Source: Quadrisphaera sp. RL12-1S
Lineage (GTDB): Bacteria; Actinomycetota; Actinomycetes; Actinomycetales; Quadrisphaeraceae
NCBI RefSeq assembly: GCF_014270065.1
Contig: NZ_JACNME010000002.1
Coordinates: forward strand, 434,001 to 498,000
Length of the DNA stretch: 64,000 nucleotides
Direction of reading: 5' to 3'
A model generated the notes under the pieces. The model saw nothing but the letters and a program-made list of their open reading frames with translations. It did no database searches and was not told the DNA's origin. Of this stretch, positions 1 through 64,000 are shown one piece after another; the first letter of the stretch is position 1, and each line of letters opens with the position of its first letter. Both the position numbers and the translations under genes were made by a program.

Positions 1-929
1 GCACCCCGAGCGGCGCGGTGCGCGGCTTCCTGGACATGACGGCCACCCTCGTGGAGAGGTTCCGGCCCGCGTCCGTCGTCGCCTGCTGGGACGACGACTG
101 GCGCCCCGCCTGGCGCGTCGCGCGCATCAGCTCCTACAAGACCCACCGGGTGGCCGCGCAGGGCCCGTCAGCCGGCGGGCCGAGCAGCGAGGAGGTGCCC
201 GAGCACCTGCCCGCCCAGGCCGACGCCATCGCCGACCTGCTCGCCGCCCTCGGCGTGCCCCGGGTCGGGGCACCCGCGTGCGAGGCGGACGACGTCGCCG
301 GCGTCCTCGCCACCCGCCCCCGCCCGTCGGGCAGCGGCGGCGCCACTGGCGTCGACGTCGTCAGCGGTGACCGCGACCTCCTGCAGCTCGTCGACGACCG
401 CGCCCACGGCGGCGCCGGCGTGCGCGTGGTGTGGATCGGCAAGGGCGTCGGCAAGGCCGAGGTGCTCGACGGCGCCGCCCTGGCCGAGCGGTACGACCTG
501 CCCGCTCGAGACCCCGGCGGCGCCTACGCCGACCTCGCCGTGCTGCGCGGGGACCCCAGCGACGGGCTGCCAGGGGTGGCCGGCATCGGGGAGAAGACCG
601 CGGCGAGCCTGCTGCGCCGCCACGGCGACCTGCTGGGCGTCCTCGAGGCGGCTCTCTCCGGCGATAGCTCCGCGTCCGGGATCACCCCGTCCCAGCGCCG
701 GCGCCTGGCGGAGGCCGCGGACTACCTCGACGTCGCCCCGCGCGTGGTGCGCGTGCTGCGCCACGGGGAGGTGGTCGAGCCCTTCGGCGACGACGCCGCC
801 GGGGTCGACGCCGCCTCCGTGCCCGAGCCGGAGCCGGGGCGGCTCGACGAGGCCGCCGTCGCGTCCCTGGCCGAGCGGTGGGGCGCCCGCTCCCCCGCCG
901 AGCGCCTCGTCGCCGCCCTCACCCGCTGA
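1..929 (+). CDS. 5'-3' exonuclease, 5'-truncated by the window edge
   Basis: Structure-specific 5'-3' exonuclease of the FEN/PolI N-terminal family, a stand-alone DNA repair nuclease. The open frame runs off the left edge (codons before the GTG at 18 read TPSGA), so the true start is outside the window. Visible motifs are the metal-site stretch GDRDLLQLVDD and a helix-hairpin-helix DNA-binding segment, LPGVAGIGEKTAASLLRR. It converges with helY, the same neighbour as in Mycobacterium tuberculosis (Rv2090 beside helY). The family assignment is firm. The missing N-terminus carries part of the active site and cannot be checked. Confidence 0.9.
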   Translation, partial: TPSGAVRGFLDMTATLVERFRPASVVACWDDDWRPAWRVARISSYKTHRVAAQGPSAGGPSSEEVPEHLPAQADAIADLLAALGVPRVGAPACEADDVAGVLATRPRPSGSGGATGVDVVSGDRDLLQLVDDRAHGGAGVRVVWIGKGVGKAEVLDGAALAERYDLPARDPGGAYADLAVLRGDPSDGLPGVAGIGEKTAASLLRRHGDLLGVLEAALSGDSSASGITPSQRRRLAEAADYLDVAPRVVRVLRHGEVVEPFGDDAAGVDAASVPEPEPGRLDEAAVASLAERWGARSPAERLVAALTR

Positions 930-947
930 CCCCGCCCCATCCTCACA

Positions 948-973
948 CCTCAACCCTCACGTGAGGGTTGAGG
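948..973. terminator. 26-bp perfect palindrome between convergent genes
   Basis: Arms of 13 bp (CCTCAACCCTCAC and its exact complement) meet without a spacer, between the convergent ends of the exonuclease gene and helY. Bidirectional terminator is the likely role. There is no T-run, as is usual in high-GC actinobacteria. A degenerate echo, CCTGAGGGTGAAGG, follows at 980-993. Confidence 0.6.
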
Positions 974-1031
974 CTCGACCTGAGGGTGAAGGTCGGCCGT
1001 CCGTGCTGGTCAGCGCCAGGTCGAGGGCCGG

Positions 1032-3752
1032 TCAGGCGGTGCGGGCCGCGGAGCCGGCCGAGTAGGTCACCACACCGCGGTCGACCAGGGCGATGGCCTG
1101 GCGGGCGGTCCGCGCGAGGGCGTCGCCCTCGTCCGTCCCGGCCCGGGAGGCCACCACCACCACCTGGTCGAGCAGGTCCAGCAGCTGGCGGGCCCACCGG
1201 ACGAAGTCGCCCGCGGCGAGGTCGACCGGGCCCCGGGCCGCGTCGAGCACGGCGTCCAGGGAGGCCCCGCGGCACCAGCGGTGCACCGGCCAGACGAGCC
1301 CGAGATCGGGCTCGCCGGTGGGCCGCAGGTGGTGGTCCTCCTCGGCGTCAGACAGCTGCGACCACGCCCGCACGGTGGCGGACAGGGCCTGCGAGACGGC
1401 GTGCCCGCCGGGGGTGTGGGCCGCCGGCGGCCCCTCCTCGCGGCGCGCCTCGTAGACGATGGAGGACAGCACCGTGGCGAGCCCGGCCGCATCGAGGGAC
1501 GCCCACGCCCCCGAGCGCAGGCACTCGGCCACGAGGAGGTCCTTCTCGGCGTAGACCCGGCGCAGCACCTGCCCCGCCGGCGTCACGCGCAGCTCCCCGG
1601 GCAGTTCCCCGGGACGCGCGTCGTCGTCGTCGAGGAGGTCTGAGGAGGGCGCCACGGGCTCGAGGTAGCCCAGCTCGACGAGGAGGTCGCAGACCCTGTC
1701 GAAGGTCCGGGCGATGGTGCCGGTGCGGGACTCGATGCGCGCCAGCACGCCCTCGTGCTCCTTGCGCAGGCGCTCCCAGCGCTCGGCCCAGCGGGCGTGG
1801 TCCTCGCGGTCTGGGCAGCCGTGGCAGGGGTGCTGGCGCATCTGGCGGCGCAGCCGGGCGACCTCGGCGGCCACCTGGTCGTCGCGCAGCGGGCGCCGCT
1901 GGTCGGCCTGGTCGCTCACCCCGCCCTTCTGCCGGGCCTCCGCGCCGCGCAGCGACAGCTCCTCCACGGGGCCGCGACGGCGTCGTCGTGCTCCTTCGCC
2001 CTCGAGCTCGCCGATGCGGCGGCGCAGCGCGGCGTACTCGGAGAAGTCGCCCAGGTGGCACGTCATGGCCTCGGCGTAGCCGGCCAGCCCCTCGGACTGG
2101 GTGCGGGCCTGGCGGGCCAGGCCCACCACGCCGCGGTCGGCCTGGAACTGCGCGAAGGAGGTCTCCAGCACCTCGCGGGCCCGCGCCCGGCCCACCTGCG
2201 CGACGAGGTTGACGGCCATGTTGTAGGTCGGCCGGAAGCTCGAGCGCAGCGGGTACGTGCGGGTGGAGGCCAGACCGGCGACGCCCTCGGCGTCGAGCCC
2301 GGGCTGCCACAGCACCACCGCGTGGCCCTCCACGTCGATGCCGCGCCGGCCCGCGCGGCCGGTGAGCTGGGTGTACTCCCCGGGCGTGACGTCCACATGG
2401 GACTCGCCGTTGAACTTCACCAGCTTCTCGATGACCACGCACCGCGCGGGCATGTTGATGCCCAGCGCCAGGGTCTCGGTGGCGAAGACGGCCTTCACCA
2501 GACCGCGGGCGAACAGGTCCTCCACCACCTCCTTGAAGGTGGGCAGCATGCCCGCGTGGTGGGCCGCCACGCCCCGGGAGAGCCCGTCGAGCCAGTCCCA
2601 GTAGCCCAGCACCGCCAGGTCGACGTCGGGCAGGGCGGCGCAGCGCTCCTCCACCACGGCGCGGATCTCGCGGCGCTCGGCATCGGTGGTCAGGCGCACC
2701 CCGGCGGCCACGCACTGGCGCACGGCGGCGTCGCAGCCGTTGCGGGAGAAGACGAAGAGGATGGCCGGCAGCAGGTGCGCCTCCTCCAGCTCGGCCAGCA
2801 CCTCCGCCCGGGACGCGGCGTGCACGCGGGCGCGCACCGCCGGGGAGCGCTGGCCGCCGCGCGGGGGCCGGCGCCCCGGGTGGGCTCGTCCGCCGCGCCC
2901 ACCGGGGCCGCCCCCGCGGTGGACGTCCTCGCGGGACATGCGCACCAGCTCGGGGTTGACCTCCAGCTGCGTGCTCGGCTCGGCCGGGGCTGTGCCGCGC
3001 CGGCTGGGCACAGGACGGCCGCCGCTGTGGCCCGCCTCGCGCTCGGTGAAGAGGTCCACCACGCGGGTGCCCACCATGACGTGCTGCCACAGCGGCACGG
3101 GGCGGTGCTCGGAGACCACCACGTCCACGGTCCCGCGGACGGTGGCCAGCCAGTCGCCGAACTCCTCGGCGTTGCTGACGGTGGCGCTCAGCGAGGTGAT
3201 GAGGACGTCGTCGGGCAGGTGGATGATCACCTCCTCCCACACGGCGCCACGGGCGCGGTCAGCGAGGTAGTGCACCTCGTCCATGACCACGTGCGCGAGC
3301 CCCTCCAGGGCCGGGGAGCCCGCGTAGAGCATGTTGCGCAGCACTTCGGTGGTCATGACGACGACGGGGGCGTCGCCGTTGACGGAGGTGTCACCGGTGA
3401 GCAGGCCCACCTGCTCGGCGCCGAAGCGCTCTGCCAGCTCGGCGTGCTTCTGGTTGCTGAGGGCCTTGATGGGGGTGGTGTAGAACGCCTTGCGCCCCGA
3501 GGCGAGGGCCAGGTGGACGGCGAACTCGCCCACCACCGTCTTCCCGGCGCCGGTGGGAGCCGCCACGAGCACCCCGCGCCCGGCCTCCAGGGCCTCGCAG
3601 GCCCGCAGCTGGAAGTCGTCGAGGTCGAAGCCGAGCAGCTCGCGGAACCGGCCCAGCTCGCTGGTCTGGAGCTTGCGCTCCCGCTGGGCGCGGGCCTTCG
3701 CCGCGGCGAACCGCTCCGCCGGTGACGACCCCGAAGACGACGGCACTGCCAT
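1032..3752 (-). CDS. helY: DEAD/DEAH-box RNA helicase HelY (Ski2/Mtr4-like)
   Basis: Superfamily II ATP-dependent helicase of 906 aa, the usual HelY length. Motif I APTGAGKT is at residues 65-72, the DEVH box at about 158-161, SLSATVSN follows, and motif VI is LTGRAGRRGID. The C-terminal third resembles the DSHCT/arch region of Ski2-like helicases. A Gly/Arg/Pro-rich insert lies between the two RecA domains (near SREDVHRGGGPGGRGG). A role in RNA processing or decay is inferred from the family. The ATG at 3752 lies 6 nt after a TAGGCT hexamer, supporting a leaderless start. It is last in the tatA-tatC-helY direction, the same order as in mycobacteria. Confidence 0.93.
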   Translation of the reverse strand: MAVPSSSGSSPAERFAAAKARAQRERKLQTSELGRFRELLGFDLDDFQLRACEALEAGRGVLVAAPTGAGKTVVGEFAVHLALASGRKAFYTTPIKALSNQKHAELAERFGAEQVGLLTGDTSVNGDAPVVVMTTEVLRNMLYAGSPALEGLAHVVMDEVHYLADRARGAVWEEVIIHLPDDVLITSLSATVSNAEEFGDWLATVRGTVDVVVSEHRPVPLWQHVMVGTRVVDLFTEREAGHSGGRPVPSRRGTAPAEPSTQLEVNPELVRMSREDVHRGGGPGGRGGRAHPGRRPPRGGQRSPAVRARVHAASRAEVLAELEEAHLLPAILFVFSRNGCDAAVRQCVAAGVRLTTDAERREIRAVVEERCAALPDVDLAVLGYWDWLDGLSRGVAAHHAGMLPTFKEVVEDLFARGLVKAVFATETLALGINMPARCVVIEKLVKFNGESHVDVTPGEYTQLTGRAGRRGIDVEGHAVVLWQPGLDAEGVAGLASTRTYPLRSSFRPTYNMAVNLVAQVGRARAREVLETSFAQFQADRGVVGLARQARTQSEGLAGYAEAMTCHLGDFSEYAALRRRIGELEGEGARRRRRGPVEELSLRGAEARQKGGVSDQADQRRPLRDDQVAAEVARLRRQMRQHPCHGCPDREDHARWAERWERLRKEHEGVLARIESRTGTIARTFDRVCDLLVELGYLEPVAPSSDLLDDDDARPGELPGELRVTPAGQVLRRVYAEKDLLVAECLRSGAWASLDAAGLATVLSSIVYEARREEGPPAAHTPGGHAVSQALSATVRAWSQLSDAEEDHHLRPTGEPDLGLVWPVHRWCRGASLDAVLDAARGPVDLAAGDFVRWARQLLDLLDQVVVVASRAGTDEGDALARTARQAIALVDRGVVTYSAGSAARTA

Positions 3753-3758
3753 GCACCG

Positions 3759-3764
3759 AGCCTA
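3759..3764 (-). promoter_or_regulatory. Leaderless -10 element of helY
   Basis: TAGGCT on the minus strand, 6 nt before the helY ATG, so transcription would begin at the start codon. No convincing -35 element was seen. Confidence 0.5.
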
Positions 3765-3811
3765 TGCGGCCCCGGGGACGGCGCCCCGGCGCAGCCGCCG
3801 GGGCGACGCGG

Positions 3812-4633
3812 TCAGAGCGCGCTGGCCTCGTCGTCGGACAGGCCCGCGTACTGCGGGTCTCCCTTGGCGCGGCGCTTGTCGTTGAGCATGCAGACGGCGA
3901 TGGCGATCGCGAAGAGCGCCAGCATCGGCAGGGCGAGCAGGAACATCGAGGTGATGTCCGGGGTGGGGGTCGCGACGGCGGCGAAGGTGAAGCACAGCAC
4001 CGTCACCCAGCGCCACGCCTTGAGCACCGACCTGCCGGCGAGCAGCCCGGCGAGGTTGAGCGCGACGAGCACCACCGGCAGCAGGAACGCGATGCCGAAG
4101 GCCAGCACCGTCCGCATGACGAACCCGAGGTACACGTCGGCGGAGATGATGTTCGACCCGCCCTCGGGGGTGAACGAGGTGAAGAAGGTGAAGACGTTGG
4201 GGATGAAGAAGCTGGACAGGTAGACCCCGGCCAGGAACAGCGGGACCGCCACGGCGACGAAGCCGAGGGCGTACCGCCGCTCCTTCTTCGTCAGGCCGGG
4301 CGTGATGAACGCCCACAGCTCGAAGATCCAGACGGGGCTGGCCAGGATGATCCCGATCCAGACCGACATCTTGAGCTTGAGGTCGAAGGCGGACCCGACC
4401 TGCCCGAAGTTGATGCTGACCTTCTCGCCAGCTGCCTGCGCCGCCTTGATCGGCTCCGTGATGTAGTTGAACACCGGGTCGTACAAGTACCACCCTGCGA
4501 CCGACCCGAGGATCACCGCGATCGCGGCGATGGTGACGCGCTTGCGCAGCTCGAGCAGGTGCTCGCGCAGCGGCATCCGCCCCTCGGGGTTGTCACGCCG
4601 CTTGGGCGGGCGCGGAGGGGTCTCCGTGGCCAC
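3812..4633 (-). CDS. tatC: Sec-independent protein translocase subunit TatC
   Basis: Polytopic membrane subunit of the twin-arginine translocase that recognises RR signal peptides of folded proteins. At 273 aa it has the expected N-terminal cytoplasmic start (RMPLREHLLELRKR, the conserved LxELRxR motif) and six hydrophobic segments. A short charged tail ends the protein. The GTG at 4633 follows GGAGG by 8 nt. It lies downstream of tatA with a gap of about 60 bp, an operon arrangement. Likely clients in this window include the RR-containing lipoproteins at 8045-8896 and 59487-60146. Confidence 0.95.
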   Translation of the reverse strand: MATETPPRPPKRRDNPEGRMPLREHLLELRKRVTIAAIAVILGSVAGWYLYDPVFNYITEPIKAAQAAGEKVSINFGQVGSAFDLKLKMSVWIGIILASPVWIFELWAFITPGLTKKERRYALGFVAVAVPLFLAGVYLSSFFIPNVFTFFTSFTPEGGSNIISADVYLGFVMRTVLAFGIAFLLPVVLVALNLAGLLAGRSVLKAWRWVTVLCFTFAAVATPTPDITSMFLLALPMLALFAIAIAVCMLNDKRRAKGDPQYAGLSDDEASAL

Positions 4634-4695
4634 GTGGTCAGCCTCCGGTCAGGGGGTCTGCAGAGCCGGCGGGGCGCAGCGCGGGGACGGCGGTG

Positions 4696-4983
4696 TCAGG
4701 CGGAGTGGCGCTGCTGCTGGTCGTACGAGGGCTGCGTCGGCGGCTGCTCGCGGCGCGGCTCGTCGACGACACGGCCCTCGAGCGGGCGCGAGGGGTCGCT
4801 CTCGTGCGCCGAGGACGGACGGCGCTCGTCGTCCGTCTTCATCTCCTTGACCTCGGACTTGAAGATGCGCATCGAGCGGCCGATGCTCCGGGCCGCGTCA
4901 GGGAGGCGCTTGGCGCCGAAGAGCAGGACGACCAGGAGCAGCACGACGACGAGCAGCACGGGGTTGTCGAACAGAGCGCGCAC
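4696..4983 (-). CDS. tatA: Sec-independent protein translocase subunit TatA
   Basis: Small pore-forming subunit (95 aa) of the Tat system. A single transmembrane helix (about residues 7-23, rich in Val and Leu) is followed by the [16 protein letters not shown] hinge and amphipathic helix typical of TatA, then an acidic, polar tail. The GTG at 4983 has a GGAGG ribosome binding site 6 nt upstream. It precedes tatC on the same strand. TatB-like function is possible, since actinobacteria often carry both paralogues, but the position beside tatC and the family pattern favour TatA. Confidence 0.93.
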
Positions 4984-5010
4984 AGTCCACCTCCGGTGTG
5001 GGATCGGCTC

Positions 5011-5016
5011 ACTCTA
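5011..5016 (-). promoter_or_regulatory. -10 element of the tatA-tatC(-helY) unit
   Basis: TAGAGT on the minus strand about 27 nt before the tatA start. It gives a short leader that contains the GGAGG ribosome binding site. Confidence 0.45.
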
Positions 5017-5068
5017 ACCCCGCGCCGTGCGCGGGCAGGAGCACCTCGCCTGGGAGTACGCCGAGGGT

Positions 5069-5395
5069 TCAGCCCACCGCGCGCCGCAGGCGCAGCTGCT
5101 CGCGTCGAGCCTCCCGCTGGGCGGCCACCCGGCGGGCGCGCTTCCTGCGCAGCTTCGCCTGCTCGCGGCGGCGCTGGGCGCGCAGGGCGTACGGGTCGTC
5201 CATGACGGAGTGCGCCGGCTTCTGGGTGGGCAGGTGCTCGACCTGCGCCATGAGCTCGCCGGCGCGGGCGGAGGCCTCCCCCACGGCGCCGAGCACGGCG
5301 AAGCCCCGCTTCACCACGCCCCAGGCCAGCAGGCCCAGGACCACCAGAGAAGCCAGACCCAGACCCAGGAACACCGCGACCCACCACCAGCCCAT
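5069..5395 (-). CDS. Small single-span membrane protein, unknown function
   Basis: 108 aa. One N-terminal transmembrane segment (WWWVAVFLGLGLASLVVLGLL) is followed by a short linker and a very basic C-terminal half of Arg/Lys/Gln/Ala-rich helix (RAQRRREQAKLRRKRARR). It looks like a membrane-anchored nucleic-acid or membrane-surface binding helix. The start is supported by TAGCCT 6 nt upstream (5402-5407). It sits between pafC and tatA and converges with nothing. No family was recognised and no function is proposed. Confidence 0.75.
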   Translation of the reverse strand: MGWWWVAVFLGLGLASLVVLGLLAWGVVKRGFAVLGAVGEASARAGELMAQVEHLPTQKPAHSVMDDPYALRAQRRREQAKLRRKRARRVAAQREARREQLRLRRAVG

Positions 5396-5401
5396 CGCTG
5401 C

Positions 5402-5407
5402 AGGCTA
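5402..5407 (-). promoter_or_regulatory. Leaderless -10 element
   Basis: TAGCCT on the minus strand, 6 nt before the ATG at 5395. Confidence 0.45.
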
Positions 5408-5425
5408 GTGGTGGGTCGTCAGCGC

Positions 5426-5457
5426 GCTCCGGGCGGCGGAGCGCTGCCGCCCGGAGC
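5426..5457 (-). terminator. GC-rich hairpin terminator candidate
   Basis: Perfect 12-bp arms (GCTCCGGGCGGC / GCCGCCCGGAGC) with an 8-nt loop, just downstream of the stop at 5463 on the minus strand. There is no T-run. Confidence 0.5.
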
Positions 5458-5462
5458 CGGGC

Positions 5463-5798
5463 TCAGGCCGGGTGGCGCAGGCGGGTGGTGGCGGCGGCCA
5501 CCACGTCGGTGCTCTCCAGGGCGAGGGTGAAGTCGAGGACGTCGTCCCAGCTGATGGTGGAGCCGGTGTGCTCCTCGAGGGCCTCGGCGGGCACCGACCA
5601 GTGCTCGGCGGGCACGCCGCCGCTGGTCAGCAGGCGGGTGACCTCGTCGGTGGCGTGCTTGCGGACCTCCTCGGCGCACTCGGGGCACTCGAAGGCGTAG
5701 AAGCTCCACGCGGGGACCGTGCACACCACGAGGCGCACCTGGGGCGGGGTCAGCTCGACGTCGCCGCAGGTGGGGCATGAGGCCTTGATGGTGGTCAT
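5463..5798 (-). CDS. Zinc-ribbon-like small protein, unknown function
   Basis: 111 aa. Two Cys pairs, CPTCGD near the N-terminus and CPEC about 35 residues later, suggest a single zinc-ribbon fold. The remainder is acidic and helical. The ATG at 5798 was chosen over an upstream ATG at 5825 because GGAAGG lies about 9 nt before it. It follows pafC on the same strand after 85 bp. Similar small actinobacterial zinc-ribbon proteins exist, but I cannot name this one. Confidence 0.75.
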   Translation of the reverse strand: MTTIKASCPTCGDVELTPPQVRLVVCTVPAWSFYAFECPECAEEVRKHATDEVTRLLTSGGVPAEHWSVPAEALEEHTGSTISWDDVLDFTLALESTDVVAAATTRLRHPA

Positions 5799-5883
5799 GG
5801 GTCCGGGTCCTTCCGTCAGGCGCACGCCCCGGCTCCTCGGGGCTACTGACCTGATCGGGCCCGCTGCAGACGCCCTTGACGGT

Positions 5884-7011
5884 TCAGGTGCTCGGATGCT
5901 CCGGTCGGGCGTCGGCCACTGGGGGGACCCCCTGCCCCGCCGCCTCGTGGGCCGCGAGCGCGGCGGCGGCGGCCTCGGCGACGCCCTGGGCCACCTCGGG
6001 CGGGTCGACGACGACGGCGGCGCCGCCGAGCGGGAGCAGGATCCGGCGCAGCCAGCGGTCGTCGGGGGTGCGCAGGACGACGCGCAGGCCGTCGTCGTCG
6101 AGCTCTTCGACCGACTCCACCGGCACGCGCTCGGCCACCCAGCGGGCGGACCCCGCCAGCTCGAGGGTGACGACGAGGTCGTCCTCGCCGGGGGTGAAGA
6201 GGGACTCGTCGACGTCGCGGGCGACGGCCTCCGGCGGCGGGGTGCCGTCGGCGTCCAGGACGGCGGCGGTGACGACCCTGTCGACGCGGAAGAGGCGGAC
6301 GCCGCCGGCGCGGTGGCACCAGCCCTCGAGGTACCAGCGGCCGTCGACGGTGAGCAGGCGCATGGGGTCGACGTCGCGCTCGGTGGTCTCGTCGCGGCTG
6401 GGGACGAGGTAGTGCAGGCGCAGGCGGCGGCGTCCGGCGGGGTGGCGCAGGGCCTCGCGGGCGGTGGCGAGGACCTCTGCCGCGGCCTCCTCCCCCGGGG
6501 GTCGCGCCTCGGGCGCGGCGCCGCGGGGTCCGGAGCCGGCGCGCCCGGTGAGGTCGACCGCGAGCGCGCGGGAGGCGTGGGCTGCCTCGCCGGCGGCCTC
6601 GGTGAGCTTGGCGAGGGCTCCGGTGAGGGCCTCGCGGTCCTCCTCGCCGGCGGAGAAGCCGGGGACGTCGAGGAGGGTGCGCAGGCCGGTGATGAGGGCG
6701 AGGGCCTCGTCGATGCCGAGGCGCAGGGGGCGGGCGATGGCGTCGGCGTTGCCGATGTGGAGGCGGCCGCCCTCCCAGTCGGCCTCGATGAGGTCGTCGG
6801 GCAGGTGGCCGGGGGTGCCGCAGACGAAGAGGAGCTCGAGGTCCTTGACCAGCTGGTCGGTGGTGATGCCGAAGCGCTGGGCGACCTCCTCCAGCGGGGC
6901 GCCCTGGTGCTCGAGCACCCAGGGGACCATGGCGAGCAGGCGGGAGAGGCGGTCGGCGGCGGAGACCTGGACGGGTGGGCGGGAGCGGGGGCGACGCGGG
7001 GGCGTGCTCAC
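5884..7011 (-). CDS. pafC: WYL-domain transcriptional activator PafC
   Basis: Partner of PafB. In mycobacteria PafBC is the activator of the LexA-independent DNA-damage response. At 375 aa it has an N-terminal winged helix (AADRLSRLLAMVPWVLEH to about residue 90) and a WYL domain (DPMRLLTVDGRWYLEGW), then a WCX-like C-terminal domain. The GTG start at 7011 overlaps the pafB stop by 4 bp (GTGA), showing translational coupling. The longer upstream frame is antisense-like shadow and was rejected. The gene keeps its place upstream of the tat genes but is separated from pafA by about 16 kb, unlike the compact mycobacterial order. Confidence 0.92.
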   Translation of the reverse strand: MSTPPRRPRSRPPVQVSAADRLSRLLAMVPWVLEHQGAPLEEVAQRFGITTDQLVKDLELLFVCGTPGHLPDDLIEADWEGGRLHIGNADAIARPLRLGIDEALALITGLRTLLDVPGFSAGEEDREALTGALAKLTEAAGEAAHASRALAVDLTGRAGSGPRGAAPEARPPGEEAAAEVLATAREALRHPAGRRRLRLHYLVPSRDETTERDVDPMRLLTVDGRWYLEGWCHRAGGVRLFRVDRVVTAAVLDADGTPPPEAVARDVDESLFTPGEDDLVVTLELAGSARWVAERVPVESVEELDDDGLRVVLRTPDDRWLRRILLPLGGAAVVVDPPEVAQGVAEAAAAALAAHEAAGQGVPPVADARPEHPST

Positions 7012-8000
7012 CGGGGGGCCCCGTGCGTGGCGAGGACGCCGCGCAGGCGGCGCAGGACGGCGTCGCGGACGTCGTCGGGTGCGAGGACCACGGCGTGGGG
7101 GGCGGCGGCGGCCACGGTGGCGGCGAGCTCCTCGGGGTCGGTGAACTCCACCTCGGCGACCACCTCGCGGTCGGCGTCGGCGGCGGGGACGCCGGCGCGC
7201 AGGCGCAGCTGGCCGGCGGCGCGGGGGGCCAGGCGCAGGCGGGCGGTGCGGGGGGCGGACTCGCGGCCGGCCTGGGCGGCGGCGATCATGGCGCGGCCGT
7301 CGACGTCGTCGGGGACGTCGTAGGCGCCGGCGGGGCCGCTGCGCCGGACGGTGCCCTCGATGCGGGACAGGCGGAACACGCGGGGGGCGCCGCGGTCGAG
7401 GTCGTGGCCGACGAGGTACCAGTGGCCGCGCCAGGAGGTGACCTGCCAGGGCTGCACGCTGCGGCGGGTGGGGTCGGCGGCGCCGGGGCGGCGGTAGGTG
7501 AAGGTGACGCGCTGACGGTCCCGCGCTGCGGCGTACAGGGGTTCGAACGCGGGCTCGGCGGTGCGGACGCGGGGCTCGACGCCGACGAGGGACTGCTCGT
7601 CGACGTCGACCCCCAGGGCGCGCAGCTTGGTGACGGCGCGGGCGGCGGGTCCGGCGAGGCTGGCCTGGGCCCACACCCGTGCGGCCAGGGACAGCACGGC
7701 CAGCTCGGCGGGGGTGAAGGACACCGCGGGCAGGGCGTAGGCGTCCCGGTCGACCTTGTAGCCCTGCTCGTCGTCGAACCAGGCCGACGCCGAGCCGGTG
7801 ACCAGGGGGACGCCGAGCTCGCGCAGCTCCTCCTTGTCGCGCTCGAACATCCTGTCGAACGCGTCGGTGCTGGCGCAGTCCTCGTACTGCGGCACCGCCC
7901 TGCGGATCTGCTCCTTGGTGAGCCAGGTGCGGGTGGACAGCAGGGCGATGACGAGGTTCAGGAGGCGCTCGGTCCGGCGGTCCCCCGAGGCTGCTGCCAC
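7008..8000 (-). CDS. pafB: WYL-domain transcriptional activator PafB
   Basis: First gene of the pafBC pair, 330 aa. It has an N-terminal winged helix-turn-helix (ERLLNLVIALLSTRTWLTKEQ), a WYL domain (VQPWQVTSWRGHWYLVGHD) and a C-terminal WCX region. In mycobacteria the PafBC heterodimer switches on many DNA repair genes after damage and is thought to sense single-stranded DNA through the WYL domains. The GTG at 8000 is 7 nt after TAGCCT, indicating a leaderless message. The gene overlaps pafC by 4 bp. A likely target promoter lies at 38131-38153 in this window. Confidence 0.92.
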   Translation of the reverse strand: MAAASGDRRTERLLNLVIALLSTRTWLTKEQIRRAVPQYEDCASTDAFDRMFERDKEELRELGVPLVTGSASAWFDDEQGYKVDRDAYALPAVSFTPAELAVLSLAARVWAQASLAGPAARAVTKLRALGVDVDEQSLVGVEPRVRTAEPAFEPLYAAARDRQRVTFTYRRPGAADPTRRSVQPWQVTSWRGHWYLVGHDLDRGAPRVFRLSRIEGTVRRSGPAGAYDVPDDVDGRAMIAAAQAGRESAPRTARLRLAPRAAGQLRLRAGVPAADADREVVAEVEFTDPEELAATVAAAAPHAVVLAPDDVRDAVLRRLRGVLATHGAPR

Positions 8001-8007
8001 GGCGGGG

Positions 8008-8013
8008 AGGCTA
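8008..8013 (-). promoter_or_regulatory. Leaderless -10 element of pafBC
   Basis: TAGCCT on the minus strand, 7 nt before the pafB GTG. It lies in the 44-bp gap after the deacetylase-fold gene. Confidence 0.5.
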
Positions 8014-8044
8014 CCCCGCCGAGGGGGTCCCGCTCAGCGCACAC

Positions 8045-8896
8045 CTACCGGACGCCCAGCAGCTGGGAGGCCGTGACGGCCTGGAGCCCCTTCTGCCGCA
8101 GCCCGTCGAGCACGGCGGGCAGGGCGTCGCGGGTGCCGGCGTGCCCCAGGTGCAGGCTGACGATGGACCCCGGCCGCACCGCGCCCAGCAGGCGGGAGGT
8201 GATGGCCGCCGAGCCCGGGTCGCGGTTGTCCATGGGGTCGACGTCGTACATGAGGCAGGCGCCGTACCCGGCGGCCGTGGCGGCGGCGCGGATCTGCGGG
8301 GTGCTGGCGCTGGTGGCGCTGGGGCGGAACCAGCGCCCGGGCGAGCCGGTGAGGGCCTTGAGCTCGGCGGCGGCGCGCTGCACCTCGGCGGTGGTGTCCG
8401 CGGCCGACAGGGACGGCATGTCGCGGTGGCTCCACGTGTGGTTGCCCAGCTCGTGCCCGTGGTCGAGCAGCAGCTTGGCCATCTGCGGGTCCTCCGCCAG
8501 CCAGGTGCCGATGGCCATCACGGTGATGAGCGCCCCGGCGCTGGCCAGCTCCCGGACCACGTCCTGGGTGATCTTCGGGTCCCCGGCGCCGTGGAAGGTC
8601 AGCGCCACACCGGTGGAGGTGGCGGGGCCGGCGGTGATGTCGGCGCCGGTCGGCACGCCCCCCGTGGCGGAGGAGGAGGACGACGACGACGCTGCCGCCG
8701 ACGACGCTGCCGCTGTCGAGGTGGCGGCGGAGCCGGACGGCGCGCCGGCGGCGCTCGTCGTCGTCGGCTGCTGCTCGCCGGTGGGGGTGCCGTCGGTGCT
8801 GCAGCCCGCGAGCGCGGCGGCTCCCCCGGCCGACAGGGCGGCCAGGGCGGCGAGCGCGGTGCGGCGGCTGGGGCGGGGGGCGGGGGGCTGGCTCAT
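8045..8896 (-). CDS. Polysaccharide deacetylase-fold lipoprotein with altered active-site motif
   Basis: 283 aa. A twin-arginine signal (RR at residues 11-12) ends in a lipobox LAGC with Cys32, so export by Tat and lipid anchoring are expected. A Ser/Thr/Ala-rich linker leads to a NodB-like domain. The second metal motif GNHTWSH is intact (His153, His157), but the first motif, normally TFDDGP, reads TFHGAGDP (99-107): the catalytic/metal Asp pair is replaced by His-Gly. Deacetylation of peptidoglycan or another polymer is therefore uncertain. The ATG overlaps the stop of the beta-propeller gene by 4 bp, so the two act as one unit. Confidence 0.8.
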   Translation of the reverse strand: MSQPPAPRPSRRTALAALAALSAGGAAALAGCSTDGTPTGEQQPTTTSAAGAPSGSAATSTAAASSAAASSSSSSSATGGVPTGADITAGPATSTGVALTFHGAGDPKITQDVVRELASAGALITVMAIGTWLAEDPQMAKLLLDHGHELGNHTWSHRDMPSLSAADTTAEVQRAAAELKALTGSPGRWFRPSATSASTPQIRAAATAAGYGACLMYDVDPMDNRDPGSAAITSRLLGAVRPGSIVSLHLGHAGTRDALPAVLDGLRQKGLQAVTASQLLGVR

Positions 8897-10200
8897 CGCA
8901 TGTTCCCGGTGTGTCCGAGGGAGTGCTGGCCGGGCTGGGGCCAGACCGCCAGGCCGTGGGGGCCGTCGCCGACCTCGATCTTCTTGAGGAGGGAGCCGTC
9001 GGCGGTGGAGATGACGTAGACGACGCCGTCGTAGCGGCCCGACAGCCACAGCTGGCTGCCGTCGGCGCTGACGCCGCCCATGTCGGGCGACCCGCCACCG
9101 GGGATGGGCCAGGTGGCCCTCACGGTGAGGGTGGCGGCGTCGACCACGCTGATGCTGCCCTCGTCGCGGTTGGAGACGTAGAGCACGGAGGCGTCGCGGC
9201 TGGGGTAGATGCCGTGGGCGCCCTTGCCGGTGTGGAGGAACCCGCGGACCTTCTGGGTGGCGGCGTCGATGAGCCAGGTGCCGTTGCGCTGCATGTCGGC
9301 GGCCAGGAAGGTCTTGCCGTCGGGGGCCAGGCGCACGTCCTGCGGCATGGAGCTGACCCCCTTCTCCATCTCCGAGCCGACGCCGCTCATGCGGGCGGCC
9401 ATGGGGTCGTTGGCGCCGGGGGTGGCGATGGCGTTGAGGTCGATGACGGAGCGCACGGCGGAGCCGTCGGTGGGGATGACCAGCAGCTTGCCGCTGAACT
9501 CGCAGGAGGCGAGGAAGAAGCTGCCGTCGGCGCTGAAGTCGGCGTGGTTGACGCCGCCGCACGGCACCGGCAGGGAGTGCTGCAGGGCCATGGTGTGCGG
9601 GTCGCGGAAGTCGATCCGGCGCAGGCGCTCGGCCATGACCATGGCGGAGCTGCCGTCGGGGGTGAAGTAGAGGTTGTACGGGTCGTCCACGGCGACCTTC
9701 TTGCCGACCTGGCCGGTGGTGGGGTCGATCGGGTAGAGGTCGTTGGACAGGTCGTCGTTGACCCAGAGGGTCTTCTCGTCCCAGGAGGGCACCACGTGCT
9801 GCGGCTCGTGGCCCACGGGGAAGCTGCTGAGCACCGCCATGGTGGTGGGGTCGACCACGTCGACGGTGTCGCTCTTGGTGTTGGGGACGTACACCAGCGG
9901 CTTGGCCGTCTTCGCGGTCTCGGAGAGCATCCCGGCACCCGCGCCGGCGTAGACGCCCGCCGAGGACGCCGCGGCCGTGGAGGTGGCGGCCGTCGAGCCC
10001 GGAGCCGCAGGGGCTGACGACGACATCCCCGCCATGCCCGCCATCGACGCGTCGCTGCTGGCGCTGCCGGCCGGGTCGGACCCGGTGGCGCTGCAGCCGG
10101 CGAGGGCGATCAGGAGCGCGGGCACCAGCGCGGGCACGAGCGCGGGCAGCAGGCCCCGGCGGGGCGGGCGGGACGCGCGGGTGCGGGGGGAAGTCCTCAC
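8893..10200 (-). CDS. YVTN-type beta-propeller lipoprotein
   Basis: About 435 aa. The signal peptide ends IALAGC (Cys36), so this is a predicted lipoprotein on the outer face of the membrane. A short linker with MAGMAGM follows, then repeated propeller blades with the pattern VxVVDxxTxxVxxxxPxG (for example VDVVDPTTMAVLSSFPVG and ISVVDAATLTVRATWPIPG). Such propellers usually act as scaffolds or in oxidoreductase-like roles; no catalytic site is evident. GTG 10200 was chosen because it gives a compact signal peptide. An ATG at 10242 is an alternative. The gene is translationally coupled to the deacetylase-like gene downstream. Confidence 0.8.
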   Translation of the reverse strand: MRTSPRTRASRPPRRGLLPALVPALVPALLIALAGCSATGSDPAGSASSDASMAGMAGMSSSAPAAPGSTAATSTAAASSAGVYAGAGAGMLSETAKTAKPLVYVPNTKSDTVDVVDPTTMAVLSSFPVGHEPQHVVPSWDEKTLWVNDDLSNDLYPIDPTTGQVGKKVAVDDPYNLYFTPDGSSAMVMAERLRRIDFRDPHTMALQHSLPVPCGGVNHADFSADGSFFLASCEFSGKLLVIPTDGSAVRSVIDLNAIATPGANDPMAARMSGVGSEMEKGVSSMPQDVRLAPDGKTFLAADMQRNGTWLIDAATQKVRGFLHTGKGAHGIYPSRDASVLYVSNRDEGSISVVDAATLTVRATWPIPGGGSPDMGGVSADGSQLWLSGRYDGVVYVISTADGSLLKKIEVGDGPHGLAVWPQPGQHSLGHTGNMR

Positions 10201-10301
10201 GGCGGCATTGTGGGGGTGCTTCCTGACAGCCGGCAGGCGCATGCGGACGCGGGGTGGCGCGGGCCCGTTCCGGTGGTCTCCCAGGGGTCGTCCGCCCGAC
10301 C

Positions 10302-10358
10302 TGTAGGGATGTGTAGGTGGGTGTAGCGATCCGCTACACAGCCCTACAGACGTGTACA
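10302..10358. promoter_or_regulatory. Symmetric array of six phased TGTA half-sites (operator)
   Basis: TGTA begins at 10302, 10312 and 10322. Its complement TACA ends at 10338, 10348 and 10358. All three pairs share one centre at 10330 and successive sites are exactly 10 bp apart, one helical turn. The inner pair is TGTAGCG-ATC-CGCTACA. The array lies between divergent genes and covers the -35 region of the ATPase promoter. A cooperative operator for a dimeric repressor is the natural reading. Confidence 0.75.
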
Positions 10359-10366
10359 GCTCGGCG

Positions 10367-10372
10367 TACGCT
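10367..10372 (+). promoter_or_regulatory. Leaderless -10 element of the ATPase gene
   Basis: TACGCT, 6 nt before the GTG at 10379. The TGTA array ends 9 bp upstream of it, so a bound regulator should block RNA polymerase. Confidence 0.55.
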
Positions 10373-10378
10373 GCGCCG

Positions 10379-11578
10379 GTGGATCCCGTGGCCAACCCCT
10401 ACGCGCCCGGCGCGGGGCGCACGCCGGCCGCGCTGGTGGGCCGGGACCGGCAGCGCGAGGCGTGGCGGGTGGGCCTGGACCGCGTCGAGCGGGGCCGCAC
10501 GGCGCAGCCCGTGGTGCTCTACGGCCTGCGCGGCGTGGGCAAGACGGTGCTGCTGTCGAGCTTCCGCACGGCCGCGGCGCAGCGCGGCTGGGTGGTGGCC
10601 CAGGTCGAGGCCGGGCGCGGCGGCACCAGCAGCGGGGCGGGGTCGCGCGCGGGGCTGCGGGGCGCGATCGGTGAGGCGCTGCACGTCCCCCTGGTGGACC
10701 TGGCCAGGCCCAGCGCCGGCCGCCGGCTCCTGGCGGCGCTGCGCACGGCGCTGAGCTTCAAGGCCTCCTACGACACCGCCGGCACCTGGAACTTCGGGGT
10801 GGACCTCAGCGAGGCCAGTGGCGGAGGCGCCGACACGGGGGTGTTCGAGGCCGACCTCGCCAAGCTGGTGCGCGACGTGGCCGCGGGCGCCGCCGAGGAG
10901 GGCGTGGGCCTGGCGCTGCTGGTGGACGAGGCGCAGGACGCCACCGCCGACGAGCTGGCCGCGCTGTGCGCGGTCGCCCACGCGGCCGGCCAGCAGGACT
11001 GGCCGGTGCTCGTGGCGCTGGCGGGCCTGCCGAGCCTGCCGCGGGTGCTGGCCGAGGCGAAGTCGTACGCGGAGCGGCTCTTCGTCTACGAGCGGATCGA
11101 GCAGCTGCCGCCGGAGGCCGCCGTGGAGGCGCTCGTGGCGCCGGCGGTGGCCGAGGGCGTCCACTGGACCGACGGCGCGGTGGAGCTGGTGGTGGGCGCC
11201 ACCGGCGGCTACCCGTACTTCCTGCAGCAGTTCGGTCAGGAGTGCTGGAACGAGGCCGAGGGGACCACCATCGCCCACGCCGACGCCCGGGTGGGCGCCG
11301 CTCGCGGCCGGGCCGCCCTCGACGACGGCTTCTTCAGGTCGCGGTGGGACCGCGCCACCACCGCCGAGCAGGCCTACCTGCGGGCGATGGCCGCCGACGG
11401 CGACGCCGGCTCCCCGTCCGGGGAGGTGGCGGCGCGGCTGGGTCGCAAGGTGGCGAGCCTCGGGCCGGCGCGCGCGAGCCTCATCGCCAAGGGCCTCGTC
11501 TACGCCCCCGAGCACGGGGTGGTGGCCTTCACGGTGCCCGGCATGGCCGACTTCATCGAGCGGCAGCCAGCGGGCTGA
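10379..11578 (+). CDS. Orc1/STAND-like P-loop ATPase
   Basis: 399 aa. Walker A GLRGVGKT at residues 49-56 and Walker B LLVDEAQD at about 180-187 belong to the archaeal-type/Orc1-like AAA ATPase group. An Arg-rich sensor region and a C-terminal winged-helix-like segment (SGEVAARLGRKVASLGPARASLIAKG) follow. These proteins often act as regulators or defence/stress switches; the specific role here is unknown. The start was moved from GTG 10352, which lies inside the operator array, to GTG 10379, which is 6 nt after TACGCT. The gene stands alone and its 3' end overlaps the chelatase gene by 26 bp on the opposite strand. Confidence 0.8.
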   Translation: MDPVANPYAPGAGRTPAALVGRDRQREAWRVGLDRVERGRTAQPVVLYGLRGVGKTVLLSSFRTAAAQRGWVVAQVEAGRGGTSSGAGSRAGLRGAIGEALHVPLVDLARPSAGRRLLAALRTALSFKASYDTAGTWNFGVDLSEASGGGADTGVFEADLAKLVRDVAAGAAEEGVGLALLVDEAQDATADELAALCAVAHAAGQQDWPVLVALAGLPSLPRVLAEAKSYAERLFVYERIEQLPPEAAVEALVAPAVAEGVHWTDGAVELVVGATGGYPYFLQQFGQECWNEAEGTTIAHADARVGAARGRAALDDGFFRSRWDRATTAEQAYLRAMAADGDAGSPSGEVAARLGRKVASLGPARASLIAKGLVYAPEHGVVAFTVPGMADFIERQPAG

Positions 11579-12341
11579 GGGCCTCGCCGGCTGCGAGGGC
11601 CTCGTCGTAGCGGCGCAGCGCGAGGGCCGCCAGGCGAGGGTCGACGTCGCCGTCGGCGCACAGGGTCTTCGCCACCACCTCGGCGGGGGCCGGCCCGTCG
11701 GAGCCGTCCAGGAGCGCCTCCAGGCGCTGGGAGAACACCCCGGGGGCGAGCAGGTACGGCACCACGGCCACCCGCCGTCCCGGGGCGCCGCCGGTCCGGC
11801 GCAGCGCGGCGCACGCCTGCGCGACGGTCGGGGCCTGGGCGCTGGCGTACCCCGCGGTGACGGGCGCGCCGCGGCGCGCGGACAGGGCGGCGAGCACGTG
11901 CTCGACGTCGGCGGCGGCCTGCGGTGCGAGCGACCCGGCGGCCGCGAGCACCACGGCGTCGTCGTCGTGGGCACCGGCGGCGGTGAGGCGGTCGAGCAGC
12001 AGGTCCACCAGCACGGGGTCCGGCCCGAGCGCCGCCGCGGCCACCGCGCGGCCTCCCGCGGCGCGGGCTGCGCGCACCGCGGAGGCGACGTCGGAGCGCA
12101 CGTGGTACCCGGTGGACAGCAGCAGGGGGACGACGACGCAGGCCCGTCCGGCGGCGGCCAGGCGCGCCACCACGTCCTCCAGGGCGGGCTTGTGCACGTC
12201 CACGTGAGCGGCCACCACCTCCAGGCCCGGCCGCGCGGCGGCCACGGCCAGGCGCAGCTGGGCGACGGTGCGCCGGCCGGCCGGCGAGCGGGTGCCGTGC
12301 GAGACGGCCACCAGCACCGGGGCCGCGCTCGGCCCGCTCAC
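11553..12341 (-). CDS. Sirohydrochlorin chelatase (CbiX/SirB family)
   Basis: 262 aa. Two CbiX-like halves: the first has the metal-binding SHGTRSPAGR motif and PLLLSTGYHVRSD, the second is more diverged (VVPYLLAPGVFSQRL). It inserts Fe2+ (siroheme) or Co2+ into sirohydrochlorin. Position at the end of the nitrate assimilation genes, overlapping the regulator stop by 4 bp (GTGA), argues for the iron reaction that feeds NirB. CysG in the same operon could do the same step, so there is apparent redundancy. Its 3' end overlaps the convergent ATPase gene. Confidence 0.87.
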   Translation of the reverse strand: MSGPSAAPVLVAVSHGTRSPAGRRTVAQLRLAVAAARPGLEVVAAHVDVHKPALEDVVARLAAAGRACVVVPLLLSTGYHVRSDVASAVRAARAAGGRAVAAAALGPDPVLVDLLLDRLTAAGAHDDDAVVLAAAGSLAPQAAADVEHVLAALSARRGAPVTAGYASAQAPTVAQACAALRRTGGAPGRRVAVVPYLLAPGVFSQRLEALLDGSDGPAPAEVVAKTLCADGDVDPRLAALALRRYDEALAAGEALSPLAAAR

Positions 12342-13534
12342 GCGACCTCCAGGGCGTACCCGCGCTTGACCACCGTGCGCACCACCGGTCCGCCGCCGCC
12401 GGGTCCCGGCAGCGCCGCCCGCAGCCGCGCCACGGCCACCTCCACCGCGTGCCCGTCGGTGGCCAGCGGCAGCTCCGCGAGCAGGTCGGCGCGCCCGACC
12501 ACGCGGCCCGGCGCGGCCGCCAGCCGCGCCAGCACCGCCAGCGGGCCGGGCGCCAGGTCGAGCACGCGCCCGTCGAGCACAGCGGCGCGGGCGCGGACCA
12601 CCAGCTCACCGGCCGGGGTGGCCGCACGGGCGCGGGGGTGCTCGGCCAGGTGCGCCGACAGGCAGCGCATGAGCGCCCCCAGCCGCCAGCGCTCGGGCAC
12701 GAGGGGCTCCACGCCGCGCTCGCGCAGGGGCGCGGCGGTGACGTCGCCGACGGCGCAGCACACCACCGCGGCGCGCCCGTCCCCGGTGCTATGGCCCCCG
12801 GCGCCCCCCATCGCGGCGAGCACCTCGGCCAGCCGGCCGCGGCGCTGCGCGGCCTCCAGCAGCGCCACGGCGCCCGGTGCGGAGGTGAACGTCACCGCGT
12901 CGAGGCTGCGGGCGGCCACCGCGTCGACCAGCCGGTCCACGGCGAGGGGGTCGTCCGGGGGCTCCCAGCGGTACACCGCCAGCGTGCGCAGGTCGGCGCC
13001 GGCGGCCCGCAGCGGCTCCAGGTCCTCCAGACCGGCCGCGCCGTGCAGCTGGACCAGCACCGAGCGCCCGGCCACGCCCTGCCTGAGCAGGTGCTCGACC
13101 GCCTCGGCAGTCTGCTCGCTGGCGGCGGTCCACGCCTCCGACAGACCGGCCGCCCGCACGGCGCCGCGGGCCTTGGGTCCGCGGGCCAGCACCTGCGTGT
13201 CCGCGAGCGCCTCCACGAGCGCCTCGTCCAGGCCGTGGGCCTCGGCGGCGGAGATCCAGCCGCGCAGGCCGATGGCGGTGGTGACCACCAGGACGTCGGG
13301 CGGGTCGGCGATGGCGGCGCGGGTGCCCGCCACGAGGTCGGCGTCCTCGGTGAGGGGGACGATGCGCATCGTGGGGGCGTGGACCACGCCGGCGCCGCGG
13401 CGGGTGAAGGTGGCGATGAGCTCGTCGGAGCGGCGGTGGCTGGTGACGCCGATGGTGGCGCCGAGCAGCTGCGTGGGGTCGAGCTCGGTGCAGGACCCGG
13501 GCACCGGCACGGGCTGGGCGGTGGTGCCGGTCAC
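12338..13534 (-). CDS. nnaR: HemD-like nitrate assimilation regulator (NnaR type)
   Basis: 398 aa. Residues about 20-280 are a uroporphyrinogen-III synthase fold. Residues about 300-398 form an OmpR-like winged helix (VLARLAAAPGRVVGRADLLAEL, VAVARLRAALPG, VVRTVVKRGYAL). This HemD-plus-DNA-binding fusion matches NnaR of Streptomyces, a co-activator of nitrate/nitrite assimilation genes, and Rv0260c of M. tuberculosis. It sits between cysG and the chelatase gene with 4-bp overlaps on both sides. A remaining enzymatic role in tetrapyrrole synthesis cannot be excluded. Confidence 0.85.
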   Translation of the reverse strand: MTGTTAQPVPVPGSCTELDPTQLLGATIGVTSHRRSDELIATFTRRGAGVVHAPTMRIVPLTEDADLVAGTRAAIADPPDVLVVTTAIGLRGWISAAEAHGLDEALVEALADTQVLARGPKARGAVRAAGLSEAWTAASEQTAEAVEHLLRQGVAGRSVLVQLHGAAGLEDLEPLRAAGADLRTLAVYRWEPPDDPLAVDRLVDAVAARSLDAVTFTSAPGAVALLEAAQRRGRLAEVLAAMGGAGGHSTGDGRAAVVCCAVGDVTAAPLRERGVEPLVPERWRLGALMRCLSAHLAEHPRARAATPAGELVVRARAAVLDGRVLDLAPGPLAVLARLAAAPGRVVGRADLLAELPLATDGHAVEVAVARLRAALPGPGGGGPVVRTVVKRGYALEVA

Positions 13535-14784
13535 GGGGACGGGGAGGTGGCCACGGCCAGCGCCGGGCGGTAGCTGCCGCCGTGGGCCATGGCGGCCACG
13601 GCGCCGATGACCAGCACGGCGGGGGCCTTGACGCCCCGGCGCTGCGCGACGGCCGCGGCGTCGGCGAGGGTCGCCGTCGTCGTCCGCTGCTGCGGGGTGC
13701 AGCCGCTCTCGACCACCGCCACGGGCAGCTGGGGGTCGGCGCCGTGCGCGACCAGCCCGTCGGCGAGCTCCGCGAGCCGCGAGGCGCCCATGAGCACCAC
13801 GAGGGTGCCGCCGCGGCGGGTCTGGGCGGCGAGGTCGAGCAGCTCGTCGCCGCCGAGGGACTCGTGCCCGGTCATGACGGTCACCGAGCGGGCCACGCCA
13901 CGGTGGGTGACCGGGATGCCCGCGGCGGCGGGCACGGCGAGGGCGCTGGTGATGCCGGGCACCACCTCGCAGGGCACGCCGGCGGCGCGGCAGGCGGCGA
14001 GCTCCTCGGCACCGCGGCCGAAGACGTAGCCGTCACCGCCCTTGAGGCGCACCACGCGCAGGCCGTGCAGGGCGCGGTCGACCAGCACCCGCTCGATCTC
14101 GCGCTGCGGGACGGGGTGGTGGTCGGGGGCCTTGCCGACGTCGACCACCTCGACGTCGGCGTCCAGCTCCGCCAGCAGGTCGCGGGGGGCGAGCCTGTCG
14201 ACGACGACGACGTCGGCCTCCGCGAGCGCGCGCCGGCCGGCGAGGGTGATGAGGGAGGCGTCGCCGGGGCCGCCGCCGACCAGGGTGACGCGGCCCAGGC
14301 CGGTGTGGGGGCGGCGGCGGCGCAGCGGGAGCGCCCCGGAGGACAGGCCCAGGCGGACGCCGTCGCGCACGGCGGCGGCGCGCTTCGGGTCGCCGCCGGC
14401 GGTGACGGAGACGACGACGTCCTCGTGGCGGACGACGGCGGGGGTCCATGCCCGCGAGCGCGCCGCGTCGTCGGCGCGGACGCACCAGACCCTGCGGGAG
14501 GTGGCCTCGGCGGCGACGGCGTCGTCGGTGCGCGGCACGCCGGTGGCGGTGTGCACGAGCCAGGCGCCGTCGAGGTCGGAGGCGGCGAACCTGCCGCGGC
14601 GCCAGGAGATCTGGCCGGACCCGTCGAGCTCGGTGACCTCGGCGCAGGCCTGCGGGGCCACGAGCAGGACGTCGGCTCCGGCCTCGAGGAGGCCGCGGGC
14701 GCGGCGGGCGGCGACCGGGCCACCGCCGACCACGACGGCGCGGCGGCCCTCGAGGTCGAGGTGGAGCGGGTAGGTCGGGCTCAT
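13531..14784 (-). CDS. cysG: Siroheme synthase CysG (precorrin-2 dehydrogenase plus SUMT)
   Basis: 417 aa, two domains. The N-terminal domain binds NAD (VVGGGPVAARRARGLLEAGA) and oxidises precorrin-2. The C-terminal domain (from about 165) is uroporphyrinogen-III C-methyltransferase with VTLVGGGPGDASLITL, RLKGGDGYVFGRGAEEL and GIPVTHRGVARSVTVMTGH. It makes siroheme for the nitrite reductase encoded immediately upstream. The ATG at 14784 is preceded by a 228-bp gap that holds three phased hairpin repeats. It overlaps the regulator gene by 4 bp. Confidence 0.93.
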   Translation of the reverse strand: MSPTYPLHLDLEGRRAVVVGGGPVAARRARGLLEAGADVLLVAPQACAEVTELDGSGQISWRRGRFAASDLDGAWLVHTATGVPRTDDAVAAEATSRRVWCVRADDAARSRAWTPAVVRHEDVVVSVTAGGDPKRAAAVRDGVRLGLSSGALPLRRRRPHTGLGRVTLVGGGPGDASLITLAGRRALAEADVVVVDRLAPRDLLAELDADVEVVDVGKAPDHHPVPQREIERVLVDRALHGLRVVRLKGGDGYVFGRGAEELAACRAAGVPCEVVPGITSALAVPAAAGIPVTHRGVARSVTVMTGHESLGGDELLDLAAQTRRGGTLVVLMGASRLAELADGLVAHGADPQLPVAVVESGCTPQQRTTTATLADAAAVAQRRGVKAPAVLVIGAVAAMAHGGSYRPALAVATSPSP

Positions 14785-14889
14785 GGCGATCAGGGTGCCG
14801 CCGCTGTGTGTCGCTGGTGTTGCGTCGCGTTGCGCTGCGTTACGACGGTCCTCTCACCCGGGCGCCGCGCCTGTGAGCCCTCCGCTCCT

Positions 14890-14995
14890 CGCACGTTCCG
14901 CGGCACGTGCGCTGCCGGCACCCCTCCTTCTCGCACTTTCCGCGGCGAGTGCGAGAAGGACGGGGGTCGTTGGAGCACTTTCCACAGCAAGTGCG
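14890..14995. repeat. Three hairpin repeats at exact 42-bp spacing
   Basis: Copies start at 14890, 14932 and 14974, each 22 bp with core TTCCGCGGC (TTCCACAGC in the third) between inverted arms: CGCACG/CGTGCG, CGCACT/AGTGCG and GCACTT/AAGTGC. The arms change in a compensatory way, so pairing is conserved. They fill the gap between the nirD end and the cysG start. The role may be operator sites for the cysG operon or an RNA processing/attenuation element. Confidence 0.7.
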
Positions 14996-15012
14996 GGAAG
15001 GGGGCTGGCGGG

Positions 15013-15375
15013 TCAGGGGGCGGGGGTGACGTGGACCTGGGGGCCGTCGGGGGCGTCGGGGGTGTCGATGACGACGACGCCGTGCACGCGCACCGGCGCC
15101 TGGCCGGACGTGGAGGCCCCGGTCCGCAGGTCCCACGTGTTGAGGTGCAGCGGGCAGACCACCACGCAGGAGTCGATCTGCCCGTCCGCGAGCGGCCCGC
15201 CGGAGTGGGGGCAGACGGCGTCGACGGCGGAGACGCGGCCGTCGCGGTGGTGGAACACCGCGACCTGCGTGGGACCGGCTGCGCCCTCCACCACGTACGC
15301 GCGGCCCTCCCCCGGGGGGATGTCCGCGAGCGCAGCGACCCGCACGCCCGCGGCCGCCGTCGTCGTGGCGGTCAC
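15013..15375 (-). CDS. nirD: Nitrite reductase small subunit NirD (Rieske)
   Basis: 120 aa Rieske-type [2Fe-2S] protein with CPHSGGPL and CPLHLNTWDL, so both Cys-X-His pairs are present and the cluster should bind, unlike many NirD proteins that have lost them. It partners NirB in NADH-dependent reduction of nitrite to ammonium in the cytoplasm. The GTG at 15375 overlaps the nirB stop by 4 bp. Confidence 0.92.
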   Translation of the reverse strand: MTATTTAAAGVRVAALADIPPGEGRAYVVEGAAGPTQVAVFHHRDGRVSAVDAVCPHSGGPLADGQIDSCVVVCPLHLNTWDLRTGASTSGQAPVRVHGVVVIDTPDAPDGPQVHVTPAP

Positions 15376-17999
15376 TGCTGGGCTCCGGCCATCGCTCCGG
15401 ACATGACGGCCTCCTCGTTCGGCATGACGATCTCCACCGGCAGCTCCTCGCGGGGCGTGCCACCGGGGGCGCCCATCCGGCGCGAGGGCACCACGGGCAG
15501 CGGCAGCAGCGGCAGCGCCGGCGCGGAGAAGCGGCCGGGCGCGTCGGGGGCGTCGCGCTCCTTCCACGGGTCGCGGTAGGCGGCGCAGGCGGCGTCGATC
15601 TCGGTGTCGAGCTGGGCGCACATCCCGTCGGAGTCCTCGACCAGCACGAGCCGGACCCTCTCGATCGACAGGCGCGGCACGAAGTCGTAGGTGCGCTCCA
15701 GCCAGTTGCCCCAGGTCCGGTAGAACTGGATGAACCTGCCGGTGAGCGCGATCACCGCCTCGGGTGAGTCGACGGTGGCGAGCAGGTCGGCCTTGCGGAC
15801 CGAGGCGCCCGCGGCCCCGCCCACGTAGACCTCCCACTTCCCGCCGCCGATGGCGACCACGCCGACGTCCTTGACGTACGCCTCGGCGCAGTTGCGGGGG
15901 CAGCCGACCACGCCGAGCTTGAGCTTGGCGGGGGTCTCGATGCCCTGGAAGCGCTCCTCCAGGGCGATGCCCAGCGCGGTGGAGTCCCCCAGGCCGAACC
16001 TGCAGTAGTCGGTGCCGACGCAGGTCTTCACCGTGCGCATCGACTTGCCGTAGGCGTAGCCCGACGGCATGTCGAGGTCGGCCCAGACCTTCGGGAGGTC
16101 CTCCTTCTTGACGCCGAGCATGTCGATGCGCTGCCCACCGGTGACCTTGAGCATCCCCACGCCGTACTTGTCGGCGACGTCGGCGATGCGGCGCAGCTGG
16201 TCGGGGGTGGTGACGCCGCCCTTCATCTGCGGGACGACGCTGAAGGTGCCGTCGCGCTGGATGTTGGCGTGGACGCGGTCGTTGATGAAGCGGGCGTCGC
16301 GCTCGTCGACGAACTCCGTCGGCCACAGGGTCCGCAGCAGCGAGGTCAGGCCCATCTTGGACTTCGCGTCCTCGGCGCCGCCCGGCGCGAGCGCGGCGAA
16401 GACGGCGGACACCGAGGTCAGGTGCTGCTCGCGGATGGCGGCGACCAGCTCGTCCTTGCGCAGCGGGACCCCGGGCACGTACCAGTGGACCGACGGGTCC
16501 TCGGTGAGCGCTCCGCCGCCGGCGGCGACGGCGTGCTCGACGAGCGAGCTGACCACCTCCTTGCAGGAGCCGCAGCCCTTGCCGGCGCGCGTGGCGTCCA
16601 TGACCGACTTCACCGAGGAGCACCCGCCGGCCACGGCGCCGCAGATGTCGCCCTTGGTGACGCCGTTGCAGTTGCAGACCTGCGCGTCGTCCGCCAGGTC
16701 CTCCACCGAGCCCTCGGCGGTGGCGCCGAGGTCGAAGAGCAGCTCCACCCGCTGCTCGGGCAGGGGCAGCCCGCGGTCGAAGACCTGCTGCAGCGCGGCG
16801 GACTTGCGGGTGTCGCCCAGCAGCGTCGCGCCGACCAGCCGCCCGTCGCGGACCACCACGGACTGGTAGAGCCCGCGGCGGACGTCGGAGAAGACCACGT
16901 GCTCGTCCTCGGGGTGCTCCGGCCCGGACTGGCCGATGGCGGCGACGTCGACGCCGGCCACCTTGAGCTTCGTCGAGGTCTTCGACCCGTGGTAGGCCGC
17001 GTCCGGGTCAGCACCGGTGAGCACGTCGGCCAGCACGGTGGCTTGCTCCCACAGGGGCGCCACCAGGCCGTACGTCTCCCCGCGGTGCTGGGCGCACTCC
17101 CCGAGGGCGAACACCTCCCCGCCGGAGCCGACCGGCTGGTCGACGCAGCGCATCTGGTCGTCGACGACGATGCCGCGCTCCACCACCAGCCCGGCGCGCA
17201 CGCCGACGTCGGTGTTGGGACGGATGCCGGCGGTGACCACCACCACGTCGGCGGGGAAGGTGCGGCCGTCCTTCAGGGTGACGCCCGAGACGCGGCCCTT
17301 CTCCGTGCACGCCGAGACGCCCGTGGTGCGGGCCCCGGTGACCACGGAGATGCCGCAGTCCTCGATCGAGCGCCGCAGCACCGCGCCGGCCTCGGCGTCG
17401 AGCTGCTGGTTCATGAGGTGCGCCGGGGAGTGGATGACGGTGACGTCCAGGCCGTGGTTCTGCAGGCCCTTGGCCGCCTCCAGGCCCAGCAGCCCGCCGC
17501 CGATGACCACGGCCCGCTGGTGCTGACCGGACCTGGCCTCCTCCAGCATCGCCCGGGTCTCGTCCAGGCTCCGGAAGCCGGACACGCCCGGCAGCAGGGA
17601 GCCGTCCTCGCGGCGCAGCCCGTCCATCGGCGGGAAGTGCGGGGAGGACCCGGTGGCGATGACGACGACGTCGTAGGGCGTGCGGCCGCCGTGGGCGTCG
17701 ACGACCTCCTGCGCCGGCAGGTCGACGTCGACGACGCGCACCCCGGAGCGCAGCTCGATGCCGTTCTCGGCGTACCAGCCGAGCTCGTTGAGGTAGATCG
17801 ACTCCTCGCCGTCCTCGCCCGCCAGGACGTGCGACAGCATGATCCGGTTGTAGTTGCCGTACGGCTCGTCACCGAAGACGGTGATCTCGAAGAGGTCGGA
17901 GGCGCCGCGTTCCAGCAGCTCCTCCAGCAGCCGGGCCCCGGCCATGCCGTTGCCGACCAGCACCAGGCTCCGCTTCCGGGCTTCCCGCTCCCTGTGCAT
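15372..17999 (-). CDS. nirB: Assimilatory nitrite reductase large subunit NirB
   Basis: 875 aa. Order of domains: FAD/NAD(P)H oxidoreductase (VLVGNGMAGARLLEELL), BFD-like [2Fe-2S] domain (CNCNGVTKGDICGAV, then GKGCGSC), ferredoxin half-domains, and the siroheme-[4Fe-4S] site (TCVGTDYCRFG and GCPRNCAE). Six-electron reduction of nitrite to ammonium. The ATG at 17999 has GGGGAGG about 5 nt upstream. It overlaps nirD by 4 bp and follows the small unknown gene by 12 bp, within the narK-to-chelatase transcription unit. Confidence 0.95.
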   Translation of the reverse strand: MHREREARKRSLVLVGNGMAGARLLEELLERGASDLFEITVFGDEPYGNYNRIMLSHVLAGEDGEESIYLNELGWYAENGIELRSGVRVVDVDLPAQEVVDAHGGRTPYDVVVIATGSSPHFPPMDGLRREDGSLLPGVSGFRSLDETRAMLEEARSGQHQRAVVIGGGLLGLEAAKGLQNHGLDVTVIHSPAHLMNQQLDAEAGAVLRRSIEDCGISVVTGARTTGVSACTEKGRVSGVTLKDGRTFPADVVVVTAGIRPNTDVGVRAGLVVERGIVVDDQMRCVDQPVGSGGEVFALGECAQHRGETYGLVAPLWEQATVLADVLTGADPDAAYHGSKTSTKLKVAGVDVAAIGQSGPEHPEDEHVVFSDVRRGLYQSVVVRDGRLVGATLLGDTRKSAALQQVFDRGLPLPEQRVELLFDLGATAEGSVEDLADDAQVCNCNGVTKGDICGAVAGGCSSVKSVMDATRAGKGCGSCKEVVSSLVEHAVAAGGGALTEDPSVHWYVPGVPLRKDELVAAIREQHLTSVSAVFAALAPGGAEDAKSKMGLTSLLRTLWPTEFVDERDARFINDRVHANIQRDGTFSVVPQMKGGVTTPDQLRRIADVADKYGVGMLKVTGGQRIDMLGVKKEDLPKVWADLDMPSGYAYGKSMRTVKTCVGTDYCRFGLGDSTALGIALEERFQGIETPAKLKLGVVGCPRNCAEAYVKDVGVVAIGGGKWEVYVGGAAGASVRKADLLATVDSPEAVIALTGRFIQFYRTWGNWLERTYDFVPRLSIERVRLVLVEDSDGMCAQLDTEIDAACAAYRDPWKERDAPDAPGRFSAPALPLLPLPVVPSRRMGAPGGTPREELPVEIVMPNEEAVMSGAMAGAQQ

Positions 18000-18011
18000 G
18001 AGACCTCCCCC

Positions 18012-18355
18012 TCAGACCTCGACGAGACCCAGGTCGACGACGACGCTCGCCACGAGCCCCGTCGGCGCCGCCAGGTGCAGCTCGAGCACCTCACCGGCCT
18101 CGACGTCCTCCACCACCCGCAGCGGCACGTGCACGTCGCCCTTCGCGCCGATGGGGAACCAGCGCATCGGCACCCCGTCGCGGACCAGGACGACGATGAC
18201 CAGCTCGTCGCTGGCGTTGCCGCCGCGGAAGTACAGGACCTGGGCGCGGCGGCCCTCCGGCACCTCGTAGGTGAGGGACTCGTCGAGCAGCGCGTGCTTG
18301 TCGAGGCCGGCCCCGGTGACGGGGAAGACCCCCTGCAGGAAGCGGAAGGTCGAGC

Positions 18356-18359
<4 letters not shown>
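18012..18359 (-). CDS. Uncharacterised beta-rich protein of the nitrate assimilation operon
   Basis: 115 aa, alternating hydrophobic pattern suggesting a small beta barrel (ELVIVVLVRDGVPMRWFPIG, VLELHLAAPTGLVASVVV). No Cys, no signal peptide, no transmembrane segment. The ATG overlaps the nitrate reductase stop by 4 bp and the gene ends 12 bp before nirB, so it is made with both reductases. A chaperone, assembly or electron-transfer helper role is only inference from position. Confidence 0.8.
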
Positions 18360-20680
<2,321 letters not shown>

Positions 20681-20682
20681 GC

Positions 20683-22098
20683 TCAGATCCGCTCATTCAG
20701 GCCCAGGGCGCCCTTGCGGGCGTACACGGCCCACGTGACGCCGATGCAGAGGACGTAGAAGACCACGAAGCTCCACAGCGCCGGCTGCAGCGAGCCGAAC
20801 TGGGCGGTGGAGGTGGCGAAGCCGCGGTTGACCAGGAAGCCGCCGTAGGCGCCGATGCCGGCCGAGATGCCGATGCAGGCGGAGGCGGTGCGCTTGGCGC
20901 GGACCAGCCCGTCGACGTCGTCCATCGCCGTCCTGCCGCGGAAGATCGCCGGGATCATGCGGTAGGTGGACCCGTTGCCGATGCCGCTGGCCACGAAGAG
21001 CACCATGAACGCCCCGAAGAACAGCGGCAGGCTCTTCAGCTGCAGCGCGAGCACGGCCCCCGCGGCGCCGAGCGCCAGGACGGCGTAGGCGGCGATGCTG
21101 ATCCGGGCGCCTCCGAGGCGGTCGGCGAGCTTGCCGCCGTAGGGACGGGCGAGGGAGCCGACGAGCGCACCGAGGAAGGCGATGCCGAGGTTCACCTCGG
21201 GGAACTGCGTCTTGAGCAGCAGCGGGAAGGCCGCGGCGTAGCCGATGAACGAGCCGAAGGTGCCGATGTAGAGCAGCGAGACGATCCAGGTGTGGCGGGT
21301 GCGGGCCGCGAGCTTCCACGCCTCGCCGTCGGCCTTGGCCTGGGAGAGGTTGTCCATGCAGCGCCAGGCGCCGAAGGCCGCGACGAGGATCAGCGGGATG
21401 AGGATGTAGGCGGGCCGGGCGGTGCTGGCGGCGACGCCGGCCACCACGAGGAACGGCGTGACGAACTGGATGACGGCCACGCCGATGTTGCCGCCGGCAG
21501 CGTTGAGGCCGAGGGCGGCGCCCTTCTCCTTCTCGGGGAAGAAGAAGGAGATGTTGCTCATCGAGGAGGCGAAGTTGCCGCCGCCCACGCCGGCGGTAGC
21601 GGCGATGGTCAGCATCAGCCAGAACGGGGTGCCGGGGTTGGTGGCCACGTGCACCAGGCCCAGGCACGGGACGACCAGCAGGAGCGCGGAGACGACCGTC
21701 CAGTTGCGCCCGCCGAACCTGGCCACGGCGAAGGAGTACGGGAACCGCATCGTGGCGCCGACGAGCACCGGGACGCCGGTCAGCCAGAGGGCCTGGGACG
21801 CGGTGATCGGGTAGCCGGAGGCGATCAGCACCGGGGTCGCGATCGACCACAGCTGCCAGACGGTGAAGCCGAGGAACTCGGCGGCGATGGACCACCACAG
21901 GTTGCGGCGGGCGGTGGCACGGCCGCCGCCCTCCCACTGGACGTGGTCCTCGGGGTTCCAGACGTCCACCCACCGCCCGCGGCGGGGGGCGGTCGTGGTG
22001 CCGACGGCGCCACCGGTGGTGGTCGCGCCGTCCGGGGCGGTGACCACCTCGAGGCGGTCGGGCGCTGCGGTGCGCGTGGCGCGGGTGTCCTGCGGCAT
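20683..22098 (-). CDS. narK: Nitrate/nitrite MFS transporter NarK
   Basis: Twelve-helix major facilitator. The nitrate signature region is clear: GGGNFASSMSNISFFFP and ALGLNAAGGNIGVA. It imports nitrate and/or exports nitrite. The ATG at 22098 was preferred over 22158 because TAGGTT lies 7 nt upstream, giving a leaderless mRNA (471 aa). It is the first gene of the nitrate operon, with a 2-bp gap to the reductase. A 14-bp inverted repeat lies across the expected -35 region. Confidence 0.93.
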   Translation of the reverse strand: MPQDTRATRTAAPDRLEVVTAPDGATTTGGAVGTTTAPRRGRWVDVWNPEDHVQWEGGGRATARRNLWWSIAAEFLGFTVWQLWSIATPVLIASGYPITASQALWLTGVPVLVGATMRFPYSFAVARFGGRNWTVVSALLLVVPCLGLVHVATNPGTPFWLMLTIAATAGVGGGNFASSMSNISFFFPEKEKGAALGLNAAGGNIGVAVIQFVTPFLVVAGVAASTARPAYILIPLILVAAFGAWRCMDNLSQAKADGEAWKLAARTRHTWIVSLLYIGTFGSFIGYAAAFPLLLKTQFPEVNLGIAFLGALVGSLARPYGGKLADRLGGARISIAAYAVLALGAAGAVLALQLKSLPLFFGAFMVLFVASGIGNGSTYRMIPAIFRGRTAMDDVDGLVRAKRTASACIGISAGIGAYGGFLVNRGFATSTAQFGSLQPALWSFVVFYVLCIGVTWAVYARKGALGLNERI

Positions 22099-22105
22099 GG
22101 CAGGG

Positions 22106-22111
22106 AACCTA
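22106..22111 (-). promoter_or_regulatory. Leaderless -10 element of the nitrate operon
   Basis: TAGGTT on the minus strand, 7 nt before the narK ATG. Confidence 0.5.
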
Positions 22112-22124
22112 CGAACGCCGTGTT

Positions 22125-22160
22125 GCGTGCCGGTGCCGCTGTGTGACGGCACCGGCACGC
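22125..22160. repeat. 14-bp perfect inverted repeat upstream of narK
   Basis: Arms GCGTGCCGGTGCCG and its exact complement, 8-nt loop. It overlaps the region where the narK -35 should be and lies 44 nt after the FKBP stop. It may be an operator for the nitrate operon, the terminator of the FKBP genes, or both. Confidence 0.55.
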
Positions 22161-22203
22161 TTCCCTCACACGGCGGTGGAGCCGCTGTGAGAGCGGTGAG
22201 GGG

Positions 22204-22593
22204 TCAGCGGACCCCGACGAGGTCGACCACGAAGACGAGGGCCTCGTCCGGGCCGATGACGCCGCCGGCGCCGCGCTTGCCGTACGCCAGGGCGGACGGG
22301 ATCTCCAGGCGACGGCGGCCGCCGACGCGCATGCCGAGCAGGCCGTCGTCCCAGCCCTTGATGACCTGGCCGACGCCCACGCGGAAGCTCAGCGGCTCGC
22401 CGCGGTCCCACGAGGCGTCGAACTGCTCGCCGGTGGAGTGGGTGACGCCCACGTAGTGGGTGGTGACGGTGGCGCCGGGGGTGGCCTCGGGGCCGTCACC
22501 GACGGTGATGTCGGTGATGACGAGCTCGGTGGGGGCGGGACCCTCGGGCGGGTCGACCTCGGGACGGGTCCCTGCGTTGTCGTGGGTGCTCAT
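22204..22593 (-). CDS. FKBP-type peptidyl-prolyl isomerase, cytoplasmic
   Basis: 129 aa with one FKBP domain (VTTHYVGVTHSTGEQFDASW, VGVGQVIKGWDDGLLGM, IPSALAYGKRGAGGVIGP). It catalyses cis-trans isomerisation of Xaa-Pro bonds. No signal peptide. It starts 4 bp after the stop of the larger FKBP gene, so it is probably co-transcribed. FKBP genes lie in the proteasome/paf region of other actinobacteria as well. Confidence 0.9.
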   Translation of the reverse strand: MSTHDNAGTRPEVDPPEGPAPTELVITDITVGDGPEATPGATVTTHYVGVTHSTGEQFDASWDRGEPLSFRVGVGQVIKGWDDGLLGMRVGGRRRLEIPSALAYGKRGAGGVIGPDEALVFVVDLVGVR

Positions 22594-22597
22594 GGGT

Positions 22598-23608
22598 TCA
22601 CTGTGCCGCGAGCACGTCGACGACGAACACGAGGGTCGCGTTCGCGGGGATCTTCTCGCTCGGCGACGTCGCCCCGTAGCCGAGGTCCGGTGGGATGACG
22701 AGCAGCACCTGGCTGCCCACGGGAACGCCCTCCAGGCCCTGGTCCCAGCCCTTGATGACCTGCCCGGAGCCGAGCGTGAAGTCGAACGGGGCGCCGTTGG
22801 CCCAGGAGGAGTCGAAGACCTCACCGGTGGACCACGTGACGCCGGTGTACTGCATGGTCAGCTGCTGGCCCTTCTGCACCGGCGCACCGGTGCCCTTGAC
22901 GAGGACCTGGCTGACCAGCGACGTCGGCGGGGCGACCGTCGAGTCGAGGGTGATCTTCGGGGCGTGGGTGGTCGGGTCGACGGCGACGGACGCCACACCG
23001 GCCGGCAGCGGCGCCGTCTGCGGGGTCCCGGTGGCCCAGCCCGGTGAGACGGACTTCACGTCCACGAGGTAGACGAGGGTGTCGGTGGCGCCGATCTGGG
23101 CCTGCGGGAGACCGCCCTGCGGGCCGTACCCGTCGGCCGGGGCGACGGCGATCAGCATCCGCGTGCCGGCCTTGACCCCGGTGAGGGCGGTGGTGAAGGC
23201 CGGGATGACACCGGGGCCGAGCACGAACTGCGACGGCTTGTCGGTCCAGCTGCTGGACCCGAAGGGCTTGCCGCTCTGGCCGTTGACTCCCACGAAGTCG
23301 ACGCTGAGCACCTGGCCGGTCGTGGCCGCCTCGCCCGTGCCCTCCTGGAGCACCCGCGTCGTGGTCTTGGTGGTGCTGAAGCCCGCCGGCACGGTGACGG
23401 TGGGGACCGCGGCCTGGCCGGTGGCGCCCTCGGCGGGGTCGGTGACGGTGACCTTCGAGAGGTCGCCCGTGACCGCGGCGGTGCTGGCGGCGGTGCTGCT
23501 CGACGCGGTGCCCGACCCGTCACCGGAGCCGCCGGAGCACCCGGTGAGCAGGAGCGCACCGGCCACGAGGGAGACGAGGAGAGCAGGACGACGACGAGCG
23601 GCGATCAC
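22598..23608 (-). CDS. Two-domain FKBP-type prolyl isomerase lipoprotein
   Basis: 336 aa. Signal peptide with lipobox LTGC (Cys24), then a Ser/Thr-rich linker and two FKBP domains. The first is diverged (VLSVDFVGVNGQSGKPFGSS). The second is canonical (MQYTGVTWSTGEVFDSSW, LGSGQVIKGWDQGLEGVPVG). Likely a surface folding factor for secreted proteins. The GTG at 23608 lies 6 nt after TAGCGT. It follows pafA by 49 bp on the same strand but has its own promoter. Confidence 0.9.
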   Translation of the reverse strand: MIAARRRPALLVSLVAGALLLTGCSGGSGDGSGTASSSTAASTAAVTGDLSKVTVTDPAEGATGQAAVPTVTVPAGFSTTKTTTRVLQEGTGEAATTGQVLSVDFVGVNGQSGKPFGSSSWTDKPSQFVLGPGVIPAFTTALTGVKAGTRMLIAVAPADGYGPQGGLPQAQIGATDTLVYLVDVKSVSPGWATGTPQTAPLPAGVASVAVDPTTHAPKITLDSTVAPPTSLVSQVLVKGTGAPVQKGQQLTMQYTGVTWSTGEVFDSSWANGAPFDFTLGSGQVIKGWDQGLEGVPVGSQVLLVIPPDLGYGATSPSEKIPANATLVFVVDVLAAQ

Positions 23609-23614
23609 CCCAGC

Positions 23615-23620
23615 ACGCTA
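23615..23620 (-). promoter_or_regulatory. Leaderless -10 element of the FKBP pair
   Basis: TAGCGT on the minus strand, 6 nt before GTG 23608, inside the 49-bp gap after pafA. Confidence 0.5.
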
Positions 23621-23657
23621 CGCGACCGGACTGGGTGCTCCCCGTGGACGCACGACG

Positions 23658-25019
23658 TCACATGCTCGCGATGAGGCGCTCGACCCTCTCGTCCACCGAC
23701 CGGAACGGGTCCTTGCAGAGCACCGTGCGCTGCGACTGGTCGTTGAGCTTGAGGTGCACCCAGTCGACGGTGAAGTCGCGGCGCTTCTCCTGCGCCGTCC
23801 TCACGAAGTCCCCGCGCAGGCGGGCGCGGGTGGTCTGCGGGGGCACGCTGGTGGCCTCGAACACCTCGATGTCGCTGCTGACGCGCTCCACCATGCCGCG
23901 GGCGGCGAGGAGGTTGTACAGACCCCGGGTGCGGGAGACGTCGTGGTAGGCGAGGTCGAGGCGGGCGACCCGGGCGTCGGACAGCGACAGGCCGTGGCGC
24001 GCCTGGTAGCGCTCGACCAGCTTGAGCTTGATGACCCAGTCCAGCTCGCGGTCCACCAGGGACAGGTCGCCCTCGCGCACGGCGCGCAGGCCGCGCTCCC
24101 ACAGGTCGAGCACGCGCTTGTCGGTGCTGGAGCGGGTGCCCTCCTCGTCGATGAAGGCCTTCGCGCGCTCGAGGTACTCCTCCTGCACCTCCAGGGCGCT
24201 GGCCTCGCCGCCGTTGGCGAGCTTGAGCATCCGCCGCCCGGTGGTGTCGTGGCTCACCTCGCGGATGGCGCGGATGGGGTTCTCCAGCGACAGGTCGCGC
24301 ACCGCGACGCCGCTCTCCAGCATCCGCAGGACGATGTCGACGGCGCCAGCCTTGAGCATCGTGGTGGTCTCGGACATGTTCGAGTCGCCCACGATGACGT
24401 GGAGGCGGCGGAACCTGTCGGCGTCGGCGTGGGGCTCGTCGCGGGTGTTGATGATGGGCCGGCTGCGCGTGGTGGCGCTGGAGACGCCCTCCCAGATGTG
24501 GTCGGCGCGCTGGGACAGGCAGTAGACCGCCCCGCGCGGCGTCTGGAGCACCTTGCCGGCGCCGACGAGCACCTGGCGGGTGACCAGGAAGGGGATGAGG
24601 ACGTCGGCGAGGCGGGAGAACTCCCCCTGGCGGGGCACGAGGTAGTTCTCGTGGCAGCCGTAGGAGTTGCCGGCGGAGTCGGTGTTGTTCTTGAAGAGGA
24701 ACACCTCCCCACCGATGCCCTCCTCGGCGAGGCGCCGCTCGGCGTCCACCGTGAGCCCCTCGAGGATCCGCTCGCCCGCGCGGTCGTGGATCACGAGCTG
24801 GCGCACGTCGTCGCACTCGGGGGTGGCGTACTCGGGGTGGGAGCCCACGTCGAGGTAGAGGCGGGCGCCGTTGCGGAGGAAGACGTTGGACGACCGCCCC
24901 CACGAGACGACCTTGCGGAAGAGGTAGCGGGCGACCTCGTCGGCGGACAGGCGGCGCTGGCCGTCCGCGGCGCAGGTGACCCCGTACTCGGTCTCCAGAC
25001 CCAGGATCCGGCGGTCCAC
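23658..25019 (-). CDS. pafA: Pup-protein ligase PafA
   Basis: 453 aa, the family length. It couples the C-terminal Glu of Pup to lysines of target proteins with ATP. Glutamine-synthetase-like motifs: [71 protein letters not shown] and [14 protein letters not shown] 25019 aligns with the mycobacterial start and lies 7 nt after TACTGT. GTG 25028 would sit inside that hexamer and was rejected. The gene is divergent from the inserted HNH gene, which separates it from prcA. Confidence 0.96.
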
Positions 25020-25026
25020 GATCGCC

Positions 25027-25032
25027 ACAGTA
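25027..25032 (-). promoter_or_regulatory. Leaderless -10 element of pafA
   Basis: TACTGT on the minus strand, 7 nt before GTG 25019. Confidence 0.45.
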
Positions 25033-25164
25033 CGTCGGCTGCACGGCCGCGCGAGGGCGGGGCGCGCACGCGGGCGCTGTCGGTGGTCGCCGGTACCGTC
25101 CGACGGGGGCTCCCCTTGACTTCGACACTGCGCCGCATCATCGCAGGTCAGGGCTTCGTTGATG

Positions 25165-25193
25165 TTGCTGGATCGAACGCCTGTCGGTATCAT
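25165..25193 (+). promoter_or_regulatory. Promoter of the DUF222-HNH gene
   Basis: TTGCTG (25165-25170), 17-bp spacer, TATCAT (25188-25193), then 7 nt to GTG 25201: a leaderless start. The spacer carries a LexA-like box. Confidence 0.55.
25173..25188 (+). promoter_or_regulatory. SOS-box-like LexA site
   Basis: TCGAACGCCTGTCGGT matches the mycobacterial SOS consensus TCGAACRNNTGTTCGA through the first 12 positions. The right half-site is imperfect. It lies between -35 and -10, an ideal place for repression. Confidence 0.5.
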
Positions 25194-25200
25194 CTGGAGC

Positions 25201-27630
25201 GTGGACGAGACCCCCGCGAGCGCCCTCGTGGCGGCGAGCGACGGGCTCCCGCAGCCTCCGGCGCGGACGCGCCGGACCCGGTCGCAGGCCCGTCGTCGTC
25301 GTGCGGCCCTGTCCGAGCTGCCACCGCGCGGCCCCGCCCGGCGCCGGCACGACGCGACCCGGCGGGACGTGGCCCGGCGGGGCCTGCCCGGTCCGGCCGG
25401 CATGGACCAGGCGCTGCTCGACCAGGTGCTCACCGCCCGCGCCGTGCCGGACGAGGAGTGGGTCTGGGACGCCGCGCTCAGCCGGTGGCGCGTCGCCACC
25501 GACGCCGACGACGCCCCGTGGATCTCCGGGGACGTCTCCGGCCTGCTCGAGCACCCCGACGACGCTCCGGTCGACGTCGTCCTCGACGACGGGCCCTGTC
25601 CCTTCCAGCAGCACAGGACCGCGCAGCGAGCCGCTGGTGAGTTCGAGCGCTGGCTCGCTGAGGACGCCGACGACGACGAGCGCCGCCGCGTCCGCGCCGT
25701 CGTCGCCGAGCGGGTCGCCCTGCACGCCGCGAGGAGGCACGCCCACAGGCTCCGCACCCAGCAGGCCGCCGTGGGGCGGGCCCAGGGCAGCCAGGTCCGC
25801 ATCCTCGCAGCGATGGCGCCGCTGTACCGAGCCGCCGTGCACCACCCCGACAGGGAGCCCGACGACCAGGACGACCTCGACGACTCACCGGGCGGGTCCC
25901 GCGCGCAGCGCCAGCGCGAGTCGCTGGAGGCGTTCGGCCTGACCGACCTCGTCACCGAGGTGGCGCTGCTGCTCGCGTGGACGGAGCACCGCGCCGGCAA
26001 GCAGGTGCGGCTGGCCGAGCACGTGGTCGGCTGCCTCCCGCGGACCCTGGAGCGCCTGGAGGCCGGGCGGCTGGACCTCGCCCTGGTGACGGTGGTCGCC
26101 GAGCAGAGCCTCGACCTCGACCCGCAGCTGGCGCTCGAGCTCGACGAGGAAGTCTTCGGCCCCGACGGCTCCGGGCTGGGACTGAACACCGCCGAGCTCA
26201 AGGACGTCGTCGACGAGGTGGTGGCCCGCAAGGACGCCGCCGCGGTGCGCCGCCGGTCGCGCCGGAAGGTGTCGGCGCGGTCGGTGGTCATGCGGCCCCT
26301 CGGCGACGGCATCGCCCAGCTGGTCATGACCGGCCCGGCACCCGCCGTCGTCGCGACCTACGAGCACCTCGACGCCGTCGCCGGGCTGAACCTCGCCGAG
26401 GCGCGCCAGGCGATCTCGGAGGGGCGACTGCCCGCCGACGGCGGCGACCCCTACGCCAACGGAGTGGACGGGCTCGGCGGGGCTCCGGACGGTCCGGAGG
26501 CTGACGCCGCCGTCCACGACGCCCGGCGGATGCCCGCACACCGCTTCGACGCCCTGGCCACCGCGGTGCAGGGCGCCTCTCCCGCCGAGCCGGGCGCCCC
26601 GCGCCCGCAGACGACGCTGGAGCTGCACGCGGCGCTGTCCACGCTGTGCGGCGAGGACGACCAGCCCGGGTGGCTGGAGGGCCTCGGCTGGGTGCCCGGG
26701 TGGCTGGTCCGCCAGGGGCTGACGTGGGAGCGCTGCCGGCTGCGGCGTGTCCTCACCGACCCCTTCACCGGCTACCTCGTCACCGTGGACGGGCACACGT
26801 ACCCGGCGAGCTGGCTCACCGACCCGGGGCCACCACCACCCCCGCGCACGCGCCCGGGGCCGCCGCCGGGCACCCCTCCCCGCGGTCCGGGAGCGGCCCC
26901 CACGACCTTCCACGGGCGCCCCGTCCAGCAGGTGCCCGGCACCCCGCACGAGGACGACGACGACCCGCCCGCCCAGCCCGACCAGCAGTCCGACGAGCAT
27001 CTCGACGACCTGCACGACGACGTCGTGCTCGCTCCCGAGGCCGACTCCCCCGTCCCCTGCACCGACGGCACCTGCTCCCCGGCCAGCCCCTCGAGCTGCC
27101 CGGTCGCGAGCGTCGGCGGTGGCCGTTACGCGCCTCCCGCGGCACTGGCCCGGGTGGTCCGACGGCGGTGGGGCCGCTGCGCCCACCCCGGGTGCCGGCG
27201 CCGCGCCACGGCGTGCGACCTCGACCACGTCGTCCCTCACCGCCGCGGTGGCCCCGCCGCCGGCGGAGGGAGCACGTGCGCCTGCAACCTCGAACCGAAG
27301 TGCCGGCGCCACCACCTGCTGAAGCACGGCGGACGGCAGGACCCGTCCCGCCCCGATGACGGGTGGGTGCGCTGGACCGCGCGCTGGCAGCAGTGGCGGT
27401 GCGACCGCGGGTCGTCGCACTGGCGCTCACCGCTGGGCTTCGACCACCACAGCGCTCCCCGCCCCGCGGCGCTCCCGGACGAGCGGTACCGCTTCACACC
27501 GTGGCCACCGCGGAACCCCCTCGAGGAGGAGCGCCTCGGACGCCGGCACGCTGGCGCCCTCGACGAGGCGCCGTCGCTCGCGAACGCCCGCCGCACGCAC
27601 GTCACCTTCCCCGACGAGCCGCCCTTCTAG
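25201..27630 (+). CDS. DUF222 / HNH endonuclease protein (13E12 family)
   Basis: 809 aa. N-terminal basic region, large DUF222 domain (about residues 240-560), a disordered Pro/Asp-rich linker, and a C-terminal HNH nuclease fold: [22 protein letters not shown] followed by [17 protein letters not shown]. The family, including the 13E12 repeats of M. tuberculosis, is multi-copy in actinobacteria and of unknown biological role. It is inserted in reverse orientation between pafA and prcA. The start is GTG 25201 by leaderless promoter spacing. The codon upstream at 25159 precedes the promoter and was rejected. Confidence 0.88.
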
Positions 27631-27961
27631 GCCCCGGCCCCTCGGGTGGCGCCGACGGCATCGGACGGCGATGGGCGCCTCCGGGCGACGATCATGGAGC
27701 AGCGCGCCACCTCCTCGCCTGACGTCAGCCCTGCGGGCCCTCGCCAGGGACCGATGCGCACCTCGCGACGATCTGCGGAACCGCGCTGGTCGGTCCGCAC
27801 CGAACCGGTCCTCCTCTGACACGACCCGCCGTCAGGACGGTCGCCGAGGACCAGCGTCGCGACGCACCACGGCTGCACACCACGACGGAATTCCCTGCGC
27901 ATCCTCGTGCGGCTCGACGGTGTCGCTGGATTCCTTGATCGTCGTCGAGGCGCGTGCCCGG
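27631..27961. other. Gene-free gap after the HNH gene
   Basis: 331 bp between the convergent HNH and GNAT genes. The composition is less biased at third positions than in neighbouring genes. No credible gene, tRNA or strong hairpin was seen. It may be debris from insertion of the HNH gene. Confidence 0.5.
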
Positions 27962-28525
27962 TCAGATGAGCGGCTTGACGAGCACCACGAGGCGGACGCC
28001 GCGGTCGTCGACGCGGGCGGCGTCACCGGGCCTGTCGCTCAGGCGGTACCCGGCGCGCTGGTACAGCGCGATCGAGCCCTCCGACTCCGCTCCCGTGAAC
28101 AGCTCCATGCGCACCGCACCCGCCTGGCGGGCCTCGTCCTCGGCCGCGCCCAGGAGGGCCTTGCCGAGCCCCCGTCCCTGCGCATCCGGGACGACGACGA
28201 GCCTGCCCACGTGCCCGACGAGCGGGCCGTCACCGTCGTCGTCCTGCCCGCCGGGCAGATCGCCGGGCAGGTCACGGGCCAGGTGGACGCGGACCGAGCC
28301 CAGCACCCGGTCCGGCTTCCAGTCCGACCAGGCACCGGCCTCGGCGACCACGACCCGCTGCGCCGGGTCGTCGATGGCGGCGCGCACGTCGGAGAGCGTC
28401 TCCCGCAGCGGCGGGAGCAGCGGGTCGCCGTAGCGCTGGGCCTCGCTGACGAACGCCGCCAGCGAGACCACGAGCACCTCACCGGCGTCCGCCAGCCGTG
28501 CGCGGCGCAGCCGCCACCCACCCAC
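27962..28525 (-). CDS. GNAT-family N-acetyltransferase
   Basis: 187 aa with acetyl-CoA binding motif A (VGRLVVVPDAQGRGLGKALL) and a typical C-terminal substrate strand (ALYQRAGYRL). The substrate is unknown. It begins 21 nt after the prcA stop on the same strand and could be the last gene of the pup-prcB-prcA operon. Acetylation of protein N-termini, lysines or a small molecule is all possible. Confidence 0.85.
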   Translation of the reverse strand: MGGWRLRRARLADAGEVLVVSLAAFVSEAQRYGDPLLPPLRETLSDVRAAIDDPAQRVVVAEAGAWSDWKPDRVLGSVRVHLARDLPGDLPGGQDDDGDGPLVGHVGRLVVVPDAQGRGLGKALLGAAEDEARQAGAVRMELFTGAESEGSIALYQRAGYRLSDRPGDAARVDDRGVRLVVLVKPLI

Positions 28526-28546
28526 GCCAGACCAGCCCTGCGAGGG

Positions 28547-29335
28547 TCAGTCAGCGGGCGGCAGGTCGACGGTGCTGCTGGGCAGGCCGGTGTGCCCCGC
28601 CTGCCCTGCGGCGGGCGCGGACGCGGGAGCGCCCTCGTCGCTGCCGTCGATGACGGCCTGCAGCACCAGTCCCTCGAGCCGGCGGAAGGTGCGCCGCGGC
28701 CGGGCGCGCTCCAGCACCGCGACCTCGAGCTGGTCGGCGCTCAGCGTGCGCGCGGGGCCCCCCGCGGGGTCGGGCGCCAGGGCGCGCAGCGCCAGCGCCA
28801 GCACACCGGGCAGGTCGAGGTCGGCGCGCCAGCCCTCCCGCAGCGGCCCGACGACCGCCTCGGTCTGGCCGCCGATGATGACCACGCCGTGCTCCTCGGC
28901 CACCGAGCCGTCGTAGGTGAGGCGGTACAGCTGGTCGGTGCCCGGCTCCGGGCCCACCTGCGCCACCACCACCTCGACCTCCAGCGGCTTCGGCTCGCTG
29001 GTGAACACCGCACCGAGGGACTGCGCGTAGGCGTTCGCCAGGCCGCGGGCCGTGACGTCGGCGCGGTCGTAGGAGTACCCGCGCAGGTCGGCGTAGCGCA
29101 CCCCGGCGACGCGCAGGTTCTCGAACTCGTTGTACTTGCCGACCGCTGCGAAGCCGATCCGGTCGTAGATCTCGCTGACCTTGTGCAGCGCCTTGGACGG
29201 GTTCTCCGCCACGAAGGCGATGCCCCCCGCGTACTCGGCCACCACCACCGACCGCCCGCGGGCGATGCCCTTGCGGGCGTAGTCGGCCTTGTCCCGGATG
29301 AGCTGCTCGGGGCTGACGTAGAACGGCATGCTCAT
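28547..29335 (-). CDS. prcA: Proteasome alpha subunit PrcA
   Basis: 262 aa. Alpha ring of the 20S core. N-terminal gate residues [20 protein letters not shown], then [21 protein letters not shown]. No catalytic Thr, as expected. The ATG overlaps the prcB stop by 4 bp. The C-terminal tail is Ala/Pro-rich and variable in the family. Confidence 0.96.
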
Positions 29336-30162
29336 CGGCGGCGCCCCTCCTGCTCGGCGGTGCGGTCGGCGATGACGGCGGCGGCGACGGCGCCGAGCTC
29401 GTCCTCGCCCACCCGCACGTAGCCCTCGGCCGTGACGACGGCGACGACCGGCCAGATCCGGCGCACGACGTCGGGGCCGCCGGTGGCGGAGTCGTCGTCG
29501 GCGGCGTCGTAGAGGGCCTCCACGGCCACCCGCACGGCGCCGTCGGCGTCCAGCCCCGGGCGCCACAGCTTCTTGAGGGCCCCACGGGCGAACAGCGAGC
29601 CGGAGCCGACGGCGTGGTGCTCGTGCTCCTCGTAGCGGCCGCCGGTGACGTCGTAGCTGAAGATCCGGCCGGTCTGGCGGGCGAGGTCGTACCCGGCGAA
29701 CAGCGGCACCACCGCCAGGCCCTGCATGGCCAGGCCGAGGTTGCCGCGCACCATGGTGGCCAGGCGGTTGGCCTTGCCGTCCAGGCTGAGCAGGGCGCCC
29801 TCGATCTTCTCGTAGTGCTCCAGCTCCACCTGGAACAGGCGCACCAGCTCCACCGCCAGGCCCGCGGACCCGGCGATGCCCACGCAGCTCCACGCGTCGG
29901 CGGGGAAGACCTTCTCGATGTCGCGGCTGGCGATCATCGACCCGGCCGTGGCGCGCCGGTCACCGGCCATCACCACGCCCCCGGGGAAGGTCAGCGAGAC
30001 GATGGTGGTGCCGTGCGGCGCCAGCTGCTCACCCGCTCCCCCGTGCTGCGCTGTGGCGGCGCGGCGGCCGGGCAGCAGCTCGGGGGCGTGCGCGCCGAGG
30101 AACTCGGTGAACGAGGAGCTGCCGGGCGTGGTGAACGCCGGGGGCAGGGGAGCTGCCGTCAC
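29332..30162 (-). CDS. prcB: Proteasome beta subunit PrcB
   Basis: 276 aa precursor of the catalytic beta subunit. Autocleavage before Thr52 in [21 protein letters not shown] would free the nucleophile, removing a 51-residue propeptide. It forms the chamber with PrcA and degrades pupylated proteins unfolded by Mpa. The GTG at 30162 overlaps the pup stop by 4 bp (GTGA), and prcA overlaps it in turn. Confidence 0.96.
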
Positions 30163-30371
30163 TGGCCGCCCTTCTGCGTGTACTGGCGCACGAACTGCTC
30201 GGCGTTGGACTCGAGCACGTCGTCGATCTCGTCGAGGAGGGCGTCGACGTCGTCGGTCGACGACGCGGCCGAGTCCTCGCCCTGGGCGCCCGAGCGCGGG
30301 AGCGGCTCGACCTCGTGCTCGACCTCGTCCTTGTCGCGCCGCGACGGGCGCTGCTGCTCCTGACCTGGCAC
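30159..30371 (-). CDS. pup: Prokaryotic ubiquitin-like protein Pup
   Basis: 70 aa, intrinsically disordered degradation tag. Conserved C-terminal helix and tail ([21 protein letters not shown] region) ending in GGQ, which Dop deamidates to GGE before ligation by PafA. The GTG at 30371 has a strong GGAGGAGG site 6 nt upstream, consistent with high expression. First gene of pup-prcB-prcA. Confidence 0.95.
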
Positions 30372-30442
30372 CGGTGCCTCCTCCAGGTGACCGCTCGGCT
30401 GGCCGGCGCACCCACGGGGTGGGGTCCGGTCGTGCTGCGTCG

Positions 30443-30448
30443 ATCGTA
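30443..30448 (-). promoter_or_regulatory. -10 element of the pup-prcB-prcA operon
   Basis: TACGAT on the minus strand about 72 nt before the pup GTG. It leaves a leader of about 65 nt with a strong ribosome binding site. Confidence 0.45.
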
Positions 30449-30525
30449 GGCGCGGGCGCCGACAGCGCGACCGGCACCCGGCTGATCGGCGGGCTCCCCC
30501 CTGCGGACCTGGCAGCATCGGGGCC

Positions 30526-31374
30526 GTGCCAGAGCAGCCCGACTCCCCCGCCGAGGTCCCCGCCGAGGTCCCCACCGAGGTCCCTGCCGAGCTCCTCGAG
30601 GCCCGCGAGGGCACGGGCGCCGCGTTCCCGGCCGCGCTGGCCGCCCACGCCCGCCGCTCCGGCGCCCTCGCCGACGCCGCCGCCTGGTGGAGGTCCGAGG
30701 AGCTGTCGGTGCGGCAGGTCGGGCTGGAGCTGTCCGCCGTCCTGGCCGGCCCCGCGTCCCCCCTGCCGCTGGCCGACCGGGAGCGGGCGCGCGAGCAGGT
30801 GGCCGAGCAGGCGGCGCAGGCCGCCACCAGCCCCGACGCCGACCTGCGCTGGGCCGCCGCGAAGGCCCTCGGCGCAGCCGGGCCGTCGGCGGCCGCGCTC
30901 GACGTCCTCGTCGTCCTCTCCCGCGACGGCGACCCGGACGTGCGGTGGCAGGCCGTGGCCTGCCTGCCCCTGGCCCTCGGCGCCGACGGCGCCTGGCTGG
31001 ACGGTGAGCCCGGGCAGCGCGTGGTGACCGCCCTGGTGCGCGCCACCGAGGACGACGACGCCGACGTGGCCGAGCAGGCCGTCTTCGCCCTCGCCGAGCA
31101 GCTCGACCCGACCGGCGCCGCCGCCTCGGCCGCGGTGGCCGACGCCCTGGCCGCCCGCCTGGACGCCCCCGGGGAGACCGGGGGCCTGGCCGCGCTGGGC
31201 CTGGTCCGCCGCGACGACCCGCGCGCCGAGCCCGCCGTGCGCGCCGCGCTGAGCGGCGCCCTGGCCGACCCGGACTCCGAGCTGGACGAGCCGTGGCTGA
31301 CCGCCGCCGACCTCCTGCCGGGTCTGGTGGCCCTCGCCGCGGACGTGCGGGCGGCGGGGAGGATGGAGGCATGA
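30526..31374 (+). CDS. HEAT-repeat-like protein
   Basis: 282 aa. After a low-complexity start ([15 protein letters not shown]) come Ala/Asp-rich helical pairs typical of HEAT/PBS-lyase repeats ([57 protein letters not shown]). A scaffold for protein-protein contact is likely; the partner is unknown. Divergent from pup, with a CAGCAT hexamer 7 nt before its GTG. The stop overlaps the next ATG (ATGA), so it is coupled to the SRPBCC protein. Confidence 0.8.
30553..30588 (+). repeat. Three tandem 12-bp units inside the HEAT gene
   Basis: Near-identical units (GAGGTCCCCGCC type) encode repeats of EVPA/EVPT at the protein N-terminus. A slippage-prone tract. Confidence 0.6.
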
Positions 31375-31829
31375 GCCCCCGCGTCACCGCCTCCAGCGAG
31401 CACACCGCCGCCGTCTCCGCCCTCCAGCTGCGCAGCGCGCTGGCGGACTACACCGGCGCCCGCCGCGAGGCCATGCCGGAGGCGTACAGCCAGTACCGCG
31501 TGGAGTCCGGCGGCACCGGCGCCGGCACCCGGGTGGGCTGGCGCTTCCAGGCAACCAAGAAGCGCGTGCGCGAGCAGCTGGTGGAGGTCTCCGAGGAGCC
31601 CGACGGCACCCTCGTCGAGCGCGACACCCGCTCCTCGATGGTCACCCGCTGGGTGGTCGCCCCCTCCGGGATGAGCTCGTGCACGGTCTCCACGACGACG
31701 ACGTGGGACGGCGCCACCGGCGTCGGCGGCTTCTTCGAGCGGACCTTCGCCCCGCTGGGGCTCAAGCGCGTCAACGGCGAGCTGGTCGCCAACCTGGAGA
31801 GCCGGCTGAAGGGCTCCTCAGCGACCTGA
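31371..31829 (+). CDS. SRPBCC-superfamily protein (polyketide cyclase-like)
   Basis: 152 aa helix-grip-like protein with a hydrophobic cavity pattern ([40 protein letters not shown]). Resembles actinobacterial polyketide cyclase/dehydrase family members that bind small hydrophobic ligands. Start by 4-bp overlap with the HEAT gene. Its 3' end overlaps dop by 12 bp on the opposite strand. Confidence 0.78.
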
Positions 31830-33398
31830 GAGGGCGTCCACCAGCGCGGCGGCGTCGGGGCACCGGTCCAGGAGCGCCTCGGTGCCGGCCCGGGTGCCGC
31901 GCAGCGGTTCCAGCATCGGCACCCGCTGCAGCGCTCCGCGGCCGGGCACGTCGAAGATCACCGAGTCCCAGCTGGCGGCGGCCACGTCACGGGAGTACCG
32001 GGCCAGGCACTGGCCCCGGAACCACGCCCGGGTGTCCTCGGGGGGCTCGGTGCTGGCGACCTCCGCCTCGGCGTCGGTGACCAGCTCCTCCACGGCCCCG
32101 CGGGCGCGCAGCCGGGCGTGCAGGCCCTTGGCGGGGTTGACGTCGGCGTACTGCAGGTCGATGAGGGCCAGGCGGGGTGAGTCCCAGGCCAGGCCGTCGC
32201 GGTCGCGGAAGCCCTGCAGCAGCCGCAGCTTGGCCACCCAGTCCAGCTGGCCGGCCAGGCGGAACGGGTCGGCCTCGAGGTCGGTGAGCACCCGCTCCCA
32301 GCGGGCCAGCACGTCATCGGTCTCGGCGCGGGCCGCCTCGTCCGGACCGCCGCCGCGGGAGGCGACGTGGGCGCGGGCCGCCTCCAGGTAGCGCCACTGC
32401 AGCTCGACCGCGGTGAGCTGGCTGCCGTCGGCCAGCCGCACCCGGTGGCGGAGCGACGGGTCGTGGCTGACGGCGTGCAGCTCCGAGACCGGGGCGGAGA
32501 CCACGAGGTCCGGAGCGGTGCCGGCCTCGACCATGTCGAGCACCAGCGCCGTGGTCCCCAGCTTGAGGTAGGTCGCCACGTCGCAGAGGTTGGCGTCACC
32601 GACGATGACGTGCAGGCGGCGGTAGCGGTCCGCGCTGGAGTGCGGCTCGTCGCGGGTGTTGATGATCGGCCGCTTGAGGGTGGTCTCCAGGCCGACCTCG
32701 GTCTCGAAGTAGTCGGCGCGCTGCGACAGCTGGAAGCCGGGCTCCTCGCCCCGCTGCCCCAGGCCCACGCGGCCGGCGCCGCACACCACCTGGCGGCTCA
32801 CGAAGAACGGCACCAGGCCCCGCACGATCGCGCCGAACGGGGTGGTGCGGGCCATGAGGTAGTTCTCGTGGGTGCCGTAGGAGGCGCCCTTGCCGTCGGT
32901 GTTGTTCTTGTACAGGTTCACTGGGTCCAGCCCCGGGGAGGCGGCCACGCTCGCCGCCGCCCGGCGCATCACCAGCTCCCCCGCGCGGTCCCACCGGACC
33001 GCCGCCAGCGGCCCGGTGACCTCCGGGGAGGAGTACTCGGGGTGGGCGTGGTCGACGTAGAGCCGGGCGCCGTTGGTGAGGACGACGTTGGCGCTGGCCG
33101 GGTCCTCCCCCGCACCGGCGGCGCCCACGCCCGCGCCGTCGCCCGGGTCGCGGCGGCCGGGGGCGTCGGTGAGCTGGCTGGAGTGGGCGGCGCTGCGGGG
33201 CACCTCGTAGCCGCGGGCGTCGCGCAGCGGTGCCTCGTCCTCGTAGTCCCACCGGGGCCCGCTGCGCCGGCCCGAGACCAGCGGGGCGGCGTAGCTGGCC
33301 ACCACCTGGCTGGACAGCAGCACGGGGTCGTGCTCGGGGTGGCCCGGCGCTGAGACGCCGTACTCGGTCTCCACACCCACGACCCGGCGCACGCTCAT
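31818..33398 (-). CDS. dop: Pup deamidase/depupylase Dop
   Basis: 526 aa. Paralogue of PafA that deamidates Pup Gln to Glu and removes Pup from substrates. Conserved: [20 protein letters not shown], the Dop-loop region ([19 protein letters not shown]), [38 protein letters not shown] and [20 protein letters not shown]. The ATG at 33398 is 7 nt after TAGGGT, a leaderless start. It lies divergently from the DUF3054 gene with only about 20 bp between starts. Confidence 0.96.
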
Positions 33399-33405
33399 CA
33401 CGGCC

Positions 33406-33415
33406 ACCCTAGGCT
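33406..33415. promoter_or_regulatory. Overlapping divergent -10 elements of dop and the DUF3054 gene
   Basis: Minus-strand TAGGGT (33406-33411) serves dop. Plus-strand TAGGCT (33410-33415) lies 6 nt before GTG 33422. They share bases 33410-33411, so only one polymerase can bind at a time. Confidence 0.5.
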
Positions 33416-33421
33416 CGGGTG

Positions 33422-33898
33422 GTGACGCAGCGCGCGGCAGCCCCCGCCCGGACCCCCGCCACCCGCAGGACGACGACGGCGGGTGCACCGGCCCTGGTGG
33501 CGGCGCTCGTCGTCGACGTCGCGCTCGTCCTGGTCTTCGCCGCTGTGGGACGCCGCTCGCACGGCGAGGCCGGTGCCGTGGTGGGACTGGCGCACACCGC
33601 CTGGCCGTTCCTGGCCGGGCTCGGCGCCGGCTGGCTGCTGGTGGCGCTGCTCGGGTCGCGCCGCAGCTGGTCGCCGCTGGCGTTGGTGCCCGCAGGCCTG
33701 GTGGTGTGGGCCGCGACGCTGCTGGGCGGGCACCTGCTGCGGCTGGTCTCCGGCCAGGGCAGCGCGTGGAGCTTCGCGGTGGTCAGCGCCGTCGTCCTGG
33801 CGGTGTTCCTGCTGGGATGGCGGGCTCTGAGGACGCCGCTGGCCCGCGTGCTGCGGAGCACGCGGGCCAGCGGGCACGGTCCTCGCGGCCAGGACTAG
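33422..33898 (+). CDS. DUF3054 membrane protein
   Basis: 158 aa with four hydrophobic helices ([67 protein letters not shown]). The pattern GRRSHGE between helices 1 and 2 is typical of DUF3054. Function unknown. GTG 33422 was preferred over the adjacent 33419 because it is 6 nt from TAGGCT. Its end overlaps mpa by 4 bp on the other strand. Confidence 0.83.
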
Positions 33899-35655
33899 AG
33901 GTACTGGCCGGTGCCGTTGACGGTGTCGATGCTCCGGCCGGGCTCGGAGCCCTGCTTGCCCTGGATGATCGTGCGGATGTAGGTGATCCGCTCGCCCTTC
34001 TTGCCCGAGATCCGCGCCCAGTCGTCGGGGTTGGTGGTGTTGGGCAGGTCCTCGTTCTCCTTGAACTCGTCCACGCAGGCCGCCATGAGGTGCTCGATCC
34101 GGATCCCGCGCTGGCCGGTGGTCAGCAGGTCCTTGATGGCGGACTTCTTGGCCCTGTCGACGATGTTCTGGATCATGGCGCCGGAGTTGAAGTCCTTGAA
34201 GAACAGGACCTCCTTGTCACCGTTGGCGTAGGTGACCTCGAGGAACTGGTTCTCCTCGGACTCGGCGTACATCCGCTCCACCGTGCGCTCGATCATCGCG
34301 GCGGCGGTGGCCGTCGGGGACCCCCCGTTCGCGGCGAGGTCGTCGGCGTGCAGCGGCAGGTCCGGCGTCAGGTACTTGGCGAAGACGTCGTGCGCGGCCT
34401 GCGCGTCGGGACGCTCGATCTTGATCTTCACGTCGAGGCGTCCCGGGCGCAGGATGGCCGGGTCGATCATGTCCTCGCGGTTGGACGCGCCGATGACGAT
34501 GACGTTGTCGAGGCGCTCCACGCCGTCGATCTCGGCGAGCAGCTGCGGCACGATCGTCGTCTCGGTGTCGGAGGAGACGCCCGAGCCGCGGGTGCGGAAC
34601 AGCGACTCCATCTCGTCGAAGAAGACGATGACGGGCGTGCCCTCGGAGGCCTTCTCCCGCGCGCGGGCGAAGATCAGGCGGATGTGCCGCTCGGTCTCGC
34701 CGACGTACTTGTTGAGCAGCTCGGGGCCCTTGATGTTGAGGAAGTAGCTGCGCACCTCCGTCTTGCCCTGCCGCTCGGCGGCCTGCTTGCTCAGCGAGCG
34801 CGCCACGGCCTTGGCGATGAGCGTCTTGCCGCAGCCCGGGGGGCCGTACAGCAGGATGCCCTTGGGCGCCTTGAGGCCGTGCTCGCGGAACAGCTCGGGG
34901 TGGGCGAAGGGCAGCTCGACGGCGTCGCGGATGGCCTCGATCTGGCCGGCCAGGCCGCCGATGTCGGTGTACTCGATGTCGGGGACCTCCTCCAGGAGGA
35001 GCTCCTCGACCTCGGCCTTGGGCACCTTCTCGAAGACCACCGAGCTGCGCGGGTCGAGGTTGAGGGCGTCGCCCACGCGCAGCTTGGCCGCCTGCAGGGG
35101 CGCCGCCAGGCGCACCACGCGCTCCTCGTCGGCCTGGGCCGTGACCAGGGCGCGGCCGCCGTCGAGGACCTCCTTGAGCGTGACCACCTCGCCGATGCGG
35201 TCGTACCCGCCGGCGCGCACCACGTTGAGGGACTCGTTGAGGAGCACCTCCTGGCCGTGCCCGAGGGCGTGGGCGTCGACGGCGGGGCTGACCGCCACGC
35301 GGACCTTGCGGCCGGCCTGGACGACGTCGGCGGTGCCGTCCTCGTGCAGCTCCAGGAACGTGGCGTACCCGGAGGGCGGCTGCGCGAGGCGCTCCACCTC
35401 GCCCTTGAGCTCCACCAGCCGGGCGCGCGCCTCGGTGAGGGTGCGCACCAGCCGGTCGTTCTGGGACGTGGACGCGGCGAGCTGGCGCTCGAGGTCCGCC
35501 GCCCGCTCCTCCAGGGCCCGCGTGCGGGCCGGGGTCTCGGCCAGGCGCCGTCGCAGGGCACCCACCTCCTCGCGCAGTCCCTCCACCGCCCGCCGCTGGG
35601 CGGGAGGCTCGTGGTGCTCGGTGGTCTCAAAGGGCCCTGAGCTCGCGTCTGACAC
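33895..35655 (-). CDS. mpa: Proteasomal AAA+ ATPase Mpa/ARC
   Basis: 586 aa. Coiled coil that captures Pup (about residues 25-90), OB domains, then the AAA+ module with Walker A GPPGCGKT (271-278) and Walker B VIVFFDE (342-348). The C-terminus ends GTGQYL, the QYL tail that docks into the alpha ring. The hexamer unfolds pupylated proteins and feeds PrcAB. The start is GTG 35655 with GGAGG 6 nt upstream; GTG 35670 overlaps the ribosome site. Confidence 0.96.
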
Positions 35656-35708
35656 AGCACACCTCCGCACGACCCGCTCGGCGCGGGCCGGAGTCGAGTC
35701 CGTGCTCG

Positions 35709-35714
35709 ACGATA
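35709..35714 (-). promoter_or_regulatory. -10 element of mpa
   Basis: TATCGT on the minus strand, about 54 nt before the mpa start, in the gap after trmI. Confidence 0.4.
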
Positions 35715-35723
35715 ACTCCCGCC

Positions 35724-36845
<1,122 letters not shown>

Positions 36846-36908
36846 TCAGGAAGGGGTCTGTCAGGGGTGCTCGGCGGAAGTGCTGGGACGGGTGGGCGAG
36901 CCGCCGGC

Positions 36909-38054
36909 TCAGCGGCGCGCAGCCCGGGGCCCGAGGACGGCCGCGGTGACGTCGCGCGCCAGCAGCAGCCCCACCACCCGGCCGCCGGGGTCCACCAGCA
37001 CCCACTCCTCGCTGGACTGGCGCGACATGGCGGTGATGAGCTCGGGGCCCACGAGGTGGTCGGGCAGCACCGTGCCGGGAAGCAGGGCCGTGGCCGCCGC
37101 GGTGGCGGGGACGGCGGGGCGGCGCTCGGGCGGGACGGCCTGGGCGGCGCCGGGGTCGAGCAGGCCGGCCGGGCGCCCGTCCGGGGCGGTCAGCACCACG
37201 CGGGCGCCCCCGGAGGCCTGGGCCGCCGCGAGCGCGTCGGCCACGGACGCGTCGGCGGGCACGGCGACCGCGGGGCGGGCCAGCTCCCGGGCCCGGGCCC
37301 GGGGCAGCCGCCGGCGGACGGCGGGGCCGGCGAGGGCCGCTCCGGCACCGGTCCACAGGACGGCGCCGACGGCCCCGGCCCAGACCACCGTGACGATGTC
37401 GGGGCGGCCGCCGTGCACCAGCGGCCAGCCGAGGGCGACCACCGGCACGCCGACGGCGAGGACGCGCCCGGTCCACCCCGCGGCGACGGTGCCGCGGTCC
37501 CGGTCTCCGGACAGCCGCCACACGGCCGCCTCGAGCAGGCGGCCGCCGTCCAGCGGGAGGCCGGGGAGCACGTTGAACACAGCCACGAAGGCGTTGGTGA
37601 GGACGGTGGCGGTGAGCAGCAGCGAGGCCAGCGGCGGCAGGGCCTGGGAGTGCAGGGGCAGGTAGGCCAGCAGCGCGAGCAGCCCGTTGGCGAGGGGGCC
37701 CACGACGGCGACGGCGAAGCTGCGCCACGGGGAGGGCATCTCCCGCTCGAACTGGGTGTGACCGCCCATGAGCGTGAGGACGACGCGGGTGGGCGGCAGG
37801 CCCACGGCGCGCGCGACCAGCGCGTGGGCCATCTCGTGGACGAGCACCGAGACGCCCAGCAGCACCGCGTAGGCGAAGGAGACCGCGTAGGAGGCGACAG
37901 GGCCCAGGCCGGGCGCCGCGTAGGACACCGAGCTGTGGAAGAGCAGGGTGATGATCACGGCGATGACGAACCACGACCGCGCCAGCACCACGGGGACGCC
38001 GAGGAGGCGCCCCAGGACCAGGCCCTCGGAGCGCTCGGACGTCGCCCCAGCCAC
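36909..38054 (-). CDS. Site-2 protease family metallopeptidase with CBS domains
   Basis: 381 aa, M50-type intramembrane zinc protease. Zinc motif VLVHEMAHALVARAVG, second motif FNVLPGLPLDGGRLLEAAVWRL, six hydrophobic segments, then a C-terminal CBS-like pair ending DVTAAVLGP. Cleaves membrane-embedded regulators; the substrate is unknown, and CBS domains may sense nucleotides. The GTG at 38054 is 6 nt after TACCCT. Divergent from the RecB-like nuclease gene. Confidence 0.88.
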   Translation of the reverse strand: MAGATSERSEGLVLGRLLGVPVVLARSWFVIAVIITLLFHSSVSYAAPGLGPVASYAVSFAYAVLLGVSVLVHEMAHALVARAVGLPPTRVVLTLMGGHTQFEREMPSPWRSFAVAVVGPLANGLLALLAYLPLHSQALPPLASLLLTATVLTNAFVAVFNVLPGLPLDGGRLLEAAVWRLSGDRDRGTVAAGWTGRVLAVGVPVVALGWPLVHGGRPDIVTVVWAGAVGAVLWTGAGAALAGPAVRRRLPRARARELARPAVAVPADASVADALAAAQASGGARVVLTAPDGRPAGLLDPGAAQAVPPERRPAVPATAAATALLPGTVLPDHLVGPELITAMSRQSSEEWVLVDPGGRVVGLLLARDVTAAVLGPRAARR

Positions 38055-38060
38055 GGCGCC

Positions 38061-38066
38061 AGGGTA
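38061..38066 (-). promoter_or_regulatory. Leaderless -10 element of the site-2 protease gene
   Basis: TACCCT on the minus strand, 6 nt before GTG 38054. Confidence 0.5.
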
Positions 38067-38130
38067 CGGGGCCGCGCGGGTGGCCGGTCTGCGGCGCGGG
38101 ATCCACAGGCACGGGGCCGAGGCGCCCGGG

Positions 38131-38153
38131 CTGTCGGGGGCGGCGCCTACCGT
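38131..38153 (+). promoter_or_regulatory. RecA-NDp (PafBC-type) promoter of the RecB-like gene
   Basis: CTGTCGGGG (38131-38139), exactly 8 nt, then TACCGT (38148-38153), then 7 nt to the GTG at 38161. The mycobacterial PafBC-dependent motif is tTGTCRgtg-N8-TAnnnT. Two positions differ in the upstream half; spacing is exact. Confidence 0.6.
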
Positions 38154-38160
38154 GGTGGTC

Positions 38161-39030
38161 GTGTCCGCTTCCCCCACCGCTGAGGCCGCGGCGCCGGTGA
38201 GCCGGCGCTCGCTGTCGCCGTCGCGCGCCAGCGACTTCCAGCAGTGCCCGCTGCTCTACCGCTTCCGCACGGTGGACAAGCTGCCCGAGCCGCCGTCGTC
38301 GGCGGCGGTCCGGGGCACCCTGGTGCACTCGGCGCTGGAGCACCTCTTCGACCTGCCTGCTGCCCAGCGCACCCCCGAGGCCGCCCAGGCGCTGCTGCCC
38401 GGTGCGTGGGAGCAGCTGCAGGTGGACGAGCCCGACGTGGCCACCCTCTTCGACGGCGACGAGGCCGAGCGCACCTGGCTGGAGTCCGCGGCGGCCCTGG
38501 TGCGCACGTGGTTCACGCTGGAGGACCCGACGCGCCTGGAGCCGGCCGAGCGAGAGCTGAGGGTCGAGACCGAGCTGGAGTCCGGACTGCTGCTGCGCGG
38601 CATCATCGACAGGGTTGACGTCGCCCCCAACGGCATGGTGCGCGTGGTCGACTACAAGACCGGCCGCTCCCCCGGTGAGGGGTTCGAGGGCAAGGCGCTG
38701 TTCCAGATGCGCTTCTACGCCCTCGCCGTCTGGCGCCTCAGGGGCGTGGTGCCCGCGCTGCTGCAGCTGGTCTACCTCGGGGACGGCGTGGTCCTGCGGC
38801 TGCAGCCCACCGAGGCGGACCTGCTCGCCACCGAGCGCAAGCTCGAGGCGCTGTCCGCGGCCATCGAGAAGGCCCGGGAGAGCGGCGACTGGCGCCCCCG
38901 CACCAGCAAGCTGTGCGGCTGGTGCGCCCACCAGGCGCTGTGCCCCGCGTTCGGGGGCACTCCCCCGCCGCTGCCCGTGGCCGTGGGGCCGCGGCCTGAA
39001 GACGTGCAGGAGGCTGCAGCGATCGGGTGA
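38161..39030 (+). CDS. RecB-family PD-(D/E)XK nuclease
   Basis: 289 aa. Stand-alone nuclease domain of the RecB/AddB type: GTLVHSALEHLF, LLLRGIIDRVDVAP, VRVVDYKTGRSP. Four cysteines (QQCPLLYRF near the N-terminus; LCGWCAHQALCP near the end) match an iron-sulfur staple seen in AddB-like nucleases. Orthologue position of M. tuberculosis Rv2119. The GTG at 38161 is leaderless behind a promoter that resembles PafBC targets, so induction by DNA damage is expected. Confidence 0.88.
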   Translation: MSASPTAEAAAPVSRRSLSPSRASDFQQCPLLYRFRTVDKLPEPPSSAAVRGTLVHSALEHLFDLPAAQRTPEAAQALLPGAWEQLQVDEPDVATLFDGDEAERTWLESAAALVRTWFTLEDPTRLEPAERELRVETELESGLLLRGIIDRVDVAPNGMVRVVDYKTGRSPGEGFEGKALFQMRFYALAVWRLRGVVPALLQLVYLGDGVVLRLQPTEADLLATERKLEALSAAIEKARESGDWRPRTSKLCGWCAHQALCPAFGGTPPPLPVAVGPRPEDVQEAAAIG

Positions 39031-39308
39031 CCGCCTGCTCCGGACGGGTGTTCGGAGTGCAGTGATCTCGGGGGACGGCCGATCGAGGAGGTGTGAGCAG
39101 GCGCACGCCCTTCCTAGGGCGCCCCGTGGGACGGGCGCGTCAGGTGGCTCAGCTCCCAGCGCCCCGGGGGCTGACACAGTCCGTTCGCCCCGCTGCCACC
39201 GCTCCGGTGGCCGTGGTCCGGCCTCGATCAGCTCGGCGGCTCACTGGCCTGCGCCCGCGCGGCATGCGGTCGCCGCAGACCTCCACGCTCCTGTCAGGCA
39301 GCGAGGCC

Positions 39309-41009
39309 ATGTCTGCTGTGTCCGGCTGGTTGTACGTCTTCACGGGCCTGCTCGTGATCGCCAGCACCTACCTGCCCACGACGGCACCCGAGCGCGGTGC
39401 CGACGTCGTCCGCCTGGTCAACGCCGCAGCGGTCGGCGCAGGCGTGCTCATGCTGGTGCTGCGGATGCGCCTGCCCCGCCTGACTCCGCACGTCGCCACC
39501 TTCGGCGGCGTCCTCCTCATCACCGCGGCACTCCTGTCGTCAGGAGGCGGTGCCGGCGCGGCCGCCTACGCGGCTGTGTACTGCCTGTCACCCGCCTACT
39601 CGTTCCTGTGCCTCCCGCCGAGGTGGGCGTACGTCCACCTCGCTCTCACCGTGCTCGTCGGCGCACCGGCCCTCGCCTCCCAGCCGGGGGTGGGCCTCGC
39701 CGAGCAGCTGGTGCTGTGGGGTGTGGTGCTCCTCCTGGGAGTTGCCTCGGGTTTCATGGCGAGGGCCCTGCTGCGGGCCGAGGTCGACAGCCTCACCGGT
39801 CTGCGCAACCGCAAGGGCGTGGAGCGCGCGCTCCACGAGGCAGCGGGAGAGAGCGGTTCCCACGTCGACCTCACCTACGCGGTCCTGGACCTCGACCACT
39901 TCAAGGCCTACAACGACGGTCTTGGCTCTGCTGCCGGCGACCGGCTGCTGCAGGCCGTGGCCAAGGAGTGGGCCGCCCTGACGCCGCGGGACGGGACGCT
40001 CGCCCGGCTGGGAGCCGACGAGTTCGCGCTCGTCATGCCCGGGTGGTCACCGGCCCGCACCGGCGCGCTGCTGGTGGAGATGCACGACGCGCTGCCGCAG
40101 GGCGTCACGTGCTCTGCCGGCGTCGCCGGTCGAGAGCCTGGCGAGTCGGTCTCCATGCTGGTGACGCGCACCGAGTCAGCGCTCTACACGGCCAAGCGGG
40201 AGGGGCGAGCCCGGACCCACCAGCACCCCGGTGTCGGTCGCGACGGCCGTGAGGTCCACGAGGGCCTGGCCCGGGGCGAGTTCCTGGTCCACTTCCAGCC
40301 GATCGTCGACCTGCAGACCGGTGAGCTCGCCGCCGCGGAGGCGCTCGTCCGCTGGCAGCACCCTGCCGGTGGGCTCATCCCGCCGGTGGAGTTCCTTCCC
40401 GGAGCGGAGCAGTCAGGCGCCATCAGCGAACTGGGCGAGTGGGTGCTGCGCGAGGCGTGCCAGCAGGCTGCTCGGTGGCCCGCCGGTCCGGACGGTCGCG
40501 TGCCGTACGTCACCGTCAACTCCAGCGGCCGCGAGCTGCAGGACCCCGAGTACGCGCAGCGGGTCGCCCGAGCCCTCGCCGACAGCGGCCTCCCGGCGGA
40601 GCGCCTGGTCATCGAGCTCGTGGAGAGCCACTACGACATCGAGTCCCTCCACCTGGCCTCCAACCTGCACGCTCTCAAGGCGTCAGGGGTGCGAACGGCG
40701 ATGGACGACTTCGGCGTCGGGTACTCCAGCCTTGACCGGCTGCGACGGTCAGGCGTGGACATCCTCAAGATCGACAAGTCGTTCACCAGTGATATCAGGG
40801 GCCTGTCGTCACAGGCCCCCTTGGTCAGCGCCATCTTGGCCATGGCCGGAGCACTCGGCATGCGGGTCGTCGCTGAAGGCATCGAGGACGCTGAGCAGGC
40901 GCAGTGGCTGCGGGCGCGAGGATGCGACCTGGGCCAGGGCTGGTACTTCGGTCGCCCCGCTGGGACAGCACCGTCCGTGACGAAGGTGGCGCGTTCCGCG
41001 ACGGCATGA
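39309..41009 (+). CDS. Membrane GGDEF-EAL protein, probable c-di-GMP phosphodiesterase
   Basis: About 566 aa. Six hydrophobic helices, then a GGDEF domain whose signature reads GADEF (near residue 236), then an EAL domain with EALVRWQHP, NSSGRELQD, IELVES, DDFGVGYSSLDRL, LKIDKSF, EGIED and a final QGWYFGRP, so all main metal and catalytic residues are present. Predicted activity is c-di-GMP hydrolysis; the GADEF half may be inactive or regulatory. The start is uncertain: an open frame extends to GTG 39093, but codons before 39309 lack the usual GC-rich third positions; ATG 39264 is also possible. Confidence 0.85.
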   Translation: MSAVSGWLYVFTGLLVIASTYLPTTAPERGADVVRLVNAAAVGAGVLMLVLRMRLPRLTPHVATFGGVLLITAALLSSGGGAGAAAYAAVYCLSPAYSFLCLPPRWAYVHLALTVLVGAPALASQPGVGLAEQLVLWGVVLLLGVASGFMARALLRAEVDSLTGLRNRKGVERALHEAAGESGSHVDLTYAVLDLDHFKAYNDGLGSAAGDRLLQAVAKEWAALTPRDGTLARLGADEFALVMPGWSPARTGALLVEMHDALPQGVTCSAGVAGREPGESVSMLVTRTESALYTAKREGRARTHQHPGVGRDGREVHEGLARGEFLVHFQPIVDLQTGELAAAEALVRWQHPAGGLIPPVEFLPGAEQSGAISELGEWVLREACQQAARWPAGPDGRVPYVTVNSSGRELQDPEYAQRVARALADSGLPAERLVIELVESHYDIESLHLASNLHALKASGVRTAMDDFGVGYSSLDRLRRSGVDILKIDKSFTSDIRGLSSQAPLVSAILAMAGALGMRVVAEGIEDAEQAQWLRARGCDLGQGWYFGRPAGTAPSVTKVARSATA

Positions 41010-41048
41010 CGTCGGTCGGACCCTTGACCACTGGCCGCTGCGGGTGAA

Positions 41049-41106
41049 GGAACGCGTCGTTCCGCGTGTCTTCCGCAGGACGATCCCTCCAACGAGGGAC
41101 GATCCC
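41049..41106. promoter_or_regulatory. Cluster of short palindromes before the methyltransferase gene
   Basis: GGAACG-CGT-CGTTCC at 41049-41063 and two near-identical 11-mers, AGGACGATCCC (41077-41087) and GGGACGATCCC (41096-41106), 19 bp apart. They could be operator sites or form a small terminator hairpin after the EAL gene. Confidence 0.35.
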
Positions 41107-41154
41107 GGCAGACCAGAGGCCGGAACGGCCTGTCGCGCGTCCCGGAGGAGCTCC

Positions 41155-42255
41155 GTGGTCCTCGAACACCCCCAGCCCCCTCACCCAGCGACGCTCCTCC
41201 AGGGCGCCGTGCCCGCTCAGAGCACCGGAACACGGCGCCGCACCCGAGGCAGCGCGGTCGAGCTGTCCGTCGAGCACCGGGACGGTGTGACCGGGGTGCT
41301 GCACCGGCGCCTCGTGGTCGACGACGGGCACGCAGAACCGACCGACCGCGCCAGGATCCAGGCAGACATCTCGGAGTGGGACGCGCAGCTCCGCCGCCAC
41401 CCCACCTGGAAGTCGCCGGACGTCGTCGACGGTCAGCTCGTGGTCCACAACGACGCCTCACGGTGGTTCTTCCGGTCCCCGGCGCTGCGCGAGTGGCGGC
41501 GGGACCTCGTGCCGTCAGCCGCAGCCCTGTACCCCATCCAACGCCCAGACGTCACCGCCATGCCGTCGGGCTCGCCGGTCGACGAGGCGGCGCGGGCCTT
41601 CTTCACCCACACCCTCGACTCCATCGGTGTCCGGACGCGGGGCCGCCTGATGCAGGACGCCCTGCACCGCTCGCGCGCCCTGTCCGTCCGAGACCGCCGC
41701 GCTGTCTGGGTGAGCCTCGCCTGCGGCGCGGCGGTCCCGGTGCTCGACGCGGTGCGCGATCACGTCGACACGGGTGAGGGCCCGCGCCTCGAGCTCGTGG
41801 ACCACGACCCCGACGCGCTCGCCTTCGCACGCCGGCTCGCCGAGGCAGAGGGCATGCAGGCCGACATCGACTTCCGACTGCTGCAGAGGGACCTGGTCGC
41901 GACCGTGGTCGCGAGGGACGCACTCGTCGACGAGCTGGGTGCCGGGCGAGCCGCCGTCGTCGACGCGGTCGGGATCTTCGAGTACTTCAGCGACGCCTCG
42001 TGCGTGAAGCTCCTGCGGAACGCCTTCAGGCTGCTCGAGCCCGGTGGTGTGGTGGTCGTGGCCAACATGCTGGACGACCGGCCGGAGCTCGACTTCAACC
42101 GGCGTGCTGCCGGGTGGCCCGAGCTCCACTACCGCAGTGTGGAGCAGCTCGTCGACCTCGTCCGCCGCGCCGGGCTGCCGCTCGACAGGACGACCATCAG
42201 CATCCCCCAGGACGGGGTGTACGCCGTCGTCGACGTCGTGAAGCCGGGCAGCTGA
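41155..42255 (+). CDS. Class I SAM-dependent methyltransferase
   Basis: 366 aa. Rossmann core in the C-terminal half: VSLACGAAVPVLDAV (SAM loop), LELVDHDPDALAFA, DAVGIFEYFSD, LEPGGVVVVANML. The N-terminal 150 residues are an uncharacterised domain. The substrate is unknown. GTG 41155 was chosen because GGAGGA lies 5 nt upstream; the open frame extends to GTG 41044 without a ribosome site. Same strand as the EAL gene, about 145 bp downstream. Confidence 0.78.
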   Translation: MVLEHPQPPHPATLLQGAVPAQSTGTRRRTRGSAVELSVEHRDGVTGVLHRRLVVDDGHAEPTDRARIQADISEWDAQLRRHPTWKSPDVVDGQLVVHNDASRWFFRSPALREWRRDLVPSAAALYPIQRPDVTAMPSGSPVDEAARAFFTHTLDSIGVRTRGRLMQDALHRSRALSVRDRRAVWVSLACGAAVPVLDAVRDHVDTGEGPRLELVDHDPDALAFARRLAEAEGMQADIDFRLLQRDLVATVVARDALVDELGAGRAAVVDAVGIFEYFSDASCVKLLRNAFRLLEPGGVVVVANMLDDRPELDFNRRAAGWPELHYRSVEQLVDLVRRAGLPLDRTTISIPQDGVYAVVDVVKPGS

Positions 42256-42262
42256 CCGAGGC

Positions 42263-43372
42263 TCAGACCGGCTCTACCGCGGCCGGGTCGTGCGAGGCCC
42301 GGGAGGGCTGCAGCTGCCCGTCGCGGATCGCCTCGGCCCAGTGGCACGCCACCCGGTGCGGGGTCCCACCGCCAGCGGCAGCGGGCGCTCCGAGGCCGGG
42401 CAGTCCCAGCTGCCGCAGCTGGGGTCGCTCGTCGGCGCAGCGCGTCGGCTGCACGAACGGGCACCGGGTGTGGAAGCGGCAGCCCGAGGGCGGGTCGGCG
42501 GGGCTGGGCAGGTCCCCGGTGAGCAGGATCCGTTCGCGGGAGTCCTCCACGGCCGGGTCCGGGACCGGCACCGCCGACATCAGCGACAGCGTGTACGGGT
42601 GCAGCGGCTGGGCGTAGAGGTCGTCGGAGTCGGCCTCCTCCACGATCCCGCCGAGGTACATGACGCCCACCCGGTCGCTGGAGTGCCGCACCACCGCGAG
42701 GTCGTGCGCGATGAGCACGTACGTCAGCCCGAGGGCCTCCTGCAGGTCCTCCAGGAGGTTCAGCACCTGCGCCTGCACGGAGACGTCCAGGGCGCTCACC
42801 GGCTCGTCGGCGACGACGAGCGACGGCTCGGCCGCCAGCGCCCGCGCGATCCCGACGCGCTGGCGCTGACCGCCGGAGAACTCGTGCGGGTAGCGGGTCG
42901 CCGCGGACGCCGGCAGGCCCACCAGCCCGAGCAGCTCCCGCACCCGCCTGCTGCGCTCGCCCCTGCCGGGGAACAGGCCGTGGGCGCGCAGCGGCTCGGC
43001 GACGGCCGCCTCGACGTCCATGCGCGGGTCGAGGCTGGCCATCGGGTCCTGGAAGACCATCTGCATGCGGCGCCGCTCGCGGCGCAGCGCCTCGGTACCC
43101 AGCGAGCGCAGGTCGGTGCCGTCCAGGCTCACGGAGCCCGCCGTCGGCTCGGTGAGGCGCAGCAGCGCCCGCCCGAGCGTCGACTTGCCGCACCCGGACT
43201 CCCCCACGAGGCCGTAGGTCTCGCCGCGCCGCACGTCGAGGTCGACGCCGTCCACGGCCTTGACCGGGGAGGCGGCGCGCCGCAGCAGCGACCCGCGGCC
43301 CGGGTAGTGCACGGCCAGGCCGCGCGCCGACAGCAGCACGTCGCCGGGGGCGCTGGCGTTCGTGGTGGTCAT
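42263..43372 (-). CDS. Peptide ABC importer ATPase (DppF/OppF type)
   Basis: 369 aa. Walker [10 protein letters not shown], signature [15 protein letters not shown], Walker [13 protein letters not shown], and the C-terminal oligopeptide-family extension with a Cys-rich motif ([10 protein letters not shown]) found in ATPases of this group. The ATG overlaps the previous ATPase gene by 4 bp. Last gene of a five-gene dipeptide/oligopeptide importer. Confidence 0.92.
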
Positions 43373-44412
43373 GCGCTGCGCTCCTGCTGGTGCGGGTCGG
43401 TCTGAGCGGCGGGCACCGGGTGCGCGCAGCGCAGCAGGTGCTGCCCGGCGCCGGCCGGTGCGTCGTCGTCCTGCTCCAGGGGCAGGTCGGGAACCCGGCA
43501 GGCGTCGGAGACCGCCGCGCAGCGGGGGGCGAAGGCGCACCCGTCGGTCCACCCGATGACGTCGCGCGGGGTGCCCGGGATCGGCTGCAGCCGCTGCCCG
43601 CGCGGCGCGTCCAGGCGCGGCACCGACGCCAGCAGCCCCGACGTGTAGCGGTGGCGCGGGCGCGCGAACAGCTCGTGCCGCCCCGCCCGCTCCACCACGC
43701 GCCCGGAGTACATGACCGTCACGGAGTCGCACAGGCCCGCGACCACGCCCAGGTCGTGGGTGATGAGCAGCATCGCCGTCCCGCGCTCGCGCACGAGGTC
43801 GCCCATGAGCTCCAGCACCTGCGCCTGGATGGTCACGTCCAGCGCCGTGGTCGGCTCGTCGGCGATGAGCAGCTTCGGGTGGCACGCCAGCGCGATGGCG
43901 ATCATCGCCCGCTGCCGCATGCCGCCCGACAGCTGGTGCGGGTACTCCCGCAGCCGCCGCACGGGCGCGGGGATGCCCACGCGGGCCAGCAGCTCACCGG
44001 CCTCGTCGCGCGCCGCCCGCCGCGAGGCCCCGGTGTGGCGGCGCAGCACCTCGGTGATCTGCGTGCCCACCGTCACCACGGGGTTGAGCGAGGTCATCGG
44101 GTCCTGGAAGACCATCGCGACGTCGCGGCCGCGCACGCCCTCCAGCTCCCGCTCGGGCAGCGACAGCAGGTCGCGCCCGTCGAAGGCCGCCGTCCCGGAG
44201 ACCCGGGCGGTCGCGGGCAGAAGCCCCATCACCGCCAGCGACGTCACGGACTTGCCGGACCCGGACTCCCCCACGAGCCCGGCCACCTGGCCGGCCTCCA
44301 CGTCGAAGGAGACCCCGTCGACGGCCCGGTCAGACAGCCGGGACGACGACGAGCCGCGCCCGGACCCGCCGGGGAACGCCACGGTCAGGTCCCTGACCTC
44401 CAGCAGTGCCAC
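43369..44412 (-). CDS. Peptide ABC importer ATPase (DppD/OppD type)
   Basis: 347 aa. Walker A GESGSGKS, signature [15 protein letters not shown], Walker [13 protein letters not shown], with the family C-terminal Cys motif ([11 protein letters not shown]). Pairs with the DppF-like ATPase to energise uptake. It starts directly after the DppC-like stop. Confidence 0.92.
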
Positions 44413-45342
44413 TTACTTCCTGCCCTTGGGGTCGAGTGCCTCGCGCAGCGCCTCGCCCAGCAGGGTGAAGCCGAGCGCCGTGACGGCGATGCAGGCACCG
44501 GGCCAGATCGCCAGGTGCGGGTCGGTGGCCAGCCGCGACTGGGCGTTGACGAGCATGCGCCCCCACTCCGCCGTGGAGGGGTTGGAGGCGCCCAGGCCCA
44601 GGTAGCTCAGCGCCGCCACCTCGATGATCGCCGTCGCCAGCGTCAGGGTGGCCTGCACGATCACCGGGCCCAGGGAGTTGGGCAGCAGGTGGCTCATGAC
44701 CACCGTGCGCCGGCGCACGCCCAGGGAGTGCACGGCGAGGACGTAGTCCGAGCCGCGCTGGGCGAGCATCGAGCCGCGCAGCAGCCGCGCGAAGATCGGC
44801 ACCTGGGCCGCGGCGATGGCGATCATCACCGAGATCGGCCGCTGCCCGAGGATCGCGGCCACGCTGACGGCCAGCAGCAGCGACGGGATCGACAGGAGGA
44901 TGTCGACCAGGCGCATCACCACGGTGTCGACCCAGCCGCCGAGGCCGCCGGCCAGCACGCCGAGCACGGCACCGCCGGCCAGGCCCAGCGCGGTGGAGAC
45001 CACGCCGATGAGCAGCGACTGCCGGGCCCCGAAGACCAGCTGGGTCAGCAGGTCGGTGCCGGGGCTGTCCAGGCCCAGCGGGTGCCCCGGCGACGGGCCC
45101 GGCACCGATGACGGCGTGACACCGCTGTTCGGCAGCGGCACGCCGGGCGTGCCGGGGGCGATGAGCGGCGCGAAGAGCGCCACCAGGAGGAAGGCCAGCA
45201 CGATGACCGCACCGGCGATGGCGGTGGGGTTGCGCCGCAGGCGGCGCCACGCGCTGTGCCACAGCCCGCCGCTGCCGACGGCGTCCGGGTCGGGCGCACC
45301 CGCCGGCGTGCTCGGCTCCAGCGCTTCGGAGATCTGGGTCAC
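44413..45342 (-). CDS. Peptide ABC importer permease (DppC type)
   Basis: 309 aa, six membrane helices, with the N-terminal OppC-like region and the inner-membrane component EAA-like loop ([18 protein letters not shown]). Translocation channel with the DppB-like protein encoded 7 bp upstream. Confidence 0.92.
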
Positions 45343-45349
45343 GAGAGCC

Positions 45350-46354
45350 TCAACTCAGCCGGACGCGGGGGTCGATGACGCCGTAGAGGATGTCGACGAC
45401 GAGGTTGACCAGCGCGTACGTCAGCGCGATGAAGAGGATGAACCCCTGCAGCACGGCGTAGTCGAGCTGGCTGATGGCCTGGAACAGGTAGGCCCCGATG
45501 CCGTTGAAGGCGAACACCGACTCGGTGAGCACCGCCCCGGACAGCAGCAGCCCGGTCTGCAGGCCGATGGTGGTGACCACGGGCAGCAGCGCGTTGCGCA
45601 GCACGTGCCGGCGGCTGATGAGCGCCCGCGGCAGGCCCTTGGCCCGGGCGGTGCGCACGTGGTCCTCCCCGAGCACCTCCAGCACGGAGGCGCGGGTGAT
45701 GCGCACGATGATCGCCAGCGGGATGGTCCCCAGGGCGATGCCCGGCAGCACCAGGTGCACGACCGCGTCCCAGCTGGCGTCCCACTCGCGCGTGAGGATC
45801 CCGTCGAGCACGTAGAAGCCCGTGACGTGCGTGGCGTCGATGCGCGGGTCCTGCCGGCCCGACGTCGGCAGCCACGGCAGCCACTGCGAGAACACGATCT
45901 TCAGCAGGTACGCCAGGAAGAACACGGGGATGGTCACGCCCAGCAGCGAGCCGCCCACCATGAGCGTGTCCAGCGCGCCCCCGGCGCGCCGCGCCGCCGC
46001 GTACCCCAGCGGGATGCCGAGGACGACGGCGAACAGCAGGGCGGCCAGGCTGAGCTCGATGGTGGCCGGGAAGCGGGACAGGAAGGTGTCGAGCACCGGC
46101 TCCCCCGACGCGCTCGAGGAGCCCAGGTCACCGCGCAGCAGCCGCCCCACGTAGGTGACGAACTGCACCGGCAGCGGCTGGTCGAAGCCGTACGCGGCGT
46201 TGACCTGGGCGATTGACTCCGGCGTCGCGCGCTGCCCGAGCAGCGCGCGGGCCGGGTCGCCGGGCAGGGCCCGCAGCCATGCGAAGAGCAGGACCACGAG
46301 CCCCACCAGCACCGGCACCAGCAGCAGCAGGCGCCGGACGACGAACCCGATCAC
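45350..46354 (-). CDS. Peptide ABC importer permease (DppB type)
   Basis: 334 aa, six membrane helices, typical start (IGFVVRRLLLLVPVLVGLVV) and LRALPGDPARALLGQRATPE, EAA-like loop VRTARAKGLPRALISRRHVL. GTG start at 46354, 9 bp after the binding-protein gene. Confidence 0.93.
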   Translation of the reverse strand: MIGFVVRRLLLLVPVLVGLVVLLFAWLRALPGDPARALLGQRATPESIAQVNAAYGFDQPLPVQFVTYVGRLLRGDLGSSSASGEPVLDTFLSRFPATIELSLAALLFAVVLGIPLGYAAARRAGGALDTLMVGGSLLGVTIPVFFLAYLLKIVFSQWLPWLPTSGRQDPRIDATHVTGFYVLDGILTREWDASWDAVVHLVLPGIALGTIPLAIIVRITRASVLEVLGEDHVRTARAKGLPRALISRRHVLRNALLPVVTTIGLQTGLLLSGAVLTESVFAFNGIGAYLFQAISQLDYAVLQGFILFIALTYALVNLVVDILYGVIDPRVRLS

Positions 46355-46363
46355 GAGCGGGCG

Positions 46364-48082
46364 TCAGCCCTTCGAGACCGTGATGGTGTTCCAGACCTCG
46401 TCCTGCACGGGCGAGGGCTGGTAGCCCTGGACGGTCTTCGTGAAGGCGAGCGAGGGCACCGGCGAGGAGATCGGCACGCCGGGGGCGAACTGGGCGATCT
46501 GCTCGTTGATGGCCTGGTACGCCGGCACCTGCTGGTCGCGGGTGGGCAGCGCGCGGGCCGCCGTCAGCGCGTCGAACAGCTGGGTGTTGTCGAAGCCCCA
46601 CTCGTTGGACTTCTGCCCGAAGAAGACGCCGAGGAAGTTGTCGGGGTCGTTGTAGTCACCGGTCCACCCCAGCAGGTGGATGCCGTGGTCGGAGCCGCCC
46701 TGGATCTTGTCCAGGTAGTCCGGGCTCCACTTGTTCGCCACGGGGTTGACCGTGATGCCCACGGCCTGGAGCTGGCTCTGGATGGCCGTGAAGGTGGCCT
46801 CCGGCGCCGGCATGTACGGGCGCGAGACGTCCGTGGGGTAGTTGAAGTCCAGCGTCAGGTTCGACTGCCCGGCCTCGGCGAGCAGCTGCTTGGCCTTGGC
46901 GGGGTCGTAGTCGTAGGTGGTGACGCTGTCGTTGTAGCCCGCCACGGTCTGCGGGATGAACTCCTTGGCCGGCGTGCTGCCCTGCGGCAGCGACTGGCTG
47001 ATGACGGCGCTCTTGTCGATGGCGTAGGAGATCGCCTGGCGCACGCGCACGTCGGCCAGCGCCGGGTTCGCCTGGTTGAAGCCCAGGTAGAGGATGTTGA
47101 ACGCCGGGCGGTTCACCACCTGGAAGCCGCCGGACTGCAGCCCGGCGATGTCACCGGGGGCCACGAGGTCGTAGCCGTCGATGTCGCCGGCCTGCAGCGC
47201 CTGCAGGCGGGCGTTGCCGTCTGCGATGGTGCGGATGATCACCCTGTCGAGCTTCGGCTTCTCGCCCCAGTAGCTCGGGTTCGGCTTGAGGGTGACCTGC
47301 TGCCCGCGCTCCCAGGAGTCGAAGACGAACGGCCCGGTGCCGGTGGGGTGCTCGGTGGCGTAGGCCGAGAAGCGCGGGTCGTCCTCGGTGCCGCCGGTGT
47401 TGTTCGCGTCGTACTTCTCCATGGCCGTGGGGCTCTGCATGGAGAACGCCGGCAGCGACAGCGCCTGGATGAAGCCCGCGAACGGCTTGGTGAGGGTCAC
47501 CACGGCCTGGCCGGCGGACGGCGCCGTGCAGCCGCCGTAGATGCCGCCCTGCTTGGCCGGGTCGGTGCTGGTCTTGAAGCCCTTGAAGATCGAGCCGTAG
47601 TAGTAGCTGATGTTCCCGGACTGGTTGACGCCGGTCCAGTCGTACCAGCGGTCGAAGTTCGCACAGACCGCCTCGCCGTTGAAGTCGGTGCCGTCGGAGA
47701 ACTTCACGCCCTGCTTGAGGTCGAACGTCCAGGTCAGGCCGTCAGCGCTGCCCGTCCACTTCTCCGCCAGCAGCGGCGCCGGGTCGGCGGTGCCGGGCTG
47801 GGTGCCCACCAGGCCCTCGAAGATCTGGCGGGCCACGCGGAAGGTCTCGCCGTCGGAGGCGAAGGCCGGGTCGAGCATGACCGGGTCGGAGGAGGCCGCG
47901 AAGACGAACGTGCCGCCACCGCCGGAGCCGGAGCCGCCGGACCCGTCCCCCGAGGCGGTGTCGCGCTGGCTCTGCGCGCAGCCCGTGAGGGCCACGGCCG
48001 TGGCCAGGAGGGCGGCAGCCGCTCCCAGGAGGCGCGGTGCACGCGGGCGTGCAGGGCGGGTGGGGCGGCGGAGGGCTCGCAC
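46364..48082 (-). CDS. Peptide ABC importer solute-binding lipoprotein (SBP_bac_5)
   Basis: 572 aa. Signal peptide with lipobox LTGC (Cys35), Gly/Ser-rich linker, then the family-5 binding fold starting GTFVFAASSDPVMLDPAFAS. Periphery-anchored receptor delivering peptides to the DppBC-like channel. The GTG at 48082 has GAGGAG 8 nt upstream. First gene of the operon; the actual ligand could also be another small solute. Confidence 0.93.
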   Translation of the reverse strand: MRALRRPTRPARPRAPRLLGAAAALLATAVALTGCAQSQRDTASGDGSGGSGSGGGGTFVFAASSDPVMLDPAFASDGETFRVARQIFEGLVGTQPGTADPAPLLAEKWTGSADGLTWTFDLKQGVKFSDGTDFNGEAVCANFDRWYDWTGVNQSGNISYYYGSIFKGFKTSTDPAKQGGIYGGCTAPSAGQAVVTLTKPFAGFIQALSLPAFSMQSPTAMEKYDANNTGGTEDDPRFSAYATEHPTGTGPFVFDSWERGQQVTLKPNPSYWGEKPKLDRVIIRTIADGNARLQALQAGDIDGYDLVAPGDIAGLQSGGFQVVNRPAFNILYLGFNQANPALADVRVRQAISYAIDKSAVISQSLPQGSTPAKEFIPQTVAGYNDSVTTYDYDPAKAKQLLAEAGQSNLTLDFNYPTDVSRPYMPAPEATFTAIQSQLQAVGITVNPVANKWSPDYLDKIQGGSDHGIHLLGWTGDYNDPDNFLGVFFGQKSNEWGFDNTQLFDALTAARALPTRDQQVPAYQAINEQIAQFAPGVPISSPVPSLAFTKTVQGYQPSPVQDEVWNTITVSKG

Positions 48083-48145
48083 AGGGATCTCCTCGAGCTT
48101 CGACGGTCGAGCCGCGGTCCCGGTGCTGGATCCGCGGCGACGAGC

Positions 48146-48151
48146 ACGCTA
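48146..48151 (-). promoter_or_regulatory. -10 element of the peptide importer operon
   Basis: TAGCGT on the minus strand, giving a leader of about 57 nt before the binding-protein gene. TGTTCG lies 17 bp upstream as a weak -35. Confidence 0.45.
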
Positions 48152-48260
48152 AGCCGTAAGAACTCCTGCGAACAGCCTGGGGGGAACCTTGGAGGTCACG
48201 ATCCGGACACGGCAGGCAGGTGATCTTCCGGTGGCCCGACGGCGTCGGCGAGGTGACGGC

Positions 48261-48986
48261 TCAGCGCACGAGGGGTGTCGAGGCGCCCTCGTCGGACGCG
48301 GCGCCGGCCGCCACGGCCGCCAGCCACGCCGGGTCTCGCCCCTCCAGCGAGGCCACGCGCACGAGACCCGGGCGGGCCTCCAGCTCCACCACGCAGGGGA
48401 TGCCCACGGTGGGCACACCCGCCGCGAGCGCGCTGGTCAGACCGGTGGTGGAGTCCTCCAGCGCCACGCAGCGGGCGGGGTCGACCGACAGCAGGCGGGC
48501 GGCCTCGAGGTAGGGGTCGGGGGCGGGCTTGCCGCGCTTGACGGAGTCTCCGGTGACCACGGCGTCGAAGGTGCCCTCGGGGAGCAGGGCGACCAGCTCG
48601 TCGGCGAGCACCTTCCAGGACATCGTCACCAGCGCGCAGGGGACGCCGGCGGCGCGGGTGGCGGTCAGCAGCTCGCGCGCCCCGGGGCGCCACGGCACCG
48701 CGGCGCGGAACTGCTCGACCACGCGGCCCAGGAGGTCGCCGATGATCTCGTCGATGGTGAGGTCGACGCCGCCCTCGGTGCGCAGCCGGCGGGCCGACTC
48801 GTGCAGGTCCGAGCCCACCAGGGAGCGGGCCTGGTCGTGCGACCAGGACCCGCTGTGCTCGGCGACGAGGGCGAACTCCGCGGCGAACCAGTACGGCTCG
48901 GTGTCGACGAGGGTGCCGTCCATGTCCCACAGCACCGCCTGCGGCAGCGCGTGCTGGTCGGTCACGGGGCGGGGAGAGTCGCTCAC
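48261..48986 (-). CDS. HAD-family phosphatase (beta-phosphoglucomutase-like)
   Basis: 241 aa. Motif I DMDGTLVDTEP (Asp nucleophile), cap domain, motif II near VTMSW, Lys in VKRGKPAPDPYLEAA, and DD-like motif ALEDSTTGLTSALAAG. Acts on a phosphorylated sugar or other small metabolite; substrate unknown. GTG 48986 lies 8 nt after TAGCCT at 48995-49000. Confidence 0.9.
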   Translation of the reverse strand: MSDSPRPVTDQHALPQAVLWDMDGTLVDTEPYWFAAEFALVAEHSGSWSHDQARSLVGSDLHESARRLRTEGGVDLTIDEIIGDLLGRVVEQFRAAVPWRPGARELLTATRAAGVPCALVTMSWKVLADELVALLPEGTFDAVVTGDSVKRGKPAPDPYLEAARLLSVDPARCVALEDSTTGLTSALAAGVPTVGIPCVVELEARPGLVRVASLEGRDPAWLAAVAAGAASDEGASTPLVR

Positions 48987-48994
48987 GTGCGGCG

Positions 48995-49000
48995 AGGCTA
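48995..49000 (-). promoter_or_regulatory. Leaderless -10 element of the HAD gene
   Basis: TAGCCT on the minus strand, 8 nt before GTG 48986. It overlaps the stop codon of the response regulator gene. Confidence 0.45.
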
Positions 49001-49684
49001 CCCGCCGGGGCGGACCAGCCCGGTCTCGTAGGCGGTGACCACGGCCTGCACGCGGTCCCGGGCGCCCAGCTTGGCGAGCACCCGGCCGACGTGGGTCTTC
49101 ACGGTGGCCTCGGCGACGTGCAGGTCCGCGGCGATCTCGGTGTTGGAGCGGCCGCGGGCCATGAGCACCAGCACCTCGCGCTCGCGCTCGGTGAGGGCGT
49201 CCAGGGCGCTGCCGCCGTCGTCGTCCTCGGTCCTCTCGGCGGCCAGGAGCGGAGCGACGTGCTCCAGCAGCCGCCGTGTGGTGGAGGGAGCGATGACGGC
49301 GTCCCCGGCGTGGACGGTGCGCACCGCGGCGAGCAGCTCCTCCGGGGGCGCGTCCTTGAGGAGGAAGCCGCTGGCCCCGGCCCGGATGGCGGCGAGGGCG
49401 TACTCGTCGATGTCGAAGGTGGTGAGGACCACCACCTTTGACTCCGGCAGCGAGGCCGTGATGCGGGCGGTGGCCTCGATGCCGTCGACGCGGGGCATCC
49501 GCACGTCCATGAGCACCACGTCCGGGGTGACCGCGCGGGCCATCGAGACGGCCTGCTCGCCGTCACCGGCCTCCCCCACCACCTCCAGGTCGGGCTGGGA
49601 GTCGATGACCATGCGGAAGCCGGCGCGCAGCAGCTGCTGGTCGTCGACGAGGAGGACCCGGATGACGTCGGCGCCTGGTGCCAC
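48998..49684 (-). CDS. NarL/LuxR-type response regulator
   Basis: 228 aa. Receiver domain with acidic pair VDD near residues 13-15 and phosphoacceptor Asp60 (VVLMDVRMPR), then a LuxR helix-turn-helix (ALTEREREVLVLMARGRSN, ATVKTHVGRVLAKLGARDR). Works with the sensor kinase encoded at 53518-54822. The two genes enclose the exporter genes, which are the probable target. GTG 49684 is 7 nt after TAGGTT. Confidence 0.93.
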   Translation of the reverse strand: MAPGADVIRVLLVDDQQLLRAGFRMVIDSQPDLEVVGEAGDGEQAVSMARAVTPDVVLMDVRMPRVDGIEATARITASLPESKVVVLTTFDIDEYALAAIRAGASGFLLKDAPPEELLAAVRTVHAGDAVIAPSTTRRLLEHVAPLLAAERTEDDDGGSALDALTEREREVLVLMARGRSNTEIAADLHVAEATVKTHVGRVLAKLGARDRVQAVVTAYETGLVRPGG

Positions 49685-49691
49685 GGCGTCG

Positions 49692-49697
49692 AACCTA
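49692..49697 (-). promoter_or_regulatory. Leaderless -10 element of the response regulator gene
   Basis: TAGGTT on the minus strand, 7 nt before GTG 49684. Confidence 0.5.
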
Positions 49698-49716
49698 GCG
49701 CTGCCGGTGGTCGGGA

Positions 49717-52584
49717 TCACCGGTCGGCCAGGGCGGCGACCGGCGGGGTGCGGACCGCGCGCCGCGCCGGGAGCACCGAGGCCGCCAGCCCGGCGAGGAC
49801 GGCGACGGCGAGCAGCAGCCCGAGCCGCGCCCACGGGAGGGCGGGGGTCCAGATGGCGTCCCCGCCGGCGGTGGCGACGCCACCGAGGAGCGAGGCGGCA
49901 CCGGCCCAGCCGTACAGGGACCCCAGCACCACGCCGAGCAGGCCGCCGACGCCGGCCACCAGCGCGCCCTCCAGGGCCAGCATGCGGCGCAGCTGCCCGC
50001 GGGTCAGCCCGAGCGCGCGCAGCACGGCGTTCTCCCGGGTCCGCTCGATGACGGACAGGCTGAGGGTGTTGGCCACCCCGACCAGGGCGATGACGACGGC
50101 GACGGCGAGCAGGCCCACCACCACCAGGAGCATCGTGTCGATGAGGTGCTGGTAGGCCGCGCGCTCGGAGGCCTGGCTGGTCACCGAGACCGGCTCCTGG
50201 CCGGCGGCCGCGCCGTCAGAGCCGGTGGCGCTGTCGGCGGAGGTGACGACGCTCTGCACCCTCCCGGACACCTCGACCGGGTCGGTGCCCGGCGCCAGGC
50301 GGAGCCACAGGGCCGACGCTGCGGCCGCCGGGTCCACCTGGCGCAGCACGGACGGGTCCAGGGCCACCGCCTGGCCGCCCAGCTGGGTCACCCGCGCGGT
50401 GAGCAGGACTCCCGGGGCGCTCAGGTCGGCGCTGGTGAACCCGCTGCTGCCGCCGTCGTCCGTGGTCGTGGTGGTCGTGGTGGTGGGCCGCAGCGTCACC
50501 TCGTCGCCGTCGTGGACGCCGAGCCGCTCGGCGACGTCGAGCGGGAAGACCACCGCGCCCGGCTGCAGCCCCGCGACCGCCGCGGGGTCGGCCAGGACGC
50601 GCTGGAGGGAGGCGGCGGGGGCGGCCACGGCGTCCAGGACCGACCCCGAGGCGCTGTCACCACCGCTGCGGCGGGTGTCCCCGGGGACCAGGGAGACCTG
50701 GCTGGTGAGCACCGACGTGGAGGCCGTGATCCCGTCGACGGCCGCGAGGCCCTGCACCACCGCCGCGGGCAGGGCCCCGCCGTAGCGCCCGGGGCCGGTA
50801 GGCACCGTTCCCACCTCGACGTCCACGGGGTACTGCCGGTCGAGGGCCGCGTCCAGGGTGCGGCTGGTGGTCGCGGCGCCCACCACCATGAGCGCCACGA
50901 GGGTGGTGCCGATGAGCAGGGCGCCCGCCGTGGAGGCGGTCCGGCGGGGGTTGCGGACGGCGTTGAGCGCGGCCAGGCGCGCCGGGGCGCCACCCGCCCG
51001 CGACACCAGGCGCCCCACGAGGGCCACGGTGCGGGGCACGAGGAAGACCTGTCCCACGAGCACACCGGTGAACGAGGCGGTCCCGCCGAGCACGGCGGCG
51101 GCGAGGCCGTAGGTCGTCCAGGTCCCGCCGGCTGCGACCTCGCCGAGCACCCCGTCGAGGGCGCCCGTCGCGAACAGGGCACCGCCGGCGAGCAGGGCTG
51201 TCCCGCCCACCAGCAGCACCAGGGACACCGCCAGGCGCACGCGGGAGGTGCGCGTGCGCAGGTCCGGCGCGGCGGCGGGGCGCAGCGCGGCCAGCGGCGA
51301 GACGCGGGTGGCCGCGCGGGCCGGCGCCAGCGCCGCCAGCACGGTCGCGCCGGTGCCCACGGCCAGCGGGACCAGGACGGCCGCCGGGGTGAGCACCACA
51401 CCGGCGGGGAGGGAGACCCCGGGCGCGAAGTGCGTCAGCACGACCCCCGCGACGGCGGCCAGGCCGGTGCCGGCCAGCACCCCGACCGCCGAGGCCACCA
51501 GCCCCAGCACCGCGGCCTCGGCCAGCACGCTGCGGTGCACCTGCGCCGTGGTGGCCCCCACGCAGCGCAGCAGCGCCAGCTGGTGGGTGCGCTGGGCCAC
51601 CACCACCGAGAACGTGTTGGTGATCACCGTGGTGGCCACGAAGAGCGCGACGGCGGCGAAGGCGAGCACCACCGCGGTGAGGATGCGGGTGCCGCCGAGC
51701 GCGTCGTCGACGGACCTGTCCACCACCTGGGGCACGGTGAGGACGTCGAGCGGCGGGGACTGCCCGGTCCACCCCCGGGAGGGGTCCCAGTCACCGGTCT
51801 GCACCGCCAGGCCCTCCGCGGCCAGCCGCTGCGCCACGACGTCACGCGCCTGCTCGGGACTGGTGCCGGGGGCGTCCACCACGAGCGCCGTGCTGTACCC
51901 GCCGCGGGGCGTGCCGTCCGGGAGGTCACCGAAGCGGGACGCCGTCCACGTAACGGCGTCCGCGGGGGCCGCCAGGGCGTCGGCGCTGCTGGTGAACCTC
52001 GACGCCTCATCGTCCCGGAGCAGCCCGACCACCGTGACGGGCGCGTCGACCGCCCCCGTCTCCTGGTCGGCCTGCTGCGCGGTCGCCTGCGCGGCGCTGC
52101 TGCCGGTCAGCGGGTAGTACCTGACGCTCACGGTCCCGCCGACGCCGACGCCGAGCCGCGACGCCGCCGCGGCCCCGAGCGCCAGCTGGCCGCTGGCCCG
52201 GGGCAGCTCACCGGCCGACAGCCGGGAGGCCGCGGGGTCGGCGAGCGCGGGAGTGGTGGAGGTGCTGCGGAGGGTGACGTACTCGGTGCCGGACGGTCCG
52301 ACGAGCGCGACGCCGTCGTCGACGCGGCCCTCGGCGGCGGCGATCCCGGGGGCGCCGTCCAGCGCGGCGAGCTGGGCGTCGGTGATGGGAAGACCGCTGT
52401 TCGTCCGCACGACGACGTCGGCGCCGGCGTACTGCGCGGCGACCGCGTTCGTGATGGTCCGGGTGAACAGCGCGGAGGTGAGCAGCACGGCGGCCACGAA
52501 GCCGGCGCCGAGCGCCACCGCCACCCCGGCGAGCAGCAGGCGGCCCGCGGTGGAGCGGGCCTGGCGCAGGGTGAGGCGCAGCAT
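49717..52584 (-). CDS. MacB/FtsX-type ABC exporter permease
   Basis: 955 aa, the duplicated FtsX architecture: N-terminal helix, a large extracellular domain, four-helix blocks, a second extracellular domain and a final block (ENAVLRALGLTRGQLRRML is the conserved loop before the last helices). Exports antibiotics, lipids or peptides, or transmits force to cell-wall enzymes. The ATG overlaps the ATPase stop (TGATG). Confidence 0.9.
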   Translation of the reverse strand: MLRLTLRQARSTAGRLLLAGVAVALGAGFVAAVLLTSALFTRTITNAVAAQYAGADVVVRTNSGLPITDAQLAALDGAPGIAAAEGRVDDGVALVGPSGTEYVTLRSTSTTPALADPAASRLSAGELPRASGQLALGAAAASRLGVGVGGTVSVRYYPLTGSSAAQATAQQADQETGAVDAPVTVVGLLRDDEASRFTSSADALAAPADAVTWTASRFGDLPDGTPRGGYSTALVVDAPGTSPEQARDVVAQRLAAEGLAVQTGDWDPSRGWTGQSPPLDVLTVPQVVDRSVDDALGGTRILTAVVLAFAAVALFVATTVITNTFSVVVAQRTHQLALLRCVGATTAQVHRSVLAEAAVLGLVASAVGVLAGTGLAAVAGVVLTHFAPGVSLPAGVVLTPAAVLVPLAVGTGATVLAALAPARAATRVSPLAALRPAAAPDLRTRTSRVRLAVSLVLLVGGTALLAGGALFATGALDGVLGEVAAGGTWTTYGLAAAVLGGTASFTGVLVGQVFLVPRTVALVGRLVSRAGGAPARLAALNAVRNPRRTASTAGALLIGTTLVALMVVGAATTSRTLDAALDRQYPVDVEVGTVPTGPGRYGGALPAAVVQGLAAVDGITASTSVLTSQVSLVPGDTRRSGGDSASGSVLDAVAAPAASLQRVLADPAAVAGLQPGAVVFPLDVAERLGVHDGDEVTLRPTTTTTTTTDDGGSSGFTSADLSAPGVLLTARVTQLGGQAVALDPSVLRQVDPAAAASALWLRLAPGTDPVEVSGRVQSVVTSADSATGSDGAAAGQEPVSVTSQASERAAYQHLIDTMLLVVVGLLAVAVVIALVGVANTLSLSVIERTRENAVLRALGLTRGQLRRMLALEGALVAGVGGLLGVVLGSLYGWAGAASLLGGVATAGGDAIWTPALPWARLGLLLAVAVLAGLAASVLPARRAVRTPPVAALADR

Positions 52585-53450
52585 CACAGGCCCGCGGCGG
52601 GGAAGGCTGCGGAGACGGCGCGGATCTGGCCGGTGGCCGTGGTGCTCGGGGCGCCGGCCGGGGGCAGGGACGTGCGCAGCGCGTCCAGCGCGGAGGTGAC
52701 CGCCTCCGGGGTGGGGTCGGTGACCTCGCCCGCGAGCGCGCCGTCGGCGAGGAGCACCACGCGGTCGGCGTAGGAGGCCGCGACGGCGTCGTGGGTGACC
52801 ATGACCACCGTGCGGTCGAGCTCGCGCACGCTGCGGCGCAGGAACTCCAGCACCTCCGCGCCGGAGCGGGAGTCGAGGTTGCCGGTGGGCTCGTCGGCGA
52901 GGACCAGCTCGGGCTTGGTGATGAGGGCGCGGGCTATGGCCACGCGCTGCTGCTGGCCGCCGGACAGCTCGCCGGGGCGGTGGGTGAGCCGCTCGCGCAG
53001 GCCCAGGACGTCCACGAGGTCGGCCATCCACTCGGCGTCGAGGCGACCGCCGCCGCGGCCGCCGAGCTCCAGCGGGAGGGTGATGTTCTGCTCGGCGGTG
53101 AGCACCGGCAGGAGGTTGAACTGCTGGAAGACGAACCCCAGCCGCTGGCGGCGCAGCAGCGTCAGCGCCGTGTCGCCGAGGGTGGTGAGGTCGGTGTCGC
53201 CGAGGAGCACCCGCCCGGAGGTGGCGGTGTCGAGGCCGGCGAGCAGGTGCAGCAGCGTGGACTTGCCGGACCCGGACGGGCCCATGATCGCGGTGAACGC
53301 GCCGCGGGAGAAGGTCACGTCCACGCCCCGCAGCGCGTGCACGGCGGCGGGGCCGCGTCCGTAGGTCTTGGTCAGGCCCACGGCCGTGGCGGCGGCGCCG
53401 CCCGAGGAGGTGCCGCCCGGGGAGGTGGCGGCGGGTGCTGTCGGGGTCAT
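52584..53450 (-). CDS. ABC exporter ATPase (MacB/LolD type)
   Basis: 288 aa. Walker [10 protein letters not shown]-loop [16 protein letters not shown], signature [15 protein letters not shown], Walker [13 protein letters not shown]. Belongs to the MacB/LolD/FtsE group and pairs with the coupled permease. A Thr/Ala/Gly-rich N-terminal tail precedes the domain. Starts 67 bp after the kinase gene. Confidence 0.92.
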
Positions 53451-53517
53451 GCCCCCACCCTGGGCGCCGCGGCCGGGGCGGCGCATCGGCGCGCGGGCCC
53501 GCTCTGCGCCGCGGGCG

Positions 53518-54822
53518 TCATACCGGCGGCTGACCCGCCGGCGCCGCAGCGCTCCGCCCGGAGGAGGGCACGGGGAGCACGGCCTGCACCGCGAAGCCGC
53601 CGCCGCTGCGCGGTCCGGCGTGCGCGGTGCCCCCGTACAGGGCCATCCGCTCGGCCATCCCGGCCAGCCCGCGGCCCACGCCGTCACCGCGCGCCTCGCC
53701 GTCGACGCCCGCGGAGGCGCCGCGCCCGTCGTCCTCGACGTGGGCCTCCAGGCGCCCGGGTGACCAGTGCAGGCGCACGGTGGCGCGCGCGGACGGACCG
53801 CCGTGCTTGAGCACGTTGGTGAGGCCCTCCTGCACCACGCGGTAGACGGCCAGGCCGGCGCCGGCGGGCAGGGGCCGAGCCTCCCCGGTGGTGACGAGGG
53901 CGACGGGCAGGCCGCTGGCGCGCACGGAGTCCACCAGGGCCACCACGTCCTCGACGCCGGGCTGCGGCTCGAACACCGCGCCGCCGTCCTCCCGCAGCAC
54001 CCCGAGCAGGCGGCGCATGTCGGTGAGCGCGGCCCGCCCGGTGGCGGCCACGGACTCCAGGGCGCGCACGGCGGCCGCGGGGTCGGCGGCGGCGGCGTAG
54101 CGGCCGCCGTCGGCCTGAGCGATCACCACCGACAGGGAGTGGGCGACGACGTCGTGCATCTCCCGGGCGATCCGCGCGCGCTCGGCGGCGGCCGCCAGCG
54201 CCTGCAGCTGCTCGCGCTCGGTCTCCACGCCGCGGGCGCGCTCCTCCAGGGTGCGCACGTGCGCCAGGCGGGTGCGGCGCCACTGCCCCAGGGTCCACGC
54301 CAGCAGCGCCAAGACCCCGGCGGTCACCGTCACCGAGACCACCACGAGCAGCGCGTCGCCGACGTCCGTGGAGGTCTGCCCGAGCGCCACGCCCAGCCCG
54401 AGCGCCCCCACGACGGCCACCAGCAGGCCCCAGGAGCGCGCCCAGCGGGGGCCGTGCGCGGCCAGCGAGTACAGCGCGACGAGCACCGCGACGTCCGAGG
54501 GCGAGACCAGCAGCGCCTGGTCGGACCCGCTGCCGCCCCCCACGCCGACGAGGCCGGTGAGCAGGTGGGCCGCGGCCAGCGCGTCGACGACGGCGGCGGT
54601 GAGCACCGGCCGGGACCGGCGCAGGGCGAGCACCCCCACCTGCACCAGGGACGCGAGGGCCTGCAGCGGCGCGCCGTCGGCGGCGAAGACCAGGGCGAGC
54701 AGCACCGCGGGCGGGCAGAACAGGGCCGCGTCGACCACCACGGGGTGGGTCCTGACCCACGCCTCGGAGGCGTCGACGCGGCCGCGCACGCCCCCCGGCT
54801 GGGGCCGACCCCGGTCCATCAC
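53518..54822 (-). CDS. Two-component sensor histidine kinase (HisKA_3)
   Basis: 434 aa. Five or six N-terminal membrane helices with little extracellular loop, a coiled linker, the HisKA_3 dimerisation box with His223 (REMHDVVAHSLSVVI), and a HATPase (VVQEGLTNVLKHG, GRGLAGMAERMALYGG). Intramembrane-sensing kinases of this shape often watch envelope stress or antibiotics that the neighbouring exporter removes. GTG 54822 follows TAGCGT by 6 nt; the adjacent ATG is possible. Confidence 0.92.
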   Translation of the reverse strand: MMDRGRPQPGGVRGRVDASEAWVRTHPVVVDAALFCPPAVLLALVFAADGAPLQALASLVQVGVLALRRSRPVLTAAVVDALAAAHLLTGLVGVGGGSGSDQALLVSPSDVAVLVALYSLAAHGPRWARSWGLLVAVVGALGLGVALGQTSTDVGDALLVVVSVTVTAGVLALLAWTLGQWRRTRLAHVRTLEERARGVETEREQLQALAAAAERARIAREMHDVVAHSLSVVIAQADGGRYAAAADPAAAVRALESVAATGRAALTDMRRLLGVLREDGGAVFEPQPGVEDVVALVDSVRASGLPVALVTTGEARPLPAGAGLAVYRVVQEGLTNVLKHGGPSARATVRLHWSPGRLEAHVEDDGRGASAGVDGEARGDGVGRGLAGMAERMALYGGTAHAGPRSGGGFAVQAVLPVPSSGRSAAAPAGQPPV

Positions 54823-54828
54823 CCGCCC

Positions 54829-54834
54829 ACGCTA
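54829..54834 (-). promoter_or_regulatory. Leaderless -10 element of the kinase-exporter genes
   Basis: TAGCGT on the minus strand, 6 nt before GTG 54822. Confidence 0.5.
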
Positions 54835-54914
54835 GGGCCGGGCGGGGGCCTGGGCGTCGTCCTGGCGGGTGAGCGCGCCGCCCGCCACCTCCGCCCGCGG
54901 ACCCACCCCCCGCC

Positions 54915-54920
54915 TAGGCT
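54915..54920 (+). promoter_or_regulatory. -10 element of the PAC2 gene and its upstream ORF
   Basis: TAGGCT, 6 nt before a GTG at 54927 that opens a 9-codon frame. The PAC2 message would therefore start with this tiny leaderless ORF. Confidence 0.5.
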
Positions 54921-54926
54921 GGCCGC

Positions 54927-54953
54927 GTGGCGCCCTGCAGACGGGGGCGCTGA
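54927..54953 (+). CDS. Candidate leaderless upstream ORF (8 aa)
   Basis: Reads MAPCRRGR then TGA. Its GTG is placed exactly where the transcript should begin. The stop ends 12 nt before the PAC2 GTG and immediately before the AGGAGG ribosome site, so ribosomes finishing here would affect initiation downstream. A Cys codon followed by two Arg codons could respond to charged-tRNA supply. Inference only. Confidence 0.35.
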   Translation: MAPCRRGR

Positions 54954-54965
54954 CAGGAGGCAGAC

Positions 54966-55829
54966 GTGGCACCTGAGGAGCACCCGCTCGCCGAGCCGGT
55001 GATGCTCGCGGCGTTCGAGGGCTGGAACGACGCCGGCGAGGCCGCCAGCGGCGCCCTGGACCACCTGCGCCGCGTCTGGGGCGCGGAGCAGGTCGCCGAG
55101 CTGGACCCCGAGGAGTACCACGACTTCCAGGTCAACCGGCCCCAGGTGGCCCTCGACGACGACGGCCGCCGCACCATCACCTGGCCCACCACGCGGATCT
55201 TCGCGGCCACCGCTCCCGCCAGCGGCCGCACCGTGGTGCTCGTGCACGGCATCGAGCCGTCGATGCGCTGGCGCCGCTACACCTCCGAGCTGCTCGAGCA
55301 CGCCCGCCGCCTCGGCGTCGAGACCGTGATCACCATGGGGGCGCTGCTCGCCGACGTCCCCCACACCCGGCCGATCCCCGTCTCCTCCACCACCGACGAC
55401 GACGAGCTGCTGCGCCGCCTCTCGCTCGAGCGGTCCACCTACGAGGGCCCCACCGGCATCGTCGGGGTGGTCTCCGAGGCCGCCGCCACCGCCGGGCTGC
55501 CCTCGCTGAGCCTGTGGGCGGCCGTGCCGCACTACGTGGGGCAGTCGCCCTCCCCGAAGGCGGTGCTGGCGCTGCTGGGGCGCATCGAGGAGGTGCTCGG
55601 CGAGCCGGTGCCGCTGGGTGACCTCACCGACGACGCCCGCGCGTGGGAGCACGGCGTGGACGAGCTGGCCGGGGAGGACGCCGAGATCGGCGAGTACGTC
55701 CGCCAGCTCGAGGAGGCCAAGGACACCGCCGACCTGCCGGAGGCCTCCGGCGAGGCGATCGCCCGCGAGTTCGAGAGGTACCTGCGCCGACGGCCCGACG
55801 AGGGCAAGGACGGGCTCACCGGCGGCTGA
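54966..55829 (+). CDS. PAC2-family protein
   Basis: 287 aa. Proteasome-assembly-chaperone-2 fold: MLAAFEGWNDAGEAASGAL, VVLVHGIEPSMRWRRYTSEL, VITMGALLADVPHTRPIPV, LSLWAAVPHYVGQSPSPKA. Common in actinobacteria near the proteasome/mshC region; its molecular role in bacteria is not established. AGGAGG lies 7 nt before the GTG. Possible Cys/Arg-codon upstream ORF in the leader. Confidence 0.88.
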   Translation: MAPEEHPLAEPVMLAAFEGWNDAGEAASGALDHLRRVWGAEQVAELDPEEYHDFQVNRPQVALDDDGRRTITWPTTRIFAATAPASGRTVVLVHGIEPSMRWRRYTSELLEHARRLGVETVITMGALLADVPHTRPIPVSSTTDDDELLRRLSLERSTYEGPTGIVGVVSEAAATAGLPSLSLWAAVPHYVGQSPSPKAVLALLGRIEEVLGEPVPLGDLTDDARAWEHGVDELAGEDAEIGEYVRQLEEAKDTADLPEASGEAIAREFERYLRRRPDEGKDGLTGG

Positions 55830-55857
55830 GACGACCGCCTGGCGGGTCGGCGAGACC

Positions 55858-55916
55858 GCGAGGGCGGAGAACAGGGTCAGGAACGGGCTGTTCCTGACCC
55901 TGTTCTGCGCCCTCGC
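55858..55916. terminator. Very long hairpin between convergent genes
   Basis: Two 27-nt arms with a single mismatch and a 5-nt loop (GGGCT at 55885-55889). The outer part is GCGAGGGCG, the inner part AGAACAGGGTCAGGAAC. It lies between the stops of the PAC2 gene and mshC. Bidirectional terminator or a mobile palindromic repeat; the AT-richer inner stem is unusual here. Confidence 0.7.
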
Positions 55917-55928
55917 GGCACCAGCGCG

Positions 55929-57221
55929 TCAGAGGGCGATGCCGAGCAGGGCGTCGACGGCGTCCGCCACGAGGTCGGCGCGCCGGCCGGCCTCCCCGGT
56001 GCCCGGGCCTCCGGGGGCGGCCAGCACCGTGGCGGCCCAGGCGTCGAGGACGGCGAGGGCGCCGGGGGCGTCGAGGTCGTCGGCGAGGCGGGCGCGCAGG
56101 TCCGCCAGCACGGCGGTCTGGTCGGCGCCGGCCGCGCCGTCGTCGGCCCCGGCGCCGGCCCCGCCGACGGCGACCGCGGCGCGCCAGCGCACGAGGCGCT
56201 CCACGGCGTCGTCGAGCCCGGCCTGCGTCCAGGACCAGTCCGAGCGGTAGTGGTGGGCGAGCACCGCCAGGCGCACCGCGGCGGGCTCCACCCCGGCGGC
56301 GCGGAGCCGGGAGACGAGCACGAGGTTGCCCTTGGACTTGCTCATCTTCTCGCCGTCCAGCCCCACCATCCCGGCGTGGGCGTACACGCCGGCGAAGGGC
56401 GGGCCGTAGAGCACCGCGCCGTGGCTGGCGGACATCTCGTGGTGCGGAAAGGCGAGGTCGGAGCCGCCGCCCTGCACGTCGAAGCCGGAGCCCAGGGCGT
56501 CGGCGGCGATGACGGTGCACTCCACGTGCCACCCCGGGCGCCCGGCGCCGAGGGAGCCGCCGTCCCAGTGCGGCTCGCCCTCGCGGGCGGCGCGCCACAG
56601 CAGCGGGTCGAGCGGGTCGCGCTTGCCGGGCCGCTGCGGGTCACCCCCGCGCTCCGCGGACAGGGCGAGCATCTGCTCGCGCGCCAGGTGCGAGACCACC
56701 CCGAAGCCGGGGTCCGCGGACAGGTCGGCGTAGACGTCCCCGTGCTCGCACCCCTCCTCCGGCTCGAGGGTGTACGCGGCGCCGCGGGCGAGCATCGCCC
56801 GGACGGTGGCCGCGATGCGCGGGACCGCCTCGACGGCGCCGACCCACGCGTCGGGCGGCAGCACCCGCAGCGCCTCCATGTCGGTGGCGAACAGGTCCAC
56901 CTGGGAGGCGGCCAGCTCGCGCCAGTCCACGCCGTCGCGGGTGGCGCGCTCGAGCAGCGGGTCGTCCACGTCGGTGACGTTCTGGGCGTACCGCACCTGC
57001 AGGCCGGCGTCCCGCCAGGCGCGCTGCAGCAGGTCGAAGGCCAGGTAGGTGGCGGCGTGGCCGAGGTGCGTCGCGTCGTACGGGGTGATCCCGCAGACGT
57101 ACAGGCGCGCGCCCGGGCCGCGCGCGGCGACCCGCAGCTCACCGGAGGAGGTGTCGTGCAGGCGCACGGGGCCGCCCCTGCCGGGGAGGTCGGGGACGGC
57201 GGGGGCTGACCAGGGACGCAT
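55929..57221 (-). CDS. mshC: Mycothiol biosynthesis cysteine ligase MshC
   Basis: 430 aa, a cysteinyl-tRNA-synthetase-like enzyme that joins Cys to GlcN-Ins in mycothiol synthesis. HIGH-type motif THLGH (51-55) after the zinc-site Cys43 in [24 protein letters not shown] with the second zinc Cys, and [13 protein letters not shown] 57221 is 8 nt after TAGGGT. It is followed, on the same strand upstream, by the SCO1664/DUF3090/phosphatase genes that accompany mshC in many actinobacteria. Confidence 0.95.
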
Positions 57222-57229
57222 CGCCCGCG

Positions 57230-57235
57230 ACCCTA
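57230..57235 (-). promoter_or_regulatory. Leaderless -10 element of mshC
   Basis: TAGGGT on the minus strand, 8 nt before ATG 57221. Confidence 0.45.
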
Positions 57236-57258
57236 CCCACCGCCGGCGGAGCCGAGCG

Positions 57259-58176
57259 TCAGAAGGGGGGCCAGGGCAGCGCCCGGCCCCCGGGCGGCGG
57301 CTTCGGGAAGCGCCGGCGCTCCAGCAGCCGCTCCACGCGCAGCTGCGCGGCGAGCAGCTCGTCCTCGGTGACCAGCGCGGACAGCACGTCGGCGAGGTCG
57401 CCGTCCAGGACGGCGGCCGTGCGCTCCAGCAGCGCCACCACCTCGTCGTCGAACGGCCGCCCGGCGAACCCCCACAGCACGGTCCGCAGCTTGGGGTCGG
57501 CGTGGAAGGTCAGGCCGTGGTCGACGCCGTGGACGCGGTCGTCCAGGCCCCGCAGCACGTGACCGCCCTTGCGGTCGGCGTTGTTGACCACCGCGTCGAA
57601 CGCCGCCATCCGCACCAGGCCCGGGTGGTCGGCGTGCACGAGGCAGACCGCCTCCCCGCGGTAGCCCTCCCCCTGCACCACGGTGAGCCAGCCGTCGGGC
57701 ACCCGCGAGGGCGGGACGACGTCGATGACACCGGCGCCGGGCTCCCCGAGACCGCCGCTGACGACGCTGCCGCCGCGCCGCCGGCTGCCCGGAGCGTCCA
57801 CGTACGGCCCGTCCTCGGGCGAGGGGCCCACCCACGCCTGCACAGACCCCAGGCCGAGCTCGCCCTCGCGCAGCACGGTCGGCGGGACGACGTCCCACCC
57901 GGCCGCGTCGGAGACGAGGGCGGCGGCCACCTCGCGCCCGGCGAGGGTGCCGTCGGGGAAGTCCCACAGCGGGGCCTCCCCCGCCACGGGCTTGTAGACG
58001 CACGCCAGCGACCGCTCCCCCGAGGTCACCCGGGCGAGCAGCGTGGTGTTGGAGGCGCCGAGCACCCTGCCGGTCACCTCCAGGTCACCCGCTGACAGCA
58101 GGGTCAGGAGGTCCGGAGCGCCTCCGTCGCCGGGCTGGGTGCTGCTCAGCGGCGGTACCCGTTGGCGCGCGGGCAC
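57259..58176 (-). CDS. SCO1664-family protein
   Basis: 305 aa with this start. Conserved [51 protein letters not shown], and [20 protein letters not shown], a PI3/4-kinase-like fold arrangement (Lys in YKP, NNAD..K and GVDHG loops), so phosphotransfer is conceivable. GTG 58176 makes a 31-bp overlap with the DUF3090 gene; translation might instead start at a non-ATG codon near 58150, since conserved sequence begins about there. Function is unproven. Confidence 0.8.
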
Positions 58177-58706
58177 ACGTGCCCCGCCGGGTCGAGCGGG
58201 TCTCCGCAGAAGGGGCACGGCGGGCGGCCCGCGGCGACGACGGCGAGGGCCCTGCTGCAGAAGGCCCGGGCGCTGGCGCCGGTGAGGCTGACCCGCAGCA
58301 GCGAGCGGACGTCGTCGGCGGAGCCGGGCGGCGCCTCACCGCCCTCGTCGTCGTCGCCGACCTCGAAGCACTCGATGACCACCAGCTGGCGGTCCCCGTC
58401 CCACGCCAGCGTCATGGTGCCGACCCGGAACTCCTCCTCGATGGGGGTGTCCAGCGGGGCGTCGTCGCGGGCGTCGGCGGGGGTCACGGCGGGCACCGGG
58501 GCCGCGCCGCCGCTGCGGCGCACCACCTCGTCGAGGAGCTCCTCGACCCGCTCGGCCAGCGCCGAGACCTGGGTCTTCTCCAGGGCCACCGAGGTCAGGA
58601 GGGTTCCGGAGCGGGCCTGGAGGAAGAAGGTGCGTGCCCCCGGGGGGCCCGTGGTGCCTGCCACGAACCGCTCCGGGGGGTCGAAGTCGAAGACCTGCCG
58701 GGGCAT
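58146..58706 (-). CDS. DUF3090 family protein
   Basis: 186 aa. Starts RQVFDFDPPERFVAGT and ends with a zinc-ribbon-like [23 protein letters not shown] region. A small actinobacterial family always near the SCO1664 gene. Function unknown; position with mshC and a phosphatase is conserved. ATG 58706 is 7 nt after TAGGTT. Confidence 0.88.
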   Translation of the reverse strand: MPRQVFDFDPPERFVAGTTGPPGARTFFLQARSGTLLTSVALEKTQVSALAERVEELLDEVVRRSGGAAPVPAVTPADARDDAPLDTPIEEEFRVGTMTLAWDGDRQLVVIECFEVGDDDEGGEAPPGSADDVRSLLRVSLTGASARAFCSRALAVVAAGRPPCPFCGDPLDPAGHVCPRANGYRR

Positions 58707-58713
58707 GGTGGGG

Positions 58714-58719
58714 AACCTA
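58714..58719 (-). promoter_or_regulatory. Leaderless -10 element of the DUF3090 gene
   Basis: TAGGTT on the minus strand, 7 nt before ATG 58706, in the 21-bp gap after the phosphatase gene. Confidence 0.5.
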
Positions 58720-58727
58720 CCTCCCGC

Positions 58728-59471
58728 TCAGCGGCCTCCCCCGGCGCCACCGCCGATGACGGCATCGGACGACGACGACGCCGACGCTGCCGGCTCCTCG
58801 CCGGTCCCGGCCTTCGGCGGAGGGGGCAGCAGGGAGGAGACGTCCCCGCCGGTGTCGTTGGTGCGCACGGCGAACGGCCGCAGCGGGGTGTACCGGACCA
58901 CCGAGACCGATGCCGGGTCGACGACGATCCGCTGGAAGCCGTCCAGGTGCACGCCGAGGGCGTCGGCGAGCACCGCCTTGATGACGTCCCCGTGGCTCAC
59001 CGCGGCCCACACCGCGTCGGGCCCGTGCTCGGCGGCCACCTCGGCGTCGGTGCGGCGGACCACGTCGAGGGCGCGCTGCTGCATGGTCCGCATCGACTCG
59101 CCCCCGGGGAAGACCACCGAGCTGGGGTGGGCCTGCACCGCGCCCCACAGCGGCTCCTTGGTCAGCTCGGCGATGGGCCGGCCTGTCCAGTCGCCGTAGT
59201 CGCACTCCGACAGGCCCTCGTCGGTGACCAGCTCCGGGCGCGGGGCGCCGTCGGGGCCGGGCACGGCGAGCAGCGCCGCCGCCGTCTCCTGGCAGCGCTG
59301 CAGCGGCGAGGCGACCACGCGGACCAGCGGCAGCGGCGCGAGCCGCCGCGCCAGCGCGGACACCTGGCCGTGGCCGGTCTCGTCGAGGCCGACGCCGGGG
59401 GTGCGTCCGGCGAGGACGCCGCCGGTGTTGGCGGCGGTGCGGCCGTGGCGGACCAGGAGGAGGACGGGCAC
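58728..59471 (-). CDS. Histidine phosphatase family protein (MSMEG_4193 type)
   Basis: 247 aa. Phosphoglycerate-mutase fold: LLVRHGRTAANTGGVLAG (catalytic His), VVASPLQRCQETAAAL, and the acceptor Glu near DEGLSECDYGDW, with the second His in AVSHGDVIKAV. Dephosphorylates a small substrate not identified. GTG 59471 was chosen, 7 nt after TAGCGT; GTG 59480 lies within that hexamer. The Ser/Ala-rich tail looks disordered. Confidence 0.9.
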   Translation of the reverse strand: MPVLLLVRHGRTAANTGGVLAGRTPGVGLDETGHGQVSALARRLAPLPLVRVVASPLQRCQETAAALLAVPGPDGAPRPELVTDEGLSECDYGDWTGRPIAELTKEPLWGAVQAHPSSVVFPGGESMRTMQQRALDVVRRTDAEVAAEHGPDAVWAAVSHGDVIKAVLADALGVHLDGFQRIVVDPASVSVVRYTPLRPFAVRTNDTGGDVSSLLPPPPKAGTGEEPAASASSSSDAVIGGGAGGGR

Positions 59472-59478
59472 GGCCCGC

Positions 59479-59484
59479 ACGCTA
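59479..59484 (-). promoter_or_regulatory. Leaderless -10 element of the phosphatase gene
   Basis: TAGCGT on the minus strand, 7 nt before GTG 59471. Confidence 0.5.
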
Positions 59485-59486
59485 CG

Positions 59487-60146
59487 TCAGGGGACGAGGA
59501 ACGGCGGGGTCCGGCCGACCATGACGAGGGAAGGGCCCACGTCCTCGCGGGTCTGCAGCTGCGCGTGCAGCCAGAACTCGTAGTACGCGCCGCTGGTCAG
59601 CCCCGTGACGGTGGTGCTGGCCACGGTGCACCCGGCGGGTGCGGCGACGTCGACCCACCGCAGCGGCGGCTGGGTCCCGGCCACCGGGGCCTGGGGTGCC
59701 ACGGCCACCTTCCAGCCCTGCAGGGCGCTGCTGGCCCGGCTGGTCCACGAGACCCTGGCCGCCCCGGGGGCGCCGGGCACGGCCACGGCGCCGACAGAGA
59801 CCGCGTCGTACGCGAGCCCGGTGCAGTCGACGCCCGTGGGCGTGCCGGTCGGTGCCGTGGGCGTGCGGGTCACCACCGGCGGCGGTGTGAGGTGCCAGTA
59901 GGGGTCCGGTGCGGTGGCCGGCGGCGGGAACGGCGTGGAGGGCGTCGGCTCCGGCACGCCGCTGCCGAGCACCGTCGCCTGGCCGGGCGTGCCCGCCGTC
60001 GACAGGGCCCTGGTGGGCGTGGGGGTGCCGGTGGCCGTCCCGAACGGGCCGATCGGCGCGCAGGCGGCGGTCAGCGCCAGCAGGGCGGCAGCACCGAGCG
60101 CCGCGACGGCGCCGCGGCGGCTGCTCCACTCCCTGTCGGGGGCCAC
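59487..60146 (-). CDS. Probable exported lipoprotein with fibronectin-III-like domain
   Basis: 219 aa. N-terminal RR then a hydrophobic stretch ending LALTAAC (Cys29, a weak lipobox). A Thr/Pro-rich linker (about 35-100) leads to a small beta-sandwich-like domain (AARVSWTSRASSALQGWKVAV, TTVTGLTSGAYYEFWLHAQL). Function unknown. The GTG start is inferred from signal-peptide length. Confidence 0.72.
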   Translation of the reverse strand: MAPDREWSSRRGAVAALGAAALLALTAACAPIGPFGTATGTPTPTRALSTAGTPGQATVLGSGVPEPTPSTPFPPPATAPDPYWHLTPPPVVTRTPTAPTGTPTGVDCTGLAYDAVSVGAVAVPGAPGAARVSWTSRASSALQGWKVAVAPQAPVAGTQPPLRWVDVAAPAGCTVASTTVTGLTSGAYYEFWLHAQLQTREDVGPSLVMVGRTPPFLVP

Positions 60147-60214
60147 GAGATCCCATCGGCACGCCGGGGGCCGGCCTTGACCCGCCGCCCCCGGGCGGAG
60201 GGGAGGATGGGGAC

Positions 60215-61204
60215 GTGATCGTGGGCACGTGGGTGTGGGACGCCGAGGGCCACCACCAGGTGGACGACTGGCAGCACGCGCTGAGCAGCTGCCAGGCCGG
60301 CGGCGAGGGCTTCGTGTGGATCGGCATGGACGAGCCCGACCCCGACGAGCTGCAGCGGCTGGCCCAGCAGCTGCACCTGCACCCCCTCGCCGTGGAGGAC
60401 GCGGTGCACGGCGGGCAGCGGGCCAAGGTGGACCGCTACGACGACGAGTCCCTGCTGGTGGTGCTGAGGCCCCTGGAGTACGACGACGCCACCTCCAGCG
60501 TGGAGACCCGCGAGCTGACGCTCTTCGTGGGGCCCCACCACGTGGTGAGCGTGCGCCGCGGCGGGCACACCCCGCTCAAGCGGGTCCGCTACGGCCTCGA
60601 CGACGCGCCGGGCCCCCTGCGGGCCAGCGCCATGGGCGCCCTGCACGGGGTGCTCGACGCCGTGGTGGACCACTTCGTGGTGGTGGCCGACGAGCTGGGC
60701 GACGACCTCGACGAGCTCGAGCGCCGCGTCTTCACCGCCAGCGGCGGGCGCGCCCCCGGGGACGTCGACGCCGCCGAGATCTACCGCCTCAAGCGGGAGG
60801 TCTCCGAGGCGCGGCGCGCGGTGGCCCCGCTGGTGGAGCCGGTGGCGTCCCTGGCCCGCGGCGAGGTGGCCGGGGTGACCAAGCGGCTGAGGCCCTTCTT
60901 CGCCGACGTGCTGGACCACCTCATGCGCACCGAGGACCGGGTGGCGGGCTACGAGCGCTCCCTGACGGACATCCTCAACGTGCACCTGGCGCAGGTCTCG
61001 GTGCAGCAGAACGCCGACTCCCGCAAGATCTCCGCGTGGGCGGCGATGGCGCTGGTGCCCACCCTCATCGCCGGGATCTACGGCATGAACTTCGACGTGA
61101 TCCCCGAGCTGAAGTGGCACTACGGCTACCCGTACGCGCTCGGCCTCATGGTGGTGGTGTGCCTGGTGCTGTTCCGGGCCTTCAAGCGGTCGGGCTGGCT
61201 GTAG
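60215..61204 (+). CDS. corA: CorA-type magnesium/cobalt transporter
   Basis: 329 aa. Long cytoplasmic alpha-helical domain (for example VADELGDDLDELERRVF) and two C-terminal membrane helices. The selectivity motif GMN is present (IYGMNFDVIPEL), followed by a charged tail. Pentameric Mg2+ channel. GTG start 60215 with GGGGAGG upstream; no leaderless hexamer found. Its 3' end overlaps the pseudogene by 23 bp. Confidence 0.93.
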   Translation: MIVGTWVWDAEGHHQVDDWQHALSSCQAGGEGFVWIGMDEPDPDELQRLAQQLHLHPLAVEDAVHGGQRAKVDRYDDESLLVVLRPLEYDDATSSVETRELTLFVGPHHVVSVRRGGHTPLKRVRYGLDDAPGPLRASAMGALHGVLDAVVDHFVVVADELGDDLDELERRVFTASGGRAPGDVDAAEIYRLKREVSEARRAVAPLVEPVASLARGEVAGVTKRLRPFFADVLDHLMRTEDRVAGYERSLTDILNVHLAQVSVQQNADSRKISAWAAMALVPTLIAGIYGMNFDVIPELKWHYGYPYALGLMVVVCLVLFRAFKRSGWL

Positions 61205-62224
61205 GCGCCAGCGCCTCCAGCAGCGCCAGGCGCTGCTCGGCGCCCGGGGCCAGGGGGGCGACGGCGACGGTGCCGACCCCAGCCGCGGCGTAGGCGCCCA
61301 GCCGCTCGCGCAGCTCCTCGGCCGTGCCCAGCAGGCACGCCGCGCGCAGCAGCTCGGTGGGCACCAGCGACGCCGCGCGGGTGCGGTCACCGGCCAGGTA
61401 GGCGTCCTGCACGGCCGCTGCGGCGGCGCCGTGGCCGAGGCGGGCGGCCTGCTCGGCGTAGACGTTCTTCTCGCGGCTGCCCATGCCGCCCAGGTAGAGC
61501 GCGGTGTGGGCGCGCAGCGGGGCGGCGACGGCCGGGTCGTCGAGGTCGGCGCCGGCGGGCACCACCATCGCGGTCACCGCGGCGACGACGTCGAGCGGGC
61601 GGTCCGGGCCGCCGGGCAGCTCGCAGCGCGCCCGCCCGCGGGCCAGGGCGTCCAGCTGCTCCTGCGCGGCCTCGGGGACGAGGAACGCGGGCAGCCACCC
61701 GTCGGCCACCTCCCCGGCCAGCTCCACGTTCTTCGGGCCCACGGCGGCGAGCAGCAGCGGCAGGTCCGCGCGGGGGCGGGCAGCGCCAGGCGCAGCCGCG
61801 AGGCGCCGTGCAGGCCGGGCTCGCGCGCCATCGCCCGTCGCACGTCGGCCACGTAGGCGCGGGTGCGCGCCAGCGGGCGGGCGAAGGGCACGCCGTGCCA
61901 GCCCTCGGAGACCTGCGGCCCGGACACGCCCAGCCCCAGGCTGAAGCGGCCGCCGCTGATGCCGTCCAGGGTGGCGGCGGTCATGGCGGTGGCCGCGGCG
62001 CTGCGCGCGGGCACCTGCAGCACGGCGCTGCCCAGGCCGATGGTGCTGGTCCGCCCGGCCAGCCAGGCGAGCACGCTGACGGCGTCGGAGCCGTAGGCCT
62101 CGCTGACCCACGCCGAGGCGAACCCCAGCTGCTCGGCGCGCTGCACCAGCGCCAGCGCGTCCGCCGCCTGGTCGGCCACGGGCCGGTCCGAGCCGAAGTA
62201 CCCCAGCGACAGCGCCAGCTCCAT
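61182..62224 (-). pseudogene. LLM-class F420-dependent oxidoreductase, frameshifted
   Basis: An N-terminal half from ATG 62224 (LALSLGYFGSDRP to HGASRLRLALP) and a C-terminal half (LLLAAVGPKNVELAGEVADGWLPAF onward) lie in different frames of the minus strand. The break is at a run of five G on the plus strand, 61772-61776; one extra base there would restore a continuous protein. This is either a real mutation or a sequencing error in a homopolymer. The intact enzyme would oxidise or reduce a substrate with cofactor F420. TAGGGT 8 nt upstream gives a leaderless start. Confidence 0.85.
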
Positions 62225-62232
62225 GCGCGCCG

Positions 62233-62238
62233 ACCCTA
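62233..62238 (-). promoter_or_regulatory. Leaderless -10 element of the LLM gene
   Basis: TAGGGT on the minus strand, 8 nt before ATG 62224. Confidence 0.45.
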
Positions 62239-62296
62239 GGGGGTGGCTGCGGGCAGGCCGGTCCGGGCCCCGGGACCGCCCCGGCGGCGGTGACGC

Positions 62297-62302
62297 TACG
62301 TT
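62297..62302 (+). promoter_or_regulatory. Leaderless -10 element of the aldo/keto reductase gene
   Basis: TACGTT, 6 nt before GTG 62309. Confidence 0.5.
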
Positions 62303-62308
62303 GCCGCG

Positions 62309-63244
62309 GTGGAGCAGCGCACCCTCGGAAGGTCGGGGCTGCGCGTCTCGGCGCTCGGTCTGGGCACCATGGGCTGGGGCGGCGACGGCGTGACCGACGC
62401 GCACGAGGCGCGCGACCTGCTGGCGCCGTTCGTGGAGGCCGGCGGCACCCTCGTGGACACCGCCGACGTCTACGGCGGCGGCGCCGCCGAGCAGCTGCTC
62501 GGGGAGCTCCTGGACGACGTCGTCCCCCGCGACGACGTGGTGCTCGTGGTCAAGTCCGGGCGCGGACGCCGGCCGGGTCCTGACACCTCCGCCCGCGCCC
62601 TGCTCGCCGGGCTGGACGCCTCCCTGCGGCGCCTGGGCACCGACCGGGCCGACGTGTGGATGGTGCACGCCTGGGACGGCGCCACGCCGCCGGAGGAGGT
62701 CGCCTCCGCCCTGGCCCGCGCGGTGAGCAGCGGGCGGGCCCGCTACGCCGGTGTCGGTGACCACTCCGGCTGGCAGCTGGCCACGGCCGCCGCCGCCGCG
62801 CGCGCCGCGGGACATCCGCTGGTGGCCGCCGGGGTGGAGCTGAGCGTGCTGGCCGGGGACCACGCCGACGTGCTGCCCGCCGCCGCCCACCACGGGCTGG
62901 GGGTGCTGGCGTGGGCACCGCTGGGCCGCGGCGTGCTCACCGGGAAGTACCGCACGAGCGTCCCGTCGGACTCGCGCGGGGCCTCCGAGCACCTGGCCGC
63001 GTGGGTGCAGCCCTACCTGGGCCCCGGCGCGCGCCGGGTGGCGCAGGCGGTGGCCACCGCCGCGGACGGGCTGGGCGCCGCGCCGCTGGAGGTGGCGCTC
63101 GCCTGGGTGCGCGACCACCCCGGGGTGTCCAGCGCCGTGGTCGGCGCGCGCACCCCGGGCCAGCTGCTCGGCAGCCTCGCGGCCGCTGAGCTCGAGCTCC
63201 CCGCAGAGATCCGCGCGGTGCTCGACGAGCTCAGCGCCGGCTGA
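62309..63244 (+). CDS. Aldo/keto reductase
   Basis: 311 aa TIM barrel, NADPH-dependent carbonyl reductase family. Catalytic residues: Asp and Tyr in VDTADVYGGG, Lys in LVVKSG, His in MVHAWDGA. Cofactor region GVSSAVVGARTPGQLLGSL. Physiological substrate unknown. Divergent from the LLM oxidoreductase gene, with an 84-bp gap. Confidence 0.92.
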   Translation: MEQRTLGRSGLRVSALGLGTMGWGGDGVTDAHEARDLLAPFVEAGGTLVDTADVYGGGAAEQLLGELLDDVVPRDDVVLVVKSGRGRRPGPDTSARALLAGLDASLRRLGTDRADVWMVHAWDGATPPEEVASALARAVSSGRARYAGVGDHSGWQLATAAAAARAAGHPLVAAGVELSVLAGDHADVLPAAAHHGLGVLAWAPLGRGVLTGKYRTSVPSDSRGASEHLAAWVQPYLGPGARRVAQAVATAADGLGAAPLEVALAWVRDHPGVSSAVVGARTPGQLLGSLAAAELELPAEIRAVLDELSAG

Positions 63245-63259
63245 GGCGCCCCGGCCGGC

Positions 63260-63571
63260 TCAGCGGCCGGCGGCAGGGCCCTCGTCGTCGTCGTCCTCGG
63301 GGGCGTCGTCGTCGAGGTCGTCGTCCTCGTCGTCGTCCTCGTCCTCGTCGTCGTCCTCGAGGTCGTCGTCCTCGTCGAACAGCTCGAACGGGGTGACCTC
63401 CTCGTAGGCGGTGTAGAGGGCCTCCTCGTACACCTCGAACGCGTCGGCCAGGGCGGTGTAGGCCGCCTCGACCGCCGGGTCGTCGTCACCCTGGCGCCGC
63501 TGGGCGGCTGCCAGGTGGGACTCCAGCGCAGCGACGAGTCGGTCGAGGGCCGCGCGCGGATCGGTCGCCAT
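63260..63571 (-). CDS. Small acidic protein, unknown function
   Basis: 103 aa. The first 65 residues are helical (ALDRLVAALESHLAAAQRR, AYTALADAFEVYEEALYTAYEE); the last 38 are almost only Asp and Glu. The acidic tail is encoded by gtcgtc/gtcctc repeats on the plus strand. Such tails mimic DNA or bind basic proteins. ATG 63571 is 7 nt after TACCGT (63579-63584). Convergent with the aldo/keto reductase gene. Confidence 0.8.
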   Translation of the reverse strand: MATDPRAALDRLVAALESHLAAAQRRQGDDDPAVEAAYTALADAFEVYEEALYTAYEEVTPFELFDEDDDLEDDDEDEDDDEDDDLDDDAPEDDDDEGPAAGR

Positions 63572-63607
63572 GGCCCGAACGGTAGCGGGTGGGCATCATG
63601 GACGGCG

Positions 63608-63844
63608 ATGGAGCAGATCCCCTCGCCCCGCAGCAGCGGCCGTCGCCCCGGCCGGTCCGACGTCGAGTACGAGTACCGCACGATCACCATGCCCCGCGAG
63701 ACCTCGCGCAGCGAGGCCCGCCGGCTCATCACCGAGGCCGCCGAGCACGGCCACTGGGAGCTCGCGCGGGTGCGCCTCTACCTGGGCGGGCGGCGCCAGG
63801 TGCAGCTGAGGCGGCGCATCGTCAGGGTGCCCCGCCCCAGCTGA
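63608..63844 (+). CDS. DUF5703 family protein
   Basis: 78 aa with the conserved core VEYEYRTITMPRETSRSEARR and LARVRLYLGGRRQVQLRRRI. A small basic actinobacterial family of unknown role. ATG 63608, divergent from the acidic protein gene and convergent with the M20 peptidase gene. Confidence 0.85.
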   Translation: MEQIPSPRSSGRRPGRSDVEYEYRTITMPRETSRSEARRLITEAAEHGHWELARVRLYLGGRRQVQLRRRIVRVPRPS

Positions 63845-63857
63845 CGCGGGGTGCGGC

Positions 63858-64000
63858 TCAGGCGCTGGCCACGAAGCGCTGCAGCACGCGCGTGCCGAAG
63901 CGCAGCGCGTCCAGCGGCACGCGCTCGTCGACGCCGTGGAACAGGCCCGCGAAGTCGAGGCCGACGGGCAGGCGCAGCGGCGCGAAGCCGTAGCCAGGGA
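63858..64000 (-). CDS. M20-family peptidase, C-terminal fragment at the window edge
   Basis: The last 47 codons (GYGFAPLRLPVGLDFAGLFHGVDERVPLDAL, then GTRVLQRFVASA and a stop) match the end of M20/M25/M40 metallopeptidases: the FHGVDERVP stretch carries a metal-ligand His. The start is outside the window. Confidence 0.82.
   Translation of the reverse strand, partial: PGYGFAPLRLPVGLDFAGLFHGVDERVPLDALRFGTRVLQRFVASA

Follow-up and report, generated by a model that had tools for sequence, protein, structure and literature searches.

A phased, two-sided array of half-sites is the probable private operator of a AAA+ ATPase gene in Quadrisphaera

In the window analyzed here (a 64,000-nucleotide stretch of the Quadrisphaera sp. 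RL12-1S genome), six short half-sites follow one another along 57 bp with a regularity that raises the question of which gene they serve and which protein might bind them. The array is real and can be read directly at positions 10302–10358 (TGTAGGGATG TGTAGGTGGG TGTAGCGATC CGCTACACAG CCCTACAGAC GTGTACA); it consists of three direct and three inverted half-sites around a dyad at 10330, as seen both in the sequence and in the genus comparison, and has no strand of its own. The first three boxes (10302–10306, 10312–10316, and 10322–10326, forward strand) read TGTAG, and the next two (10334–10338 and 10344–10348, reverse strand) read CTACA, which is TGTAG on the other strand. The sixth (10354–10358, reverse strand) reads GTACA within TGTACA and is one base off the five-base half-site common to the other five boxes; in the same-genus genomes G009, G011, and G012, this box is CTACA. 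These box positions and the dyad bear out a preliminary description of the locus. Its spacing of 10 bp is correct inside each triplet, as measured from TA to TA, and gives way to 11 bp over the dyad (10324 to 10335). The perfect symmetry that it claimed holds for the TGTA/TACA boxes and is lost in the rest of the window array: 14 of the 15 pairs in the five-base boxes are complementary versus 5 of the 13 remaining pairs, and a repeat search returns 33-nt arms that are 73% complementary. The array of G009 is complementary at 15 of 15 box pairs and at 12 of 13 remaining pairs. Among the four arrays of the genus, 29 of the 30 box columns are invariant, against 12 of the 27 columns outside the boxes.

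The array precedes a gene for an ATPase of 399 residues (10379–11578, forward strand), whose in-frame GTG start at 10379 lies 6 nt past a candidate −10 element, TACGCT (10367–10372, forward strand); the predicted transcript would be leaderless. The TA of this element is 12 bp past the TA of the sixth half-site. Because a sigma-70 consensus scan finds no promoter at the array or the ATPase start, the assignment of TACGCT depends on comparison with relatives. The array had been proposed to lie at a leaderless ATPase promoter; that it belongs to the ATPase promoter stands, with the promoter itself being a prediction made in this indirect way. The leaderless state is not general in the family, since a possible Shine-Dalgarno-like GAGG precedes the start in some plasmid loci. 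Because no −35 element is recognizable at the ATPase promoter, activation by a bound protein is conceivable, in which case the ATPase or another protein on the array would substitute for the absent −35 contacts and turn the promoter on. Such an activator site would fit the failure to find a sigma-70-type promoter and the fixed distance of 12 bp between the last half-site and the −10 TA in 68 of 80 loci (the best 80 of 581 relatives), and activation has a precedent among STAND regulators in MalT, which activates other genes. Nonetheless, the last half-site falls within the −35/−10 spacer, a position at which bound proteins usually obstruct polymerase, and we consider activation unlikely.

Comparison of six genomes of the genus indicates whose element the array is. 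An intact ATPase orthologue is found in four of the six, and the same four, and no others, carry the array. The orthologues in G009, G011, and G012 are 93–96% identical, and their upstream regions keep the same boxes at the same spacing, the loss of which from orthologues the preliminary description had named as the outcome that would speak against it. G010 has neither the ATPase gene nor the array, and the interval there from the WYL-type gene (window ∼8019) to cbiX (window 11596) is 99 bp. In G008, a natural deletion (L018, G008:C14:83672-83823) has left only a C-terminal stub of the ATPase frame, its last residues now fused to a decayed array.

The preliminary description also placed the array near a divergent lipoprotein pair. 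The lipoprotein gene (window 8935–10203) has no orthologue in G011 or G012 and is reduced to a 32-residue trace in G009, while the array persists in all three; G008 and G010 contain lipoprotein matches of 28–35% elsewhere in the genome, which resemble other beta-propellers. The homologous block in G011 and G012 opens exactly where the array does, without a lipoprotein gene before it, and the gap from the preceding homologous block to the array is 84 bp in G011 and 74 bp in G012. With three genomes retaining the array without an intact lipoprotein gene, the divergent lipoprotein was rejected as target or partner. Because the array tracks the intact ATPase gene and persists without the lipoprotein gene, sequence comparison assigns it to the ATPase gene, at whose own promoter is found the conserved operator expected of an autoregulated DNA-binding protein. 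The lipoprotein/deacetylase pair occupies a segment (window 8020–10298) that is absent in G011 and G012, with a trace in G009; either the window acquired this segment or the other genomes lost it.

The site is also private to this gene. When at most three of its 24 fixed bases may mismatch, the array pattern has a single match in the 4.6-Mb genome, and the 10-bp-phased TGTA pattern is found nowhere else in it. Within the genus, the same pattern matches once, with 0 mismatches, in each of the four genomes that carry the array and not at all in G008 or G010; a reversed control pattern has no match in any of the six. A half-array pattern (at most two mismatches) has 10 matches, all at the ATPase locus, nine of them on the four arrays and the tenth on the decayed G008 array, and its control pattern has two, one in G009 and one in G010. 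A second ATPase in the same genome (the paralogue L015) has a different array (CTTGACAGGATTAGC...GCTAATCCTGTCAAG); of the six genus genomes, G000 (at G000:C1:69024-69078) and G008 contain it once each and the others not at all. Across 12 genomes of other families, the motif TCTAGC-N5-7-GCTAGA occupies 12 places, 8 of them upstream of an ATPase and 4 elsewhere.

As to what might bind the array, the ATPase gene is the sole gene that always adjoins it. Among the best 80 of 581 relatives, the commonest non-overlapping ORF cluster besides the ATPase is present in 24 of 80 loci, and no constant partner is found among the annotated neighbors of 19 plasmid loci. A linked regulator or toxin–antitoxin-like partner was therefore rejected, as none is constant in either set. 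The TGTA and TACA half-sites are a point of likeness to the operators of BlaI/MecI/CopY regulators, and BlaI sites have the form TACA-N2-TGTA. Between 10290 and 10380 there is no TACA-N2-TGTA, the order being TGTA ahead of TACA, which vindicates the earlier remark that the arrangement is not that of BlaI/MecI; the relatives of the array use TCTA, CTTA, TATAC, and other boxes, and the two genes with a BlaI-type domain (PF03965) are located on other contigs (C10 and C6), neither beside the array. On these grounds a BlaI/MecI-type site was rejected. A separate, unlinked transcription factor with the ATPase gene as its single target would be compatible with the presence of these two BlaI-type regulators elsewhere in the genome and with the indirect nature of the case for any particular binder. 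Such a factor is rather unlikely: the letters of its site would have to shift in step with each ATPase lineage, the site would have to persist on plasmids that lack the factor, no regulator gene is linked among the best 80 of 581 relatives, and each genome contains a single site.

The relatives indicate what is general about the array. Named loci were taken from the best 80 of 581 relatives, and they appear to share one plan, with short boxes placed once per helical turn and usually inverting near the promoter, in arrays that range in size from 2+2 to 4+3 boxes. In the sister genus (L006–L009, ATPase 45–46% identical), the boxes are GTCT/AGAC; L012, L016, L021, L033, L035, L036, and L038 each have a different spaced palindrome ahead of the start, and the promoters of the 80 named loci carry TCTAG/TCTAC boxes. 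The Bifidobacteriaceae locus L053 has AATCTATG, AATCTATG, AATCTATG, and AATCTGTG, followed by CATAGATT, CATAGATT, and TATAGACT. Relative to the presumed −10 TA, TA steps occur at −12 in 68, at −24 in 59, at −34 in 51, and at −44 in 44 of the best 80 of 581 relatives. With the expectation corrected for the 6.6-fold higher TA density of these regions, the same 80 loci contain 160 TA pairs at 10 bp versus 50 expected and 152 at 12 bp versus 71 expected (uncorrected expectations, 1.1 and 1.6). A subset of the main group of promoters (59 of 84) was selected by TA at both −12 and −24; its information content is concentrated in the boxes, with almost none in the bases between.

Three further observations concern the relatives. 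L012 (G003:C1) encodes an ATPase relative interrupted by an in-frame TAG and has a strong 55-bp palindrome upstream. The box words drift far, to GATCTCCC/GGGGAGATC in L224 and L226 (Clavibacter plasmids) and TTTA/TAAA in L175–L178 (viral contigs). A conserved GACAC(G) lies at −54 to −47 from the −10 TA in main-group promoters, just ahead of the first box, and the same element is central in the L008/L009 palindrome.

Phasing was then scored by lag tests that take no account of symmetry and that were chosen only after the sequences had been inspected. Clustering at 55% identity removed close relatives, grouping 179 of 181 loci into 34 clusters, each represented by one upstream region; the two loci left out had a frame of <330 residues or <90 bp upstream. 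The partial viral loci L214 and L215 were left out, L012 was excluded from protein alignments with its upstream region retained, the plasmid loci comprised 19 of 95 records, and the controls were 96 upstream regions of annotated neighbor genes at plasmid loci. In the 34 representatives, 79 recurrences of a four-base word, irrespective of its letters, were counted at a distance of exactly 10 bp versus 11.9 expected, the maximum of 500 shuffles being 26; the counts at other lags are 25 at 9 bp, 9 at 11 bp, and 34 at 20 bp (10.0 expected), and the 96 controls give 37 at 10 bp versus 38.7 expected. Of the 34 representatives, 21 have at least one such word at lag 10 and 13 have none; of the 96 controls, 23 have at least one. 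TA pairs at lag 10 number 45 in the 34 clusters versus 13.9 expected (P 0.001) and 11 in the controls versus 12.2 expected. The 17 chromosomal clusters (19 versus 3.7 expected, P 0.0005) and the seven plasmid clusters (18 versus 4.9 expected, P 0.003) each show this excess, and the ten viral clusters by themselves do not reach significance (8 versus 5.7, P 0.21). Individually, 10 of 12 actinobacterial and 1 of 7 proteobacterial plasmid loci have P<0.05, suggesting that phasing is clear in Actinobacteria and weak in Proteobacteria. Orthologous promoters are not independent of each other.

Symmetry is distributed differently. Of 123 loci, 24 have a gapless inverted-repeat score that stands out from the windows of their own locus (p<0.05; median p 0.42); this score was too strict to serve as a general test and was replaced by the lag tests. 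Phasing at 10 bp is therefore general and the full palindrome is not. On present sequence comparisons, perfect symmetry belongs to this genus, and the phasing is the general feature of most relatives. The observation as a whole holds and is stronger than a reader of the sequence alone could have known. A palindrome could also act as a DNA or RNA hairpin, as a cruciform, terminator, or leader structure, and the strand does fold better than its shuffles (z −2.52), the G009 palindrome is near-perfect, and several Micromonosporaceae have, farther upstream, a palindrome that resembles a terminator, T tail included. Against this, conservation resides in the boxes (29 of 30 columns versus 12 of 27 others), the array precedes the predicted start of the leaderless transcript, and the innermost between-box pairs of the 59 main-group promoters are complementary at or below chance (9 versus 17.0, 6 versus 12.1, 11 versus 18.3, and 18 versus 18.4). 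The box conservation and the between-box pairing led us to reject the hairpin, which we regard as very improbable.

The features of the ATPase itself are compatible with a role as the binder. Its match to Pfam AAA_16 (PF13191) scores 63.7 bits, above the curated cut-off of 32.6, and this model matches at E≤0.01 in all 30 family members tested. The match to TIGR02928 (Orc1/Cdc6) is restricted to residues 15–62 and, at 20.6 bits, is far under the cut-off of 181.3; weak matches to this model and to ORC subunit 4 occur in the family. No nSTAND model matches the window ATPase at E≤0.01, and the best single model matches 5 of 30 relatives. The PADLOC defense models likewise assign it to none of their families, with a weak DrmD match in one distant relative, and a known anti-phage defense system was rejected on the lack of a PADLOC match for the window ATPase. 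The C-terminal 90 residues (11306–11575, forward strand) may form a winged-helix DNA-binding region, as suggested by sub-threshold matches: three of six C-terminal regions tested match Fe_dep_repress (0.0034), MarR (0.11), HTH_27 (0.11), and HVO_A0114 (0.23), all below cut-off, and the other three have no winged-helix match. A PDB search with this region finds DNA-binding proteins at 0.07 and 0.43 (best E 0.07), the MarR model matches one of 30 family members, and on a Rhodococcus fascians plasmid one fragment carries the annotation MarR-type winged-helix regulator. After 72 loci not fitting the pattern were dropped, a proline in the predicted recognition helix accompanies TCTA in 82 of 86 loci, and a valine mostly accompanies TGTA (6 of 11, with 1 against and 4 level); this covariation is suggestive only, because nearly all proline loci belong to one orthologous group.

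We favor, with a probability of about 0.6, a reading in which the array overlies the upstream half of a leaderless promoter as a private operator and the winged-helix-like C-terminal region of the ATPase binds it, probably for autorepression. Phased rows with differing letters precede many relatives, on chromosomes and on plasmids; from this, each ATPase would seem to bind at and regulate the gene that encodes it. The ATPase would contact the array through its C-terminal region. Since the boxes are one turn apart and in the same direction, its subunits may pack side by side, one half-site per helical turn and on one face of the DNA; the inversion at the dyad would have two such rows meet head-on. 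The nucleotide state of the ATPase might play a role in this oligomeric binding. Repression is to be expected because the last half-site is only 12 bp from the −10 TA, and a bound row reaching the −10 element would most likely block RNA polymerase, so that the ATPase would repress itself and keep its own level constant. The new stacked-dimer repressor envisaged in the preliminary description is then not needed as a separate protein, because the best 80 of 581 relatives have no other linked gene in common and a winged-helix-like region is present at the C terminus of the ATPase; what had been taken for its site becomes a phased operator that members of a AAA+ ATPase family keep to their own genes, probably for autoregulation.

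ATPase relatives occur in 32 of 296 genomes of the phylum (E≤1e-20), on 95 of 72,556 plasmid records, and at 41 loci in viral contigs; the closest plasmid relatives, 69–70% identical, are on Arthrobacter, Paenarthrobacter, and Pseudarthrobacter plasmids. Judged from these occurrences, the family is patchy and partly mobile. It may have diverged and moved between replicons with each ATPase retaining its own box sequence on the same 10-bp plan. This distribution, the weak ORC-like matches (TIGR02928 and ORC subunit 4) of a AAA+ protein, and the case of one Sphingobium plasmid with a ParA gene 1.3 kb downstream would also suit a site used mainly for a DNA transaction such as replication, partition, or transposition, with gene control being secondary. 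This we consider improbable, given that the window copy occupies a fixed chromosomal place among ordinary genes, that the conserved position relative to the −10 element suits a promoter element, and that partition and replication genes are not constant neighbors at the best 80 of 581 relatives or the plasmid loci. More speculatively, and with little expectation that it will hold in full, the family could be one of mobile ORC-like AAA+ proteins in which each lineage has its own two-sided phased address beside the gene, at which the ATPase would assemble into a filament with lineage-specific recognition; the row might then double as an operator and an ORB-like or parS-like assembly site. If so, several family members could share one cell without cross-talk.

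Known systems offer partial parallels. STAND regulators such as MalT and AfsR combine an ATPase with a DNA-binding domain and multimerize on repeated sites. The window ATPase resembles them in its ATPase, its putative DNA-binding domain, and its repeated sites, and differs in its length of 399 residues, in having no recognized sensor repeats, and in matching nSTAND models in at most 5 of 30 family members. Orc1-2 of Saccharolobus islandicus is reported to be an ORC-like AAA+/winged-helix regulator that binds promoters, requires both domains, and is not a replication initiator (PMC9738581). The arrangement of an N-terminal AAA+ domain, a C-terminal winged helix (predicted here), and promoter binding is thus similar, whereas Orc1-2 is described there as a global DNA-damage regulator and the site here is private to the ATPase gene; the low TIGR02928 score (20.6 bits, cut-off 181.3) also sets the window ATPase apart. 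The Streptomyces protein BldC (PMC5859096) is a winged-helix protein that binds 9-bp direct repeats head to tail, and so shares with this system repeats about one helical turn long and variable in number. BldC is MerR-like, pleiotropic, and of 68 residues with no ATPase (PMC5859096), and the window array has a 10-bp period, two facing rows, and a single target. The ORC-type ATPases of the BrxC/BREX kind also place a winged helix (predicted here) after an ORC/Cdc6-type AAA+ domain and are large multidomain proteins within defense operons (PMC12839542), unlike the window ATPase, which has neither a PADLOC match nor linked genes. A search of the open-access literature, outside which most subscription papers lie, returned no description of the ATPase family or of the array.

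Should the favored reading be correct, an uncharacterized ATPase family would gain a concrete, testable activity in sequence-specific DNA binding, and the candidate site of each member could be read directly off its genome. The natural series of arrays could reveal how a winged-helix AAA+ protein lays its subunits on DNA and how its specificity changes, and would show whether bacterial ORC-like proteins act as regulators.

Other repeats lie farther upstream in some relatives. In L090, L099, L106, L110, L116, L118, L122, and L124, the region ∼−126 to −78 before the ATPase start contains a further palindrome (such as AAAACTAGGGCTGTCTAGC-N6-GCTAGACAGCCCTAGTTTT) that is built on the same TCTAGC half-site and carries a T tail; it could act in termination, as an additional operator, or in both ways. 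L081, L089, and L107 have comparable second arrays without the T tail. Large inverted repeats, unrelated to the boxes, are found at ∼−217 to −92 before the ATPase start in L006 (CGACTTCGCTGCCGAAGTCG) and in L008 and L009 (GTGAAGGTGACGCCCCCTTCACG-type).
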